Below, one piece after another: positions 1 through 64,000 of a stretch of 64,000 nt of DNA. The notes beneath the pieces were generated by a model that did no database searches, had not been told where the DNA came from, and worked only from the letters and a program-made list of their open reading frames with translations. Origin of the DNA: Aggregicoccus sp. 17bor-14. GTDB taxonomy: Bacteria > Myxococcota > Myxococcia > Myxococcales > Myxococcaceae. The DNA is taken from the NCBI RefSeq assembly GCF_009659535.1, contig NZ_VJZZ01000008.1:250001-314000 (forward strand). Reading direction: 5' to 3'. The translations under genes and the position numbers were made by a program. Within the stretch, counting starts at the first letter, position 1. Each line of letters begins with the position of its first letter.

Positions 1-279
1 GCTCATGCGCTCGGCCTCGGGCGCGCTGCGGTTGTGCTGCCAGAGCCGGTCCTGGATGGCGATACCGCTGAGCACCGCCTGCGTGGGCGACTCGAAGGTG
101 ACGAGGAAGGCGTCGCCGATGGACTTCACCACCCGCCCGCCGAAGGCCTTGAACAGGGGCGTGAGCAGCGCGGCGTGCACCTGCAGCAACCGCTGGTTCT
201 CCTCCAGGGTCTGCCGACTGGTGCGCTCCGTGAAGCCCTGGATGTCGGTGAAGACGATGGCGAGGTTGGCGGTCCGCAA
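1..279 (-). CDS. class III adenylate/guanylate cyclase, N-terminal part (cut by window edge)
   Basis: Only the first 93 codons lie in the window; the gene runs off the left edge. The translation opens directly into a class III nucleotidyl cyclase catalytic domain: VFTDIQGFT at residues 9-17 and SIGDAF at 53-58. This places the two metal-binding Asp residues at 12 and 56, the normal spacing for the family. These enzymes make cAMP or cGMP from ATP or GTP; the specificity residues are outside the window. The start is uncertain: the frame is open back to the stop of the upstream gene (379-381) with no ATG or GTG, so TTG at 279 is the best candidate, although no clear ribosome binding site precedes it. 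It follows the TPR lipoprotein gene on the same strand by about 100 bases and may be co-transcribed with it. Confidence 0.85.
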   Translation of the reverse strand, partial: MRTANLAIVFTDIQGFTERTSRQTLEENQRLLQVHAALLTPLFKAFGGRVVKSIGDAFLVTFESPTQAVLSGIAIQDRLWQHNRSAPEAERMS

Positions 280-378
280 GGCGGCGCGCAGTCTATGCGC
301 CGCGCCTCGCCGTGCAACGGCCGCTTGCCGGACCCGTCCGCTGCTGCCCGCCCGCTCGCCGGGCGCGGGCGCCCCGCG

Positions 379-1089
379 CTAGCGGCGAGAGGGCTGCAGC
401 GCGCGCTTCGGGGGACCCGCGGGCCGCTCGAGCTGGGCCCGAAGGGGTGCGGCGAGCTGGGGCCGCCCGGTGCGCTCGTAGAGCTCGGCGAGCCGCCGCA
501 GCACCAGCGGCTGGGTGGGCTGGGCCGCGCGCAGCGCCTCCAGCTCCCGCTCCGCATCGGACACCCTGCCCTGCGCTTCCAACACGCGCGCCAGCTCCAC
601 CCGGACGGGCACCGCCTGCGGGTGGGCGTGCGCGAGCGTGCGGTAGTGGAGCTCCGCGTGCAGCCAGTCTCCCTGCGCTGCGTAGAGCGCCCCGAGGCGC
701 AGGCGCGGCTCGTCGTAGGCGGCGCGGTAGCTCAGCGCCCGCTCGTACGCCTGCACGGCCGCCCGCGCCTGGCCGCGCTCCTCCCACAGCAGCCCCCGCA
801 GGTAGTGGACGCGGGGGTTGGTGGGCGCGAGCGCCTCGGCCACGTCCAGGTCTGCCCCGAGGCGCGGGGTGTCCTGCCCCAGCTTCAGGCGCAGGCGGGC
901 GGCCTCCAGGCGGGGAAGCGCCCAGGTGGGCTGGGCGAGCGCGAGCGCCTCGAGGTCCGCGAGCGCCCCGGCGTCGTCCCCCGAGGCCTCGCGCGCGAGC
1001 GCCGCGTCCAGGCGGGCGCTGGGCGCCGCCGAGGGGTTGGCGGGGGGTACGGAGGCCAGGAGCATGCAGGCGAGCAGGAGCGCGACCAT
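379..1089 (-). CDS. TPR-repeat lipoprotein
   Basis: The 236-residue protein begins MVALLLACMLLAS. This is a short hydrophobic signal with a lipobox (LLAC, Cys at residue 8), so it is probably lipidated and exported. The rest is helical and rich in Ala, Leu and Arg, with about five degenerate tetratricopeptide repeats (A-x-x-Y-E-R-A-L-like segments and repeated R-L-x-L-G-x-L/x-A-E-L-x patterns). TPR lipoproteins usually act as scaffolds in envelope complexes; no partner can be named here. ATG 1089 was chosen because it places the lipobox at the correct distance; an in-frame TTG at 1125 would add 12 residues ahead of the signal. It lies divergent to mutS2 and just upstream of the cyclase gene. 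Confidence 0.75.
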   Translation of the reverse strand: MVALLLACMLLASVPPANPSAAPSARLDAALAREASGDDAGALADLEALALAQPTWALPRLEAARLRLKLGQDTPRLGADLDVAEALAPTNPRVHYLRGLLWEERGQARAAVQAYERALSYRAAYDEPRLRLGALYAAQGDWLHAELHYRTLAHAHPQAVPVRVELARVLEAQGRVSDAERELEALRAAQPTQPLVLRRLAELYERTGRPQLAAPLRAQLERPAGPPKRALQPSRR

Positions 1090-1177
1090 GCGCAGGCCAT
1101 ACCAGAGCGCTATCTCACCCGCCAAACCTGCGGGCCCCCCTGCTGAACGGCCCGCGTCAACCGACCGCGTGCGGTCC

Positions 1178-1206
1178 TTGACGGGGCAGTGCCCTGTCGC
1201 TTCAAA
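1178..1206 (+). promoter_or_regulatory. candidate mutS2 promoter
   Basis: TTGACG (1178-1183), a 17-base spacer and TTCAAA (1201-1206). The -10 is poor. Transcription would begin near 1213, three bases before the preferred GTG start at 1216, which argues against the earlier in-frame GTG at 1189. Confidence 0.35.
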
Positions 1207-1215
1207 CGCCTACCC

Positions 1216-3609
1216 GTGCAGATCTCCCCCAGAACCCTCGAAGACCTCGGCTTCGCGGACGTGCTCCGCGCCCTCGCTCAACGCTGCCGCACCGCCCCTG
1301 GCAAGGAGCGGGCGCTCGCGCGTCCCTTCCTCGACTCGCGCGAGGCGGTGGCGGACGCGCTCACCCTGGTCGAGGAGGCGCGCCGGCTCGGCCAGGAGCA
1401 GTTCACCCTCCCGCTCGGTGGCGTGAGCGACCTGCGCAACGCCCTGGGCCGCGCCGAGAAGGGCGGCCTGCTCGAGCCGCGCGAGCTCATCGCCTCCGCG
1501 CAGCTGCTGCTCGCCTTCGTGCGCGCCCGCGAGGCGCTCGAGGAGCGCGAGCACCAGGTGCCGGCCCTGGCGGCCATCGCCCGGCGGCTGCCGGACCTCG
1601 AGGCGCTCGCGGCGCGCATCGACCGGTGCTTCGAGCCGGACGGGGAGATCTCCGACCGCGCGAGCCCGGAGATCCGCGAGGCGCGCGAGCGTGCGCGCGG
1701 CCTGCACCGCAGCATCATGGGCCGGCTCGACAAGCTGCTGCACGACGAGACCTTCCTGCCCAACCTGCGCGAGACCTACTACACCCTGCGCAACGGCCGT
1801 TACGTGGTGCCGGTGGTGGCGAACAACCGCGGCGAGGTGCCCGGCATCGTCCACAACGCGAGCCAGACGGGACAGACGCTGTTCATCGAGCCGCAGGCGC
1901 TGGTGGGCCTGGGCAACGATCTCACCGTGGCCCAGTCCGTGGTCACCGAGGAGGAGCGGCGGCTCCTGCAGGAGCTGACGGACCAGCTCGGGCGCGAGTC
2001 GGCGGCCATCCTCGAGGGCATCGACGCGGTGGCCGAGCTGGACGAGGCGGAGGCCGCCGCGGTGCTCGCGGCGGACCTGCGCGCGAGCGTCCCGGAGCTG
2101 CCGGCCGACGGGCGCATGAACCTGCTGTCCCTGCGCCACCCGCTGCTGGTGCTCAAGGGCGGCGAGGTGGTGTCCAACGACGTGCAGCTCAACGAGACGG
2201 CGCGCGCGCTCGTCGTGAGCGGACCCAACGCGGGCGGCAAGACGGTGACGCTCACCGCCGTGGGCCTGTGCTCGCTGATGCTGCGCGCGGGCCTGCCCAT
2301 CCCCGCGGCGAGCGGCTCGAAGCTGCCGCTGTATCGCTCCGTGCACTCCACCATCGGCGATGCGCAGAACCTCGCCGAGGGCCTGTCCACCTTCAGCGCG
2401 CACGTGGCGGTGCTGCGCGACATCGTGGCGGTGGTGGGTAGGGACTCGCTCGTGCTCATCGACGAGATCGCCGCGGACACGGATCCGCGCGAGGGCGCGG
2501 CCATCGCCATCGCGGTGCTGGAGGAGCTCATCGAGCGGGGCGCGGTGGTGCTCGTCACCACGCACCTGGAGGAGCTCAAGGCGCTCGCTCACATGGACCC
2601 GCGCTTCCTCAATGCGCGCGTGGGCTTCGACGCGCGGCGCATGGCGCCCACCTACAAGCTGCAGATGGGCGCGGCCGGCGCCTCCTCCGCCATCGACGTG
2701 GCGGCGCGCACGGGCCTTCCCGAGCGCATCTGCCAGCGTGCGCGGGAGCTGAGCCTGAATGCAGGCGGCCCCCTCGCCAAGGCGCTCGCCGCGGCCGAGG
2801 AGGACCGGCGCGTGCTGCACGGGGAGCTGGAGCGCGCCCGCGCGGCCGCCGACGAGGCCGAGGCGCTGCGCACGCGCCTGGACGCCGAGCGCCAGGCCTT
2901 CGCGCGCGAGCGCCGCGAGCAGGAGCTGCGCCACCACCAGGCCCTGCAGGAGGTCGCGCAGAAGGCCGAGGCCGAGGTGCGCGAGGTGCTGGTGGCGATG
3001 CGTGCGCAGGCCAGCGAGAAGGCCGCGGCCGAAGCGCGCGCGAAGCTCGCGGCGCGCGCCGAGGAGGAGAAGCAGAAGGCGCTCGCCGCGCGCGCCGAGC
3101 TCTACCAGGTGGAGGCCCCGGCCCCGGCGAACCTCAAGGTGGGCGCCTGGGTCCACCACGCCGGCTTCGAGAAGGACGTGGAGATCCTCGAGCTGCACGG
3201 GGACCAGGCACTGGTGGCGGCGGGCATCCTCAAGATGCGCGTGCCCCTCAGCGAGCTGTCCGGCTCGCGCAAGGGCAAGCCCCAGTCGAAGTTCCCCGAG
3301 CGCAACAAGCAGCAGGCGGCGTTGAAGAAGGCCACGCAGGCGGCCCCCGAGGAGGTGAAGGCCTCCCACTACCGCTGCGACGTGCGCGGCATGCGCGCGG
3401 ACGATGCCATCGCCGAGGTGGAGAGCTTCCTCGACCGCGGCATGCGCAGCGGCGAGGAGGGCGCGCTCATCGTGCACGGGCACGGCACCGGCGCGCTGAA
3501 GCAGTCCATCCGCGACTTCCTCGCGCGCTCGCCCTACATCCGGATGTACCGGCCGGGCGAGAACCACGAGGGCGGAGACGGCGTCACCGTCGTCTCCCTG
3601 CGCGCCTAG
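1216..3609 (+). CDS. mutS2: MutS2 endonuclease / ribosome-rescue ATPase
   Basis: The 797-residue protein matches MutS2 along its length. It has an N-terminal MutS-like core and clamp, a Walker A GPNAGGKT at about 336-343, and a Walker B region with LIDEIAADTDP near 410-420. A long charged coiled-coil rich in Glu, Ala and Arg follows (about 510-640), then a C-terminal Smr nuclease domain beginning DVRGM at about 722 with the HGHGTGAL motif. MutS2 proteins suppress homologous recombination and, in some bacteria, split collided ribosomes; they do not do mismatch repair. GTG 1216 gives the usual N-terminus (VQISPRTLEDLGF). A GTG at 1189 is in frame but overlaps the likely promoter. The gene converges on rnr with only 14 bases between stop codons. 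Confidence 0.95.
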   Translation: MQISPRTLEDLGFADVLRALAQRCRTAPGKERALARPFLDSREAVADALTLVEEARRLGQEQFTLPLGGVSDLRNALGRAEKGGLLEPRELIASAQLLLAFVRAREALEEREHQVPALAAIARRLPDLEALAARIDRCFEPDGEISDRASPEIREARERARGLHRSIMGRLDKLLHDETFLPNLRETYYTLRNGRYVVPVVANNRGEVPGIVHNASQTGQTLFIEPQALVGLGNDLTVAQSVVTEEERRLLQELTDQLGRESAAILEGIDAVAELDEAEAAAVLAADLRASVPELPADGRMNLLSLRHPLLVLKGGEVVSNDVQLNETARALVVSGPNAGGKTVTLTAVGLCSLMLRAGLPIPAASGSKLPLYRSVHSTIGDAQNLAEGLSTFSAHVAVLRDIVAVVGRDSLVLIDEIAADTDPREGAAIAIAVLEELIERGAVVLVTTHLEELKALAHMDPRFLNARVGFDARRMAPTYKLQMGAAGASSAIDVAARTGLPERICQRARELSLNAGGPLAKALAAAEEDRRVLHGELERARAAADEAEALRTRLDAERQAFARERREQELRHHQALQEVAQKAEAEVREVLVAMRAQASEKAAAEARAKLAARAEEEKQKALAARAELYQVEAPAPANLKVGAWVHHAGFEKDVEILELHGDQALVAAGILKMRVPLSELSGSRKGKPQSKFPERNKQQAALKKATQAAPEEVKASHYRCDVRGMRADDAIAEVESFLDRGMRSGEEGALIVHGHGTGALKQSIRDFLARSPYIRMYRPGENHEGGDGVTVVSLRA

Positions 3610-3623
3610 GTCCGGCGGCGGCG

Positions 3624-6600
3624 CTAACGCCGCCCCTTGGACTTCCCCTTGGGGGCTCCCTTCTTGGAGCCCCCACCCTTCTTCGGCCCCTTGCCGGGGC
3701 CGCCGCGCTCGGGGCCCCGCTTCCAGTCGGCGGAGTCATTGCCGCCGCGCGCCTGCCCCCCGCGCTGCGCGGCGAGCGCGCGGATGCGATCGAAGCCCGG
3801 GTGCGGCGAGCTGCCGCGCGGCGCCGGGGCCTCGCCCTGCTGCGCGAGCTCCCAGAGCGGCACGGCTTCCTGCTCGCGGGGCTTCTCCTCCCATGCGGGG
3901 CCGGCCAGGTCCTCCTGCGGTGCGCTGCGGGCGTAGACGGGCGCGGCCGGCTCCTCCGGGGGAGCGGAGGCCACCGGCTTCGCCGGAGGCACGAGGCGCC
4001 GGCGCTTGGCGGGAGCCTCTGCGGCGACCTCCACCTCCTCGGGCTTGCGCGAAGCGCGCGGCTTCTCCCAGGGCTTCTGCGCGCGCGCGGGCGGCGGCGA
4101 CTCCCAGCGCGGCGGCTCCTGGCGACTGCGGCCCGGGGGGCGCGGCGAGCGCCCTCCACCGCGGCGTCTCCGGCCGTCCTCGTGCGCGTCGCCCTGCTCC
4201 GCGTCCAGCACCAGCTCCGCCTCGCCCTCGAAGGCGATGGGGGTGAAGTCCAGCTGGCGGCGCTCGAGGTTCGCGGAGGCGAGGCGCACGCGCAGCTTCT
4301 GCCCCACGCGCACCTTGCGCCCGGTGGGGTAGCTGAGCGCGTGCACCGTCTTGTCCAGCTTCGCGCCGAAGCCCAGCGCGTCCGCCTTCACCAGGCCCTC
4401 GACGAACTCCTTGTCCAGCTCCACGAAGAAGCCGAAGTCCACCACCGAGGAGACGGTGGCGTCGAACTCCTCGCCCACGCGGTCCTTCATCAGGAGCGCG
4501 GCGTAGAAGGACACCGTCTCGCGCTCGGCGAGCATCGCGGCGCGCTCGCGGTCCGAGCACTGCTGCGCCATCTCCTCGAGCCGCGACTCCTCCTTCTCCA
4601 CCGCGGCGGCCGGGCGCTTCTTGCCCTCGCGCGCCCAGTGCGCCTTGAGCAGGCGGTGCACGAGCAGGTCGGGGTAGCGGCGGATGGGGCTGGTGAAGTG
4701 CAGGTAGCTCTCGGAGGCGAGGCCGTAGTGGCCCACCTGCGAGGAGGAGTACACGGCCTGCATCATCGAGCGCAGCAGCAGCTGGTTCAGCGCGCGCTGC
4801 TCGGGGTGGCCCTCCAGCTGGCTGATGAAGGCGTTGAGCTCGCGCGAGCTCACCTCGTCCCCCGCGCTGAACTTGAAGCCGTGCGCCTGCGCGAGCAGCG
4901 CGAAGGCCGCGAGCTTCTCCTCGTCCGGAGCGCCGTGGTAGCGGTACACGCTGGGCAGCTCGCGCTCCTGGAAGTACTGCGCCACGGCCTCGTTGGCCGC
5001 GAGCATGCACTGCTCCACCAGGCGGTGGCTCTCCTTGCGCTCGCGCTTCTCCATGCGCACGGGGAAGCCGTTCTCCCCCATCACCACCTTCACCTCGGGG
5101 AGGTCGAAGTCGATGGCGCCGCGCTCCTTGCGCATCTGGATGAGCGTGCGCGCGAGCGCCATCAGGCGCTCGAAGTGGGGCTTGAAGCGGTTGCGGTGCG
5201 GGACGTCCTTGCCGTCCAGCACGTCCTGCACCTCGTTGTAGGTGCAGCGCGCGTGGCTGCGCATCACGGCCGGGTAGAGCTCGCTCGACTTGAGCAGGCC
5301 GCGCCGGTCGATGACCATGTCGGCCACCATGCACAGCCGGTCCTCGTCCGGGCGCAGCGAGCAGATGCCGTTGCTCAGCCGCTCCGGGAGCATGGGCAGC
5401 ACGCGGTCCGGCAGGTACACGCTGGTGGCGCGGTGCAGCGCCTCCACGTCCAGCGGGGTGCGCTCGCGCACGTAGTGGGTCACGTCCGCGATGGCCACCA
5501 CGAGGCGCCAGCCGTCGCCGCGGGGCTCGGCGTAGACGGCGTCGTCGAAGTCGCGCGCGTCCTCGCCGTCGATGGTGATGAGCGGCAGCTTGCGCAGGTC
5601 GCGCCGGTCCTCGCCGCGGGCCTCCGCCTCGGAGACCTTGAGCGGCACCCGGTCCGCCTCGTCCATCACCTCGGACGGGAACTCGTCGTTGAAGCCCTGC
5701 GCGAAGGCGATGGAGAGCACCTCCACGGAGGGGTCACCGGGCTTGCCGATGGAGCCGGCCACCTCGCCGTAGAGCCCCTCGCCCTCGCCCAGCAGCTCCG
5801 CGCCCACGCCCAGGCGCACCTTCACCACGTCCCCCTCGCGCGCCATCTGCGTGCGCGGCACGCGGATGGGGCCGGGCAGGCCCTTGTCGTTGGGGTACAC
5901 CAGCGCGTTGCGGCCGCGCTCGTAGTAGGTGCCCGCCACCAGCTGGCGCTGGCGGCTCGTCACCTCGAGGATGCGCCCCTCGGTGCGCGCGGGGTAGCCG
6001 GGCACGGCCACGCGCACGCGGTCCTTGTCCAGCGCGCGCGCGGCCTCCTGCGGCGGGATGAAGATGTTGTCGGCCTTCTGGCCCTTCTCGCCGCCGCTCG
6101 TGAGCGGGTGCACGAAGCCGAAGCCGTCGCGGTGCACGTGCAGGACGCCCTCGATGACCGGCACCTCGTCCCGCGCGTTCGCGCCGTGCCGGCCGCCGCG
6201 CGCCGGGCGCAGCTCCTCGCGCGAAGGGGGCGCCGCGCGCGAGCGGCGCGCAGGCGGCTCCGCGCGCTCGAGACCTCTTGGCTCACGCTCGGCGCTGCGG
6301 CCGCGGCGCACGCGGGTGAAGCCCTCGTCGCGCACGAAGGGCTCGCGGGCTTCCGCCTCGGTGCCGCGCGCGGCGCGCGCGCGCGAGGGGACGGCGCGCT
6401 TGGCGGCGCTCTTCGCGGCGCGCGCGGGCGCGGGTGCAGGGCGCACGGCCGACGGCGGAGGCGCCACGGCCACCACGTAGCGCTTGCCCTCCTTGAGCAG
6501 GTCTCCGCTGCGCACCATCTCGCGCAGCGTGCGCTTGAGCTCGGTCTGCGCGCCCGGGTTCAGGCCGGACAGCCGCAGCAGCTCCTTGATGCCCAGCGGG

Positions 6601-6650
6601 TGATCCGCCTCGGCCAGCAGTCGCTTGAGGGTTTCGGGAAGGTGGGTCAC
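3624..6650 (-). CDS. rnr: ribonuclease R
   Basis: A 3'-5' exoribonuclease of the RNase II family that degrades structured RNA. The order is an N-terminal winged-helix segment (about 4-60), a basic disordered linker (about 70-170), cold-shock OB domains (GVLHVHRDGFGFVHPL near 175) and the RNB catalytic core. The core has the metal-binding Asp cluster IDGEDARDFDDAVY at about 360. An S1 domain starts near 720. The protein ends in an unusually long tail of about 200 residues rich in Arg, Pro, Ala and Glu, finishing in a Gly/Lys/Arg-rich stretch. At 1008 residues it is well above the roughly 810 of E. coli RNase R, mainly because of linker and tail. GTG 6650 is preferred because it starts directly before the winged helix; an in-frame GTG at 6755 overlaps the upstream gene. 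Confidence 0.93.
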   Translation of the reverse strand: MTHLPETLKRLLAEADHPLGIKELLRLSGLNPGAQTELKRTLREMVRSGDLLKEGKRYVVAVAPPPSAVRPAPAPARAAKSAAKRAVPSRARAARGTEAEAREPFVRDEGFTRVRRGRSAEREPRGLERAEPPARRSRAAPPSREELRPARGGRHGANARDEVPVIEGVLHVHRDGFGFVHPLTSGGEKGQKADNIFIPPQEAARALDKDRVRVAVPGYPARTEGRILEVTSRQRQLVAGTYYERGRNALVYPNDKGLPGPIRVPRTQMAREGDVVKVRLGVGAELLGEGEGLYGEVAGSIGKPGDPSVEVLSIAFAQGFNDEFPSEVMDEADRVPLKVSEAEARGEDRRDLRKLPLITIDGEDARDFDDAVYAEPRGDGWRLVVAIADVTHYVRERTPLDVEALHRATSVYLPDRVLPMLPERLSNGICSLRPDEDRLCMVADMVIDRRGLLKSSELYPAVMRSHARCTYNEVQDVLDGKDVPHRNRFKPHFERLMALARTLIQMRKERGAIDFDLPEVKVVMGENGFPVRMEKRERKESHRLVEQCMLAANEAVAQYFQERELPSVYRYHGAPDEEKLAAFALLAQAHGFKFSAGDEVSSRELNAFISQLEGHPEQRALNQLLLRSMMQAVYSSSQVGHYGLASESYLHFTSPIRRYPDLLVHRLLKAHWAREGKKRPAAAVEKEESRLEEMAQQCSDRERAAMLAERETVSFYAALLMKDRVGEEFDATVSSVVDFGFFVELDKEFVEGLVKADALGFGAKLDKTVHALSYPTGRKVRVGQKLRVRLASANLERRQLDFTPIAFEGEAELVLDAEQGDAHEDGRRRRGGGRSPRPPGRSRQEPPRWESPPPARAQKPWEKPRASRKPEEVEVAAEAPAKRRRLVPPAKPVASAPPEEPAAPVYARSAPQEDLAGPAWEEKPREQEAVPLWELAQQGEAPAPRGSSPHPGFDRIRALAAQRGGQARGGNDSADWKRGPERGGPGKGPKKGGGSKKGAPKGKSKGRR

Positions 6651-6751
6651 GGGCGGCCAGGGTGTGGGGCCCGGCCCATGCTGACCGGCGCCCCGTGGAA
6701 AGAGAACGCGCGGTCTGTTCCCGCGGGCCTCGGGAGGCCCGCGCCGCGACG

Positions 6752-8101
6752 TCACGGCTTGACGGTGACGTTGAGCTTGAAGGTACGGTCGACCTGGCCC
6801 GGGTTGAAGGCCTTGGCGAGGAAAAACTCCACCTCGAAGGTGCCCGGGTTGCGCGGGGTGAAGAAGAACTCGCGCGAGGCCGGGGCGTTGGCGCCGCCGG
6901 ACTCGAAGTTCGCCTCGCGCAGGCCCACGCGCTTGGCCGTGGTGGGCTCGATGGCCCAGGTGAAGCCGGGCTTCTCCTCGAGCCGCACGGTGAGGCCCTG
7001 GTTCAGGCGCGCCTCGGCGCTCGCCTGCTCGGTCTCGCCCTCGACGTGCGCGACCTCCATCTCGTCGCGCGAGACGGCGCGGAACTCCGCCGGACGCGGC
7101 TCGAAGTTCTCCACCTGCACGCGCCCGCCCCAGCCGGAGGTCTTGTCGATGACCCCGGTGGCCACGATGTTGTGGCCCACGAACTTGCGCATCCCCTTGG
7201 CGCCCTTGCCCTCGAGCAGGAAGGACACCTGCTGGCGGGTGCCGCCGTTGGAGACCACGAGCACGTAGTCGTCGCCGGTCATCTCCAGGCTGCCGCGCAT
7301 GGAGCCGAAGCCCTTGGTGCCCGCGCCCATGCCGGGGCTGGTCACCTGCGAGAGCTCACCGGGCGAGAGGTAGCGCAGCTTCGCCTCGGTCTCCACCGGC
7401 GCGACCTCGGCCTCGGCCTCGGCCTTCTTCGCCGAGTACTTGCGCACGTCGACCGTGCCGCCGTAGTTCGTGGTCTTCTTGATGAGGCCGCTCACCGACA
7501 CGCGGTGCTCCACGTACGCCGGGAACACCTCCTGGTCGGGCCCCTGCAGCAGGAAGGTGAGCTCGCGCTTGTCGCGCCCCGTCACCACCAGGTGGGGGAA
7601 GCCGTCGGTGAGCACGAGGCGGCCCTTGAGGCTGCCCTCGCCCATCACGCCGCGCCCCTGGCCGGCGGTGAGCAGCTGCTCCATCTCGCGCTTGGTGAGC
7701 GGCTCGCCCGGGGGCGGAAGCTTCGTCGCGCGCGGGCGCGGGCGCTCCACGGCGGGGGCGCGGGCCTTGCCCTTCTCGGGTGCGGCCTTGGCGGCGGGCG
7801 CCTTGGTGGCCGCTGCCTTCGCAGCGACGGGGGCCGCGGCGGACGCGCGCGCCTTCTCGGCGGCGGCCTTGATCTTCTCCATCGCGGGGGCGGAGCCGGG
7901 CTTCGGCTTCTCCACCTTCTCGGGCTTGGGCGCCGGCGCCGGTGCGGGCTTGGCAGCCGCCTTCTCGGGCGCTCCCTTCACGAGCTTCGCTGCTGCCTTG
8001 GCGACCCGTGCGGAGGCCGCCTTCAGGAGGCCGAGCTTGTCGGTCTTCTCCTTCTTCGCAGCGGGAGTCGCCTTCTTGGCCCCAGACTTGGCCTTGGCCA
8101 T
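6752..8101 (-). CDS. unknown protein: histone-H1-like Lys/Ala tail, two related beta modules, chagasin-like C-terminus
   Basis: A 449-residue protein I do not recognise as a named family. Residues 1-130 are a low-complexity Lys/Ala/Pro region like eukaryotic H1 or bacterial histone-like tails. Two similar modules follow at about 150-220 and 262-330. Each has the plan G-x-L-x-G...(F/V)LLxGxx...(V)xVxGxIxKTxxxGGxVxV, so they look like an internal duplication of an OB-like beta fold. The last 85 residues (about 364-449) start GLTVRLEEKPGFTW and end in alternating hydrophobic strands, resembling the chagasin/I42 cysteine-protease-inhibitor fold. There is no signal peptide, so it is probably cytoplasmic and could bind nucleic acid through the tail. 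The start is fixed by AAGGAGA 8 bases before ATG, and a strong promoter lies 80 bases upstream. Confidence 0.7.
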   Translation of the reverse strand: MAKAKSGAKKATPAAKKEKTDKLGLLKAASARVAKAAAKLVKGAPEKAAAKPAPAPAPKPEKVEKPKPGSAPAMEKIKAAAEKARASAAAPVAAKAAATKAPAAKAAPEKGKARAPAVERPRPRATKLPPPGEPLTKREMEQLLTAGQGRGVMGEGSLKGRLVLTDGFPHLVVTGRDKRELTFLLQGPDQEVFPAYVEHRVSVSGLIKKTTNYGGTVDVRKYSAKKAEAEAEVAPVETEAKLRYLSPGELSQVTSPGMGAGTKGFGSMRGSLEMTGDDYVLVVSNGGTRQQVSFLLEGKGAKGMRKFVGHNIVATGVIDKTSGWGGRVQVENFEPRPAEFRAVSRDEMEVAHVEGETEQASAEARLNQGLTVRLEEKPGFTWAIEPTTAKRVGLREANFESGGANAPASREFFFTPRNPGTFEVEFFLAKAFNPGQVDRTFKLNVTVKP

Positions 8102-8188
8102 CGACGCTGTCTCCTTGGAAGCCCGCGCCGTGGCGACGGGGTGGCCGCTCGGTCCCCTGGGGGGACACAGGCCGTGCGATCATCAGTG

Positions 8189-8217
8189 CTTGTAATGACG
8201 ATGAGTCAGGCTGTCAA
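8189..8217 (-). promoter_or_regulatory. sigma-70-type promoter for the Lys/Ala-rich protein gene
   Basis: A consensus TTGACA (-35, 8212-8217 on the minus strand), a 17-base spacer and TACAAG (-10, 8189-8194). The predicted start is near 8182, giving a leader of about 80 bases before ATG 8101. It sits in the most AT-rich patch of the region. Confidence 0.65.
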
Positions 8218-8341
8218 TCTAAGTCTTTAACTTCCTTGGGGGTTTGATCGCAAAAAATGCCGGTCGATACATGCCTGTAGCACCGGTCAGGATCACTTCG
8301 GGGGCGCCCCTCCCCGCGCCCCGGCTAGGCTGCCCCGCGCC

Positions 8342-9577
8342 ATGACGCCCGCTCCCCCCGACGCCGCGCTGCTCTCCGTGGAGGAGGCCCGCGCCCGCGC
8401 ACTCGCCCTGCTCCCGACGCTGCCGCCCGAGCGCGTCCCCCTGGCCGAGGCCCTGGGGCGCTGCCTCGCCGAGGACGTGGTCGCCACGCGCACCCTGCCC
8501 CCCTGGGACAACTCCGCGATGGACGGCTACGCGGTGGCGAGCTCCGCGCTGCAGGCCCCCTTCCCCGTGCGCCTGCGCGTCGTGGAGACGCTCTACGCCG
8601 GGCAGCGCGCCCAGCGCACGCCGGGCCCGGGCGAGTGCACGCGGCTGATGACCGGTGCGCCCCTGCCGCCCGGCACGGACGCGGTGGTGATGCAGGAGCG
8701 CGTCGCGGTGGAGCCCGACGGCACCGTCCTCTTCGATGCGCCCGCGCCGGCGGGGCAGTTCGTGCGCAGCGCAAGCGAGGACGCGCGCGCGGGGGAGCTG
8801 CTGCTCGCGCGCGGCACGCCGCTGGGCCTGCCCGAGCTGGGCCTGCTGCTCGCGCAGGGGCGCACGGAGGCGAGCGTCCCGCGCCGCCCCCGCGTCGCCA
8901 TCCTCTCCACGGGAGACGAGCTGTGCCGCGCGGACGAGCCGCCCGGCGAGCGCATCGTGGACACCAACGGGCCGCTGCTGGCGCTCGCAGTCGCGCGGGC
9001 CGGAGGCCTTCCCACGCTGCTGGGAATTGCCCGCGACACGCTCGAGGACGTGGAGCGGGGGCTCTCGGAGGCCGAGGGCTACGACGTGGTGCTCACCAGC
9101 GCAGGCGTCTCGGTGGGGGCGCACGATCACGTGCGCGCAGCGCTCGAGCGGCGCGGCGTGCAGATGGGCTTCTGGCGGGTGGCGGTGAAGCCCGGCAAGC
9201 CGCTCGCGGTGGGCCGCAAGGGCGCGAGCGTCTACTTCGGCCTGCCCGGAAATCCCACCTCCTCCCTGGTGTCCTTCGAGCTCTTCGTGCGCCCTGCCCT
9301 GCGCCGGCTGCTCGGCTTCGAGGCCGTGGAACCGGTGCCCGTCGCGGGGCGGCTGCGGGGTGCGCTGAAGAAGCCCGCAGGGCTCGCGCACTACGTGCGG
9401 GTGCAGGCCACCTGGCGCGACGGCGCGCTGTGGGCCTCCCCCCTCCACACCCAGACCTCGGGGGCGCTGCGCTCCTCCTCGGCCGCCACCCACCTGCTGC
9501 ACTTTCCCCGCGAAGCCACGGGCCTCGCCGAGGGGGCGCCGGTGGAGCTGCTTCCCCTCTCGTGGACGGCGGGATGA
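8342..9577 (+). CDS. moeA: molybdopterin molybdenumtransferase MoeA
   Basis: A 411-residue protein matching MoeA throughout. It has the N-terminal PLAEALGRCLAEDV segment, the PPWDNSAMDGYAV motif near 55-70, and GECTRLMTGAPLPPGTDAVV near 95-115. The MoCF-biosynthesis domain has STGDEL near 195 and SAGVSVGAHDHV near 257. The C-terminal GLPGNPTSSLVSFE stretch and a beta-barrel domain follow. MoeA inserts molybdate into adenylated molybdopterin to give active molybdenum cofactor. It acts downstream of MoaA, whose gene is about 20 kb away in this window. A TAGGCT hexamer 11 bases before the ATG could be a -10 but has no matching -35. It diverges from the preceding gene. Confidence 0.96.
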   Translation: MTPAPPDAALLSVEEARARALALLPTLPPERVPLAEALGRCLAEDVVATRTLPPWDNSAMDGYAVASSALQAPFPVRLRVVETLYAGQRAQRTPGPGECTRLMTGAPLPPGTDAVVMQERVAVEPDGTVLFDAPAPAGQFVRSASEDARAGELLLARGTPLGLPELGLLLAQGRTEASVPRRPRVAILSTGDELCRADEPPGERIVDTNGPLLALAVARAGGLPTLLGIARDTLEDVERGLSEAEGYDVVLTSAGVSVGAHDHVRAALERRGVQMGFWRVAVKPGKPLAVGRKGASVYFGLPGNPTSSLVSFELFVRPALRRLLGFEAVEPVPVAGRLRGALKKPAGLAHYVRVQATWRDGALWASPLHTQTSGALRSSSAATHLLHFPREATGLAEGAPVELLPLSWTAG

Positions 9578-9647
9578 AACGTCCGGGCGGCCTCGTGCAT
9601 CTCATGCCCAGGTCGCAGAGGAAAGTTGCTCGGGGTTGACGCATCGC

Positions 9648-9701
9648 CATGCTGCCTGGCAGGCATGCCACGCACCCGATTGGCCCGTACTGTCATATAG
9701 G
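9648..9701 (+). promoter_or_regulatory. palindrome and possible -10 upstream of ribA
   Basis: An inverted repeat CATGC...GCATG (9648-9667) encloses a second inverted repeat, CTGCCTGGCAG. TATAGG at 9696-9701, identical to the good -10 of the glutamate dehydrogenase gene, ends 8 bases before the ribA ATG, so the mRNA would be almost leaderless. There is no convincing -35, which would fit an activator binding the palindrome. No FMN riboswitch is present. Confidence 0.35.
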
Positions 9702-9709
9702 TCCCCTCC

Positions 9710-10393
9710 ATGTCCGATTCGCGCACGCCCCAGGTCGTCCCCCACCGCAAGCCGGTGCAGTTCATGGAGAAGTTCTCCGAGGCGGACGTGCCCACCGAGC
9801 GCGGCGTCATCCGCACCGTGGTGTTCCGCGACCGGCGCAACGGCAAGGAGCACGTGGCGCTGATCGTGGGCCAGGTGCAGGGCGAGGAGGGCGTGCCGGT
9901 GCGCGTGCACTCCGAGTGCCTCACCAGCGAGGTGTTCGGCAGCCTCAAGTGCGACTGCCGCCAGCAGTTCGACCGGGCCATGGACTTCGTCGCGCAGAAC
10001 GGTCACGGCATCGTGCTCTACCTCCGCCAGGAGGGGCGCGGCATCGGGCTGGGCAACAAGATCAAGGCGTACGCGCTGCAGGCGAAGGGCGCGGACACCT
10101 ACGAGGCGAACCGCCAGCTGGGCTTCCCGGACGACCTGCGCAGCTACGACGTGGCGGCCGAGATGCTGCGGCTGCTGGACGTGCGCTCGGTGGACCTCAT
10201 CACCAACAACCCGCTCAAGATCGCGGGCCTGGTGGAGGAGGGCATCCCGGTGCGCCGCCGCATCCCCTCTCGCACGGTGCACAACCCGCACAACGTGGAC
10301 TACCTGCGCACGAAGCGCGAGCGCACCGGCCACCTCATCGAGGTGACTTCGGACGACGCGAGCGGCGAGGGCTCCGAGAAGAAGGTCGGCTAG
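9710..10393 (+). CDS. ribA: GTP cyclohydrolase II
   Basis: A 227-residue stand-alone GTP cyclohydrolase II, catalysing the first committed step of riboflavin synthesis (GTP to diaminohydroxyribosylaminopyrimidine 5'-phosphate). The zinc ligands are visible in SECLTSEVFGSLKCDCR (Cys residues near 70, 81 and 83). The catalytic region YLRQEGRGIGLGNKIKAY is near 105-122, and TNNPLKIAGL is near 166. There is no fused RibB (DHBP synthase) domain, so RibB must be elsewhere. The gene converges on lipB and the two stop codons overlap (TAG at 10391-10393 against CTA at 10390-10392). Confidence 0.95.
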   Translation: MSDSRTPQVVPHRKPVQFMEKFSEADVPTERGVIRTVVFRDRRNGKEHVALIVGQVQGEEGVPVRVHSECLTSEVFGSLKCDCRQQFDRAMDFVAQNGHGIVLYLRQEGRGIGLGNKIKAYALQAKGADTYEANRQLGFPDDLRSYDVAAEMLRLLDVRSVDLITNNPLKIAGLVEEGIPVRRRIPSRTVHNPHNVDYLRTKRERTGHLIEVTSDDASGEGSEKKVG

Positions 10394-11478
10394 GGGAGCG
10401 CCGCGGCGCGCCGCACCGCCTCGCGCAGGCCCTTGAAGGGCAGGCGCTGCAGCGCCTCGGGCACCCGCAGCCACTCGAACGCCGCGTGCTCCGGGCCCGT
10501 GCGGACCTCGGCGCCCGCGGGCCAGCGCACGCAGAACGCCGTCTCCTCCACGAGCCGCGGCGGCACCTGCTCACCCAGCGCGAAGGCGTGGCGGTAGGCG
10601 AGGTCGAGCAACTGCGAGGGCTCGGGCGCGAGGCCCAGCTCCTCGTGCACCTCGCGCAGCGCCGCCTCGGCGGGTGACTCGCCGGCCTCGAGGCACCCCG
10701 TGACGATCTGCCAGAAGCCGCCGCGCTCGGGCGTGCGCTGGAGCACGAGCACCTCGGCGTCAGCGCCCCGCCCGCGCAGCACCGCCACGCTCACCGTGCG
10801 CAGGGGCGGCGGGGCGGCCGCGCGCTCGCTCTCGAAGACGCGGCAGAACTGCTCGGCGAGCACCTCCTCCACCTCGGGCACGTCCACCGCGCGGCCCAGC
10901 TCGCGCTGCAGCGAGGTGACGCCCTTCTCCTGGATGCCGCAGGGCACGATGAGGCGGAAGTGCTCGAGCTGCGTGTTCACGTTGAGCGCGAAGCCGTGCG
11001 TGGTGAGCCAGCGGGAGATGTGCACGCCGATCGCGGCGATCTTGCGAGCGCGCGGGTCCTCCTCGGTGCCGAGCCACACGCCCGGCCAGCGCACGATGGT
11101 GCCCGCCTGAAGCCCGTAGCGCGCGAGCGTGTCGATCACGCAGCGCTCCACGTCGCGCACGTAGCGGCGCACGTCCTGGCGCCCCGGCGGGAGCTTGAAG
11201 ATGGGGTAGCCCACCACCTGCCCAGGCCCGTGGTACGTCACGTCGCCGCCGCGGTTCGTCTCGAAGACCTCCACCCCGGCCGCCTGCAGCTGCGCATCCG
11301 AGGCGAGGATGTTCTCGCGCTTCGCCCCGCGCCCCAGCGTGAGCACCGGCGGATGCTCGAGCAGCAGCAGCACGTCTCCCACGAGCTCCTGGGCGCGGGC
11401 GCGCGCGAACAGCGCCATCAGGTTCAGGCCGTCCTCGTACTCCACGCGGCCCAGGCGGTAGACGGTGATGGCGTTCAC
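10390..11478 (-). CDS. lipB: octanoyltransferase LipB fused to a Nudix hydrolase domain
   Basis: Residues 1-215 are LipB. They include the RGGDVTYHGPGQ motif (77-88), Lys146 in RKIAAIGVHISRW and the acyl-thioester Cys180 in IVPCGIQEKGVTSL. LipB moves octanoyl groups from acyl carrier protein to lipoyl domains, such as that of the nearby E2. Residues 228-362 are a complete Nudix domain whose box runs 261-283 with the REVHEELG core intact, so it should hydrolyse a nucleoside-diphosphate-linked substrate that cannot be predicted. The GTG start overlaps the stop of the upstream gene by four bases (GTGA), implying coupled translation. LipB alone is usually about 210-230 residues, so the Nudix part is a genuine addition. 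Confidence 0.93.
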   Translation of the reverse strand: MNAITVYRLGRVEYEDGLNLMALFARARAQELVGDVLLLLEHPPVLTLGRGAKRENILASDAQLQAAGVEVFETNRGGDVTYHGPGQVVGYPIFKLPPGRQDVRRYVRDVERCVIDTLARYGLQAGTIVRWPGVWLGTEEDPRARKIAAIGVHISRWLTTHGFALNVNTQLEHFRLIVPCGIQEKGVTSLQRELGRAVDVPEVEEVLAEQFCRVFESERAAAPPPLRTVSVAVLRGRGADAEVLVLQRTPERGGFWQIVTGCLEAGESPAEAALREVHEELGLAPEPSQLLDLAYRHAFALGEQVPPRLVEETAFCVRWPAGAEVRTGPEHAAFEWLRVPEALQRLPFKGLREAVRRAAALP

Positions 11479-12803
11479 GCCTTGCCCTTCTTCGGGCGCT
11501 TGGCGCTCGGCGGGCGCGCGGCCTCGAGCGTCCATGTCCCCGCACACAGCCGCGAGAGCAGCGACGAGAGCACGTGGCCCGAGCCCCCGGCTGCGCGCGC
11601 GAGCGCCTCCAGGGCCTCGTCCGGGACCTGCACCTCGGGCCGGGCGGAGAGCTGCGCGCGCGCGACTTGCGCGAGCAGCGCCGCATCCGGACGCGCGAGG
11701 CACACCACCGGCCCCACGGCGGCGAGCAACCGCGGGTCCAGCGCCGTGGCCTCCGCGAGCGCGGGCGCTGCGAAGACCGGGAGCGCCAGTCCCTCCTCGT
11801 ACAGGGTGAGCAGCGGCTTCGGCGCGTCCGCTCGCGCGGAGAGCAGCACGCTGTGCGCGGAGAGCGACCCGAGCCACGAGGCCAGCGCCCCCTGCTCCTC
11901 GGCGGGCAGCCGGTCCACGTCCTCGAGCACGAGCGCGCGCCCGAGCGGAGGCAGCGTGCGCTGCGCCGGCTCTCCACGCACTGCGCGCCCGTCCGCCACG
12001 AGCGCGCTCACCCAGACACTCTTGCCCGAGCCCTCGGGCCCCAGCAGCAGCGTGCAGGAGGGAGGCCCGGCGAGCGCGCGCTCGAGCAGCGCCTGCGCAC
12101 CCTCCTGCCCCACCAGCTGCAGCGTGGGCGCGCTGCGCTCCAGCGCGCGCCCGGTGCCCGGCGCGGGCGCGGGCCCCCCGAGCATCCCGGAGGACTCTCC
12201 CGTGCAGCCCGCGCAGATGAAGGCCCCGGCGGGACCGGCCACCAGTGCGCCCACCTCGGTGTGCGGACGGCAGCAGAAGGAGCACCAGGCCTCGAGCGCA
12301 GGGTCCGCCCGGGTGGGCCCGCGCTCCACCATCCGGCGCGCACGCCCCGAGGGCACGGCCTCCTCGGCCTCGGGATCCGGCAGCAGCGTGGCAGCGCTCT
12401 CCACCGCGCGCTCCAGCGCTGCGGCGTCCAGCGTCTCGTCGGCCGCGGCGGCCGCGAGCGAGAGCGCCTCGAGGGTCTGCTGCGCCAGCAGCTCCGCCTC
12501 GCGCGCGCGGCGCTGCTCCTGCAGCTCGCTCAAGGAGTGCACGCGGGCCTGCGGCGGCTCACCGGGCTCGAATCGGGTCTCGCCGTCCGGCTCGGCCTCG
12601 AGCCGCTCCAGGGCCTCGGCCACGTCGCCACGCGTGCCGTCCAGCCGCAGCGCCTGGCGGAGCATCTGCAGGGCGCGCCGGCGGTTGCCCGCCTCGCGGT
12701 ACTGCCGGGCTGCGAGCTGCAACAGCTCGATGGCTCCGGGGACGTCGCCCCGGAGCTCTGCCGCCTGGGCGGCGCGGATCGTCTCGCGAACGTCTTCGGC
12801 CAT
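11475..12803 (-). CDS. unknown protein with TPR-like helices, ClpX-type zinc finger and P-loop domain
   Basis: A 442-residue protein. Residues 1-75 are helical and TPR-like (AAELRGDVPGAIELLQLAAR, then RRALQMLRQALRLD). A low-complexity linker follows. Residues 173-199 form a C4 zinc finger like that at the start of ClpX (CSFCC...CAGC). From about 245 there is a P-loop domain with Walker A LLGPEGSGKS (about 252-261) and a Walker-B-like LVLEDVDRL (about 284-292). I see no clear Sensor-1 or arginine-finger motif, so whether it hydrolyses ATP is open. It ends in a Lys-rich tail. It sits 44 bases after the E2 gene and overlaps lipB, so a role around the dehydrogenase or lipoylation is possible, but no function is established by sequence. 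Confidence 0.75.
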   Translation of the reverse strand: MAEDVRETIRAAQAAELRGDVPGAIELLQLAARQYREAGNRRRALQMLRQALRLDGTRGDVAEALERLEAEPDGETRFEPGEPPQARVHSLSELQEQRRAREAELLAQQTLEALSLAAAAADETLDAAALERAVESAATLLPDPEAEEAVPSGRARRMVERGPTRADPALEAWCSFCCRPHTEVGALVAGPAGAFICAGCTGESSGMLGGPAPAPGTGRALERSAPTLQLVGQEGAQALLERALAGPPSCTLLLGPEGSGKSVWVSALVADGRAVRGEPAQRTLPPLGRALVLEDVDRLPAEEQGALASWLGSLSAHSVLLSARADAPKPLLTLYEEGLALPVFAAPALAEATALDPRLLAAVGPVVCLARPDAALLAQVARAQLSARPEVQVPDEALEALARAAGGSGHVLSSLLSRLCAGTWTLEAARPPSAKRPKKGKA

Positions 12804-12847
12804 GGTGCCAGCCTACCTCCGCGCGAGGCCCTCCGCTGGCGCCCTGC

Positions 12848-14143
12848 TCAGGCCAGCTCGAGGAAGAGCAGCTCGGGCTTCTCCAGGTACTTGATGACCT
12901 CGTAGCAGAACTCCGCGCCCACCGAGCCGTCGATGACGCGGTGATCGAAGGACACCGAGAGGTTCATCATCTCGCGCACCACCACCTGGTCGTCCTTCAC
13001 CATGGGGCGCTTGCGCATGCGGTGCACGCCGAGGATGCCCACCTCGGGGTGGTTGATGATGGGGGTGGCGAAGAGGCCGCCGGTCTGACCCAGCGAGGTG
13101 ATGGTGAAGGTGCCGCCGGTGAGCTCCTCCATCTTCAGCTTGCGGTCGCGCGCTGCGTCCGCGAGGCGCTGGATCTCCTGCGCCAGCTCCCGGATGCTCT
13201 TGCGGTCCGCGTCGTGCACCACCGCCACGGTGAGGCCGTCCGGCGTGCTCACCGCGAAGCCGATGTTGTACTGGCCGCGCACCACCAGCTCCTGCGTGGC
13301 CTCGTCGAAGTTCGCGTTGAGGTGCGGGAACTTCTTGAGCGCCGCGATGGTGGCCTTGGTGATGAAGGGCAGGAAGGACAGCTTCGTCTTGTCGCCCGAG
13401 GCCGCGAGCATCTCGTTGAGCTTCTTGCGCATCGCGACGAGCTCCGTCGCGTCCGTCTCCTCCACGAAGGTGAAGTGCGGCATCAGCGTCTTCGAGCGCA
13501 CCATCTTCTCGGCGATCTTCTTGCGCAGGCCCTTGAGCGGGATGCGCTGATCGCCCTGGGTGTGGCCCAGCGGCGCAGGGGCCGCGGGCTTCGCGGCGGC
13601 CGGCGCCACCACCTGGTTCGCGGCGACCTTGTTCGCGCCGCCTCCGCCCTCGAGCGCCGCCATCACGTCCGCCTTCGTCACGCGGCCCTGCGGCCCCGAG
13701 CCGGAGATCTCGGCGAGGTTCAGCCCGTGCTCGCGCGCCATGCGGCGGGTGACGGGGGTGGCGAGCACCTTCGTGTCCGAGGCGGCGCCGTTGCCCGCCT
13801 CGCCCTTCGCGGCCATGGCCGGAGCGGCGGCAGCGGCAGGAGCGGCGGCCGCGGCGGGGGCCGCATGCGCGCCGTGACCTGCGGCCTGCGCGGGCACCGC
13901 GCCCTCGGTCTCGAAGACCGCGAGCAGCTGGTGCACCTTGGCCATGTCACCCTCCTTGCCGTGCACGGAGACGACCTTGCCGCGGGTGGGGCTGGGCACG
14001 GTGACGGTGGCCTTGTCGGTCATCACCTCGCAGAGGACGTCGTCCTCCTTCACCAGGTCACCCGGCTTGACGTTCCACTTGACGATCTCGCCCTCCATCA
14101 CGCCTTCGCCGAGGTCGGGGAGCTTGAATTCAAAGGTCGCCAT
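12848..14143 (-). CDS. 2-oxoacid dehydrogenase E2 (dihydrolipoamide acyltransferase)
   Basis: A 431-residue E2. The N-terminal lipoyl domain carries its modified Lys at 44 (EVMTDKATV). An Ala/Pro-rich swinging linker (about 85-125) follows, then a peripheral subunit-binding domain (TPVTRRMAREHGLNL, about 137-172), and the acyltransferase core ending with the catalytic SFDHRVIDGSVGAEF near 400. E2 carries acyl groups on lipoate and passes them to CoA. The DKATV lipoyl signature and single lipoyl domain are typical of the branched-chain-type E2 family, but substrate (pyruvate or branched-chain) cannot be settled without the E1 genes, which are not here. ATG 14143 is preceded by GGAAAG. It lies between lipA and the zinc-finger gene on the same strand. 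Confidence 0.92.
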   Translation of the reverse strand: MATFEFKLPDLGEGVMEGEIVKWNVKPGDLVKEDDVLCEVMTDKATVTVPSPTRGKVVSVHGKEGDMAKVHQLLAVFETEGAVPAQAAGHGAHAAPAAAAAPAAAAAPAMAAKGEAGNGAASDTKVLATPVTRRMAREHGLNLAEISGSGPQGRVTKADVMAALEGGGGANKVAANQVVAPAAAKPAAPAPLGHTQGDQRIPLKGLRKKIAEKMVRSKTLMPHFTFVEETDATELVAMRKKLNEMLAASGDKTKLSFLPFITKATIAALKKFPHLNANFDEATQELVVRGQYNIGFAVSTPDGLTVAVVHDADRKSIRELAQEIQRLADAARDRKLKMEELTGGTFTITSLGQTGGLFATPIINHPEVGILGVHRMRKRPMVKDDQVVVREMMNLSVSFDHRVIDGSVGAEFCYEVIKYLEKPELLFLELA

Positions 14144-14271
14144 GTTCAGGTCTTTCCGTTGAGGCAGGTTCGGGTTTGGATTCTGGGGCCCGCAGATAAT
14201 GCGGCTGGCGCGCAAAGGGAACCCTGCAGTGGCGTCGCGTCACCCGATGGACGGCAGCCGCGCGGCGGGGC

Positions 14272-15201
14272 TCAGGCGCTGCGCTCGGCGCGCTCGCGGT
14301 CCATGAGGCCCTTCATGAAGAACTCGGCGGCGCGGTAGCTCGAGCGCACCAGCGGGCCACTCGCCACGTAGAGGAAGCCGAAGGACTCGGCGAGCTTCTT
14401 GTAGTCCTCGAACTGCTGCGGCGTGACGAAGCGCTGCACGCGCAGGTGGTACTGGCTGGGCTGCAGGTACTGCCCCAGGGTGAGCACGTCCACGCCCACC
14501 TCGCGCAGGTCCTTGAAGGCCTGCTCCAGCTCGGCGTCCGTCTCGCCCAGGCCCACCATGATGGAGCTCTTGGTGTAGAGCCCCTCGGGGCGCTTCTTGA
14601 GGTAGTCCAGCACGCGCAGCGACTGGCGGTAGGTGGCGCGGCGGTCGCGCACCGTGGGGGTGAGGCGCTCCACGGTTTCCAGGTTGTGCGCCACCACGTG
14701 GGGGCGCGCGTGGGCGACCGTGTCCAGGTCCTTCTCCACGCCCTTGAAGTCCGGGATGAGCACCTCGACCACCGTCTTGGGGCTCTGGCGGCGCAGCTCG
14801 GTGATGGCGAGCGCGAAGTGGCTCGCGCCGCCGTCCGGGCGGTCGTCGCGGTTCACCGAGGTGACCACGATGTACTCGAGGTCCATCTCCTTCACCGCCT
14901 CGGCGAGGTGGATGGGCTCCATCGGGTCCAGCGGCGGGGGCGCGCCCACCTTCACGTGGCAGAAGCGGCAGGCGCGCGTGCACACCTCACCCATCAGCAT
15001 CACGGTGGCGGTGCCGCCGCCCCAGCACTCGGCGATGTTCGGGCAGCGCGCCTCCTCGCACACGGTGGCGAGCTTCGTGCGCTTCACGATGCCCTTCACC
15101 CGTTCGTAGCCCTCGCCGTGCGGCAGGCGCACCTTGAGCCACTCGGGCTTGCGGGTGGTGTCGCTGACCTGGGGGAGCGGGAAGCGGTCGGGGGTCGCCA
15201 T
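14272..15201 (-). CDS. lipA: lipoyl synthase
   Basis: A 309-residue radical-SAM enzyme that inserts two sulfurs into octanoyl-lysine on lipoyl domains. Both iron-sulfur clusters are visible: the auxiliary cluster Cys48, Cys53 and Cys59 (CEEARCPNIAEC) and the radical-SAM cluster Cys74, Cys78 and Cys81 (CTRACRFC). The C-terminal GPLVRSSYRA holds the conserved Ser that ligates the auxiliary cluster. It leads the minus-strand group lipA, E2, zinc-finger protein, lipB, so the lipoate-making enzymes and their substrate are encoded together. ATG 15201 gives the normal N-terminus; a promoter sits immediately upstream. Confidence 0.96.
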   Translation of the reverse strand: MATPDRFPLPQVSDTTRKPEWLKVRLPHGEGYERVKGIVKRTKLATVCEEARCPNIAECWGGGTATVMLMGEVCTRACRFCHVKVGAPPPLDPMEPIHLAEAVKEMDLEYIVVTSVNRDDRPDGGASHFALAITELRRQSPKTVVEVLIPDFKGVEKDLDTVAHARPHVVAHNLETVERLTPTVRDRRATYRQSLRVLDYLKKRPEGLYTKSSIMVGLGETDAELEQAFKDLREVGVDVLTLGQYLQPSQYHLRVQRFVTPQQFEDYKKLAESFGFLYVASGPLVRSSYRAAEFFMKGLMDRERAERSA

Positions 15202-15212
15202 GAGTCGCGGGC

Positions 15213-15242
15213 CTTCTAGGGGCGGGGTGGAACGGGGGTCAA
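15213..15242 (-). promoter_or_regulatory. candidate lipA promoter
   Basis: TTGACC (15237-15242), an 18-base spacer and TAGAAG (15213-15218), read on the minus strand. The predicted start is about five bases before the lipA ATG, so the message would be nearly leaderless. Two perfect inverted repeats lie just upstream (15253-15269 with 7-base arms, 15278-15290 with 6-base arms) and could be regulator sites. Confidence 0.45.
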
Positions 15243-15397
15243 GGGAGAAGCCCTGACGCAAGGCGTCAGCTCCGGGCCTCCCCCGGGGAGCCCTCTCCCT
15301 TTAACGCAGCCGGAGCGGCCTGGCAGGCCCGCCGGGGTGCGAATTTCCCGGGCGCTCCCGGCGGCAAGAAGGCCGGCTCATCCCCATCCTTCCGGCC

Positions 15398-16165
15398 ATG
15401 GGCGTGGTTCACCTGGGGACGAGCGGCTACGTGTACCGGCACTGGCGGGGGGACTTCTACCCGGCCGACCTGGCGACCGGGCGGTGGCTCCCCTACTACG
15501 CGCGGGTGTTCCACACGGTGGAGCTCAACGCGACATTCTACCGGCTGCCCACGCCGGAGGCCGTGGAGGGCTGGCGCCGCCAGGTGCCGCGCGGCTTCCG
15601 CTTCGCCGCGAAGGGCAGCCGCTTCCTCACGCACATGAAGCGCCTGCTCGAGACGGGCGAGGGCCTCTCCCGCTTCTACGGGCTGGTGCGCGGGCTGGGC
15701 CCCGCGCTGGGGCCCGTGCTCTGGCAGCTGCCGCCGCAGATGACGAAGCCGGACCCGGGGAGGCTCGAGAACTTCCTCGCGCACCTGCCCCCGGACCTGG
15801 CGTCCGCCTTCGAGTTCCGCCACGCGGCCTGGTACCGCGAGGACATCCTGCGCTTGCTGGACGCGCACGGCGCCGCGGTGGTGGAGCACGACCTGCTCGA
15901 CGTCCGCCCGCCCCGCACCACCGGGCGCTTTCGCTACGTGCGCTTCCACGGCGCCACCGAGAAGTACCGCAGCGGCTACGGGCGGCGGATGCTCGCGCCC
16001 TACGCGCGAGACCTCGCCGCCTGGCGCGACGCGGGCGGCGAGGCCTGGGTGTACTTCAACAACGACCTGGGCGGCCATGCCCCGCGCGATGCGCTGGAGC
16101 TCGCGGACCTCATGGGCGAGGCGGTGGACGTGCCCGAGGCCGAGCTGCCCGCGGCGCCGCACTGA
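15398..16165 (+). CDS. DUF72 (YecE-like) protein
   Basis: A 255-residue protein with the DUF72 signature. It starts HLGTSGYVYRHWRGDFYP and has the NATFYRLPTPEAVEGWR and FRFAAKGSRFLTHMKRL segments. It ends with an AYVYFNN-type motif (WVYFNNDLGGHAP near 225). DUF72 proteins adopt a TIM-barrel fold; their reaction is not established. It is alone between lipA (divergent) and lpd (convergent) and shows no operon links. Confidence 0.9.
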   Translation: MGVVHLGTSGYVYRHWRGDFYPADLATGRWLPYYARVFHTVELNATFYRLPTPEAVEGWRRQVPRGFRFAAKGSRFLTHMKRLLETGEGLSRFYGLVRGLGPALGPVLWQLPPQMTKPDPGRLENFLAHLPPDLASAFEFRHAAWYREDILRLLDAHGAAVVEHDLLDVRPPRTTGRFRYVRFHGATEKYRSGYGRRMLAPYARDLAAWRDAGGEAWVYFNNDLGGHAPRDALELADLMGEAVDVPEAELPAAPH

Positions 16166-16188
16166 GGCCGTGCGCCCTGCGAAATGAC

Positions 16189-16223
16189 AGAGGCCGCCCG
16201 GAGCAGCGCTCCAGACGGCCTCT
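16189..16223. terminator. hairpin between convergent DUF72 and lpd genes
   Basis: Eight-base arms AGAGGCCG and CGGCCTCT with an inner GGAGC/GCTCC pairing. It lies between two converging stop codons, so a shared terminator is reasonable, though neither strand has a good U tract. Confidence 0.4.
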
Positions 16224-16246
16224 CCCTCACACGCGAGCCGCGGGGC

Positions 16247-17644
16247 TCAGATGTGGATGGGGTGACCCAGGGTCGCCTCGGCGCCCTCCTTGATGATCTC
16301 GGAGAGCGTGGGGTGCGCGTGCATGGTGTTGGCGAGCTCCTCGGTGGTGATCTCGAGGCGCAGCGCGACGCAGGCCTCGGCGAGCAGCTCCGTGGCGTGC
16401 GGGCCGACCAGGTGCACGCCGAGCACCTCGTCGTACTTCTTGTCGGACACGACCTTGATCATGCCGGCGGCCTCATTGGAGATGGAGGCCTTGGTGATGG
16501 CGCTGAAGGGGAAGATGGCGGCCTTCACGTCGTAGCCGCGCTCCTTCGCCTTCTTCTCGGTGAGGCCCACGGACGCGACCTCGGGGTAGCAGTAGGTCGC
16601 GGACGGGGTGAGATCGTAGTTCACCGGGTGCGGGTTCTTGCCCGCGATGTGCTCCACCGCCACCACGCCCTCGGCGCTGCCCACGTGGGCGAGCATGGGG
16701 CTGGGGACCACGTCGCCGATCGCGTACACGTTCGGCTCGGTGGTGCGCATCATCGCGTCGGTCTTGATGAAGCCCTTCTCGGTCTTGATGTTGGTCTTCT
16801 CGAGGCCGATGTCCTCGGTGACCGGCGCGCGGCCCACGGCGGACAGGAGGATCTCGGCCTCCAGCGTGCGGGTCTCGGAGCCCACGGTCATGGTCACGCG
16901 CACACCCTTGCCGGTGTCCTCGACCTTCTCCACCTTCGCGCCGGTGTGGATGTCGATCTTGCGCTTCTTGAAGGCCTTCTCCAGCTCCTTCGAGGCGTCG
17001 ATGTCCTCGATGGGCAGCAGGTTGGGCATGTACTCCACGATGGCCGTCTTGCTGCCCACGTGGTTGAACACCGAGGCGAACTCGCAGCCCACCGCGCCCG
17101 CGCCGAGCACGATGATGCTCTCGGGGACCTTCTGGATCTCCAGGATGGAGTCGCTGCTGAGCACGCGCTTGTGATCGATCGGCACGTTGGGCAGCGCGCG
17201 CACGACCGAGCCGGTCGCGATGATGATGTTCTTGGTGTCGAGGGTCTGCTTGGCGCCGCCCTCGCCGGTCACCTCGACCTTGCCCTTGCCGGCGATGCGG
17301 CCCTGGCCCTTCACCACCGTGACCTTGTTCTTCTTCATCAGGTAGTCGATGCCGTTGGCACCCTTGGTGACCACCTTGTCCTTGTGCTTGAGCGCGTTGG
17401 TCCAGTTCACCACGGGCTTGGACACGTCGATGCCGAAGTCGGCGGCCTCGAGCACGTGGTGGAACAGCTCCGCCGTCCAGAGCAGCGACTTGGTGGGGAT
17501 GCAGCCGCGGTGGAGGCAGGTGCCGCCGAGGCGCTTGTCGCGCTCGACGATCGCGGTCTTGAGACCCAGCTGACCCGCGCGGATGGCCGCCACGTAGCCG
17601 GCGGGGCCGGAGCCGATGATCACGACGTCGAAAGTCTCAGCCAC
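16247..17644 (-). CDS. lpdA: dihydrolipoamide dehydrogenase (E3)
   Basis: A 465-residue flavoprotein disulfide reductase that reoxidises dihydrolipoamide on E2 and makes NADH. It has the FAD-binding GSGPAGY at 11-17, the redox disulfide GGTCLHRGCIPTK with Cys43 and Cys48, and an NAD-binding GAGAVGCEFA near 180. The C-terminal catalytic His-Glu region is HAHPTLSE near 445. GTG 17644 is preferred because a GGAGG lies eight bases upstream and the protein then begins AETFDVVIIG as in most family members. It completes the lipoate-linked set with the upstream E2, LipA and LipB. It diverges from the membrane-anchored unknown gene with 74 bases between them. Confidence 0.95.
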   Translation of the reverse strand: MAETFDVVIIGSGPAGYVAAIRAGQLGLKTAIVERDKRLGGTCLHRGCIPTKSLLWTAELFHHVLEAADFGIDVSKPVVNWTNALKHKDKVVTKGANGIDYLMKKNKVTVVKGQGRIAGKGKVEVTGEGGAKQTLDTKNIIIATGSVVRALPNVPIDHKRVLSSDSILEIQKVPESIIVLGAGAVGCEFASVFNHVGSKTAIVEYMPNLLPIEDIDASKELEKAFKKRKIDIHTGAKVEKVEDTGKGVRVTMTVGSETRTLEAEILLSAVGRAPVTEDIGLEKTNIKTEKGFIKTDAMMRTTEPNVYAIGDVVPSPMLAHVGSAEGVVAVEHIAGKNPHPVNYDLTPSATYCYPEVASVGLTEKKAKERGYDVKAAIFPFSAITKASISNEAAGMIKVVSDKKYDEVLGVHLVGPHATELLAEACVALRLEITTEELANTMHAHPTLSEIIKEGAEATLGHPIHI

Positions 17645-17718
17645 AAGTGCCTCCAGTGAGGAAAGATTCGCGGCGGGCTGATAACCCTCTGTCCGGATTG
17701 GAATCAAGGAGATTGCAC

Positions 17719-18903
17719 TTGAGGCGTTTCCCGCTCCGAACGTTGCTGCTCATGCTCGCTGCCCTGGTCGTGTTCGGCCGCCTGTGGTGCGTCGCCCATT
17801 CTCCGGACACCTCGCCCGCAGAGACCCGGCGCTCCCCGCCCTCTTCCGGGTCCGCCGCGAGTCCACCCGGTGAGATGCCCCCGCCGCCCGGACGGAGCGC
17901 GGACGCAGGCCCGGCCACCGCAACCGCCTGCCGGACGGCCGACCAGGCGCTGGAGGCCGCGCTGAAGGCCCCGCAGGACGCTGCCGCGCTCGCCCAGGCC
18001 CGCAGCGTGGTGCAGACCTGCCCCACCCTCTCTCCCCGCGCCTGCGAGCTGGGCCCCGCACTCGATGCGCGCGAGCCCCTGCACGCGGGGGCCGAGCCTG
18101 GACCGCTGCGCGACGTGCTGGCCACCCTGTGCGAGCGCTGCCCTGCCGAGGGGCATCCCTGCGCGGGCCTCTTCCTGAAGGGGCTGCAGCAGCTGGAGGA
18201 CTCGGACCCCGCGGCCACGCGGTGGAACCTCGAGCACGCGGGGGCCGCGAGCCGCGTCGCCTGCGAGGCGCTCGCGCGCGACCTCGTGGTCCCCGCGGCG
18301 AGCGCGTCCGAGAAGCCTTCCGACGCGGCGCGGCGCGCCTTCGGGACGCTGGTGCCGGTGTGCCTCCGCCACGACGTCATCCCTCCCGCGCTCCTGCACG
18401 CGGCAGTGCTCAACCGCCGCCTCACGCCGGGCGCGGCACCTCCGAAGGAAGATCTCTTCGAGCGCGCACTCGCCAGCGGCGCGCCCCCCGCGCTGACGAA
18501 GATCGTACCGGACCAGGTGAAGGGCGCCGAGGCGGGGGCGCACGCCTTCGACGGCAAGGAGCGCAGCGGCGTGGACCTGGGCAACGGTCACTTCGGGCGC
18601 TGGGAGGCGGACGGCGCGTTGCGCGCCCAGTTCACGAAGCCGCTGCAGTGGCTCGGCGCCGTGCGCGTGCGGGCGAGCGGACCGGGCACGCTGCGGGCGA
18701 TCGTCCGGCTCTCGGACGTGGGGCTCGAGGACCCGGAGCGCAAGACGCGCTTCGTAAACCCCACGGTGTGCCGCTTCCAGGGCAACGGAAGCTGGGAGGA
18801 GTGCCGGCTGCCCTTGCCCTTGAGCAACGTGGAGGCGGTAAGCGTGTTCCCAGAGCGCGAGCGGATCACGCTGAACGAGGTGGAGATTCTCGGCGTGCGC
18901 TGA
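17719..18903 (+). CDS. membrane-anchored Cys-containing protein of unknown function
   Basis: TTG 17719 is chosen because AAGGAG lies seven bases before it; this gives 394 residues starting MRRFPLRTLLLMLAALVVF. That is one N-terminal transmembrane or uncleaved signal segment. A Pro/Ser-rich spacer follows, and then a mostly helical region with many Cys residues (about 12, several in C-x-x-C or similar spacing such as CERCPAEGHPC). These would suit an oxidising periplasm. The last 120 residues are beta-rich and resemble a carbohydrate-binding-like or discoidin-like jelly roll (VDLGNGHFGRWEADG...LQWLGAVRVRASG...VEILGV), a weak impression only. I do not recognise a family. No operon partner. Confidence 0.65.
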   Translation: MRRFPLRTLLLMLAALVVFGRLWCVAHSPDTSPAETRRSPPSSGSAASPPGEMPPPPGRSADAGPATATACRTADQALEAALKAPQDAAALAQARSVVQTCPTLSPRACELGPALDAREPLHAGAEPGPLRDVLATLCERCPAEGHPCAGLFLKGLQQLEDSDPAATRWNLEHAGAASRVACEALARDLVVPAASASEKPSDAARRAFGTLVPVCLRHDVIPPALLHAAVLNRRLTPGAAPPKEDLFERALASGAPPALTKIVPDQVKGAEAGAHAFDGKERSGVDLGNGHFGRWEADGALRAQFTKPLQWLGAVRVRASGPGTLRAIVRLSDVGLEDPERKTRFVNPTVCRFQGNGSWEECRLPLPLSNVEAVSVFPERERITLNEVEILGVR

Positions 18904-18910
18904 GCGGACA

Positions 18911-18946
18911 TCCCTCACCCCGCCCCTTTCCCAGAGGGAGAGGGAG
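18911..18946. repeat. REP-like palindromic repeat, copy 1
   Basis: CCCTCACCCC followed by an imperfect palindrome (CCCTTTCCCAGAGGGAGAGGG). It closely matches the copy at 63198-63231. It lies between the converging ends of the membrane-anchored gene and hisI, the typical setting for dispersed intergenic repeats, and may act as a terminator. Confidence 0.7.
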
Positions 18947-18957
18947 GACGCGGTGGC

Positions 18958-19563
18958 CTACTTCGCGCTTCTCTTGGCGAGAACGCCACGGATGGCATTC
19001 AAGTCTACGCCCAGCGGGCGCACCGCGACGAGCAGGTGGTAGAGCAGATCCGCCGCCTCCTCCGCCGCGCGCTCGCGGTCCCCGTCCGCGCAGGCCGTGA
19101 CGAGCTCGGCGGCCTCCTCGCCGATCTTCTTCAGGCGCAGGTTCCGGTCGTCGAGCAGCCTGCGCGTGTAGCTCGGCTTCTCTCCGGCCGCGGGCGGCTG
19201 CGCCGCGCGCTGTGCAATCGTGGCGTCGAGCGCAGCGAGGGCCTCGGTGGGGCCTGCATCGAAGCAGGAGACGGCGCCCGTGTGGCACGCAGGCCCGGCC
19301 TTTACTACGCGGGCGAGCACCGCATCGCGGTCGCAGTCCGGGGTGAGCGAGACCACGCGCTGGGTGTTGCCGCTGGTCGCTCCCTTGTGCCACAGCCCGC
19401 GCGTGCGCGAGCGGTAGTGCATCTCGCCCGTCGCGAGCGTGCGCTCCAGGGCCTCGCGGTCCGCGTGCGCGACCATGAGCAGCTCGCCCGACTGCGCGTC
19501 CTGGGTCACCACCGTGACGAGCCCGTTGGCCTTCTCGAAGTTCAGCGAGGCGACATCCAGCAT
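18958..19563 (-). CDS. hisI: HisIE: phosphoribosyl-AMP cyclohydrolase / phosphoribosyl-ATP pyrophosphatase
   Basis: A 201-residue fusion. Residues 1-110 are HisI with its zinc/metal motif ([10 protein letters not shown] and a downstream [11 protein letters not shown]). Residues 125-201 are HisE with the [11 protein letters not shown] and [13 protein letters not shown] helices. It performs histidine synthesis steps 2 and 3. It is the last gene of the operon; its ATG overlaps the hisN stop by one base (TGATG). Confidence 0.95.
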
Positions 19564-20342
19564 CACGTGTCCCTCACCGCGCCGAGCAGCGTGCGCACCG
19601 GCACGTCCAGCGCCCCGTTGGTGGCGATGGCATTGCCGCCGAAGGAGGTGCGCGTGCCGGTCCAGTCGGTGAAGACGCCGCCCGCCTCCTCGACGATGGG
19701 CTGCAGCGCGGCCGCGTCCCAGGGGGAGAGGATCTCGTCCACCATCACCTCAGCGCGCCCCGTGGCGAGCAGCAGGTAGCCGTAGCAGTCGCCCCACGTG
19801 CGGGTCATCCCCACCTTCGCGCTGAGCGCGCGCCAGGCGCGGCCGCGGTCGGGGTACGCGAGGAAGCGCTCGTCCGTGGCGAGGATGACGGCGCGCGAGA
19901 GGTCCGCCTCCGACGATACGCGCGTGGGCCGGTCGTTCCAGAAGCAGCCCTGCCCGGGCGCCGCCACCAGCAGCTCGCCCACCGCGGGGAAGTAGGCGCA
20001 GCCGGCGAGGATGCGCTCGCCCTCGGCCACGGCCACCAGCGTGCCCCACAGCGGCACGCCGCGCACGAAGGTGCGGGTGCCGTCGATGGGGTCGAGGATC
20101 CACCGGCGGCGCGCCGTCTTGCGCACCTCGCCGAACTCCTCGCCGAGGATGCCGTCGTCGGGGAAGCGCGCCTCGATCCAGTCGCGCGCCGTCTGCTCCG
20201 CGGTGCGGTCCGCCACCGTCACCGGCGAGCCGTCACCCTTGGACTCCACCTCGATGCGCTCGCGGAAGAAGCCGAGCGCCACGTCACCGGCCTTGCGCGC
20301 CACCTCGGCCGCGGCCTCCATCAGTCCCTGTGCCGACGTCAT
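19563..20342 (-). CDS. hisN: histidinol-phosphate phosphatase, inositol-monophosphatase type
   Basis: A 259-residue member of the inositol monophosphatase superfamily. The Mg ligands are visible: GEEFG at 67-71 (Glu68/69), DPIDGTRTF at 84-92 (Asp84, Asp87) and the downstream [17 protein letters not shown]. Its place within the his operon supports the histidinol-phosphatase role (HisN type) rather than a general inositol phosphatase; there is no PHP-type HisK or HisB phosphatase domain nearby. It overlaps hisF by four bases (ATGA) and hisI by one. Confidence 0.9.
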
Positions 20343-21100
20343 GTCCCGCTCCTCACCGCGAGGCCGCTCTTCACGAGCAGGCCCTTGATGTCATCCACCG
20401 TGGTCACGGCGTCGTGGAGGATGCCCGCCACCAGCGCCGCGTCCGCCCTGCCCTCCTGCAGCGCCGCCCGCACGTGCTCGGCGCTGCCCGCTCCCCCCGA
20501 GGCGATGACCGGCACGCTCACCGCGTCCGCCACCGCCTGGGTCAGGGCGAGGTCATACCCCGAGCGCGCCCCGTCGCGGTCGATGCTGGTGAGCAGCACC
20601 TCCCCCGCCCCGCGCCGCACGCACTCGCGCGCCCACGCCACCGCGTCCAGGTCCGTGGGCGTCTTGCCACCGCGGGTGTAGACGCGCCAGCGGTCTCCCT
20701 CGCGGCGCGCGTCGATGCTCGCCACCACGCACTGGCTTCCGAAGCGCTCGGCGCAGGCCGTGAGCAGCGCGGGGTTGGTCACCGCGGCCGAGTTGATGCT
20801 CACCTTGTCCGCCCCTGCCCGCAGCGCGCGCCCCACGTCGTCCACGGTGCGCACGCCGCCGCCCACGGTGAGCGGGATGAAGAGGCGCTCGGCCGTCTGG
20901 CGCACCAGGTCCAGCAGCGTGCTGCGCTCCTCCTCGCTCGCGGAGATGTCCAGGAAGGTGATCTCGTCCGCCCCTTCCTTCTCGTAGCGCGCGGCGAGGG
21001 CGACGGGGTCACCCACGTCTCGCAGGCCCTCGAACTTCACGCCCTTCACCACGCGTCCGCCCTTCACGTCGAGGCAGACGATGAGCCGCCGCGTCAGCAT
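20339..21100 (-). CDS. hisF: imidazole glycerol phosphate synthase, cyclase subunit HisF
   Basis: A 253-residue (beta/alpha)8 barrel. The catalytic Asp residues are in [14 protein letters not shown] (near residue 11) and in [13 protein letters not shown] (near 175). The phosphate-binding turns [11 protein letters not shown] and [10 protein letters not shown] are also present. It works with HisH to make IGP and AICAR. ATG 21100 overlaps the hisB stop (TGATG); a GTG three bases upstream is also possible. Confidence 0.96.
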
Positions 21101-21636
21101 CACTTCACCTCCAGGGCGACCGCACCCTTGGTGCTGAACACCGTGCCCGAGTCCACCATCGCGTCGCGCAGCGCGAGCGCGAGCGCCTTGAAGGCGGCCT
21201 CGGTGAGGTGGTGGCTGTCCTTGCCGCGCAGCACGCGCAGGTGGCAGGTGAGCTTCGCGTGCTCGCAGAAGCTGCGCATCCAGTGCTCGTAGAGCCGGTT
21301 CTTCAGGGGCCCGCGGTAGTAGAAGCGGCCGCAGGTATCCACCACCGCCTGCACCAGCGCGTCGTCCATGGGCAGGGTGCGCTCGCCGAAGCGCGCGGCC
21401 GTGGGCGGGATGACCGCGTACACGGCCGTGCCCAGGGTGATGGCCACGTCCTCCATGATGTGGTGGGTGAGGTCTCCACGCGCGTGCAGCGTGAGATCCA
21501 ACCCCGCGTAGCGCGCGAAGGTCGCGAGCATGTGATCGAAGAACTTGAGCCCGGTGTCCACCTTCGCCCGGCCCTCCCCGCGCGCGAGCTCCACGCGAAC
21601 CTGGGTCTCCTTCGTCTCCCGCACCACCGTCTTCAT
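21100..21636 (-). CDS. hisB: imidazoleglycerol-phosphate dehydratase, short variant
   Basis: A 178-residue monofunctional IGPD. The two metal-binding His repeats are recognisable as LTHHIMEDVAITLG (about 58-71) and DSHHLTEAAFKAL (about 148). The N-terminal FFDHMLATFARYAGLDL is standard. The first metal motif is shorter than the common GD-x-HIDDHH-x-x-ED form: three residues appear missing, leaving HH-x-x-ED. The protein is also shorter than the usual 190-200 residues. A related short form is likely in this bacterial group, but I cannot check. It overlaps hisA by four bases. Confidence 0.93.
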   Translation of the reverse strand: MKTVVRETKETQVRVELARGEGRAKVDTGLKFFDHMLATFARYAGLDLTLHARGDLTHHIMEDVAITLGTAVYAVIPPTAARFGERTLPMDDALVQAVVDTCGRFYYRGPLKNRLYEHWMRSFCEHAKLTCHLRVLRGKDSHHLTEAAFKALALALRDAMVDSGTVFSTKGAVALEVK

Positions 21637-22343
21637 GCGAACTCCTGCGCGACCGCGCGCGCGTCCAGCGTTCCCGTGTACAGCGCCATGCCCACCACCG
21701 CGCCGTAGGCGCCGACGCGCGCGAGCGCCCGCAGGTCCTCCAGCGTGGTCACCCCGCCGGAGGCGTAGAGCCGGTGCTGGCTGCGGCGCACCACCTCCTC
21801 CATCAGCGCGAGGTCCACCCCACCGAGCTGCCCCTCCTTGTGCACCGCCGTGACCAGCAGCCCCGCGATGGGCAGGGGCGCCAGGGCCGCGAGCACGTCC
21901 GCGATGTCGCGCGCGCTGCCGCTGGCCCAGCCGCGCGTCACCACCTCGCGCCCCTTCACGTCCGCCGCGACCACCAGCTTGTTGGGGAAGCGGTCCGCCA
22001 CGTCCGCGAGCCACGCCGCATCCTCGATGGCGCGCGTCCCCACGACGACGCGCCCGGCGCCCTGCGCGAGCAGCGCCTCGATGCGCTCCTCCTCGCGCAC
22101 GCCGCCGCCCACGGTGAAGGTGAGGCCGGGCTGGGAGAGGAGCTGCGCGACGACGCCCGCGTTCGTGCCGCGGCCGGTCGCCGCATCCAGGTCCACGACG
22201 TGGAAGGTGGTGAAGCCCAGGTCGCGCCACTGCTGCAGCGCTGCGAGCGGGTCGGGTAGGCGCACGCGCTCGGCGTCGTAGGCGCCGCCCACGAGCTGCA
22301 CGCAGGCGCCGTCGCGCAGGTCGATGGCAGGGATGGCGATCAT
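21633..22343 (-). CDS. hisA: ProFAR isomerase HisA
   Basis: A 236-residue barrel starting MIAIPAIDLRDGACVQL, with catalytic Asp8. It also has TVGGGVREEERI, VVVGTRAIED and the C-terminal ASGGVTTLEDLRAL phosphate-binding turn. It converts ProFAR to PRFAR. The ATG overlaps hisH by four bases (ATGA), as does its stop with hisB. Confidence 0.96.
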   Translation of the reverse strand: MIAIPAIDLRDGACVQLVGGAYDAERVRLPDPLAALQQWRDLGFTTFHVVDLDAATGRGTNAGVVAQLLSQPGLTFTVGGGVREEERIEALLAQGAGRVVVGTRAIEDAAWLADVADRFPNKLVVAADVKGREVVTRGWASGSARDIADVLAALAPLPIAGLLVTAVHKEGQLGGVDLALMEEVVRRSQHRLYASGGVTTLEDLRALARVGAYGAVVGMALYTGTLDARAVAQEFA

Positions 22344-22930
22344 GAGCGCACCTCGCGCAGGAAGGACTGCAGGAAGCGCACGCCCGCGGACGAGCTCTTC
22401 TCCGGGTGGAACTGCACGCCGAGCAGCTTCCCGCGCCGCACCACTGCCGGGAAGCGGTCTCCCTCGTACTCGGTCCACGCCCTCACCTCACCCTCGTCGT
22501 CGGGCCGGCAGGCGTAGCTGTTCGCGTAGTAGACGCTCTCGAGCCCGGTGGTCGCTGCGCCCTGCGCCGCCTCCACCGAGTTCCACCCGATGTGCGGCAC
22601 CCGCCGCGAGGTGAGGCGGGTCACGGGCCCGCGAAACAGGCCCAGGCCTGCTCCCTCTCCCTCGTCGCTGCGCTCGAACATCAGCTGCATGCCGAGGCAG
22701 ATGCCGAGGCAGGGCAGCCCCTGCGCCACGGCCTCGCGCATTGCCTCGCGCCCGGGCGCGAGTCGCGCCGCCGCCGCGCCGAAGGCGCCCACGCCGGGCA
22801 GCACGAGCAAGTCCGTGTCCAGCGCGCGCAGCGGATCCTCCTGCACCCGCAGCTCCACGCCGTCCGCCGAGAGCGCCTTGGCGAGTGAGTGCAGGTTGCC
22901 TGCGCCGTAGTCGAAGAGCGTGACCCTCAT
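22340..22930 (-). CDS. hisH: imidazole glycerol phosphate synthase, glutaminase subunit HisH
   Basis: A 196-residue class I glutamine amidotransferase. The nucleophile is Cys78 (GICLGMQLMFE). The catalytic His-Glu pair lies in LLGVQFHPEKSS near 177-185, with the oxyanion strand VLPGVGAFG near 43-51. It supplies ammonia to HisF. Start and stop both overlap neighbours by four bases. Confidence 0.96.
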   Translation of the reverse strand: MRVTLFDYGAGNLHSLAKALSADGVELRVQEDPLRALDTDLLVLPGVGAFGAAAARLAPGREAMREAVAQGLPCLGICLGMQLMFERSDEGEGAGLGLFRGPVTRLTSRRVPHIGWNSVEAAQGAATTGLESVYYANSYACRPDDEGEVRAWTEYEGDRFPAVVRRGKLLGVQFHPEKSSSAGVRFLQSFLREVRS

Positions 22931-23967
22931 CCCCGTGCCTCCTGCAGCGCCTTCAGCGCCGCCTCCATCAGTGGCCAGGGCCCGCACCCGATGCGCAGCG
23001 CATCGCCGATGCCGGTCAGTCCCTGGAAAGCCCTCACGTTCACGCCCCGCTCACGCATGCGCCGCGCGACCTCCGGCGCACCCGGCAGCGGGACGAAGGC
23101 GAAGTTCGCCTCGGAGCGCAGCGGCCGCAGCCCCTGGCGCACGAGCTCTGCCGCGAGCCGCTCGCGCACCTCCACGGCCTCGGCCGCCCGCGCGCGCACC
23201 CACTCGAGGTCCTCGGTGAGCGCGGCCTCGGCCATGCGCTCGGCGACGCTGGAGATCTTGTAGGGCCCGCGCGCCTTCTCCACTTCGCTCACGAGCTCGG
23301 GCGCACCCACCGCGTAGCCCACCCGCATCCCCGCGAGCCCGAAGGCCTTGGAGAGCGTGCGGGTGACGAGCACGTTGCGCCGCGTGCGGGCCGCCTCGAG
23401 GTAGCTCTCGCGCGCGAACTCCGCGTAGGCCTCGTCGAGCAGCACGATCCCGGGCGCCTCGTTCAGCACGCGCTCCACGGCCGCGCGCGAGGCGACGGTG
23501 CCGGTGGGGTTGTTCGGCGTGCACAGGTAGAGGACCTTCGCGCGCGTCGCGAGCAGCCCCTCCGCGTCGATGTCTCCCTCGCGCGTGAGCGGCACCGGGA
23601 CCGCCTGGATGCCGTTCACCTTCGCGAAGATGGGCATCATCACGAAGGTGGGGTCCGGGAAGGCGAGCCGCTCGCCCTCCCCCACGAAGGCGCGCAGGGT
23701 GCAGTCGATGACGTCGTCCGAGCCGCAGCCGGTCACCACCTGCTCCGGTGCGCAGCCCGCGTACGCAGCGATGGCCGCCTTGAGCGCGCCGCCGTAGAGC
23801 GAGGGGTAGCGGGTGACGCGGCCCGCGACCGCCTCGCGCAGCGCGCGCTCCGCGGCCGGGGGCACCCCGAACAGGTTGGTGTTGTCGCTCAGGTCGATGG
23901 GACACTCGGGGCCCTTGGAGGGGGCGTAGAGCGGGATGTCCCGGTACGAGGGGCGGGCGAGCGTCAT
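22927..23967 (-). CDS. hisC: histidinol-phosphate aminotransferase
   Basis: A 346-residue PLP-dependent class I/II aminotransferase. It has the DNTNLFG N-terminus, the NNPTGT motif (about 156), the LLDEAYAEFA segment (about 180) and the PLP lysine in TRTLSKAFGLAGMRVGY (about 208). It transfers an amino group from Glu to imidazole acetol phosphate. It overlaps hisD and hisH by four bases each. Confidence 0.95.
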   Translation of the reverse strand: MTLARPSYRDIPLYAPSKGPECPIDLSDNTNLFGVPPAAERALREAVAGRVTRYPSLYGGALKAAIAAYAGCAPEQVVTGCGSDDVIDCTLRAFVGEGERLAFPDPTFVMMPIFAKVNGIQAVPVPLTREGDIDAEGLLATRAKVLYLCTPNNPTGTVASRAAVERVLNEAPGIVLLDEAYAEFARESYLEAARTRRNVLVTRTLSKAFGLAGMRVGYAVGAPELVSEVEKARGPYKISSVAERMAEAALTEDLEWVRARAAEAVEVRERLAAELVRQGLRPLRSEANFAFVPLPGAPEVARRMRERGVNVRAFQGLTGIGDALRIGCGPWPLMEAALKALQEARG

Positions 23968-25265
23968 GACATCCTCCAGGCGCGGGCGGCCGCGGCGTGC
24001 GCGGGCAGGCCCTCGCTGTCCGCGAGCCGGCCCACGTCCTCCGAGAGCCGCGCCGCCGCAGAGCGCTCCACCTGCTGCCAGGTGGTCCAGCGGTAGAAGT
24101 CGAGCACCGAGAGCCCGGAGTAGCTGCGCGCGAGGCCCGCCGTGGGCAGGGTGTGGTTCGCCCCGGTCATGTAGTCGCCGAAGGCCACCGAGGCGCTCTC
24201 GCCGAGGAACACGGTGCCGGCGTTGCGCACCTGCGCGAGCTGCGCGCGAGGGTCGGCCGTGGCGATGAGCAGGTGCTCGGGCGCGAAGTCCGCGACGAAG
24301 GGCCAGGCCTCCTCGAGCGAGGCGACGCTGAGCACCGCGCCGCGCTCGGAGAGACTGCTCGCCACGATCTCCCGGCGCTGCGCACGGGGCGCCTCGCGCT
24401 CGAGCGCCTGAGCGATGCGCGCGGCCGCATCCGCCCCCACCGCGAGCGTCACGCAGCACGCGTCTGGATCGTGCTCCGCCTGGGCGAGCATCTCGCGCGC
24501 CACGGCCTCAGGGTCCGCGCTCCCGTCCGCCACGACGAGGATCTCGCTGGGGCCGGCCGGAGCATCGATCCCCACCGCCCCCACCACGAGCAGCTTCGCG
24601 GCGGCCACGTAGGCGTTGCCCGGCCCCACGATGCGGTCCACCCGCGGCACGCTCTGGGTCCCGTACGCGAGCGCGGCCACCGCCCCCGCGCCGCCGAGCG
24701 CGAACACGCGGTCCGCGCCTGCGAGCGCCGCGGCCGCGAGCACGCCCTGCGCCGGGAGCCCGTCCGGACCAGGAGGCGAGCACACCACCACCTCCCCCAC
24801 CCCGGCGACCTTCGCGGGCACCACGCCCATGAGCACGCTGCTCGGGTACACGGCGCGGCCGCCGGGCGCATACACGCCCACGCGCCCGAGGGGATCCGGG
24901 CGGCGGCCCACACGCACGCCGTCCTCGGTCTCCACCTCCACCGGCTGCGGGCGCTGCGCCGCGTGGGCGCGGGCGATGTTGCGCGCCGCGCGCTCCAGGG
25001 CGCTGCGCACGCCGGGGTCGAGCGACTCGAGCGCGCGGCGGCACGCCTCGCGCGGGACCTCGAGCGCCTTCAGCTGCACGCGGTCCAGCTCGAGCGCGAG
25101 CGCGAAGAGGCCCGCATCTCCCTCCGCGCGCACGCGGGCGATGATGGCGGCGGCGCGGGCGCTCACCCCGGTATCCAGGGCGCCCGTGCGCTCGAGCAGG
25201 CGCGCGCGTTCGTCCTTTCCGAGGGCCGAGAGCGGCCCGGTGTAGCGAAGGACGGGCGCGCTCAC
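23964..25265 (-). CDS. hisD: histidinol dehydrogenase
   Basis: A 433-residue zinc enzyme for the last two oxidations of histidine synthesis. Visible family markers are RVGVYAPGG (about 122), GPGNAYVAAAKLLV, DAPAGPSEILVVAD and QAEHDPDA (about 255). The C-terminal zinc-ligand region includes GANHTLPTAGLARSYSGLS. GTG 25265 overlaps the hisG stop by four bases (GTGA). The frame happens to stay open far upstream through hisG in this GC-rich DNA, but the product clearly begins here. Confidence 0.95.
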   Translation of the reverse strand: MSAPVLRYTGPLSALGKDERARLLERTGALDTGVSARAAAIIARVRAEGDAGLFALALELDRVQLKALEVPREACRRALESLDPGVRSALERAARNIARAHAAQRPQPVEVETEDGVRVGRRPDPLGRVGVYAPGGRAVYPSSVLMGVVPAKVAGVGEVVVCSPPGPDGLPAQGVLAAAALAGADRVFALGGAGAVAALAYGTQSVPRVDRIVGPGNAYVAAAKLLVVGAVGIDAPAGPSEILVVADGSADPEAVAREMLAQAEHDPDACCVTLAVGADAAARIAQALEREAPRAQRREIVASSLSERGAVLSVASLEEAWPFVADFAPEHLLIATADPRAQLAQVRNAGTVFLGESASVAFGDYMTGANHTLPTAGLARSYSGLSVLDFYRWTTWQQVERSAAARLSEDVGRLADSEGLPAHAAAARAWRMS

Positions 25266-26119
25266 GGGATGAGCCTCTCGATGCGGGTGACGAGGATGCC
25301 CTCGCAGCCGATGGCCTTGAGCGCGGTGGTGGTTCGGTAGATGGAGCTCGCCGAGACCACGGCGTGCACCGCGACGTGGTTTCCGCCGTTGAGGATGTCC
25401 ACCACCGTGGGACCGTTGAGGCCGGGCAGCACCTCGCGCACGCGCGGCAGCATGTCGCGGGTGCAGTTGGCCATCAGGTAGCGCTTGCCGCGCGCGCGCA
25501 GCACGGAGCCCAGCGCCATGGTGAGCTCGTCGAGCTGGCGGGCCGTCTCGGCGTCGCGCCCCGGGCGGGCGATGAGCCGCGCGCTGGACTGGATGACGGT
25601 GTCCACCTCGCGCAGGCCGTTCATCTTCAGGGTGGAGCCGGTGGAGGTGAGGTCCACCACGATGTCCGCGATGCCCAGGTGGGGGGCAATCTCCGCGGCG
25701 CCCGAGACCGGCACCACCACCACCCGCTTTCCCTGCGCCGCGAAGTAGCGCTCGGTGAGGCGGGGGAAGCAGGTGGCCACGCGCACGCCGTCGCGCACGT
25801 CGTCCAGCTGCTCCACTCCGCTCTCCTCGCGCGCGGCGACCACGAGCCGGCAGCGGCCGAACTCGAGGTCCATGAGCAGGTCCAGCTCGCGACCGGCCTC
25901 GTTCACCAGATCCCATCCCGTGACGCCTGCCGCCGCGGCGCCGTCCGCCACGAACTCGGGGATGTCCTGGGCTCGCACGAAGATGGCTTCGAACTCGCCG
26001 CCGAGGCTCGCGGTGAGGGCGCGCTCGCCGCGGGCGCGCACCTCGAGCCCGGCGTCGTTGAACAGCTCGCGGACCTCTTCGGCGAGCCGGCCTTTGTTGG
26101 GGAGGGCGATCTTCAGCAT
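25262..26119 (-). CDS. hisG: ATP phosphoribosyltransferase, long form
   Basis: A 285-residue HisG catalysing the first, feedback-controlled step of histidine synthesis. The N-terminus is MLKIALPNKGRL. The PRPP-binding loop IVVDLTSTGSTLKMNGL is near 155-172. A C-terminal ACT-like regulatory domain (about 215-285) includes GNHVAVHAVVS and TALKAIGCEGILV. It is the long form, so it should not need HisZ, and none is seen. It is first in the structural operon, 43 bases after the attenuator terminator. Confidence 0.96.
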   Translation of the reverse strand: MLKIALPNKGRLAEEVRELFNDAGLEVRARGERALTASLGGEFEAIFVRAQDIPEFVADGAAAAGVTGWDLVNEAGRELDLLMDLEFGRCRLVVAAREESGVEQLDDVRDGVRVATCFPRLTERYFAAQGKRVVVVPVSGAAEIAPHLGIADIVVDLTSTGSTLKMNGLREVDTVIQSSARLIARPGRDAETARQLDELTMALGSVLRARGKRYLMANCTRDMLPRVREVLPGLNGPTVVDILNGGNHVAVHAVVSASSIYRTTTALKAIGCEGILVTRIERLIP

Positions 26120-26161
26120 GGGTGGCTTCCGGGTGCGGCGGGTGGGGAGAACGCCAAAACG

Positions 26162-26191
26162 AAAAGAGCCCGTCCTGGGGGGACGGGCTCT
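26162..26191 (-). terminator. his operon attenuator terminator
   Basis: On the minus strand, an 11-base perfect stem (arms 26181-26191 and 26165-26175), a five-base loop, and then TTTTCGTTTT. It lies between the leader peptide stop and hisG, so it would abort transcription before the operon. The segment GACGGGT inside the leader ORF (26271-26265) can pair with GCCCGTC of the stem's first arm (26188-26182), giving a candidate antiterminator. Confidence 0.85.
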
Positions 26192-26232
26192 CGGTCACTG
26201 CGGCAGGCTTTCCGGGTGGTGCGTCTGTGGCG

Positions 26233-26322
26233 TCAGTCACCCATGGCATGCGCGCGGCGAGCGGACCCGTCGGGGCCGTGCCGATGATGCGCATGATGGT
26301 GATGAGCGGTGGAGAGACGCAC
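26233..26322 (-). CDS. hisL: his operon leader peptide
   Basis: A 29-codon ORF beginning GTG and ending TGA, 113 bases before hisG. It contains eight His residues at positions 7, 8, 9, 10, 12, 13, 15 and 25; seven of nine consecutive codons (7-15) are His. This is the hallmark of a leader peptide whose translation senses charged tRNA-His. Stalling in the His run would leave the following GACGGGT free to form the antiterminator. The upstream promoter's predicted start falls on or next to the GTG, so the leader may be translated without a Shine-Dalgarno; a TAGGA eight bases upstream is the alternative but overlaps the -10. Confidence 0.85.
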   Translation of the reverse strand: MRLSTAHHHHAHHRHGPDGSARRAHAMGD

Positions 26323-26329
26323 GGAGCCA

Positions 26330-26359
26330 GTCCTAACGCCGCCCAGGGCCCGCCGTCAA
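26330..26359 (-). promoter_or_regulatory. his operon promoter
   Basis: TTGACG (26354-26359), an 18-base spacer and TAGGAC (26330-26335), read on the minus strand. The predicted start is at about 26322-26323, which coincides with the first base of the leader peptide. The region is shared with the divergent thiO gene. Confidence 0.5.
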
Positions 26360-26405
26360 CCTGCGCTTGAAATGCACGCGGCAGCGGAGCAGAAGCCCGG
26401 GTCAT

Positions 26406-27596
26406 ATGAGCGAGTCCAGCGCGCGCAAGGGACAAGACAAGGGCCCAGACGTCATCGTCATCGGCGGAGGCCTGATGGGCTGCGGCATCGCGCTGCGCCT
26501 GTGCCAGGCGGGCGCGCGGGTGACGGTGCTCGAGCGCTCCATCCCCGGCGCGGAGGCCTCGAGCGCGGCGGCCGGCATCCTCGCCCCGCAGATGGAGTCC
26601 GAGGGGCCCGGCCCCTTCCTCGAGCTGTGCCTGCGCAGCCGCGCGCTCTACCCCGCCTTCGCCCAGGAGCTGCTGGAGCTCACGGGGGTGAACGTGGCGT
26701 ACCTGCCCAGCGGCGTGCTGCACACGGCCTTCGACGAGGGGCGCCTGCACCACCTGGAGGCGACGGTGGCCTGGCAGCGCGCGCTCGGCCTGCGCGCGGA
26801 GCTGCTCACGGGTGAGGAGGCGCGCGCGCTGGAGCCTGCGCTCGCGCCGGAGGTGCTCGCCGCAGCGCACTTCCCCGACGATCACCAGGTGGACAACCGC
26901 CTGCTGGTGCGCGCGCTGACGATGGCGGCCGCGCGCGCCGGGGCGCAGTTCCGCAGCGGCTACGTGCGCGGCATCCTCGAGGAGGGCGGCCGCGCGGTGG
27001 GCGTGGACCTGGACGGCGAGCCCTTGCGCGCGGACGCGGTGGTGGTGGCCGCGGGCTCCTGGTCGGGGCTCGTGCAGGGGCTGCCCCTGGACCCGCGCAC
27101 GGTGCGCCCCATGCGCGGGCAGATGCTGCAGCTGCAGACGCGCTTGCCGCTCATGCGCCACATCCTCGTCTCGCCCGAGGGCTACCTCGTGCCGCGCGCC
27201 GACGGGCGCGTCATCGCGGGCAGCACCATGGAGTTCGCGGGCTTCGACAAGCAGGTCACGGCGGAGGGGCTCGCGCGCATCCTCGCGCTGGCGCTGCGCC
27301 TGTGCCCGCAGCTCGCGAGCGCCGCGGTGGACTCGAGCTGGGCAGGCTTCCGCCCCTACACCGAGGACCACCTGCCGCTGCTGGGCCCCGGCCCCCTGCC
27401 CGGCCTCTTCCTCGCCACGGGCCACTTCCGCAACGGCATCCTCCTCACCCCCATCACCGCGAAGCTCGTGGCGCAGGCAGTGATGGGCGAGCGGACCAGC
27501 GTGGACCTCGCGCCCTTCCGCTACGACCGCCCGGCAGTGCGCCCGCCTGCCCGCTCGGCCGCTGCGGGGAGCCCGACCGAGGGTGCGGGGGGCTGA
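26406..27596 (+). CDS. thiO: glycine-oxidase-type FAD oxidoreductase (ThiO)
   Basis: A 396-residue DAO-family flavoprotein. The Rossmann motif VIVIGGGLMGCGIALRL is at about 16-32, and SAAAGILAPQ is near 55. The C-terminal FAD/substrate motif FRPYTEDHLPLLGPG...GHFRNGILLTPITA is typical of ThiO, which oxidises glycine to the iminoacetate used for the thiazole of thiamine. ThiO is the best assignment, supported by thiC in this window; the other thiazole genes are not adjacent, so another amine substrate cannot be excluded. It diverges from the his operon. Confidence 0.85.
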   Translation: MSESSARKGQDKGPDVIVIGGGLMGCGIALRLCQAGARVTVLERSIPGAEASSAAAGILAPQMESEGPGPFLELCLRSRALYPAFAQELLELTGVNVAYLPSGVLHTAFDEGRLHHLEATVAWQRALGLRAELLTGEEARALEPALAPEVLAAAHFPDDHQVDNRLLVRALTMAAARAGAQFRSGYVRGILEEGGRAVGVDLDGEPLRADAVVVAAGSWSGLVQGLPLDPRTVRPMRGQMLQLQTRLPLMRHILVSPEGYLVPRADGRVIAGSTMEFAGFDKQVTAEGLARILALALRLCPQLASAAVDSSWAGFRPYTEDHLPLLGPGPLPGLFLATGHFRNGILLTPITAKLVAQAVMGERTSVDLAPFRYDRPAVRPPARSAAAGSPTEGAGG

Positions 27597-27665
27597 GGCG
27601 GCCCCGACCCGGGCGCCTGCCCGTCCAGCGTCAGCGGACAGTGCGCAGGAAAGCGGGGGCCCCAA

Positions 27666-27694
27666 GTGGCAAAGGTGTACGGAAACGCTACACT
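27666..27694 (+). promoter_or_regulatory. candidate promoter for the HD-GYP gene
   Basis: GTGGCA (27666-27671), a 17-base spacer and TACACT (27689-27694). The predicted start at about 27701 is two bases before GTG 27703, consistent with a nearly leaderless message and with the absence of a ribosome binding site there. Confidence 0.4.
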
Positions 27695-27702
27695 CCCCGG
27701 CC

Positions 27703-28887
27703 GTGGAAGCCCTGCCACCGGTCCCCCCGCGAATCCTCATCGTCGACGACGACGACTCCGTGCGCGACGTCATCTCCGTGCTGCTGCGCGAGGAGGGCTA
27801 CAACTGCGCGTCCGCGAACGGAGCGGAGATGGCGCTGGACCTGGTGGGCATGGAGGACACGCCCCTCGTCATCAGCGACATGAAGATGCCGGGGCGCGAC
27901 GGCCTCTGGCTGCTCGAGACGCTGCGCGAGCGCTACCCCGACACCTCGGTGATCATGCTCACCGGCTTCGGGGACACCGAGGCGGCGGTGGACTGCCTGC
28001 GCCGCGGCGCGGTGGACTACCTGCTCAAGCCACCGAAGCTCACGGACCTCATCCGCGCCATCGAGCGCGCGCTGGCCAAGCGCCGCATCGACCTGGCGCG
28101 CAAGCGCTACCAGAAGAAGCTCGAGCGCAAGGTGCGCGACCGCACCACCGAGCTGCGCGCGGCGCTCAAGGACATCGCGAACACGTACCAGAACACGCTG
28201 CTCGCGCTGGTGGCGGCGCTGGACGCGCGCGAGCACGAGACGAGCGACCACTCGCAGCGCGTGGTCAGCTACACCACGGCCATTGCCCAGCGCATGGGCA
28301 TCCAGGGCGCGGAGCTGGACGAGATCGGCCGCGGCGCGCTGCTGCACGACATCGGGAAGATCGGCGTCCCGGACGCGGTGCTGCTCAAGCCGGGCAAGCT
28401 CACCCCGGCCGAGTGGACGGAGATGCGCAAGCACCCGGAGATCGGCTTCCAGATGATCCAGGCCATCCCCTTCCTCTCCACGCCCGCGCAGATCGTCCTC
28501 AGCCACCAGGAGCGCTGGGACGGCGCGGGCTACCCGCGCAACCTCGCCCGCCACGAGCTGCACGTGGGCGCGCGCATCTTCTCCGTCGCGGACACGCTGG
28601 ACGCGATGACGAGCGACCGCCCGTACCGCAAGGGCACCTCCTTCGCGAACGCCATCTCGGAGATCGCCCGCTGCGCGAACACCCAGTTCGACCCGGAGGT
28701 CGTGCGGGCCTTCCTGGACATCGGCGAGCAGGGGCTCATCTCCATCAAGGAGGAGATGGCCGCGCGCAAGCTGAACCCGGAGCTCGCCGAGGCCCAGGCC
28801 CAGGCGGCCGAGGCCTCGCTGGCGGAGGCGGCCGACGCCGAGCCCTCCACGCTGGACGACGGCCCCCCGCTGCGCGCACGTGGCTGA
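27703..28887 (+). CDS. response regulator with HD-GYP domain
   Basis: A 394-residue protein. The N-terminal REC domain has the acidic pocket at 15-18, phospho-acceptor Asp59 (VISDMKMPG), Thr87 and Lys109. A coiled-coil linker covers about 120-170. The HD-GYP domain has H215-D216 (LLHDIGKIG), HPEIG, and HQERWDGAGYP at 268-278. HD-GYP domains with intact HD and GYP motifs degrade cyclic di-GMP (or 3',3'-cGAMP), so phosphorylation of the REC domain probably controls nucleotide turnover. No sensor kinase is adjacent. The last 40 residues are Ala/Glu-rich. GTG 27703 gives the natural REC start. It precedes moaA in the same direction with a 75-base gap. Confidence 0.93.
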   Translation: MEALPPVPPRILIVDDDDSVRDVISVLLREEGYNCASANGAEMALDLVGMEDTPLVISDMKMPGRDGLWLLETLRERYPDTSVIMLTGFGDTEAAVDCLRRGAVDYLLKPPKLTDLIRAIERALAKRRIDLARKRYQKKLERKVRDRTTELRAALKDIANTYQNTLLALVAALDAREHETSDHSQRVVSYTTAIAQRMGIQGAELDEIGRGALLHDIGKIGVPDAVLLKPGKLTPAEWTEMRKHPEIGFQMIQAIPFLSTPAQIVLSHQERWDGAGYPRNLARHELHVGARIFSVADTLDAMTSDRPYRKGTSFANAISEIARCANTQFDPEVVRAFLDIGEQGLISIKEEMAARKLNPELAEAQAQAAEASLAEAADAEPSTLDDGPPLRARG

Positions 28888-28962
28888 CGGCGGACAGGTC
28901 CCCGCAGGTGCCCGGTGCGCCGGGCGTGCACACCTGTTAGGCCTGTAGCCGGACCGCCACCG

Positions 28963-29979
28963 ATGCCCCTGCCCTCCCCCGCCACCCCCGAGCCCGAGCG
29001 AGACCCGCTCACCCCGCCGCTGCTCGACGCGCAGGGGCGCCGCATGAGCTACCTGCGGCTCTCGGTCACGGACCGCTGCAACTTCCGCTGCCAGTACTGC
29101 TCGCCGGCGAGCTGGGGCGGCAAGAAGGACCTGCTCACGGCGGCGGAGTTCGAGCGCATCGCCTCGGTGTTCGCCCGCATGGGCATCCGCCGGGTGCGGC
29201 TCACGGGCGGCGAGCCGCTGCTGCGCCCGGACATCCTGGACGTGGCGGGGCGCATCGCCCGGCTGCCCGGCGTGGAGCGCGTGGCCATCACCACCAACGC
29301 GAGCCACCTCGAGGCGCTCGCCCGGCCCCTGCGCGAGGCGGGCGTCACCGAGCTCAACCTGAGCCTGGACACGCTCTCCGCGGACACCTTCCGGCAGCTC
29401 TCGCGCCAGGGGGACTTCCAGAGCATCCTGCGCGGCATCGACGCGGCGGTGGGCGCGGGCTTCCGCTCGCTCAAGCTCAACGTGGTGGTGCTGCGGGGCG
29501 TGAACGACCACGAGGCGGCTTCCCTCATCGCCTTCGCCCACGCGCGCGGCATCACCCCGCGCTTCATCGAGCTGATGCCCTTCGGCAAGGGCGAGGGCGT
29601 GCCCACCGCGGAGCTCGTCGCGCGGCTCGGCGCCGAGGGGCTCGCGCTCACGCCGGAGCCGGAGACGCCGCAGGAGCTGCAGGGGCCCGCGCGCTACTAC
29701 CTCACGCCCGGCGGCGCGCGCGTGGGCTTCATCAGCCCGATGACCCAGAACTTCTGCGGCGGCTGCAACCGCGTGCGCGTGGCCTCCAATGGGGATCTGC
29801 GCAGCTGCCTCGGCGGCCGCAGCCAGGCGCCCCTGCACCAGCTCATCCGCGGCGGGGCCTCGGACGCGGAGCTCGCGCGGGCGGTGCGCGCGGCGCTGGG
29901 CGAGAAGCCCGACGGGCACCGCTTCACCGAGCCCGGAGCGGCGCAGGCGCTCCTGCCGATGATGGGCATCGGCGGCTAG
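28963..29979 (+). CDS. moaA: GTP 3',8-cyclase MoaA
   Basis: A 338-residue radical-SAM enzyme for the first step of molybdenum cofactor synthesis. The N-terminal cluster ligands are Cys39, Cys43 and Cys46 (CNFRCQYC). The second, substrate-binding cluster uses Cys265, Cys268 and Cys282. The SAM-binding TGGEPLLRPDI is near 86, and the essential C-terminal Gly-Gly is present. An additional 25-residue Pro-rich stretch precedes the domain. It pairs functionally with moeA elsewhere in the window. Confidence 0.96.
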   Translation: MPLPSPATPEPERDPLTPPLLDAQGRRMSYLRLSVTDRCNFRCQYCSPASWGGKKDLLTAAEFERIASVFARMGIRRVRLTGGEPLLRPDILDVAGRIARLPGVERVAITTNASHLEALARPLREAGVTELNLSLDTLSADTFRQLSRQGDFQSILRGIDAAVGAGFRSLKLNVVVLRGVNDHEAASLIAFAHARGITPRFIELMPFGKGEGVPTAELVARLGAEGLALTPEPETPQELQGPARYYLTPGGARVGFISPMTQNFCGGCNRVRVASNGDLRSCLGGRSQAPLHQLIRGGASDAELARAVRAALGEKPDGHRFTEPGAAQALLPMMGIGG

Positions 29980-29999
29980 CGGAACCCCGGACGTGCGAA

Positions 30000-30040
30000 G
30001 GGCGGGAGTGCCGGGCCCCGAGGCCTGCGGCATCCCGCCC
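30000..30040. terminator. hairpin between convergent moaA and DUF4870 genes
   Basis: GGGCGGGA-G-TGCCG can pair with CGGCATCCCGCCC with a single bulged G. It sits between two converging genes but lacks a U tract, so termination is uncertain. Confidence 0.4.
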
Positions 30041-30063
30041 CACGCGGTGCTACGGCTGCGTGA

Positions 30064-30429
30064 CTACTTCACCAGGCGCAGGGTGGCCGGGTAGCGGTAG
30101 GTCTCGCCGTTGTTCGCCTTCATCGCGGCGATGATGTGGAACACGGTGACCAGGGGCCACAGCAGCAGCAGGCCGAAGCCGCAGGTGATGGCGCCGATGA
30201 CCGTGTAGGCGAGGAGCGCGGTGATCTCGAAGTTGAGCGCCTCCTTGGCCTGGGTGTTGATCCAGGCGCTCTCCTTGCCCTTCACGAGCATGGCGATGAG
30301 CGGCCCGAGGAAGCCGAGGAGGATGCCGCTCAGGTGCGAGAGCAGCCCCCAGGTCTTCTCGTCCTGCGTCGGCGCGGGAGTCCCCGACAGGTAGGTCCCC
30401 ATCTGCGGCTGCGGCGGCTGCTGCTCCAT
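30064..30429 (-). CDS. small membrane protein, DUF4870-like
   Basis: A 121-residue protein with a Gln/Pro-rich cytoplasmic start and then three predicted membrane segments (about 32-50, 70-85 and 88-108). The KTWGLLSHLSGIL and WINTQAKEALNFEIT motifs are typical of the DUF4870/Tic20-like family of small bacterial membrane proteins, whose function is unknown. AGGGGGAAG precedes ATG 30429. It lies 112 bases downstream of... the thiC end is at 30543, so the two minus-strand genes could be read together. Confidence 0.85.
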   Translation of the reverse strand: MEQQPPQPQMGTYLSGTPAPTQDEKTWGLLSHLSGILLGFLGPLIAMLVKGKESAWINTQAKEALNFEITALLAYTVIGAITCGFGLLLLWPLVTVFHIIAAMKANNGETYRYPATLRLVK

Positions 30430-30542
30430 GGCACTTCCCCCTTGGTACGAGCGTGTGTGGGCAGGCTCCAGAGGGCCCGCCTCGTCACGGGCCATCTTTA
30501 TCGGGCGCGGCTCAAAAGTCACGCCGACGACGGCGCAACCCC

Positions 30543-32618
<2,076 letters not shown>

Positions 32619-32631
32619 GTCACTGCGTCCC

Positions 32632-32660
32632 GCCATACCGCAGGTGGCCCGGAGCGACAA
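32632..32660 (-). promoter_or_regulatory. candidate thiC promoter
   Basis: TTGTCG (32655-32660), a 17-base spacer and TATGGC (32632-32637) on the minus strand. Transcription would start about seven bases before the riboswitch, as required for a full aptamer. Confidence 0.5.
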
Positions 32661-32682
32661 TCGGCGCGTGGAGAGGGGAAAA

Positions 32683-32715
32683 GGAAAAGGCCGCTGGGGT
32701 GTCCCCCAGCGGCCT
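32683..32715 (-). terminator. intrinsic terminator after tRNA-Thr
   Basis: A 12-base perfect stem (32688-32699 with 32704-32715), a four-base loop, and TTTTCCTTTTCC on the minus strand. It begins 11 bases after the tRNA 3' end. Confidence 0.9.
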
Positions 32716-32726
32716 CGATTTCCTTC

Positions 32727-32802
<76 letters not shown>

Positions 32803-32818
32803 AAAAAAGTGCGTGCGC

Positions 32819-32847
32819 GAAGTAGCACAGGGCCCGCGCTTGTTCAA
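32819..32847 (-). promoter_or_regulatory. tRNA-Thr promoter
   Basis: TTGAAC (32842-32847), a 17-base spacer and TACTTC (32819-32824) on the minus strand. The predicted start is about 10 bases before the mature tRNA 5' end. Confidence 0.55.
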
Positions 32848-33031
32848 AGGGAATGTGTGCACACCCGCAGAGGCACTGGGGATTCACCCCCAGGCCGGGT
32901 GGGCAGCCGCTCGCAAGTGTTCAGCGAGGGTCGTTCTGCGGTCTCGGGGGCCGCCCGGAATGACACAGCGCGTTGGCTAACCCTGCGTCATTGCAGGTAG
33001 AAGCCGGCCGCGCGCGCCACGCCGTGTTGGG

Positions 33032-33060
33032 TTGACCCTGATCGGTCCGCCACATATAGG
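33032..33060 (+). promoter_or_regulatory. glutamate dehydrogenase promoter
   Basis: TTGACC (33032-33037), a 17-base spacer and TATAGG (33055-33060), one of the best sigma-70-type matches in the window. The predicted start is near 33067, giving a leader of about 66 bases. Between this promoter and the tRNA promoter (32848-33031) I see no gene or other clear signal. Confidence 0.7.
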
Positions 33061-33132
33061 GGGCGCGCTTTCAACCCTGTCTATCCCGGACGACGCCCCG
33101 ATGCCGTCGTCCCCAAAGGAGCTTCCTCCCAC

Positions 33133-34686
33133 ATGGCCAGCGAAGAGAACTTCATGCGCGCCCCGGCGACCACCGAGCCCCGGCGGACCATCTACACGGA
33201 GGCGATGGAGATCTTCGACCGCGCAGCCGACCTCATCGACCTCGACAAGCGCGTGCGCTTGGAGCTCGAGGAGCCCGACTACGAGCACATCTTCTACGTC
33301 ACCGCGAAGCTGAAGGACCGGCTCGTGCCCCTGCTGCCCGAGGAGGCGAAGGCCTTCAACGACCTGCCGGTGACCCAGGTGCGCAACCCCGAGGGCCTCG
33401 AGCGCCTCGCGGACGGCAAGATCATCCTCAACGGCCGCGCGCTGCTCGGCTCGGACGTGGCCATCCGCCGCGGCCACCTGCGCCTGCCGGACGGCGGCGT
33501 GTACCAGCTCGTCCCCGGCGAGAGCCAGCGCTTCAAGGCCTACCGCGTGCAGCACAACCAGGCGCGCGGCCCCTACAAGGGCGGCATCCGCTACCACCGC
33601 GAGGTGAGCCTGGACCTCTTCAAGGCGCTCGCCGCGGAGATGACCTGGAAGACGGCCATCAGCGAGGTCCCGTTCGGCGGCGGCAAGGGCGGCATCCAGA
33701 TCGATCCGCGCCACTACGGCAAGGAGGAGCTCGCCAACATCACCCTGCGCTTCATGTACAAGCTCAAGGGGCTGATCGGGCCGAACATCGACATCCCCGC
33801 CCCGGACGTGGGCACCAACGGGGAGATCATGGCGCTCATGTACCGCCAGTACTCGGACGGTGAGCGCGAGCGCCACAACATGCGCGGCATCGTCACCGGC
33901 AAGGACGTGCGCATCGGCGGCTCCGAGGGCCGTGCGGCGGCGACCGGCCAGGGCGTGGCCTTCTGCATCGAGGACTACTACGCGGAGAAGGGCGAGACCC
34001 TCAAGGGCAAGACCTTCATCATGCAGGGCTTCGGCAACGTGGGCAGCCACGGCGCGCAGATCCTCTGCCAGATGGGCGCGCGCCTGCTCGCGGTGAACGA
34101 CGCGGACGGCACCATCTTCAACGGCGACGGCATCGACGTGAACGCCCTCATGGCGTACGTGGCCGACCCGAAGAACCTCAAGCGCAGCGTGCTCGGCTTC
34201 CCGGGCGCCCAGAAGATCGAGAAGAAGGATCTCTGGGAGGTGCAGGCGGACATCCTCGTGCCGGCGGCGCTCGGCGGCGAGATCACCGCGGACGTGGCGG
34301 AGCGGCTCAAGGTGAAGCTGATCGCCGAGGGCGCCAACGGCCCCACCACCCCCGAGGCCGACCGCGTGCTGCAGCGCCGCGGCATCGAGATGATCCCGGA
34401 CATCATCGCCAACGCGGGCGGCGTGACGGTGAGCTACTACGAGTGGATCCAGAACAAGCGGATGGAGCGCTGGAGCGAGGCCGAGGTGAACCAGCGCCTC
34501 GAGCACGCGATGAAGCGCAACTACCGCATCATCCGCGACATCTCGCGCAACCAGCCGCGCAAGACCGAGATGCACGACAGCCGCCGCTTCTGCATCGGCC
34601 GCGAGGTGGACACCCGCTGCGCCGCGATGATCCTCGCGCTCAAGCGCATCGAGGCCCACTACCTCCTCGAGGGCTTCTCGCAGTAG
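33133..34686 (+). CDS. gdhA: glutamate dehydrogenase (Glu/Leu/Phe/Val family)
   Basis: A 517-residue amino acid dehydrogenase, longer than the usual hexameric enzyme (about 420-450) because of a roughly 100-residue N-terminal extension. The catalytic region has ARGPYKGGIRYH, SEVPFGGGKGGI and PAPDVGTNG. The Rossmann motif is MQGFGNVGSHGA and the C-terminal AEGANGPTTPEA is standard. It interconverts glutamate and 2-oxoglutarate with NAD(P). AAAGGAG lies 11 bases before the ATG. It has its own promoter and a strong terminator, so it is monocistronic. It could supply or remove glutamate, including that from histidine breakdown by the hut genes. Confidence 0.93.
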   Translation: MASEENFMRAPATTEPRRTIYTEAMEIFDRAADLIDLDKRVRLELEEPDYEHIFYVTAKLKDRLVPLLPEEAKAFNDLPVTQVRNPEGLERLADGKIILNGRALLGSDVAIRRGHLRLPDGGVYQLVPGESQRFKAYRVQHNQARGPYKGGIRYHREVSLDLFKALAAEMTWKTAISEVPFGGGKGGIQIDPRHYGKEELANITLRFMYKLKGLIGPNIDIPAPDVGTNGEIMALMYRQYSDGERERHNMRGIVTGKDVRIGGSEGRAAATGQGVAFCIEDYYAEKGETLKGKTFIMQGFGNVGSHGAQILCQMGARLLAVNDADGTIFNGDGIDVNALMAYVADPKNLKRSVLGFPGAQKIEKKDLWEVQADILVPAALGGEITADVAERLKVKLIAEGANGPTTPEADRVLQRRGIEMIPDIIANAGGVTVSYYEWIQNKRMERWSEAEVNQRLEHAMKRNYRIIRDISRNQPRKTEMHDSRRFCIGREVDTRCAAMILALKRIEAHYLLEGFSQ

Positions 34687-34713
34687 TCGGCTGAGGGCAG
34701 CGCCGAAACGTCG

Positions 34714-34768
34714 AAGGGCACGGTGGACGCTTCCTCGAGGAAGCTTCCCGCCGTGCCCTTTGGCTTTT
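34714..34768 (+). terminator. terminator after glutamate dehydrogenase
   Basis: The arms AAGGGCACGG and CCGTGCCCTT enclose a nested GCTTCC/GGAAGC hairpin, followed by TTGGCTTTT. It lies 27 bases after the stop codon. Confidence 0.85.
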
Positions 34769-34790
34769 CAGGAGGCCTGCGCTCGCGGCC

Positions 34791-35165
34791 TCAGTGCATC
34801 ACGCGCTCGCGGTCCACCAACAAGAGCGGGTGCTCGTCCTTGGTCTCGTACGCCACGATGCGCAGCCCGATGCCGCGGCTGTGGCCGGCCTGCCCGTCCT
34901 TGCGCCCGTAGCTCAGGGCCACCTGGTAGCGCACCTCGCATAGGCAGCTCATCTCGGTGCCGTCCTCGCCAGCGAAGGTGATGCGCACCCGGCCGCCCAG
35001 CGGCATCGGCTCGCGCGTCTCCACGAACATGCCGGACGCGCTGATGTTGCGCCCGATTCCCCGCGTGAGCCCCTCCTCCGTCGACAGGTAGACCGTGAAG
35101 ACCTTGTCGAAGCGCAGGTGCGTGCGCCGCTCGGTGCTGCTCTGACTGGGACGCTGCTCGTTCAA
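34791..35165 (-). CDS. PilZ-domain (cyclic di-GMP-binding) protein
   Basis: A 124-residue single PilZ domain. The c-di-GMP signature is complete: R14-x-x-x-R18 (RRTHLR) and N40-x-S-x-x-G45 (NISASG), with the following beta barrel. Such proteins act as c-di-GMP receptors in motility, exopolysaccharide or development. TTG 35165 is chosen because GGAGG lies nine bases upstream; an ATG- or GTG-started longer form would read through the promoter and its inverted repeat. It converges on gdhA and diverges from the secreted unknown. Confidence 0.88.
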   Translation of the reverse strand: MNEQRPSQSSTERRTHLRFDKVFTVYLSTEEGLTRGIGRNISASGMFVETREPMPLGGRVRITFAGEDGTEMSCLCEVRYQVALSYGRKDGQAGHSRGIGLRIVAYETKDEHPLLLVDRERVMH

Positions 35166-35194
35166 AGGGGGATGCCTCCGGTGGGAACGAGGCA

Positions 35195-35222
35195 AAACTA
35201 CATGGTGGGAACATGTAGTCAA
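35195..35222 (-). promoter_or_regulatory. PilZ gene promoter with overlapping palindromic operator
   Basis: On the minus strand, TTGACT (35217-35222), a 16-base spacer and TAGTTT (35195-35200). A perfect inverted repeat ACTACATG-N7-CATGTAGT occupies 35197-35219, so it overlaps both hexamers and fills the spacer. This is the geometry of a repressor operator. Confidence 0.55.
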
Positions 35223-35345
35223 AATATCCACCCGCCCTCACCCATCCCCACCCCGCCCCACTCCGCTTCGGGCGCCCCCAAGCCCGTGGGCGGATGGCAG
35301 GATGCGCCCGCACGTCTTCCTTGCCCGTGGAGTTCTCCGCCCGTG

Positions 35346-35969
35346 ATGCGCCTCGCCCTGCCCACCGCCCTCGCCCTGCTCCTGCTGCCCCTCGGCGCCC
35401 GCGCCGAGGAGGACCCCCGCTTCACCCAGCTGCGCTCGGGCGCCGAGGCCGTGGGCGGCCTGGGCAGCTTCCTGGAGAAGTACGTGGGCGAGTGCGAGCC
35501 GGGGGCGGGCAAGGCCTGCGAGGACAAGGCGAAGGCCTTCCGCAAGGAGCACGACGGCAAGCGCCACTACCTGCTGGTGGGCGAGGACTCGGCCGGGATG
35601 CTGCAGCCGGGCCGCTTCGACGAGGGCTCGGGGGAGCTCGAGGTGAACGTCACCCCCTTCTTCCCGGCGAGCAACTACGCGCTGTGCCAGGGCTCGCCCA
35701 AGCGCACGGACGCGAAGGGCAACCCCGTGCTGGGGCTCGTGCGCGCCGAGGGCCAGGCCCCGGACGGCTGGATGGCCGGCACCTTCCAGCGCCTCTTCCA
35801 GATGCGTGGCGTGCGCGCCCAGGTGGTGTTCGTGCCCACCGGCGTGTGGAGCCTCCCCAAGAAGGGCGGCGGGCGCATCTACGGCGTGAGCGCCCGCATC
35901 GAGGGCATCCAGGTGCAGGTGGCGCGCACGGGCGAGCCGCTCGCCCTCTGGCTCGCGCGCGGGCACTGA
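35346..35969 (+). CDS. secreted protein of unknown function
   Basis: A 207-residue protein beginning with a clear cleavable signal (MRLALPTALALLLLPLGARA, cleavage before EEDP). The mature part has three Cys residues, a conserved-looking FRKEHDGKRHYLL segment and a beta-rich C-terminal half. It resembles proteins found only in myxobacteria as far as I can recall, but I cannot name a family with confidence. ATG 35346 is chosen for the signal peptide; GTG three bases upstream is also possible. It converges on htrA with 22 bases between stops. Confidence 0.7.
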   Translation: MRLALPTALALLLLPLGARAEEDPRFTQLRSGAEAVGGLGSFLEKYVGECEPGAGKACEDKAKAFRKEHDGKRHYLLVGEDSAGMLQPGRFDEGSGELEVNVTPFFPASNYALCQGSPKRTDAKGNPVLGLVRAEGQAPDGWMAGTFQRLFQMRGVRAQVVFVPTGVWSLPKKGGGRIYGVSARIEGIQVQVARTGEPLALWLARGH

Positions 35970-35991
35970 CAGCGCCCCGGCGCTCCCCGCG

Positions 35992-37542
35992 TCAGGAGGG
36001 CTTGAGCACCACGTACTGCAGCGCGTCTCCGCGCTGCACGCGCAGGAGCAGGTCCGCCGCGGGGCTCGCGCCCTCCAGCACGCTGCGCACGCCGGCCACG
36101 TCCCGCACGCGCTTGCGGTTGACCTCCACCACGAGGTCTCCCTCGCGCAGGCCCGCCGCCTGCGCGCTGCCGCCGGGGGTCACGCCCACCACGAGCACGC
36201 CCGCGAAGGGCTTGTAGCCGGCGGCCGCGGCGGCCTCCGCCGGCAGGTCCGCCACCACCAGCCCCACGCGGTCCAGGTTGCCGGGGCCCTGCAGCGCCTC
36301 GAGCGGCTCCTGCGCCGGCGGCACGCCGATGGTGACGCGCACCTCGCGCACCTCGCGGCCGCGCTTGAGGGTGAAGGTGGCCTCGGTGCCCGGCGCCATC
36401 AGCTTCACGCGCCGCTTGAGCTGCTGGTAGTCGCCGGTGGCCTTCCCGTTCACCCCCACGAGCCGGTCCCCGGGCCGGATGCCGGCGCGCGCGGCGGGGC
36501 TGTCGCGGAACACCGTCTCCACCTCGGCCACGCCCGTGTCGGCGAGGCCCTCGGCGCCCGGCGCGCTGGGCTCGTTCTTCAGGCTCACCCCGAGCCAGCC
36601 GCGCACCGCGCGCCCGTTCTCGCGCAGGTTGGGCAGCAGCTCCTTCACCAGGTTGATGGGCACCGCGAAGCCGATGCCCTGCCCCTGGCTGATGATGGCC
36701 GTGTTCACGCCCACCACCTCACCGCGCATGTTGAACAGCGGCCCGCCCGAGTTGCCCGGGTTGATGAGCGCGTCCGTCTGGATGAAGTCGTCGAAGATGC
36801 CCACCCCGAGGATGCGCTCCTTCGCGGACACCATGCCGTGGGCGACCGAGTGGTCCAGCCCGAAGGGGTTGCCGATCGCGACCACCCACTCGCCCACCTC
36901 GAGCCGGTCCGAGTCCCCGAGGAACACGGTGGGCAGGCGCTGCGGGCCGCTCGCGCGCAGCTTGAGCAGCGCCACGTCCGTCTCGGGGTCGCGCCCCACC
37001 ACCTCGGCGGGGAACTCGCGCCCGTCCCCCAGCCGCACCTGGATGGCGCGCGCCTTGGCGATGACGTGGTTGTTCGTGACCACGTAGCCGTCCGCGTTGA
37101 GGATGAAGCCCGAGCCGGTGGCGCGCGTGGCCGTACCCACCACGTCCCGGGGCCCCACGGTGTTGATGTTCACCACCCCCGCCTGCACTTCGCGCACGAG
37201 GGGCGCGAGCGAGGTGGGCGGCACGAAGCCCGGCAGCGCCGCCTCGCCCGCGGGGCGCTCGCGCCACAGCTGCGCGGTGCTCCCGGGGGTGGCGGGCGCC
37301 TGGGTGGCGCGCGCATACGCCGCGTGGTCCGCCACGCGGGCGCGCAGCCACTCCATCACGCCCTCGGCCGCGCCGCTCCGTGCGCCCTCCGGGGCCGCCT
37401 GCTGCGCCCCCGTTGGCGCAGCCCGGGGCGCGTCCTTCGGTGCCGCGGGCCGCGGCTGGGGCGCAGCACCGGCGGGGCCGAGCGAGAGGGCCGCGAGCAG
37501 GGGGAGCAGGGCGTAGCGGGGAGCGCGCACGGACAGCCTCAT
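35992..37542 (-). CDS. htrA: HtrA/DegP-type periplasmic serine protease
   Basis: A 516-residue protein. It has a signal peptide (about 1-26), a Pro/Ala-rich spacer, and a trypsin-like domain with catalytic triad His159 (TNNHV), Asp189 (ETDVALL) and Ser265 (GNSGGPLF). Two PDZ domains lie at about 310-395 and 415-505 (GWLGVSL...AGIRPGD and GVLVVGVTPGG...AGLREGD). It degrades or refolds misfolded envelope proteins. ATG 37542 is taken because the signal peptide begins there. It follows grpE on the same strand with 59 bases between them, suggesting a stress-related unit. Confidence 0.95.
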   Translation of the reverse strand: MRLSVRAPRYALLPLLAALSLGPAGAAPQPRPAAPKDAPRAAPTGAQQAAPEGARSGAAEGVMEWLRARVADHAAYARATQAPATPGSTAQLWRERPAGEAALPGFVPPTSLAPLVREVQAGVVNINTVGPRDVVGTATRATGSGFILNADGYVVTNNHVIAKARAIQVRLGDGREFPAEVVGRDPETDVALLKLRASGPQRLPTVFLGDSDRLEVGEWVVAIGNPFGLDHSVAHGMVSAKERILGVGIFDDFIQTDALINPGNSGGPLFNMRGEVVGVNTAIISQGQGIGFAVPINLVKELLPNLRENGRAVRGWLGVSLKNEPSAPGAEGLADTGVAEVETVFRDSPAARAGIRPGDRLVGVNGKATGDYQQLKRRVKLMAPGTEATFTLKRGREVREVRVTIGVPPAQEPLEALQGPGNLDRVGLVVADLPAEAAAAAGYKPFAGVLVVGVTPGGSAQAAGLREGDLVVEVNRKRVRDVAGVRSVLEGASPAADLLLRVQRGDALQYVVLKPS

Positions 37543-37601
37543 AGTCCGGCCGAACAGCGCGGCGCACATCCTATTTCCGCCCCCTCCCCGCCCGTGTTCC
37601 C

Positions 37602-38210
37602 TCAGGCCTGCGCGGGGGGCACGTACTTGGCCACCTTCACCCGGGCCGGGCGGATCACGCGGTCCTTCATCCGGTAGCCCGCGCGCACCTCGGCCACCAC
37701 CTTGTGGTCCTCGTCGGGGCTCGCGGTGAGCTCCATGTCGGTGGCCTCGGCGGTGTTCGGGTCGAAGGGCTTGCCCACCACGTCGATGCGCTCGATGCCG
37801 GTGCTCTGCACCTTGGCGACGAGGCCGTCGCGGATGAGGCGCACGCCCTGCGCGAGCGGGCCCGTGTCGTTGCCGCTCGCGGCGAGGCTGCGGTCCAGCT
37901 CGTCGATCGCCTCGAGCAGCGTGGTGGCCACCTTGCCGCGCTCCACGTCCAGCATGCGCTCGCGCTCGCGGGTGAGGCGCTGCTTGAACTCCTCCCGGTC
38001 CTGCGAGAGGGCCTGGTAGGCGCGCGCGAGCTCGTCCACGCGCTTGCGGCTCGCGGCGAGCTCCTCGGCGAGGCGCTGGCGCTCGGGGTCCTCGCCCGCT
38101 TGGGGCTGCTGCTGGCCGGCGGCCTCCTCGCGGAGGTTGCCGTTCATGTCGAAGCGGCGCCGGTCCTCGACCGGCGTGGGCTGCGGCGGGCTGTTGTCGG
38201 AGTCGTGCAT
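37602..38210 (-). CDS. grpE: GrpE nucleotide exchange factor
   Basis: A 202-residue GrpE: an acidic/Gln-rich start, a long coiled-coil (about 40-100), and the C-terminal beta domain. That domain carries GVRLIRDGLVAKVQSTGIERID and VAEVRAGYRMKDRVIRPARVKVAK, the family signature. It exchanges ADP for ATP on DnaK. No dnaK or dnaJ is adjacent. It lies between the sigma-1.1-like gene and htrA on the minus strand. Confidence 0.96.
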   Translation of the reverse strand: MHDSDNSPPQPTPVEDRRRFDMNGNLREEAAGQQQPQAGEDPERQRLAEELAASRKRVDELARAYQALSQDREEFKQRLTRERERMLDVERGKVATTLLEAIDELDRSLAASGNDTGPLAQGVRLIRDGLVAKVQSTGIERIDVVGKPFDPNTAEATDMELTASPDEDHKVVAEVRAGYRMKDRVIRPARVKVAKYVPPAQA

Positions 38211-38298
38211 GGCCTCAGGACCTCGTTCGGGTCGTCGAAAAGGAGTGTGGCCAAGCTAACCAGGGGCCCCCACCTGTCAAAGGGGCGGTGCGCGCGCG

Positions 38299-38544
38299 CT
38301 AGTGCTCCGTGTGCGCCATCGCCTCCTCGAGCGAGATGCCGGGGTCCACCTGGCCGGTCACCTCGTCGATGATCTCCACCTGGGCGGCGCGCAGCGAGTA
38401 GTAGAGGAGCCAGCGCTCGGCAGCCGTGAGGGTGCCCGCAGGCAGCGCCTCCTCGATCTCCTGCACCGTGAGGCGACCATCGCGAAGGCCCTTGGCGAAC
38501 AGCGCCTTGCGAGCGACGTAGCTCTTGCCGATCCGGTTCTCCAC
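38299..38544 (-). CDS. small stand-alone protein resembling sigma-70 region 1.1
   Basis: An 81-residue protein whose central part (KALFAKGLRDGRLTVQEIEE, about residues 12-31, then EALPAG...LLYYSLRAAQVEIIDE) follows the pattern of sigma-70 region 1.1: a helix, G-x-LT-x-x-EI, a short loop, a helix and ending in I-x-V/I-xDE. In housekeeping sigma factors this acidic domain blocks DNA binding until the holoenzyme forms. As a separate peptide it could modulate RNA polymerase, but this is inference from pattern only. GTG 38544 is chosen because AGGAGGGAG lies about eight bases upstream. It precedes grpE by 88 bases. Confidence 0.7.
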   Translation of the reverse strand: MENRIGKSYVARKALFAKGLRDGRLTVQEIEEALPAGTLTAAERWLLYYSLRAAQVEIIDEVTGQVDPGISLEEAMAHTEH

Positions 38545-38673
38545 GGGCGACTCCCTCCTCTGGGGTGACGTGTGGCTCAAGATAATTTCGCCCCGCCGAC
38601 ACCGCAGGCGCGCGGTGGTCGACGGGGCGAGCAGTCGCCTGGGCAGCAGGCAGGCGTGAGCGGGGGTTGCGGC

Positions 38674-40725
<2,052 letters not shown>

Positions 40726-40808
40726 CGTCGGCACGCGTCTCCTCCCCCACCCCACGCCCCATCCGATCGGACGGCGTCGCCGAGCAAAGATGTTCACCGT
40801 TGCCCGCC

Positions 40809-40847
40809 CGTCAAGCCACCGGGCGCACATGTGTGTGCCCCCGTGGC
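40809..40847 (-). promoter_or_regulatory. palindrome adjoining a -35 box upstream of ftsH copy 1
   Basis: TTGACG (40809-40814, minus strand) directly abuts an imperfect palindrome: outer arms GCCAC/GTGGC (40815-40819, 40843-40847) around GGGC-x-CACA/TGTG-x-GCCC (40821-40840). The -10 is unclear. It could be a regulator site for ftsH or a hairpin ending the mutT message; there is no U tract. Confidence 0.4.
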
Positions 40848-40983
40848 TTCCGATCAGAAGCGTGAAGTCCGTACGGAAATAACGGGGGCACTGTCGTGCC
40901 GCTCGCAGATGCCCTGGGTGCTGCTCGGCGCGGGAGCGCCTGCACAGAGGGCCGCCTGCCCCCTGCGCCTGCCCTCGTGAGCC

Positions 40984-41391
40984 CTAGTGGTCCAGCCCGA
41001 GCAGCTTCTCGAGCGTGCGCGCGTCCGCGGCGGGGAACTCGTAGTCGGACATCTCGTGCAGCGTCACCCAGCGGTGATCGTTCACCCGCAGGTGCTTCAC
41101 CGCCTCGGAACCGTCGCGCAGCTGGCAGCGGAAGACGCGGAAGTCGATGTCGTAGCGCTCGTACTCGTGGTGGGTGTGGATCACCTGCTCCAGCACCTTC
41201 ACGCTGATGCCCATCTCCTCCCGCAGCTCGCGCGCGAGCGCCTCGGCGTCCGACTCGCCCTCCTCCACCCGCCCGCCGGGGAACTCCCAGAGCAGGGGCA
41301 GCGAGGCCGTGGAGGGCCGCTGGGTGATGAGGTAGCGGCCGCCCTCTCGCTCCAGCATCGCTCCCACCACCCGGACGTGACGACGGCTCAT
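40984..41391 (-). CDS. mutT: MutT-like Nudix pyrophosphohydrolase
   Basis: A 135-residue protein with a perfect Nudix box [20 protein letters not shown] followed by EMG (about 36-58) and the [16 protein letters not shown] lead-in typical of 8-oxo-dGTP diphosphatases. The C-terminal [19 protein letters not shown] is also characteristic. It probably sanitises oxidised nucleotides. It is divergent to hutU and upstream of ftsH copy 1 in the same direction (258 bases). Confidence 0.9.
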
Positions 41392-41692
41392 GCGCGCGGC
41401 TCTCCTTGTTCGAACGAGGCAGCTCAGCTCAGGCAGTGCGGCTTCCGGGCACCGCGGGTTAGCACAGCGCGGCGCACAGGTGGTGTCATCCTGCGCACGC
41501 TTCGTACGGGCGGCCACTGCGATGAGTGGGCGCCGCGGGCGTGGACGGCAGGGTGCGGCCCGCCTGGGTGCGGCTCCTCCTCCCGCCTGCCCGGCGACCT
41601 CCGGCCGGTGTAGGTTGCGCTCGCAGCGGGCGTGCGTTTGGGTAGATTGCGCCGCCCGCTCGGGCCCCCTTCCCTCTCGAGGAGTCAAAGCC
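41392..41692. other. intergenic region between mutT and hutU
   Basis: Three hundred bases between divergent genes. GC-rich with no convincing gene, terminator or riboswitch. TAGATT at 41643-41648 could be a hutU -10, but no -35 sits at the right distance. Confidence 0.4.
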
Positions 41693-43348
<1,656 letters not shown>

Positions 43349-43361
43349 AGGAGCCCCTCCC

Positions 43362-44648
43362 ATGCCCGCCCTCGAGCTGCTGGTCCGCAACACCTCCGAG
43401 GTGCTCACGCTCAAGGGGAGCCCCCGCGAGCCCGCGGAGAAGGCGCTCACCGCCTGGCCCCAGGCCTGCGTGGGCGTCCTCGGGGGCCGGGTCGCCTTCG
43501 TGGGGCCCGAGAGCGCGCTGCCGGCGGCCGCCGTCACCGGCAGCACGCAGGTGCTGGACGCGGGCGGCGGCTTCGTCGGGCCGGGCTTCGTGGACCCGCA
43601 CACGCACCTCGTCTTCGCCGGGGAGCGCTCGGCGGAGTTCGACCTGCGCAACCAGGGCGCGACCTATCTGGAGATCGCCCAGGCGGGCGGCGGCATCGTG
43701 AGCACCGTGCGGGCGACCCGCGCGGCGGGCGAGGCGCGGCTGGTGGAGCTCGCCCTGCCCCGCCTGCGCCGCCTGCTCTCCTACGGCGTGACGACGGCCG
43801 AGGTGAAGAGCGGCTACGGCCTGGACGTGGAGAGCGAGCTCGCGATGCTGCGCGCCGTGCGGGCGCTGGGCGCGCGCGCGCCCGTGAGCCTGGTCCCCAC
43901 GCTGCTGTGCGCGCATGCCCTTCCGGAGGAGTACCGCGGGCGGCGCGAGGCCTACCTCGACCTGTGCGTGGAGCAGATCCTCCCGCGCGTGGCGGCCGAG
44001 GGGCTCGCGCGCTTCTGCGACGTGTTCGCCGAGGAGGGCGCCTTCACGAAGGAGGAGGCGCGCCGCATGCTCGAGGCGGGCAAGCGGCACGGCCTGCTGC
44101 CGCGCCTGCACGCAGACCAGCTCACGCCCTTCGGCGCCGCAGAGCTCGCCGCGGAGCTGGGCGCGGCCACCGCGGACCACCTGGAGCAGGTGAGCGAGGC
44201 GGGCATCCGCGCGCTCGCGGCGGCCGGGGTGAGTGCGGTGCTGGTGCCCACCAGCACCCTCTTCCTGCGCATGCGCCCCTACGCCCCCGGGCGCCGCCTG
44301 CGCGAGGCGGGGGTGAACGTGGCGCTGGGCACCAACGTGAACCCCGGCTCCGCGATGAGCGAGAACCTGCCGCTCGCCATGGGGCTCGCCTGCCTGGAGA
44401 ACGGCCTCAGCGCCGCCGAGGCCTACTGGGCGGCCACCCGCGGCGCGGCGCTCGCGCTGAGGCTCGAGGGGGCCGGCCGGCTCGCCCCGGGGGACCCGGC
44501 GGACCTGGTGCTCTTCGGCTGCGAGAGCTACCGCCACCTGCCCTACCACCTGGGCATCAACCACGCCCGCACCGTGCTCAAGGCGGGGCGGGTGGTGCAC
44601 GAGTCGACAGAGCGGGTGTCCGGGGACGGCAGCCTGCTCTGTCGCTGA
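43362..44648 (+). CDS. hutI: imidazolonepropionase
   Basis: A 428-residue amidohydrolase that opens imidazolonepropionate to formiminoglutamate. The metal-binding PGFVDPHTHLVFAGER is at about 70-85. KSGYGL, HADQLTPFG and ADHLEQ follow, and the late Asp/Asn region ALGTNVNPGSA is near 325. It is translated 13 bases after hutU with AGGAG in the gap, clearly one operon. Confidence 0.96.
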   Translation: MPALELLVRNTSEVLTLKGSPREPAEKALTAWPQACVGVLGGRVAFVGPESALPAAAVTGSTQVLDAGGGFVGPGFVDPHTHLVFAGERSAEFDLRNQGATYLEIAQAGGGIVSTVRATRAAGEARLVELALPRLRRLLSYGVTTAEVKSGYGLDVESELAMLRAVRALGARAPVSLVPTLLCAHALPEEYRGRREAYLDLCVEQILPRVAAEGLARFCDVFAEEGAFTKEEARRMLEAGKRHGLLPRLHADQLTPFGAAELAAELGAATADHLEQVSEAGIRALAAAGVSAVLVPTSTLFLRMRPYAPGRRLREAGVNVALGTNVNPGSAMSENLPLAMGLACLENGLSAAEAYWAATRGAALALRLEGAGRLAPGDPADLVLFGCESYRHLPYHLGINHARTVLKAGRVVHESTERVSGDGSLLCR

Positions 44649-44709
44649 GGGAGCAGGCGCGCGCGCCGTGCGCCCACCGCGAGCGCAGCGGTATAAGAGG
44701 GGGCACGCC

Positions 44710-45543
44710 ATGTGCCGCCTCTTCGGGTTTCGCTCCAACGTCCCAACCGCCGTCCACCGCTCGCTCGTGACGGAGAAGAACTCGCTCCTGCAGCAGTCGC
44801 GCGAGCACAAGGACGGCTGGGGCATCGCCTCCTACGGGGACGCGGCGCTGCCGCAGGTGGCGCACGGGCTGGGCGCCGCGCACAGCGACCCGGACTTCGA
44901 GCGGGTGAGCAGCCTCGTCGCGAGCCGCGCGGTGGTGGCGCACGTGCGGCTCGCCTCGGTGGGCTCGGTGGAGCTGCGCAACGCGCACCCCTTCCTCTAC
45001 GGGCGCTGGTCCTTCGTGCACAACGGCACGGTGAAGCGCTTCGCGCAGCACCAGCAGGCGATCGAGGCGCTCATCCGCCCGGACCTGCGCGCGCGCATCC
45101 GCGGCGCCACGGACTCCGAGCGCTGCTTCTACCTCTTCCTCACCTTCCTGGGAGCGCTGCGCCCCCTGGAGGCCCCGGCCGAGGCCGAGGACGTGGCGCG
45201 CGCGCTCGCCCAGACGATGCGCGAGGTGTCACGCCTCACCGATCTACCCGGTGAGACGCGGCCCCAGGAGCGCTCGTCCATGAACTTCCTCGCCACGGAC
45301 GGCGACGTGATGGTGGCCACCCGCCGCCACCGAACCCTCTTCTTCTCCGAGTCCGCCCGCCGCGAGGCGGGCTCGCCGCCCAGCCCCGGCACCCGGCTCG
45401 CCCAGCTGGTCATCGCGAGCGAGCGCCTGTGCGGCGAGGACCACTGGCACGAGGTGCCCGAGGACGGCGTGGTGGGCGTGAGCCGCGACCTCGTCCTGCA
45501 CCGCTGGCAGCTCGACGCGCTCGCGCCGCTGTCCTGCGCCTGA
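44710..45543 (+). CDS. class II glutamine amidotransferase-like hydrolase
   Basis: A 277-residue protein beginning MCRLFGFRSN, so Cys2 becomes the N-terminal nucleophile after Met removal. HKDGWGIASYG (about 33-43), VVAHVRLASVG and NAHPF-x-FVHNGTV match the EgtC/YafJ branch of class II amidotransferases. That branch hydrolyses gamma-glutamyl amides; one member acts in ergothioneine synthesis, but no other egt genes are nearby, so substrate is unknown. It is in the same direction as hutUI but 61 bases downstream. Confidence 0.85.
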   Translation: MCRLFGFRSNVPTAVHRSLVTEKNSLLQQSREHKDGWGIASYGDAALPQVAHGLGAAHSDPDFERVSSLVASRAVVAHVRLASVGSVELRNAHPFLYGRWSFVHNGTVKRFAQHQQAIEALIRPDLRARIRGATDSERCFYLFLTFLGALRPLEAPAEAEDVARALAQTMREVSRLTDLPGETRPQERSSMNFLATDGDVMVATRRHRTLFFSESARREAGSPPSPGTRLAQLVIASERLCGEDHWHEVPEDGVVGVSRDLVLHRWQLDALAPLSCA

Positions 45544-45815
45544 CGCTGGGCTCCGCCCGTTGGACCACGCGTGCTCCACCCGCTGTCCGGGAACCGGTCA
45601 GCGGGGGTTTTGAGCCGCAAGCGCCCGGTTTCCGGGCGGAAATCCGCGAAGCGTAAGAGAACTTGACGTCGAGCGCCTCCGACACTGGAGCAGCTCTCCG
45701 CAGATCCACCCCCGGGGGGGTGACCTCAACCGGCTGGAATCAGGTCCCCGCAGCGCTGGCACAGCAGGTGCTCATGCGCGGGCCGCAGTTCCACACTCTG
45801 GAGGGGGTTACCCGC

Positions 45816-48074
45816 TTGAGAAACCTGCGTAGCAGCATCCTGGCTGGAGCAGTACTGGCGCTCACCGCGTGCGGTGACAACTCGATTCAGGTCAACGACA
45901 ACGACGCGGTGGTGAAGGAGGACGTCGGCAGCGCCGAGGTCCAGTCCGCGCTGAGCGCGCTGCCCTCCGCCCAGGTGGTGGACGTGGGCGTGCGCGGGGT
46001 CCCCACCTTCCTGCGCGGCGACCTCGGCCAGGCAGACCAGACGATCGCGAGCTTCGGGCAGTCCAACGCGCCTGCGCGCGTGGGCACCTCGCTGCAGCGC
46101 ATCGCGCCGGTGTTCCGCCTGCGCGCCGAGGACCTGGTGGTTCGCGGCGTGCAGCAGGACGAGCTGGACTTCACCCACCTGCGCTACCAGCAGACCAAGA
46201 ACGGCCTGCCGGTGGTGGGCGGTGAGCTCATCGTCCACGTGAACAAGGAGGGCACCATCTATGCGGTCAACGGCACCGCGCGCGACGGCGTGAGCCTCTC
46301 CGCCACCCCGCGCATCGCCGCCGAGGCGGCGAGCGTCGCGGCCACCCGCGCCTCGGACGAGGTGCAGGGCGCTGCCGCGAGCAGCGGCCGGCTCGTGTAC
46401 TTCCTCAAGTCCGACACCGGCGCGATGTCGCTCGCGTACCAGGTGACCGTCACCGGCGCCCGCGCCGATGGCACCCCCGTGCGCGACCTCGTCTACGTGA
46501 GCGCGCAGGACGGCAGCCTCCTCGAGCGCCAGCCGCAGATCCACAGCGCGCTCAACCGCGTCGTGTACTCGGCGAACAACGGCAGCACCCTGCCGGGCAC
46601 GCTGCGCCGCAGCGAGGGTGGGGCCACCACGGGTGATGCGACGATCGACCAGAACTACGATCACCTCGGCACCACCTACAACTGCTACAGCGCGAACTTC
46701 GGCCGCGACTCCATCAACGGCGCCGGCGCGCAGCTCAAGAGCTCGGTGCACTACAGCACCAACTACGTCAACGCCTACTGGGACGGCACCCAGATGGTGT
46801 ACGGCGACGGCGACGGCGTGCAGTCCGGTCCGCTGGGCCGCGACCTGGACGTGACCGTGCACGAGCTCACCCACGCGGTGACCGAGAACGAGTCCAACCT
46901 CACCTACTCGGGCGAGTCCGGCGCGCTCAACGAGGGCATGAGCGACATCTTCGCCGCCTACTGCGAGAGCTGGACCCGCACCTGGGCGACCGACGCGGAC
47001 GTCTTCAAGATCGGCGAGGACATCTGGACGCCGGGCACCGCGGGCGACGCGCTGCGCTACATGGCGAACCCCACCCAGGACGGCTCCTCGAAGGACTACT
47101 ACCCCGAGCGCTACACGGGCACCTCCGACAACGGCGGCGTGCACTCGAACTCGGGCATCGCGAACCTCGCGTTCAAGCTGCTGTCCACGGGCGGCACGCA
47201 CCCGCGCGCCAAGACCACCGTCAACGTGACGGGCATCGGTACGCAGAAGGCCGGCGCCATCTTCTACCGCGCCAACGCCAACTACATGACCGCGTCCACC
47301 AACTTCCAGGGCGCGCGCAACGCCACCGTGCAGGCGGCGACCGACCTCTACGGGAGCACCGTGGCGGCCTCCGTCACCCAGGCCTGGGACGCGGTGGGCG
47401 TGCCCGGCGGCACCACCCCGCCTCCTCCGACCGGCTCCACCGCGCTGAGCAACGGCGTGACCCTCACGGGCCAGAGCGCCGCGACTGGCGCGAACGTCTA
47501 CTACACGCTGGCCGTCCCGGCGGGCGCCACCAACCTGAGCATCAAGATCAGCGGCGGCACGGGTGACGCGGACATGTACGTGCGCTTCGGCTCGCAGCCC
47601 ACCACCACCACCTACGACTGCCGCCCGTACCTCACCGGCAACGCCGAGACCTGCACCTTCGCGGCGCCCAGCGCGGGCACCTACTACATCATGCTCAACG
47701 CCTACTCGGCCTTCTCCGGCGTGAGCATCGTGGGCTCGTACACCGCGGGCGGCGGCACCGACACCACGCCGGTGCTGACCAACGGCGTGCCCGTGTCGAA
47801 CATCTCCGGCGCGACCGGCTCTTCGCAGTACTGGAAGATCTCGGTGCCGTCGGGCCGTCCCTCGCTCACCGTGAAGATCAGCGGTGGCACGGGCGACGCG
47901 GACCTCTACGTCCGCTCCGGCGCGAAGCCCACCACGACCACCTACAACTGCCGCCCGTACCTCACCGGCAACGCGGAGACCTGCACCATCAGCGCTCCGG
48001 CCGCCGGCGACTGGTACATCATGCTCAACGCGTACAGCGCGTACTCGGGCGTGACGCTGTCCGGCACCTACTAG
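45816..48074 (+). CDS. secreted M4 (thermolysin-like) metalloprotease with two PPC domains
   Basis: TTG 45816, with GGAGG 11 bases upstream, gives 752 residues starting with a lipoprotein-type signal (MRNLRSSILAGAVLALTAC, Cys19). An ATG at 45774 would give a longer signal. An FTP/PepSY propeptide (about 70-230) is followed by the M4 catalytic domain: HELTH at 349-353 and third zinc ligand Glu373, exactly 20 residues on as in thermolysin. The DNGGVHSNSGIANLAF segment carries the active-site His. Two prepeptidase C-terminal (PPC) beta domains of about 100 residues (about 545-645, 655-752) are highly alike (SGGTGDAD, TTTTYDCRPYLTGNAETC). It is a secreted proteinase suited to predation or feeding. 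It has a strong terminator. Confidence 0.93.
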   Translation: MRNLRSSILAGAVLALTACGDNSIQVNDNDAVVKEDVGSAEVQSALSALPSAQVVDVGVRGVPTFLRGDLGQADQTIASFGQSNAPARVGTSLQRIAPVFRLRAEDLVVRGVQQDELDFTHLRYQQTKNGLPVVGGELIVHVNKEGTIYAVNGTARDGVSLSATPRIAAEAASVAATRASDEVQGAAASSGRLVYFLKSDTGAMSLAYQVTVTGARADGTPVRDLVYVSAQDGSLLERQPQIHSALNRVVYSANNGSTLPGTLRRSEGGATTGDATIDQNYDHLGTTYNCYSANFGRDSINGAGAQLKSSVHYSTNYVNAYWDGTQMVYGDGDGVQSGPLGRDLDVTVHELTHAVTENESNLTYSGESGALNEGMSDIFAAYCESWTRTWATDADVFKIGEDIWTPGTAGDALRYMANPTQDGSSKDYYPERYTGTSDNGGVHSNSGIANLAFKLLSTGGTHPRAKTTVNVTGIGTQKAGAIFYRANANYMTASTNFQGARNATVQAATDLYGSTVAASVTQAWDAVGVPGGTTPPPPTGSTALSNGVTLTGQSAATGANVYYTLAVPAGATNLSIKISGGTGDADMYVRFGSQPTTTTYDCRPYLTGNAETCTFAAPSAGTYYIMLNAYSAFSGVSIVGSYTAGGGTDTTPVLTNGVPVSNISGATGSSQYWKISVPSGRPSLTVKISGGTGDADLYVRSGAKPTTTTYNCRPYLTGNAETCTISAPAAGDWYIMLNAYSAYSGVTLSGTY

Positions 48075-48097
48075 CCCGGTCCGTGACCTGAAGTCCT

Positions 48098-48141
48098 GCG
48101 GCGCCCGGTGGCCCTCGTGGCCCCGGGCGCCGCTCGTTTTT
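48098..48141 (+). terminator. terminator after the M4 protease
   Basis: GCGGCGCCCGG pairs with CCGGGCGCCGC across an inner GGCC-x-GGCC hairpin and is followed by TCGTTTTTC. It begins 23 bases after the stop codon. Confidence 0.88.
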
Positions 48142-48155
48142 CGCCGGCGACAACC

Positions 48156-48647
48156 TCAGCCCTGCGCGGGCAGCCACGCCTCGAGCAGCGCCACGGCGCG
48201 CGCGCCCACCGCGTCGGCCTGGAGGCTGCGCTCCTCCGGGTCCTCGCGGTCCGCGCTCAAGGTGAGGCGCAGGTGCTCGCGGGGCGCGGCCTCGGGCACG
48301 CGGTCCAGCCACTCCACCAGCACCGCGCCGTCCGCGCCCACCAGGTCGTGGAAGCCCGTGGCGTAGAGCTCGTCCGCGTCCGCGAGCCGGTAGAGGTCCG
48401 CGTGGTAGAGCGGCACGCGGCCCCGGTACGGATACACGATGGCGAAGGTGGGGCTCGCGACCTCGGAGCGGTCCACCTCCGCGCCCTCCGCCACTCCGCG
48501 CACGAAGTGCGTCTTGCCCGCGCCCAGGTCCCCCACCAGCCCCACGAAGTCGCCCGGCTGCAGCAGGCGCCCGAGCCGCACGCCGAGCGCGTGCGTCTGC
48601 TCGGGAGAGCCCGAGACGAGTGTGCGCGAGCGCGTGGGGAGCGTCAT
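48156..48647 (-). CDS. tsaE: tRNA threonylcarbamoyladenosine biosynthesis ATPase TsaE
   Basis: A 163-residue P-loop protein with Walker A GDLGAGKT at 39-46, SPTFAIVYPYRG (about 65-76) and HADLYRLADADEL, all family signatures. It is required with TsaB, TsaC and TsaD for t6A37 modification of ANN-reading tRNAs. It overlaps nnr by four bases and is the last gene of the minus-strand housekeeping block. Confidence 0.95.
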   Translation of the reverse strand: MTLPTRSRTLVSGSPEQTHALGVRLGRLLQPGDFVGLVGDLGAGKTHFVRGVAEGAEVDRSEVASPTFAIVYPYRGRVPLYHADLYRLADADELYATGFHDLVGADGAVLVEWLDRVPEAAPREHLRLTLSADREDPEERSLQADAVGARAVALLEAWLPAQG

Positions 48648-50173
48648 CGCTGCCACCCCACCCAGAGCTCGCACAGCCCCTCGAGCAGGTCGCGCGCGAG
48701 CAGCCCCGCCTGTCCCCGGCGTCGAGCCGCGAGGTCTCCCGCGGCCCCGTGCGCGTACACCGCGGCCCACGCGGCGACCGCGGGCTCGAGCCCCTGCGCG
48801 AGCAGCGCGCCGGTGAGGCCCGAGAGCACGTCCCCTGCCCCGCCGGTGGCCATGCCGGCGTTGCCGGTGGGGTTCACGTACACGCGCCCGTCCGCGAGCG
48901 CGGTGAGGGTGCGCGAGCCCTTGAGCACCAGGGTGACGCCGTGCGCGCGCGCGAAGTCCCGCGCCACCTGCACGCGCGCCGCCTGCACCTGCTTCGTGGG
49001 CTGCCCACACAGGCGCGCCATCTCGCCCGGGTGCGGGGTGAGCACCAGCGGCCCCTTCGCGCGCGCGAGCACGGAGAGATCCTCGGAGACGGCGTTGAGC
49101 GCGTCTGCATCCAGCAGCGCGGGCGCCTCCACGCGCGAGAGCAGCTCGCCGAGCAGCGCCGCGGTCCCGGGCCCGCGCGGTAAGCCCGGCCCCAGCACCA
49201 GCGCATCCTTGCCCTCGGCCGCCGCGAGCAGCGCGTCCAGGTGCTCGGGCCCCAGCGCCGCCCCCGCCGGCAGCGGCACGCCCATCAGCTCGGGCGCGTG
49301 CGCGAGCACCGCGTCCAGCGCGTCCGCCGGCGTGGCCACGGTGACGAGGCCCGCGCCCCCGCGCAGCGCCCCCTGGCCCGAGAGCGCGGCAGCCCCCGAC
49401 TTGCCCCGGCTGCCCGCCACCACCAGCACGTGGCCGAAGGTGCCCTTGTGCGTGTCCGCCTCGCGCGCCGGGAAGGCCGCGAGCACGTCCGCGGCCTCCA
49501 CCAGGTGCGCGCTCTCTCCGGCGAGGCGCTCGAGCACGCCCGCGGGCAGCCCGATGTCCGCGACCGAGAGCTCGCCGGAGCGCGCTGCCCCCGGCTGCAG
49601 CACCTGTCCCAGCTTCGCGGCGCCGAAGGCCACCGTGAGGTCCGCCTGCACGCAGGGCTCGAAGGCCTGGCCCGAGTCGCTGTGCAGCCCGCTGGGCAGG
49701 TCCGCGCTGACCACCTTCGCCCCGGCCTCGCGCTGGCGCTCGAGCCAGCGGATGGCCTCGGCGAAGGGGCCCTCCGGAGCGCGGCTCAAGCCCGTGCCCA
49801 GCAGCGCGTCCACCGCGACGTCCCCCTCGCGGAGCGGCGCGAGCGCCTCGAGCGCGAGCGCCTCGCCCCCGGCGCCCTCGAGCACCTCGAGGTTGCGCGC
49901 GGCCTCGGCGGAGAGCCGCGCGCGCTCCCCCACCAGCGCGAGCTCGGCGCGCACGCCGCCGGCGAGCAGCAGGCGCGCGGCCACCCACCCGTCGCCGCCG
50001 TTGTTGCCGGGACCGCAGAGCAGCGCCACGCGGCCGCCGGGGCGCAGCAGGCCGCGCACCGCCTCGGCGAGCGCGCGGCCGGCGCTCTCCATCAAGAGTG
50101 CACTGGAGACGCCGAGCGCCGCGGCGCGCCCCTCCGCCTCGCGCATCTGGGCCGCAGTGAGCACCGGCTTCAT
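48644..50173 (-). CDS. nnr: bifunctional NAD(P)H-hydrate epimerase / ADP-dependent dehydratase
   Basis: A 509-residue fusion that repairs damaged NAD(P)H hydrates. Residues 1-210 are the epimerase (YjeF_N), with CGPGNNGGDGWVAARLL (about 53-69) and DALLGTGLSR. Residues 225-509 are the dehydratase, with GSRGKSGAAALSG, TPHPGEMARL and the ATP-site GMATGGAGDVLSG (about 440-452). The arrangement matches E. coli nnr. It overlaps tsaE by four bases and begins three bases after acpS stops. Confidence 0.95.
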   Translation of the reverse strand: MKPVLTAAQMREAEGRAAALGVSSALLMESAGRALAEAVRGLLRPGGRVALLCGPGNNGGDGWVAARLLLAGGVRAELALVGERARLSAEAARNLEVLEGAGGEALALEALAPLREGDVAVDALLGTGLSRAPEGPFAEAIRWLERQREAGAKVVSADLPSGLHSDSGQAFEPCVQADLTVAFGAAKLGQVLQPGAARSGELSVADIGLPAGVLERLAGESAHLVEAADVLAAFPAREADTHKGTFGHVLVVAGSRGKSGAAALSGQGALRGGAGLVTVATPADALDAVLAHAPELMGVPLPAGAALGPEHLDALLAAAEGKDALVLGPGLPRGPGTAALLGELLSRVEAPALLDADALNAVSEDLSVLARAKGPLVLTPHPGEMARLCGQPTKQVQAARVQVARDFARAHGVTLVLKGSRTLTALADGRVYVNPTGNAGMATGGAGDVLSGLTGALLAQGLEPAVAAWAAVYAHGAAGDLAARRRGQAGLLARDLLEGLCELWVGWQR

Positions 50174-50176
50174 GGC

Positions 50177-50563
50177 TCAGCCCTCCCCGGGAAGCTGCTG
50201 CAACACCACCGTGGCCGCGGCGACGCCCGCGTCGTGCGTGAGCGAGAGCAGCGCGCCCAGGCGCCGCTCGGCCATCACCCGCGCGGCCACCCCCGTCAGC
50301 ACGAAGCCCGGCGCTCCGCCTGCGCGCACGACCTCCATGTCCCGCCAGCGGATGCCGGGCGGAGCCCCGAGCGCCTTGACCAGGGCCTCCTTCGCGGCGA
50401 AGCGCGCGGCGTAGGCGCCCGCGGCGTCCGCGCGCGCGCTGCACAGGGCGCGCTCCGCGTCCGTGTAGACGCGCTCGAGGAAGCGCTCGGCGCGCGGACC
50501 CTCGAGGATCTTGCGCATGCGCTCGATGGAGCAGATGTCCAGGCCGAGGCCGACGACTGCCAT
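50177..50563 (-). CDS. acpS: holo-[acyl-carrier-protein] synthase
   Basis: A 128-residue enzyme that attaches phosphopantetheine to acyl carrier protein. It has GLGLDICSIERM with Mg-binding Asp9, and the helix ARFAAKEALVKALG with Glu58, both hallmarks. Length is normal. It lies four bases after pdxJ and three before nnr. Confidence 0.95.
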   Translation of the reverse strand: MAVVGLGLDICSIERMRKILEGPRAERFLERVYTDAERALCSARADAAGAYAARFAAKEALVKALGAPPGIRWRDMEVVRAGGAPGFVLTGVAARVMAERRLGALLSLTHDAGVAAATVVLQQLPGEG

Positions 50564-50567
50564 GGGC

Positions 50568-51293
50568 TCACCCCGGGTGGTTCATCAGCTCGAGCATCTC
50601 GCGCACCGCGCGCTCGAAGCCCACCAGCACCGCGCGCGCCACGATGGCGTGGCCGATGTTCAGCTCGTCGATCTCGGCGATGCGCGCGATGGGGCGCACG
50701 TTGTCGTAGTTGAGCCCGTGGCCTGCCGCCACGCCCATCCCCAGCTTCGCCGCGCTCTTGGCCGCATCCACGATGCGGGCGAGCTCGCGGGCGCGCTCCT
50801 TCTCGTTGCGCGCCTCGCAGTAGCGCCCCGTGTGCAGCTCGATGCGGTCCGCGTTCACCTTGTGGCAGGCGCGCACCTGGTCGAGGTCCGGGTCCACGAA
50901 GAGCGAGACGGAGATCTCCCCGTCCTTGAGGTTCTTGATGATGCGGGCAATCGCATCGCGCTGGCCCGCCACCTCGAGCCCGCCCTCGGTGGTGAGCTCC
51001 TCGCGCCGCTCGGGCACCAGCGTCACCACGTCCGGCTTGTGCTCGTAGGCGATCTTCACCATCTCCGGGGTGGCCGCCATCTCGAGGTTGAGCAGCGTCT
51101 GCACCGTCTCGCGCAGCACGCGCAGATCGCGGTCCTGGATGTGGCGGCGGTCCTCGCGCAGGTGGATGGTGATCTGCCCCGCCCCGGCCAGCTCTGCCAT
51201 GGCGGCCGCCGTCACCGGATCCGGATACGTGGTGCGGCGCGCCTGCCGCAGCGTCGCCACGTGGTCCACGTTGACACCCAGTCGCTGTCCCAT
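50568..51293 (-). CDS. pdxJ: pyridoxine 5'-phosphate synthase
   Basis: A 241-residue barrel starting [19 protein letters not shown], with [16 protein letters not shown] (about 40-55), [27 protein letters not shown] and HGLNYDN. It condenses amino-acetone phosphate with deoxyxylulose phosphate to give vitamin B6. It sits 88 bases after glmM; a GC-rich hairpin without a U tract lies between. Confidence 0.96.
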
Positions 51294-51381
51294 ACGCCCT
51301 GCTCTCCCTGTGAACGGAGCCCGGGCGAGGAGGGCCCGCGCCCGAGCCCCCTTCTATTGGGGCCCGGGGACGGGAAGTCAA

Positions 51382-52776
51382 CTAGCGGTTGAGTGCAGAG
51401 GAGAGCGCGTCCGCGATCTCCTTCGCGTACGCCTCGTTGCGGGCCGCATCCAGGCCCTCGATCAGCACGCGCGCCTTGGGCTCGGTGCCGCTGAAGCGCA
51501 CCAGCACGCGCCCGTCGCTGCCGAGCCGCTGCTCCACGGCGCGGATGCACTTCATGACCTCGGGCAGCTCGCCCAGCTCGCGGCGCTGCTTCACCACCAC
51601 GTTGAGCAGCGTCTGCGGGACGGGCTCGAAGATGGAGGCGAGCTCGCTCAGGGGCTTGCCCTGGCGGCACATCACCGCGAGCAACTGCAGCGCGGCGAGC
51701 GTGCCGTCGCCCGTGGTGGCGTGGTCGAGGAAGAGCAGGTGCCCGCTCTGCTCGCCGCCGAGGTTGTAGCCGTTCTTGCGCATCTCCTCGACGACGTAGC
51801 GGTCGCCGACGCGGGTGCGCGCCACCTTGACGCCCCAGCGCGCCACCGCGCGCTCGAGGCCGATGTTGCTCATCACGGTGGCCACCAGCGTCTTCTTCTT
51901 CAGCTCCTTGCGCGCCACGAGCTCGCCCGTGCAGATGGCCATGATGGCGTCGCCGTCCACCACCTTGCCCTTCTCGTCCACGACGATGAGGCGGTCGGCG
52001 TCACCGTCCAGGGCGATGCCCACGTGCGCGCCGTGCTTCACCACCGCGCGCGCGAGGTTCTCCGGGTGCAGCGCGCCGCACTTGTGGTTGATGTTGCGGC
52101 CGTCCGGCTCCACGCCGAGCGTGATCACCTTGGCGCCCAGCTCGCGCAGCACCTCGGGCGCGGTCTTGTAGGCGGCGCCGTTGGCGCAGTCGACCACGAT
52201 GGTCATCCCCTCGAGCGTGAGCTCGCGGGGGAACGCGGTCTTGAGGAAGACGATGTAGCGGCCGCGCGCGTCGTCGAGGCGCTCGGCGCGGCCGATCTTG
52301 GTCGCGGTGGGCCGGATGGCATCGATGGCGCCGCTCGAGATGAGCTCCTCGATCTTCGCCTCGGTCTCGTCCGGCAGCTTGAAGCCATCGCGCCAGAAGA
52401 ACTTGATGCCGTTGTCCTGGTAGGGGTTGTGCGAGGCCGAGATGACGGCGCCCGCGTCCGCGCGCATGGACGTGGTGATGTTGGAGATGCCCGGCGTGGG
52501 CAGCGGGCCCACCAGCGCCACGTCCACGCCCATGGAGGTGATGCCGGCGGCGAGCGCCTGCTCGAGCATGTACCCGGAGAGCCGGGTGTCCTTGCCGATG
52601 ATCACCTTGTGGCGGTGCGGGCCGTTGCGGATGAGGTGCGCCAGGGCACGCCCCAGCTGCATCGCGACCTCCGCCGTCATCGGGTAGACGTTCGCGACAC
52701 CGCGCACGCCGTCCGTCCCGAAGAGCTTCTGCGAGGCCCGCTCTTCCTTCGCCGTAGCGTTCATCCTGTACGCCAT
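51382..52776 (-). CDS. glmM: phosphoglucosamine mutase
   Basis: A 464-residue alpha-D-phosphohexomutase. [13 protein letters not shown] is near the start. The phosphoserine is Ser115 ([13 protein letters not shown]). The Mg loop is DGDADR near 240, and the C-terminal phosphate loop is [11 protein letters not shown] near 435. It makes glucosamine 1-phosphate for peptidoglycan and LPS. ATG 52776 has GGGAGAG eight bases upstream; an ATG four codons later is possible. It is downstream of folP on the same strand, with 148 bases between. Confidence 0.95.
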
Positions 52777-52924
52777 ATCCGAGGCTCTCCCTTTCGCCCA
52801 GCCGACTCGTGCGGCCGGCTCACCGCGCCCATACCCCCGGGTCAGGGCGAGGCCTTCTACCCCGCCCCCCGCTCGGCGACGAAGGTAGGAACACCCGCCC
52901 GGCCGGGCAACCGGGCGCCGAGCA

Positions 52925-54196
52925 CTAGGGCGGCGGCGCCCGCTTCCCGACAGTCTCGTAGAGGGCGCCCCCCTCCTGCGCCTCGCGCAGGGCGTCCGCC
53001 ACGGCGAGCGCGTCCCGGGCCTCGGCCACGTCGTGCACCCGCACGAAGTCCGCCCCGCCCCCGGCCGCCACGGCCGCCACCGAGCCCAGCGTCGCCGCGA
53101 GCCGCTCGTCTGCCCGCTTGCGCCCGGTGAGCGCCCCGAGGAAGCCCTTGCGGCTGGTGCCCACCAGCACGCCCCGCCCCAGCGCGCGCAGCTCGGGGAG
53201 CCGGCGCAGGAGGAAGAGGTTGTGGCCCACCGTCTTGCCGAAGCCGATGCCCGGGTCCACCAGGAGCTGGCCCGGAGCCACCCCCGCGTGCTCGGCCCGC
53301 GCGAGCGCGCGCTCGAGGAAGTCGAGCACCTCCTCCACCACGTCCTCGTAGCGGGGCTGCTGCTGCATGGTGGCCGGGGTGCCCTGGAGGTGCATCACGC
53401 ACAGGGCGGCGCCGGCCTCGGCCACGGCCCGCGCGAGCGCGGGCGCGGGGGCCGGGTCCCAGGACAGCCCGCTGATGTCGTTGACCAGCACCGCGCCCGC
53501 GCGCAGCGCCTCGCGCGCGACCTGCGCCTTGGTGGTGTCCACCGAGAGCGGCACCTCGGTGCGCTCGCGCAGGGCCTGGAGGACGGGCACCACGCGCGCG
53601 CACTCCTCGTCCGCCGAGATGGGCTCGCTGCCGGGGCGCGTGGACTCGCCGCCCACGTCGAGCACGTGCGCGCCAGCCGCCGCGAGCGCGAGCCCGTGCG
53701 CCACCGCCGCCTCCGGCGCGAGGAAGCGCCCGCCGTCCGAGAAGCTGTCCGCCGTGACGTTCACCACGCCCATCACCCAGGTGCGCTCGCCCAGGGCGAA
53801 GTCGCGCGCGCCCAGGCGCAGCGGGGGCGGAGGCGAGAGCGCGTCCAGCGCCCGCTGCACCGCGGCCGCGAGCGCCTGCTGGCCGGGGGCCTCGCGCGCG
53901 GCGTCCACCAGGCGCAGCAGCTGCTCGCGCCGCCCGCTCAGCAGCGCCGTGCCGGGGCGGCGCTCCTGGTCTCCGGAGAGCGAGTCGGGAAACTCCTCGA
54001 AGCCGGGCGCGACGCTGCCCTCGCGCAGCGCCTTGAGGAAGCGGCCTTGCTCGCGCTCCAGGCCCGTGAGCAGCAGCTGCAGGTGGGGCAGCTTCTCCAG
54101 CAGGTACTCGCCGGCCGCGCGCGGGAGCCCCAGGCGCGCGAAGCCCAGCTGCAGCGTGGAGGGCGCATCGGCGCTGAGGATGCGGGCGCGGATCAT
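52925..54196 (-). CDS. folP: dihydropteroate synthase with N-terminal extension
   Basis: A 423-residue protein. The DHPS barrel starts near residue 137 ([17 protein letters not shown]). It contains [55 protein letters not shown] and a final [13 protein letters not shown], so the folate enzyme is intact. The first 135 residues, helical and without a recognised motif, are extra: typical DHPS is 270-290 residues. A terminator-like hairpin separates it from ftsH upstream. Confidence 0.94.
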
Positions 54197-54214
54197 GGGA
54201 GCCCCATACACGAA

Positions 54215-54249
54215 GAGGCCCTCCCCGACACAGTGGCGGGAAGGGCCTC
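54215..54249 (-). terminator. hairpin between ftsH copy 2 and folP
   Basis: GAGGCCCTCCCCG can pair with CGGGAAGGGCCTC at 12 of 13 positions. It lies between the ftsH stop and the folP start and could attenuate read-through, but the following U tract is poor (TTCGTG). Confidence 0.45.
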
Positions 54250-54286
54250 CGGGAACTTCAGGCCTCGGAAGCGGGCCGGCCGGGCG

Positions 54287-56209
<1,923 letters not shown>

Positions 56210-56388
56210 GTGTCAGCTGCCCTTTCGGTGCTCGGCGGGGACTGGGCCCGGCTGGAAAGCTCCAGCGTTTCCAAGCGTTTACCCCGACGCACGACCACTC
56301 GCCTGGCGTCGGAACGTATCAGCAACAGCAAAACGCCCTCAACTATTTTGGGGGCTTCGGTCTTCCCCACCCCCAGGCGTGGCGCCGT

Positions 56389-57759
56389 CTATAACGGGGC
56401 CCCCCTGGCCGCGCCCGGGGCCGCTGGGGGCGGAAGGGCCCACAGCAGCGCCGAAGGGGCGCCCGTGAAGGCGCGGGTGGGCGGCGACCATACACCGGGA
56501 ATCCAGAGGACGCGGTCCTGGGCGTCGGCGATGACGGGGAGCTGATCGCGCAGCTCCGCCGGGACGCGCGCGTCCACCAGCAGGTCCTGCACCTTGCGCG
56601 AGCCGCCCGCGCGCTCGCCGCGGCCCACCCGCTCGCCGGGGCGGCGCGCGCGCACCGAGAGCGGCCACTGCACCGGCGCGCCCAGCGCGAGGTGCAGCGC
56701 GCGCGGGGGCGCCGCGCCCTCGCCCACGCGCCAGCCGCTGCCCGCGAGCTGCAGCGCCGCGCCGCGCGCGAGCAGCTGCGGGAGAAAGGGCTCGGGGTCG
56801 CCGGCGCGTACGCAGCGCACGCGGCCCCCCGCCGCGCGCAGCACGAGCCCGCGCGAGAGCGTGGCCTGGCCGCCGCGCGACACCGCCTCGAGCGCGCGCT
56901 CGAGCGCCGCGGCATCGAGCACCGCGCCGCTCTGGGCGAGCAGCCGCGCGAGGACGCGGCGGCGCAAGGGCAGCGCGAGCGCGCGCACGCCCACCGCATC
57001 GAGCGCGCCGTCCGCTCCGCGCAGCCGCGTCCACGCGCCCTCCGCGAGCTGCTCGAGCAGCGCCGCGTCCTCGGCGGCGAGCGCGCTGAAGCGCGCGAGC
57101 GCCGGGGCGACGTCGAAGCCCGCGGCGGCCTCGAGCGCCGGCAGCGCCGCGTGGCGCACGCGGGTGCGCAGGAAGCGCGGGTCCGCGTTCATCGGGTCCT
57201 CGTGGAAGGGCACGCCCTGCTCGGCGAGGAAGGCGCGCAGCTGCGCGCGGGTGAGCCCCAGCAGCGGACGCACGACGCGCCCGCGCGAGGGGAGGATGGC
57301 GCGCGCGCCCTGCAGGCTGCTGCCGCGCACCAGGCGCATCAGCAAGGTCTCCGCCTGCTCGGAGGCGGTGTGGCCGGTGGCGATGGCGTCCAGCGCGCGC
57401 TCGGCCCGCAGCCCCTCGAGCGCGGCGTAGCGGGCGGTGCGCGCGCGCGCCTCCAGTCCTGCCCCCAGGGCGCCCAGCGCGAGCGTGCGGGCGTGCGCAG
57501 GCAGCCCGAGGCGCTGCGCGAGCGCGAGCACGCCCTGCACCTCCGCCGAGGCCTCGGGGCGCAGGCCGTGGTCCAGCGTCGCCACCTCGAGGCGCAGTCC
57601 AAGCGGCTGGGCGAGCTGCGCCGTGCCCACGAGCAGCGCCACCGAGTCCGCGCCGCCCGACACGGCGAGCAGCAGCGAGCGGCCGAGCAGGCGCTCACGG
57701 CGGTACCCGCTCTCGAGCGCGCTCAGGACAAGTGCCGAAGGTGGGGAGGGGCGGGGCAT
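56389..57759 (-). CDS. tilS: tRNA(Ile)-lysidine synthase
   Basis: A 456-residue PP-loop ATPase. SGGADS is at 34-39, DHGLRPEA and the TGHTASEQAETLLMRL segment are near 130, and RPLLGLTRAQLRAFL follows; the C-terminal TilS domains come after about 230. It makes lysidine at the wobble position of tRNA-Ile(CAU). It starts the minus-strand block ending at tsaE; 180 bases separate it from ftsH. Confidence 0.93.
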   Translation of the reverse strand: MPRPSPPSALVLSALESGYRRERLLGRSLLLAVSGGADSVALLVGTAQLAQPLGLRLEVATLDHGLRPEASAEVQGVLALAQRLGLPAHARTLALGALGAGLEARARTARYAALEGLRAERALDAIATGHTASEQAETLLMRLVRGSSLQGARAILPSRGRVVRPLLGLTRAQLRAFLAEQGVPFHEDPMNADPRFLRTRVRHAALPALEAAAGFDVAPALARFSALAAEDAALLEQLAEGAWTRLRGADGALDAVGVRALALPLRRRVLARLLAQSGAVLDAAALERALEAVSRGGQATLSRGLVLRAAGGRVRCVRAGDPEPFLPQLLARGAALQLAGSGWRVGEGAAPPRALHLALGAPVQWPLSVRARRPGERVGRGERAGGSRKVQDLLVDARVPAELRDQLPVIADAQDRVLWIPGVWSPPTRAFTGAPSALLWALPPPAAPGAARGAPL

Positions 57760-57811
57760 GTGCGTGGCGGAATGCTGAGCAAGGTGGCGACGTTGCCCCC
57801 TCGACGATGCG

Positions 57812-57840
57812 TTGAACGCAGGGCGGCGGGTTCTTAACTT
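57812..57840 (+). promoter_or_regulatory. promoter of the candidate small RNA
   Basis: TTGAAC (57812-57817), a 17-base spacer and TAACTT (57835-57840). The predicted start is near 57847, and no protein gene follows before the terminator at 58027-58035. Confidence 0.55.
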
Positions 57841-57846
57841 TGTCCT

Positions 57847-58035
57847 GTGTCAGCCATTGACGCTGGCAGGAATGAACCGGGGGGCGATGGTGTTCACCAA
57901 CTGATTTTCAAAGGAGTTGGACCCAGGGGTCCCCCCCCTCCCCCTCTGGGTCCACGGGATCGCTGAGACACTTCTCGGCGGTCCTTCTTTCCGAGACGCC
58001 CCGGGCTGCTTCTGCGGCCCGGGGCGTTTCCTTTT
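57847..58035 (+). ncRNA. candidate small RNA with C-rich hairpin loop
   Basis: A unit of about 190 bases within the 403-base gap between tilS and the small-protein genes. It has its own promoter, a 9-base perfect hairpin (57918-57926 with 57946-57954), and a strong intrinsic terminator (57996-58006 with 58017-58027, then TTTCCTTTT). The first hairpin carries a 19-base loop of almost only C, with a T in the middle. The loop is complementary to Shine-Dalgarno sequences, as in C-rich-loop regulatory RNAs. The genes that follow have a separate promoter, so this looks like an independent transcript. It also holds a 10-codon ORF (57872-57904) preceded by GGCAGGA, so a leader/attenuator is the alternative. 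Confidence 0.5.
57996..58035 (+). terminator. intrinsic terminator of the candidate small RNA
   Basis: An 11-base perfect stem (ACGCCCCGGGC with GCCCGGGGCGT), a 10-base loop, and TTTCCTTTT. Confidence 0.9.
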
Positions 58036-58080
58036 GCGCGTCTCGCATGTGGGGTGGACGGCGGGCGGGTACCGAAACCG

Positions 58081-58109
58081 TTGACCCGTGGGTACGTCTG
58101 TCAGATAAC
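58081..58109 (+). promoter_or_regulatory. promoter of the tandem small-protein genes
   Basis: TTGACC (58081-58086), a 17-base spacer and GATAAC (58104-58109). The predicted start is near 58116, giving a leader of about 47 bases with GGAG eight bases before ATG 58163. Confidence 0.6.
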
Positions 58110-58162
58110 CCAGGGTCAGTTGTCTTGGTTGTCCCCCTCGCAGCCGCTCCGGAGCTCTTGGT

Positions 58163-58372
58163 ATGGCAGGTACCGACAAGCGCAAGCAGTCATTGTACTT
58201 CCCCGAGGAGATGCTGAAGGAGATCCAGGAAGAGGCGAATCGCCAGGATCGCTCGCTCTCGTGGGTAGTGCAGCAGGCGTGGAAGATCGCGCGCGAGCGC
58301 ATCAAGTCCTTCCCCGCGGTGAATGACGTGACGGGCGACGAGCGCACCGATCCGCGCGAGGAAAGGACCTAG
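58163..58372 (+). CDS. small ribbon-helix-helix-like protein, first copy
   Basis: A 69-residue protein. The core KQSLYFPEEMLKEIQEEANR (a beta strand and a helix) followed by QDRSLSWVVQQAWKIARERI has the ribbon-helix-helix plan of MetJ/Arc-type dimeric DNA-binding proteins, in which S-L-S-W-V-V-Q-x-A-W is the second helix. I recall a small-protein family of this kind in myxobacteria but cannot confirm its identifier. It is followed eight bases later by a paralogue. Confidence 0.8.
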   Translation: MAGTDKRKQSLYFPEEMLKEIQEEANRQDRSLSWVVQQAWKIARERIKSFPAVNDVTGDERTDPREERT

Positions 58373-58380
58373 CGCTCACC

Positions 58381-58611
58381 ATGTCCACCACGGACCACCG
58401 CAAGCAGTCGCTCTACTTCCCCGAGGACATGCTCGAGGAGATCCAGCGCGAGGCCGTCCGCCAGGACCGGTCCATCTCCTGGATCGTGCAGCAGTCGTGG
58501 AAGGTGGCCCGGGGAGACATCCGCCGCATGCCGTCGGTGAATGACGTGCTCGGCAACTTCCCTTCGGGCCCGGCAGTCGCCGTGCCCGCGAGCGAGCCGA
58601 AGTCGTCGTAG
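58381..58611 (+). CDS. small ribbon-helix-helix-like protein, second copy
   Basis: A 76-residue paralogue of the preceding protein: KQSLYFPEDMLEEIQREAVR and QDRSISWIVQQSWKVAR align without gaps (about 60-65% identity in the core). A more divergent tail ends PSGPAVAVPASEPKSS. The pair could form homo- or heterodimers. Same operon. Confidence 0.8.
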   Translation: MSTTDHRKQSLYFPEDMLEEIQREAVRQDRSISWIVQQSWKVARGDIRRMPSVNDVLGNFPSGPAVAVPASEPKSS

Positions 58612-58680
58612 CGCCGGCGCAGCAGTTCCCGCCGTAACGCCGTACCCGCTGTCCCGGCTGCGTGCCCTTCTGGAGGCGCC

Positions 58681-58747
58681 GGCCGGGCAGCGTGCTTCTC
58701 GCTCCCGTGCATGCATGGAGCACGTGCGCGGCGCCGGCCGTTTTTTT
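58681..58747 (+). terminator. terminator-like hairpin after the small-protein genes
   Basis: GGCCGG near 58681 can pair with CCGGCC ending at 58739, around an inner CGTGC/GCACG hairpin, with seven T residues (58741-58747) directly after. Loop structure is not ideal. Confidence 0.5.
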
Positions 58748-58787
58748 GCCGGTGCTGTGGGTGCGTGCGAGCTTTCGCCGCCACCCC

Positions 58788-60344
58788 ATGCGCGCGTCGC
58801 TCGACCTCCACCTCGCCCTCTTCCGCCGTCAGAAGGCCCAGATCGCCGCCGCCGTGGAGGGGCAGACCGCCGCCTTCCGCGCGTACGAGGCGCGCCACCG
58901 CCGCCGCACCGCGGACTTCCGCCGCCCCGTGCGCGCCTCCACCCTGCCTGCCCGGGTGCGCTCGGCGGACATCGTCTACGTGGGCGACTACCACACGCTG
59001 CCGCTCGCGCAGCAGACCTACCTGAGCCTGGTGGAGCGGGCGCGCGAGAGCGGCCGGCGCGTCGTGCTCGCGCTCGAGTGCGTGGAGGGGCGCCACCAGC
59101 CGGCGGTGGACCGCTTCCTGCGCGGCGAGCTGGACGAGGCGCAGCTCTACGCCCGTCTCGGCCACGCGCGCAGCGGCGGCTTCGACCTGTGGAGCGGCTC
59201 GCGCCCGCTGCTCTCCTACGCGCGCACCCACGGCCTGCAGGTGGTGGGCATCGATCGGCGCGCCCAGGGCGAGCGCTCGCTCAGCCTGCGAGACGCGTAC
59301 GCGGCCGAGCGCATCGCGCGCGCCGCGAGCGCCGCGGATCGCCCGCTGGTGATGGTGCTGGTGGGCCAGTACCACGTGACCCCCTGCCACCTGCCCGCGC
59401 AGGTGGAGCACGCGCTGGGCGAGGAGGCCCCGCGCAAGGGGCTCGTCGTCTACCAGAACTGCGAGGGCATCTACTGGCAGCTCGCGCGCCAGGGACGCGT
59501 GGGCTCGGTGGAGGCGGTGGAGCTGGAGGATGGCTCGCTCTGCCTGCTCAACGCCTCCCCCGTGGTGTGCCAGCAGAGCTTCCTGGACTACCTGGAGGCG
59601 GAGTCCGGGGATGCCCCGTTGCGGGACCGCAGCGCGAGCGAGCGCTTCAAGGAGATGGCGCTGCTCATCGCGCGCTTCGCCTCGGTGTCCGTGACGGAGG
59701 CCGTGGAGGAGGTGGAGGTGGTGACGGCGGCGGACGTGACGGCGCTCGAGCGCATCCAGCGCCGCGGCCGCTTCAGCGCGAGCGAGCTGGAGAAGCTGCG
59801 CCGCCACATCCTCAGCCGCGAGAGCAGCTACATCCCGCGCGCGCGCACCGCCTACCTCGCCTCGCTCTCGCTCAACCACGCGGCCGAGGAGGCCGCCCAC
59901 TTCGTGCGCCACTGCGGCGTGGGCGATGCGATGGACCGCCCGCGCAGCGCCTCGGACGCCTTCTATGCGCGCTGCCTCGAGGAGGCGCTGGGCTTCTTCG
60001 GCTCGAAGCTGGTGAACCCGCGCCGCGGCTGCGCGAGCACCGCGGACTGGGCCCGCCAGTTCGCCGCGGGCCGCGGCGTGGAGCGGCAGGTGGCCGCCTT
60101 CGTGCTCGCGCACAAGGCGGCGGAGGCGGAAGGACCGGACGAGGCCGTGAAGCTGCTGCCGCTGCGCCGCGACCGGCTCTTCCACGGCGTTTCGCATGCC
60201 CTCGGCTACCAGCTCGGGGACGCGCTCTACCGCGCCTTCGACGCGGGCCGCGTGGACCGCGCCGCCCTGCGCGCCCTCTTCCGCGACCCCTTCGAGGACC
60301 CGCGCGCCGCCTACTTCGCGTGGGTGCGGCGCCTGTCGGCCTGA
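58788..60344 (+). CDS. ChaN-like protein with long C-terminal region
   Basis: A 518-residue protein. The first 260 residues resemble the ChaN / haem-binding-uptake fold (DIVYVGDYHTLPLAQQTYLSL, LALECVEGRHQPAVDRFL, VVGIDRRAQG, MVLVGQYHVTPCHLP). The family has an EreA/ChaN-like core and some members bind haem. No signal peptide or lipobox is present, unlike the lipoprotein ChaN, so it is likely cytoplasmic. The last 250 residues are helical, with a conserved-looking ESSYIPRARTAYLASLSLNH and HGVSHALGYQLGDALY; I do not recognise them. ATG 58788 is used because it starts just before the fold; an earlier in-frame start would lie in the terminator-like region. Confidence 0.75.
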   Translation: MRASLDLHLALFRRQKAQIAAAVEGQTAAFRAYEARHRRRTADFRRPVRASTLPARVRSADIVYVGDYHTLPLAQQTYLSLVERARESGRRVVLALECVEGRHQPAVDRFLRGELDEAQLYARLGHARSGGFDLWSGSRPLLSYARTHGLQVVGIDRRAQGERSLSLRDAYAAERIARAASAADRPLVMVLVGQYHVTPCHLPAQVEHALGEEAPRKGLVVYQNCEGIYWQLARQGRVGSVEAVELEDGSLCLLNASPVVCQQSFLDYLEAESGDAPLRDRSASERFKEMALLIARFASVSVTEAVEEVEVVTAADVTALERIQRRGRFSASELEKLRRHILSRESSYIPRARTAYLASLSLNHAAEEAAHFVRHCGVGDAMDRPRSASDAFYARCLEEALGFFGSKLVNPRRGCASTADWARQFAAGRGVERQVAAFVLAHKAAEAEGPDEAVKLLPLRRDRLFHGVSHALGYQLGDALYRAFDAGRVDRAALRALFRDPFEDPRAAYFAWVRRLSA

Positions 60345-60456
60345 GCGGCGCCGCTTCGCTGACTCTTGTGTCAATCCGGGCTGCCCCGCCGCGCGCGGGG
60401 CGCGCTAGGCTCTGCCCTGCCCGGCTTCGGGCAGCGCCGACACGGAGGGAGCCGCC

Positions 60457-62040
60457 ATGAAGATGAAGGAGCGCGTGGAGCAGCTCGCGCAGCAGCGCGC
60501 CCGCAGCGAGGCCATGGGCGGGCCCGAGCGCGTGGAGCGCCAGCGCGCCCGCGGCAAGCTCGATGCGCGCGCGCGGCTCCAGCTGCTCTTCGACCCGGGC
60601 ACCTTCGAGGAGCTCGGCCTGCTCGCGGCGCACGAGGGAAACCTCCCCGAGGAGGAGGACGCGGGAAAGCCCTCCTCCGCCGACGGCGTCATCACGGGCG
60701 TCGGCGAGATCGACGGGCGGCCCGTGGCGGCCGCGGTCTACGACTTCACGGTGTTCGGCGGCTCCATCGGCGAGGTGGGCGAGCGCAAGGTGGCGCGGCT
60801 GCGCGACGTGGCCCTCAAGAGCCGCCTGCCCATGGTGTGGCTGGTGGACTCGGGTGGCGCGCGGCTGGAGGCGTCCTCGGGCATCGACCCACGGCGGCTC
60901 GCGGCCTTCGCGGACACCGGCTACCTCTTCCAGGAGCAGGTGGTGATGAGCGGCGTGGTGCCCCAGGTGGCCGCCATGGTGGGCCCGGGCGCGGCGGGCA
61001 CCGCGTACATCCCCGCGCTCGCGGACTTCGTGCCCATGGTGAAGGGGACCAGCTCGCTTGCGATCGGCGGCCCCTACCTCGTGGAGAGCGTGGTGGGCGA
61101 GAAGGTGACCGAGGAGGAGCTGGGCGGCTCCAAGGTGCACACCGAGGTGAGCGGCGTCGCGGACGCCGAGTACCCGGACGATGCGACCTGCATCGCGGCG
61201 GTGCGCGAGTACCTGGGCTTCTTTCCCTCGCACTGCGAGGAGAAGCCGCCGCGCCGCGCCTCGAGCGACCCCTTCGATCGCCGCGACGAGGCCCTGCTCT
61301 CCGTGGTGCCGGAGAGCCCGCGCCAGGCGTACGACATGCACAAGGTCATCCTCTCGCTCGTGGACGACCGGAAGTTCTTCCCCATCAAGCCGCGCTTCGC
61401 CCGGAACCTCATCACCGGCCTCGCGCGCATCGATGGCTACCCGCTGGGCATCGTGGCCAACAACCCCATGCACCTGGGCGGCATCCTGGACGTGAACAGC
61501 GCCGACAAGGCCGCGCGCTTCATCAACCTGTGCGACGCCTTCAACATCCCCCTGCTCTTCCTGCAGGACGTGCCGGGCTTCATGGTGGGCACCAAGGTGG
61601 AGCAGCAGGGCATCATCCGCCACGGCGCGAAGATGATGTACGCGGTGGCGAACGCCACGGTGCCCAAGTTCACCGTGGTGGTGCGCAAGGGCTACGGCGC
61701 CGGCTACTACGTGATGAACGGCCGCGCCTTCCAGCCGGACCTGCTCGTGGCCTGGCCGGGCTCGGAGATCGGCGTGATGGGCCCCGAGGGCATGGTGTCC
61801 ATCGCCGCGCGCAAGCTGCTGCAGGGCGCGGAGAGCCCCGAGGCCGCGAAGGCGATGAAGGAGGAGCTCGCCGCGGGCCTGCGCCAGCACATCCGCATCG
61901 AGCGCACCGCCGCCATGGCCATGGTGGACGACGTGGTGGACCCGCGCGACACGCGAAGGCTGCTCGCCCGCGCGCTCAAGCGCACCGTGAACAAGCGCGT
62001 GGAGCGGCCGTTCCGCAAGCGCGAGGTGGCCCCGGTTTGA
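60457..62040 (+). CDS. acyl-CoA carboxylase beta (carboxyltransferase) subunit
   Basis: A 527-residue carboxyltransferase of the propionyl-/methylcrotonyl-CoA carboxylase family. The N-terminal crotonase-like half has RQRARGKLDARARLQLLFDPG and FTVFGGSIGEVGERK. The acyl-CoA oxyanion region is SGGARLEASSGID. The C-terminal half has LFLQDVPGFMVGTKVEQQG and the second oxyanion Gly pair VRKGYGAGYYVMNG. Substrate cannot be decided. No biotin carboxylase is adjacent; it must be elsewhere. GGAGGGAG precedes the ATG. Its stop overlaps the start of a small lipoprotein gene. Confidence 0.9.
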   Translation: MKMKERVEQLAQQRARSEAMGGPERVERQRARGKLDARARLQLLFDPGTFEELGLLAAHEGNLPEEEDAGKPSSADGVITGVGEIDGRPVAAAVYDFTVFGGSIGEVGERKVARLRDVALKSRLPMVWLVDSGGARLEASSGIDPRRLAAFADTGYLFQEQVVMSGVVPQVAAMVGPGAAGTAYIPALADFVPMVKGTSSLAIGGPYLVESVVGEKVTEEELGGSKVHTEVSGVADAEYPDDATCIAAVREYLGFFPSHCEEKPPRRASSDPFDRRDEALLSVVPESPRQAYDMHKVILSLVDDRKFFPIKPRFARNLITGLARIDGYPLGIVANNPMHLGGILDVNSADKAARFINLCDAFNIPLLFLQDVPGFMVGTKVEQQGIIRHGAKMMYAVANATVPKFTVVVRKGYGAGYYVMNGRAFQPDLLVAWPGSEIGVMGPEGMVSIAARKLLQGAESPEAAKAMKEELAAGLRQHIRIERTAAMAMVDDVVDPRDTRRLLARALKRTVNKRVERPFRKREVAPV

Positions 62041-62402
62041 GAGCGCTGCTCACAGCGATCGCGGTGCTCGCGCTCGCGACGGGGTGCCGCGGAGAGACGT
62101 GCGGAGTGAAGCCGCCCGCGCCCGCGGCGCAGGTCAGCCTCGAGGGACTGCACAAGGCGTGTGCCGTGGACCAGGAGTGCGCCGAGGGTCAGCGGTGCAT
62201 GGCCTACGAGGCGGCTGGCGGGCCACGCCAGACCTGTGAGGTGCCCTGTCAGCAGGAGTGTCCGGCGCCGCTCTCGTGCGTCGCAGAGGCTCCCCTGCCC
62301 CGCACCTGCCAGTCCGGACAGGCGACGAAGGTCGAGCCCACTGTCCCCTCTCCCCCTGGGAGAGGGGACCTTCACGCGGGTTCCCTCGCGTGCAAACAGT
62401 AG
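62037..62402 (+). CDS. small Cys-rich lipoprotein, translationally coupled
   Basis: TTG 62037 overlaps the carboxylase stop (TTGA), with GAGGTG about eight bases upstream. The 121-residue product starts MRALLTAIAVLALATGC, a clear lipobox with Cys17. It has about 12 further Cys residues, many in a C-x5-C or C-x3-C pattern (ACAVDQECAEGQRCM, CEVPCQQECPAPLSC). That suits a disulfide-rich EGF-like or Dickkopf-like envelope protein. The last 20 residues are encoded by a REP-like repeat (62343-62369), so the native C-terminus may have been extended by its insertion. Confidence 0.7.
   Translation: MRALLTAIAVLALATGCRGETCGVKPPAPAAQVSLEGLHKACAVDQECAEGQRCMAYEAAGGPRQTCEVPCQQECPAPLSCVAEAPLPRTCQSGQATKVEPTVPSPPGRGDLHAGSLACKQ
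62343..62369. repeat. REP-like palindrome, copy 2 (inside the lipoprotein gene)
   Basis: A perfect 12-base inverted repeat GTCCCCTCTCCC/GGGAGAGGGGAC with a three-base loop. It shares the CTCTCCC...GGGAGAGG core of the copies at 18911 and 63198 but lacks the CCCTCACCCC lead. Confidence 0.65.
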
Positions 62403-62411
62403 GAAGACGGC

Positions 62412-63188
62412 TCAGGCCTCGCGGAGCACGCGGCCTTCCATGCCGCCCGCGACCGTGACTGCTTCGCCCGTGACGTGGCCCGACACCACGTCGGAGGCGA
62501 GCATCACCGCCACGCGCGCGACGTCATCCGGCAGCCCCATCTTCTGCAGCGCCCAGGTGCGCGTCACCTTGCGCACGAAGGCCGGGTCCTTGACCTTGTC
62601 CTTGTGGCGCTCCACCGCGGTCCACCCGGGGCAGATGACGTTCGCGCGGCCCGTGGGCGCGATGCGGCCGATCTCGTTCTTCAGGCTCTTGAGGAACCCG
62701 CTCGCGAGCGCACCCTTCGCCGCCGCGTAGTCCGAGTGCCCCGCCTCACCGAAGAGGCCCGCGGTGGACGCGATGATCACGATGTTCCCCGTGCCCGTGC
62801 TCTTCACGTGCCGCAGGAAGGCGCGGCAGCAGAGGAACACGCTGTCGAGGTTCTGCGCCATCGTGCGCCGCCAGCGCTCGAGCGACATCTCCCAGACGGC
62901 CTCGTCCGGCACCGGCCACACGCCTGCGTTGCAGATGAGCACGTCCAGCCGCCCCAGGGCCTTCACCGCCGCCGGGACGAGGGCGTCGACGTCCGCCTCC
63001 TGCGTCAGGTCCCCGCCCAGCGCCGCGCCGCCCAGTTCCTGCGCCAGCGCTCGCGCGCCCTCCGCGCTCGAGTGGTAGTGCACGCCCACCTTCGCGCCCT
63101 CTCCCGCGAAGGCGCGCGAGAGCGCCGTGCCGATGCCGCCCGCGCCGCCGGTGACGAGGACGCCCTTGCCTGCGAGACCCATATCCAT
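62412..63188 (-). CDS. SDR-family oxidoreductase
   Basis: A 258-residue classical short-chain dehydrogenase. The nucleotide motif is TGGAGGIGTALSRAF (about 13-27), NAG is near 90, and the catalytic Ser-Tyr-Lys is IIASTAGLFGEAGHSDYAAAKGAL (Tyr-x-x-x-Lys near 157-161). It reduces or oxidises an unknown alcohol or ketone with NAD(P). It follows the DUF849 gene on the same strand by 69 bases, with a REP-like repeat in the gap. Confidence 0.9.
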   Translation of the reverse strand: MDMGLAGKGVLVTGGAGGIGTALSRAFAGEGAKVGVHYHSSAEGARALAQELGGAALGGDLTQEADVDALVPAAVKALGRLDVLICNAGVWPVPDEAVWEMSLERWRRTMAQNLDSVFLCCRAFLRHVKSTGTGNIVIIASTAGLFGEAGHSDYAAAKGALASGFLKSLKNEIGRIAPTGRANVICPGWTAVERHKDKVKDPAFVRKVTRTWALQKMGLPDDVARVAVMLASDVVSGHVTGEAVTVAGGMEGRVLREA

Positions 63189-63197
63189 GAACCCGAC

Positions 63198-63231
63198 TCC
63201 CTCACCCCAGCCCTCTCCCAGAGGGAGAGGG
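63198..63231. repeat. REP-like palindromic repeat, copy 3
   Basis: CCCTCACCCCAG then CCCTCTCCCAGAGGGAGAGGG. It is nearly identical to copy 1 and lies between the DUF849 and SDR genes. Confidence 0.75.
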
Positions 63232-63257
63232 TGCCGTTGACCCGTGTTCCTGCGTGA

Positions 63258-64000
63258 CTACCCCAGGCGCAGCAGCTCGCGCGCCTGCTGCGGCGTCGCG
63301 AGCGTGCGGCCCTTGGCCTGGCCGCGCTTCGCGGCCTCCGCGACGAGCTCGTAGCTGCCCTTCGCGAGCACGCCCTTGGACAGGTAGATGTTGTCCTCGA
63401 GCCCCACGCGCACGTGGCCGCCCTTTTCCGCGCCCAGCTCGGCCATCGGGAGCTGGAAGCGCCCCACGCCGGCCACCGTCCAGCTGCAGCCCTCGGGGAT
63501 GGAGGCGATCATGAAGTCCAGCGCCTCGGGGCGCGCCGCGAGCGCACCTGGCACGCCGAGCACGAAGTCGAAGTGGGCCGGCAGCTCCACGTAGCCCTCC
63601 TTCGCGAGGTAGCGCGCCTCGTCGATCATCCCGGCGTCGAAGCACTCGATCTCCGGCTTGAGCCCCAGCTTGCGGATGCGCGTGGCGATGTCGCGCACCA
63701 GCGGCCGGGGGTTCCAGAACACGTCCTCGCCGAAGTTGACGGTGCCGGTGGACAGCGTGGCCATGTCCGGGCGGTCGCTGCCGGTGAGCGTGAGCGGACC
63801 GCAGCGCTCGTCCACGCTCATCCCCACCGCGCCGCCCGTGGAGGTCTGCACGAGGATGTCCGAGCGCTTGCGGATCTCCCGGATGGCGGCGCGGAACAGC
63901 TCCGCGTCTTGGCTGGGCTTGCCGTCCGCGGTGCGCACGTGGATGTGCACCATGGCGGCGCCGGCCTCGCGGCACTTCGCCGCCTCGATGCCGATCTCCT
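63258..64000 (-). CDS. DUF849 beta-keto acid cleavage enzyme (BKACE), cut by window edge
   Basis: 247 residues of the C-terminal part are in the window; the start lies beyond 64000. AAMVHIHVR, PEIECFDAGMI, DFVLGVPGALAA and RVGLEDNIYLSKG are typical of the BKACE/Kce family. These zinc TIM-barrel enzymes condense or cleave a beta-keto acid with acetyl-CoA to give acetoacetate and an acyl-CoA (for example in lysine fermentation). The exact substrate is unknown. With the SDR downstream it may serve a catabolic pathway for an amino or keto acid. Confidence 0.85.
   Translation of the reverse strand, partial: EIGIEAAKCREAGAAMVHIHVRTADGKPSQDAELFRAAIREIRKRSDILVQTSTGGAVGMSVDERCGPLTLTGSDRPDMATLSTGTVNFGEDVFWNPRPLVRDIATRIRKLGLKPEIECFDAGMIDEARYLAKEGYVELPAHFDFVLGVPGALAARPEALDFMIASIPEGCSWTVAGVGRFQLPMAELGAEKGGHVRVGLEDNIYLSKGVLAKGSYELVAEAAKRGQAKGRTLATPQQARELLRLG

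Follow-up and report, generated by a model that had tools for sequence, protein, structure and literature searches.

The best-known histidine attenuator is the his leader of Escherichia coli and Salmonella (RF00514), which lies before hisG and the complete his operon and combines a leader of seven histidine codons in a row with an alternative terminator and antiterminator; its mechanism has been described in the enterobacteria (PMC3896937, PMC9413887). His leader peptides have been reported for Gammaproteobacteria and for some Firmicutes (PMC2965389, PMC9413887). The Firmicutes leaders, before hisS/hisZ in bacilli and before other his genes, show that a His-codon leader with a terminator also exists outside Proteobacteria (PMC2965389, PMC9413887), with three to five His in a row (PMC9413887). 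Leader-peptide control in high-GC bacteria is represented by the actinobacterial trp and ilv and the mycobacterial cys attenuators, and no his attenuator was found in Actinobacteria (PMC1262725). In Sinorhizobium meliloti the start codon of trpL is the 5' end of the rnTrpL transcript, and rnTrpL and its peptide peTrpL are reported to act in trans (PMC7298713).

In the 64-kb stretch of Aggregicoccus sp. 17bor-14 DNA analysed here (the window), the his operon is very probably under the control of a ribosome-mediated transcription attenuator, with a predicted regulation by histidine. It shares with the E. coli and Salmonella leader the His codons, the alternative terminator and antiterminator and the position before hisG and a complete his operon. 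It differs in that the His run is interrupted (HHHHAHHxH), that a GTG or ATG directly follows the promoter without a Shine-Dalgarno site, that the pairing core is GACGGG:CCCGUC, and that it is found in Myxococcaceae and Gemmatimonadota. The Firmicutes leaders, as described, have three to five His codons in a row and precede other genes. In rnTrpL the leader ORF is at the 5' end, as is probable here, with Trp there and His here. RF00514 gave no cmscan match at E≤10 in the leader, and no other Rfam family, T-box or riboswitch included, reached threshold there. In the searchable literature, which mostly leaves out subscription papers, we found no report of a his leader peptide in Myxococcota or Gemmatimonadota. 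The mechanism is classical and unchanged by our results, the family appears to be undescribed, and his attenuation by a leader peptide is extended to two phyla for which no report was found.

The leader ORF and the his operon

The his operon of the window lies on the minus strand and contains nine overlapping or abutting genes in the order G-D-C-H-A-B-F-N-IE. The first predicted regulated gene is a long-form hisG of 285 aa (25262..26119), which scores above the cut-offs of both TIGR00070 and TIGR03455. It is followed by hisD, hisC, hisH, hisA, hisB, hisF, hisN and a hisI/hisE-like ORF (18958..25265), all with NCBIfam matches except the last (19566-18958), which was recognised from its own sequence only. 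The upstream neighbour is divergent from hisG, on the plus strand in the ORF 26367-27596, and its product presumably resembles the glycine oxidase ThiO.

The leader peptide ORF, VRLSTAHHHHAHHRHGPDGSARRAHAMGD*, is found between these two genes on the minus strand (26233..26322), with a GTG start at 26322-26320 and the stop codon at 26235-26233. As the preliminary description had it, eight of its 29 codons are His, and seven of these fall within the nine codons 7-15 (26278..26304). At least six His in nine codons occur in a single place on the two strands of the window, and nowhere in 100 Markov-1 random windows with the same dinucleotide make-up. The ORF is conserved in relatives, and a short ORF rich in codons for the amino acid that the operon makes is what characterises a ribosome-mediated attenuator.

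Codon variation was analysed in 48 ungapped and distinct Myxococcaceae leaders. Variation at the third base of the first three His columns was 0.19, 0.42 and 0.42, and at most 0.15 at the first two bases; counted over all nine-codon windows, there are 397 CAT and 234 CAC codons. Later in the leader, CAT GCG CAT CAT, GAC GGG and GCG CAT show little or no variation at any codon position, which is to be expected where the RNA must also pair (CATGCGC can do so with GCGCATG).

Terminator, antiterminator and the choice between them

The leader stop codon is followed after 40 nt by an intrinsic terminator, GAGAGCCCGTCC-CCCCA-GGACGGGCTCTT, with a 12-bp stem and a T tract (26192-26164, minus strand; 26154..26192 with the following TTCGTTTT), and 44 nt separate it from the hisG ATG. 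The terminator search found one such structure against 0.2 expected in shuffles, which confirms the terminator that had been read before hisG, and its place between leader ORF and first gene is that of an attenuator. A simple terminator was recognised in 109 distinct leaders; the strict search did not pick up five loci, including L061 and L088, where the hairpin is longer and branched. That the terminator marks the end of an upstream gene can be ruled out, because the neighbour is divergent, and on the plus strand no T tract follows the hairpin.

The competing antiterminator hairpin (26182..26271, minus strand) joins GACGGG at 26271-26266 to CCCGTC at 26187-26182. A pairing of GACGGGT with GCCCGTC had been proposed before; its core is indeed complementary, but the seven bases are only the core of a helix that extends inwards to about 20-22 bp. 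The 20 nt after GACGGG pair with the stretch before the terminator and use different bases in different lineages, e.g. CUCG:CGAG, UUCG:CGAA, GUGC:GCAC and UGC:GCA. In three Myxococcaceae MAGs (L061, L085 and L088) the core is GUCGGG or AUCGGG and the pre-terminator stretch has CCCGAC, apparently a compensating change from A-U to U-A. In the termination state, the minimum free energy fold contains a 1:2 (protector) hairpin (26255..26283, minus strand) that buries GACGGG and is enclosed by the pairing of CATGCGC 26295-26289 with GCGCATG 26253-26247.

The stretch that links leader and terminator is hard to align between phyla, and formal covariation counts were therefore replaced by a swap test, in which the duplex energy with the own partner was compared with that of partners from other species (54 non-redundant leaders, 20,000 permutations; shared ancestry is not corrected for). 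The R2:R3 helix of the antiterminator had -31.2 kcal/mol with own partners and -26.8 kcal/mol with swapped ones, and none of the 20,000 permutations was as low (P<5e-5, uncorrected for kinship). The test was also significant for the flanks without the conserved core, and separately in Myxococcaceae (P=0.0001) and in Gemmatimonadota with their allies. For the 1:2 hairpin it gave P<5e-5 over all leaders; among the Myxococcaceae leaders, with their nearly uniform arms, P was 0.07.

The influence of the ribosome was studied by static, not kinetic, folding of nascent RNAs that reached as far as the terminator's 5' arm, in 50 leaders and with the ribosome footprint masked. The antiterminator was predicted in 47 of them when the ribosome sat on the third His codon, in 23 when it was at the stop codon, that is still in about half of the relatives in these static folds, and in 18 without a ribosome; the window leader had six of six core pairs in the first state and none in the other two. 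With the ribosome placed at the final codon of the His run, the antiterminator is mostly blocked and formed in nine of the 50 leaders, and thus only early stalling in the His run would work. Computationally, the antiterminator excludes the terminator and is favoured by a stalled ribosome, as it should be in an attenuator. In the finished RNA of the window the terminator wins in every state that was folded, and the choice between the two structures must therefore be kinetic, which is a general trait of attenuators of the ribosome-mediated type.

Promoter, leader start and mechanism

Upstream of the leader, on the minus strand, the hexamers TTGACG (-35, 26354..26359) and TAGGAC (-10, 26330..26335) can be read with an 18-nt spacer, and the GTG begins after a gap of 7 nt. 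Most homologous leaders keep TTGAC; the -10 hexamer is a weak match in the Aggregicoccus sp. 17bor-14 genome and reads TAnnnT in most Gemmatimonadota relatives. The promoter proposed in the preliminary description is thus present in its hexamers, but a strict sigma-70 scan of the window gave no promoter match at the leader, so the case for it comes from a geometry that is conserved in relatives. Of 107 homologous leaders, 101 have a TTGAC-type -35 and a -10 hexamer at a spacing of 16-19 nt, where shuffles gave 3.8, and in 99 of the 107 the start codon lies 5-10 nt 3' of the -10 (mean 0.37 and maximum 2 when the upstream stretch is shuffled). Tetramers resembling a Shine-Dalgarno site precede the start codon in 6 of 104 leaders and are absent in the other 98.

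Transcription usually starts some 6-8 nt after the -10. With the spacing found here, +1 is predicted on or adjoining the start codon of the leader, and the geometry would leave a 5' UTR of 0 to about 3 nt in the 99 leaders, which agrees with the earlier suggestion that the leader begins at or next to the transcription start. This spacing and the lack of Shine-Dalgarno sites indicate that the leader mRNA probably is leaderless, and the sensing ribosome would then load as soon as the transcript emerges, without Shine-Dalgarno pairing. The family offers a natural and conserved test case for whether leaderless initiation can drive the timing of an attenuator.

Most likely, the RNA switch senses histidine shortage through the speed of the ribosome over the His codons. 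Transcription would start on the GTG or no more than about 3 nt away from it. A ribosome would then begin translation directly from the 5' end, with no Shine-Dalgarno site to guide it. When charged His-tRNA is plentiful, the ribosome should pass the His codons and reach the stop codon, the 1:2 hairpin would bury GACGGG, the terminator would form and an RNA of about 160 nt would be released. When His-tRNA is short, the ribosome is expected to stall in codons 7-13 and to cover the 5' side of the 1:2 hairpin. GACGGG and the next 20 nt would then be free to pair with the 30 nt that end in CCCGUC, and this long antiterminator would take up the 5' arm of the terminator and let the polymerase continue into hisG. 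The original reading as ribosome-mediated attenuation is well supported in that every element it named is present and conserved in relatives, the regulation itself being predicted.

The same switch could also operate behind an ordinary 5' UTR, with transcription starting further upstream and the leader translated from a Shine-Dalgarno-like or unstructured site. The poor -10 of the window, the negative strict scan and a +1 that is placed by prediction would all fit with this. Against it, 99 of 107 leaders from two phyla have the TTGAC box and the -10 at a fixed distance from the start codon, where 0.37 would be expected, and 98 of 104 leaders have no motif resembling a Shine-Dalgarno site; we therefore consider an ordinary 5' UTR unlikely.

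Two other explanations concern the leader itself. A structural RNA sensor, such as a riboswitch, a T-box or a protein-bound leader, might act on the conserved terminator and leave the His-rich ORF as a by-product, or at least not as the sensor, and the high conservation of the second half of the leader at the RNA level (GAC GGG and GCG CAT invariant) is what one would expect from it. Such a sensor is extremely improbable, however, as the His run is retained through synonymous changes and the most diverged leaders keep it while the remaining sequence is altered; the Rfam search, which found nothing in the leader, did detect a TPP riboswitch at a distance of 6 kb. Besides attenuation, the leader RNA set free by termination, or the His-rich peptide, might also act in trans. 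The layout, in which an attenuator RNA carries a small leaderless ORF, is like that of rnTrpL/peTrpL of S. meliloti (PMC7298713), and the peptide motif HHxHHxHGP[TD]G, also given as HHxHHxHGPTGRG, is common to the leaders of Myxococcaceae type and of Gemmatimonadota. Yet the codon run and the pairing account for all conserved parts, the peptide is variable elsewhere and no target is known, which makes an additional action in trans very unlikely.

Distribution and descent

With the HisG protein of the window as query, 80 loci were obtained from a genome contig database, to which orthologues from the same family were added. We read about 65-70 Myxococcaceae-type genomes and about 50 loci from Gemmatimonadota, Eisenbacteria and unassigned MAGs. 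A His-rich leader precedes the long-form hisG in 78 of the 80 database loci, and the contigs of the other two end 20 and 105 nt before hisG. In all other loci read, the leader has four or more His codons in a stretch of nine, and most leaders have six or seven. The comparison of hisG upstream regions across Myxococcota that the preliminary description had called for shows His codons, terminator and antiterminator pairing conserved in all Myxococcaceae-type loci examined, and among the hisG leaders we found none of the kind it had thought damaging, i.e. a conserved hairpin without a His-rich ORF. Homologous leaders are also present in MAGs of Gemmatimonadota and Eisenbacteria. It is likely that they all form a separate his attenuator family, with a leaderless GTG/ATG sensor ORF, which together with the long-form hisG operon has probably crossed phyla. 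It would supply Rfam with a new family of about 110 distinct sequences.

The short-form hisG of other Myxococcota has no His leader upstream, so the attenuator is not a feature of the whole phylum; in the order to which the Myxococcaceae belong, the leader is confined to lineages with long-form HisG. Three other Myxococcota loci (L163, L164 and L170) have a long-form HisG of about 33% identity, and their His-rich leaders belong to a different sequence type, of which MNSCVHHHHHHHQTRGVG is one example. In these loci a TTGAC box lies some 36-38 nt before the ATG, a terminator lies 3' of the leader, and there is a GGGUCGG-type pairing with the terminator arm. As such distant loci have His-rich leaders too, the device is either older or has arisen repeatedly. 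In two genomes of the same family (G049 and G085) HisG is unrelated, with 35-36% identity, and no HisG is seen in many nearly complete MAGs from this family.

Identity between the HisG of the window and its Gemmatimonadota counterparts is mostly 64-72%; with the short-form HisG found in the other families of the order it is 37-42%. The Myxococcaceae sequences occupy two separate positions among sequences of Gemmatimonadota type in a tree of 76 HisG whose deep forks are uncertain. This suggests that hisG was transferred between phyla, a reading that MAG binning may mislead. These results mark the Myxococcaceae his operon as having another origin than the his operons of the order's remaining families, and it carries a homologous element that has been kept across a large distance (HisG 64-82% identical). 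Some database labels disagree with the genes: the hisG and leader of L033 (BNCN01000004.1), listed as Comamonas sp. KCTC 72670, group with Myxococcus, and this is probably a mislabelled or mixed assembly. L066 and L103 are MAG contigs assigned to Kuenenia and Planctomycetota; they have the leader and a hisG of Gemmatimonadota or Myxococcaceae type, and are likely misbinned.

A quick look for sister attenuators upstream of acetolactate-synthase-like, leuA-like, trpE and pheS genes gave nothing convincing, and the region upstream of trpE at L206 contains no run of Trp codons. Elsewhere on the minus strand of the window, the TPP riboswitch (RF00059, 62 bits, 32513-32625) precedes thiC (32459-30543), and a tRNA gene is located nearby at 32730-32802.
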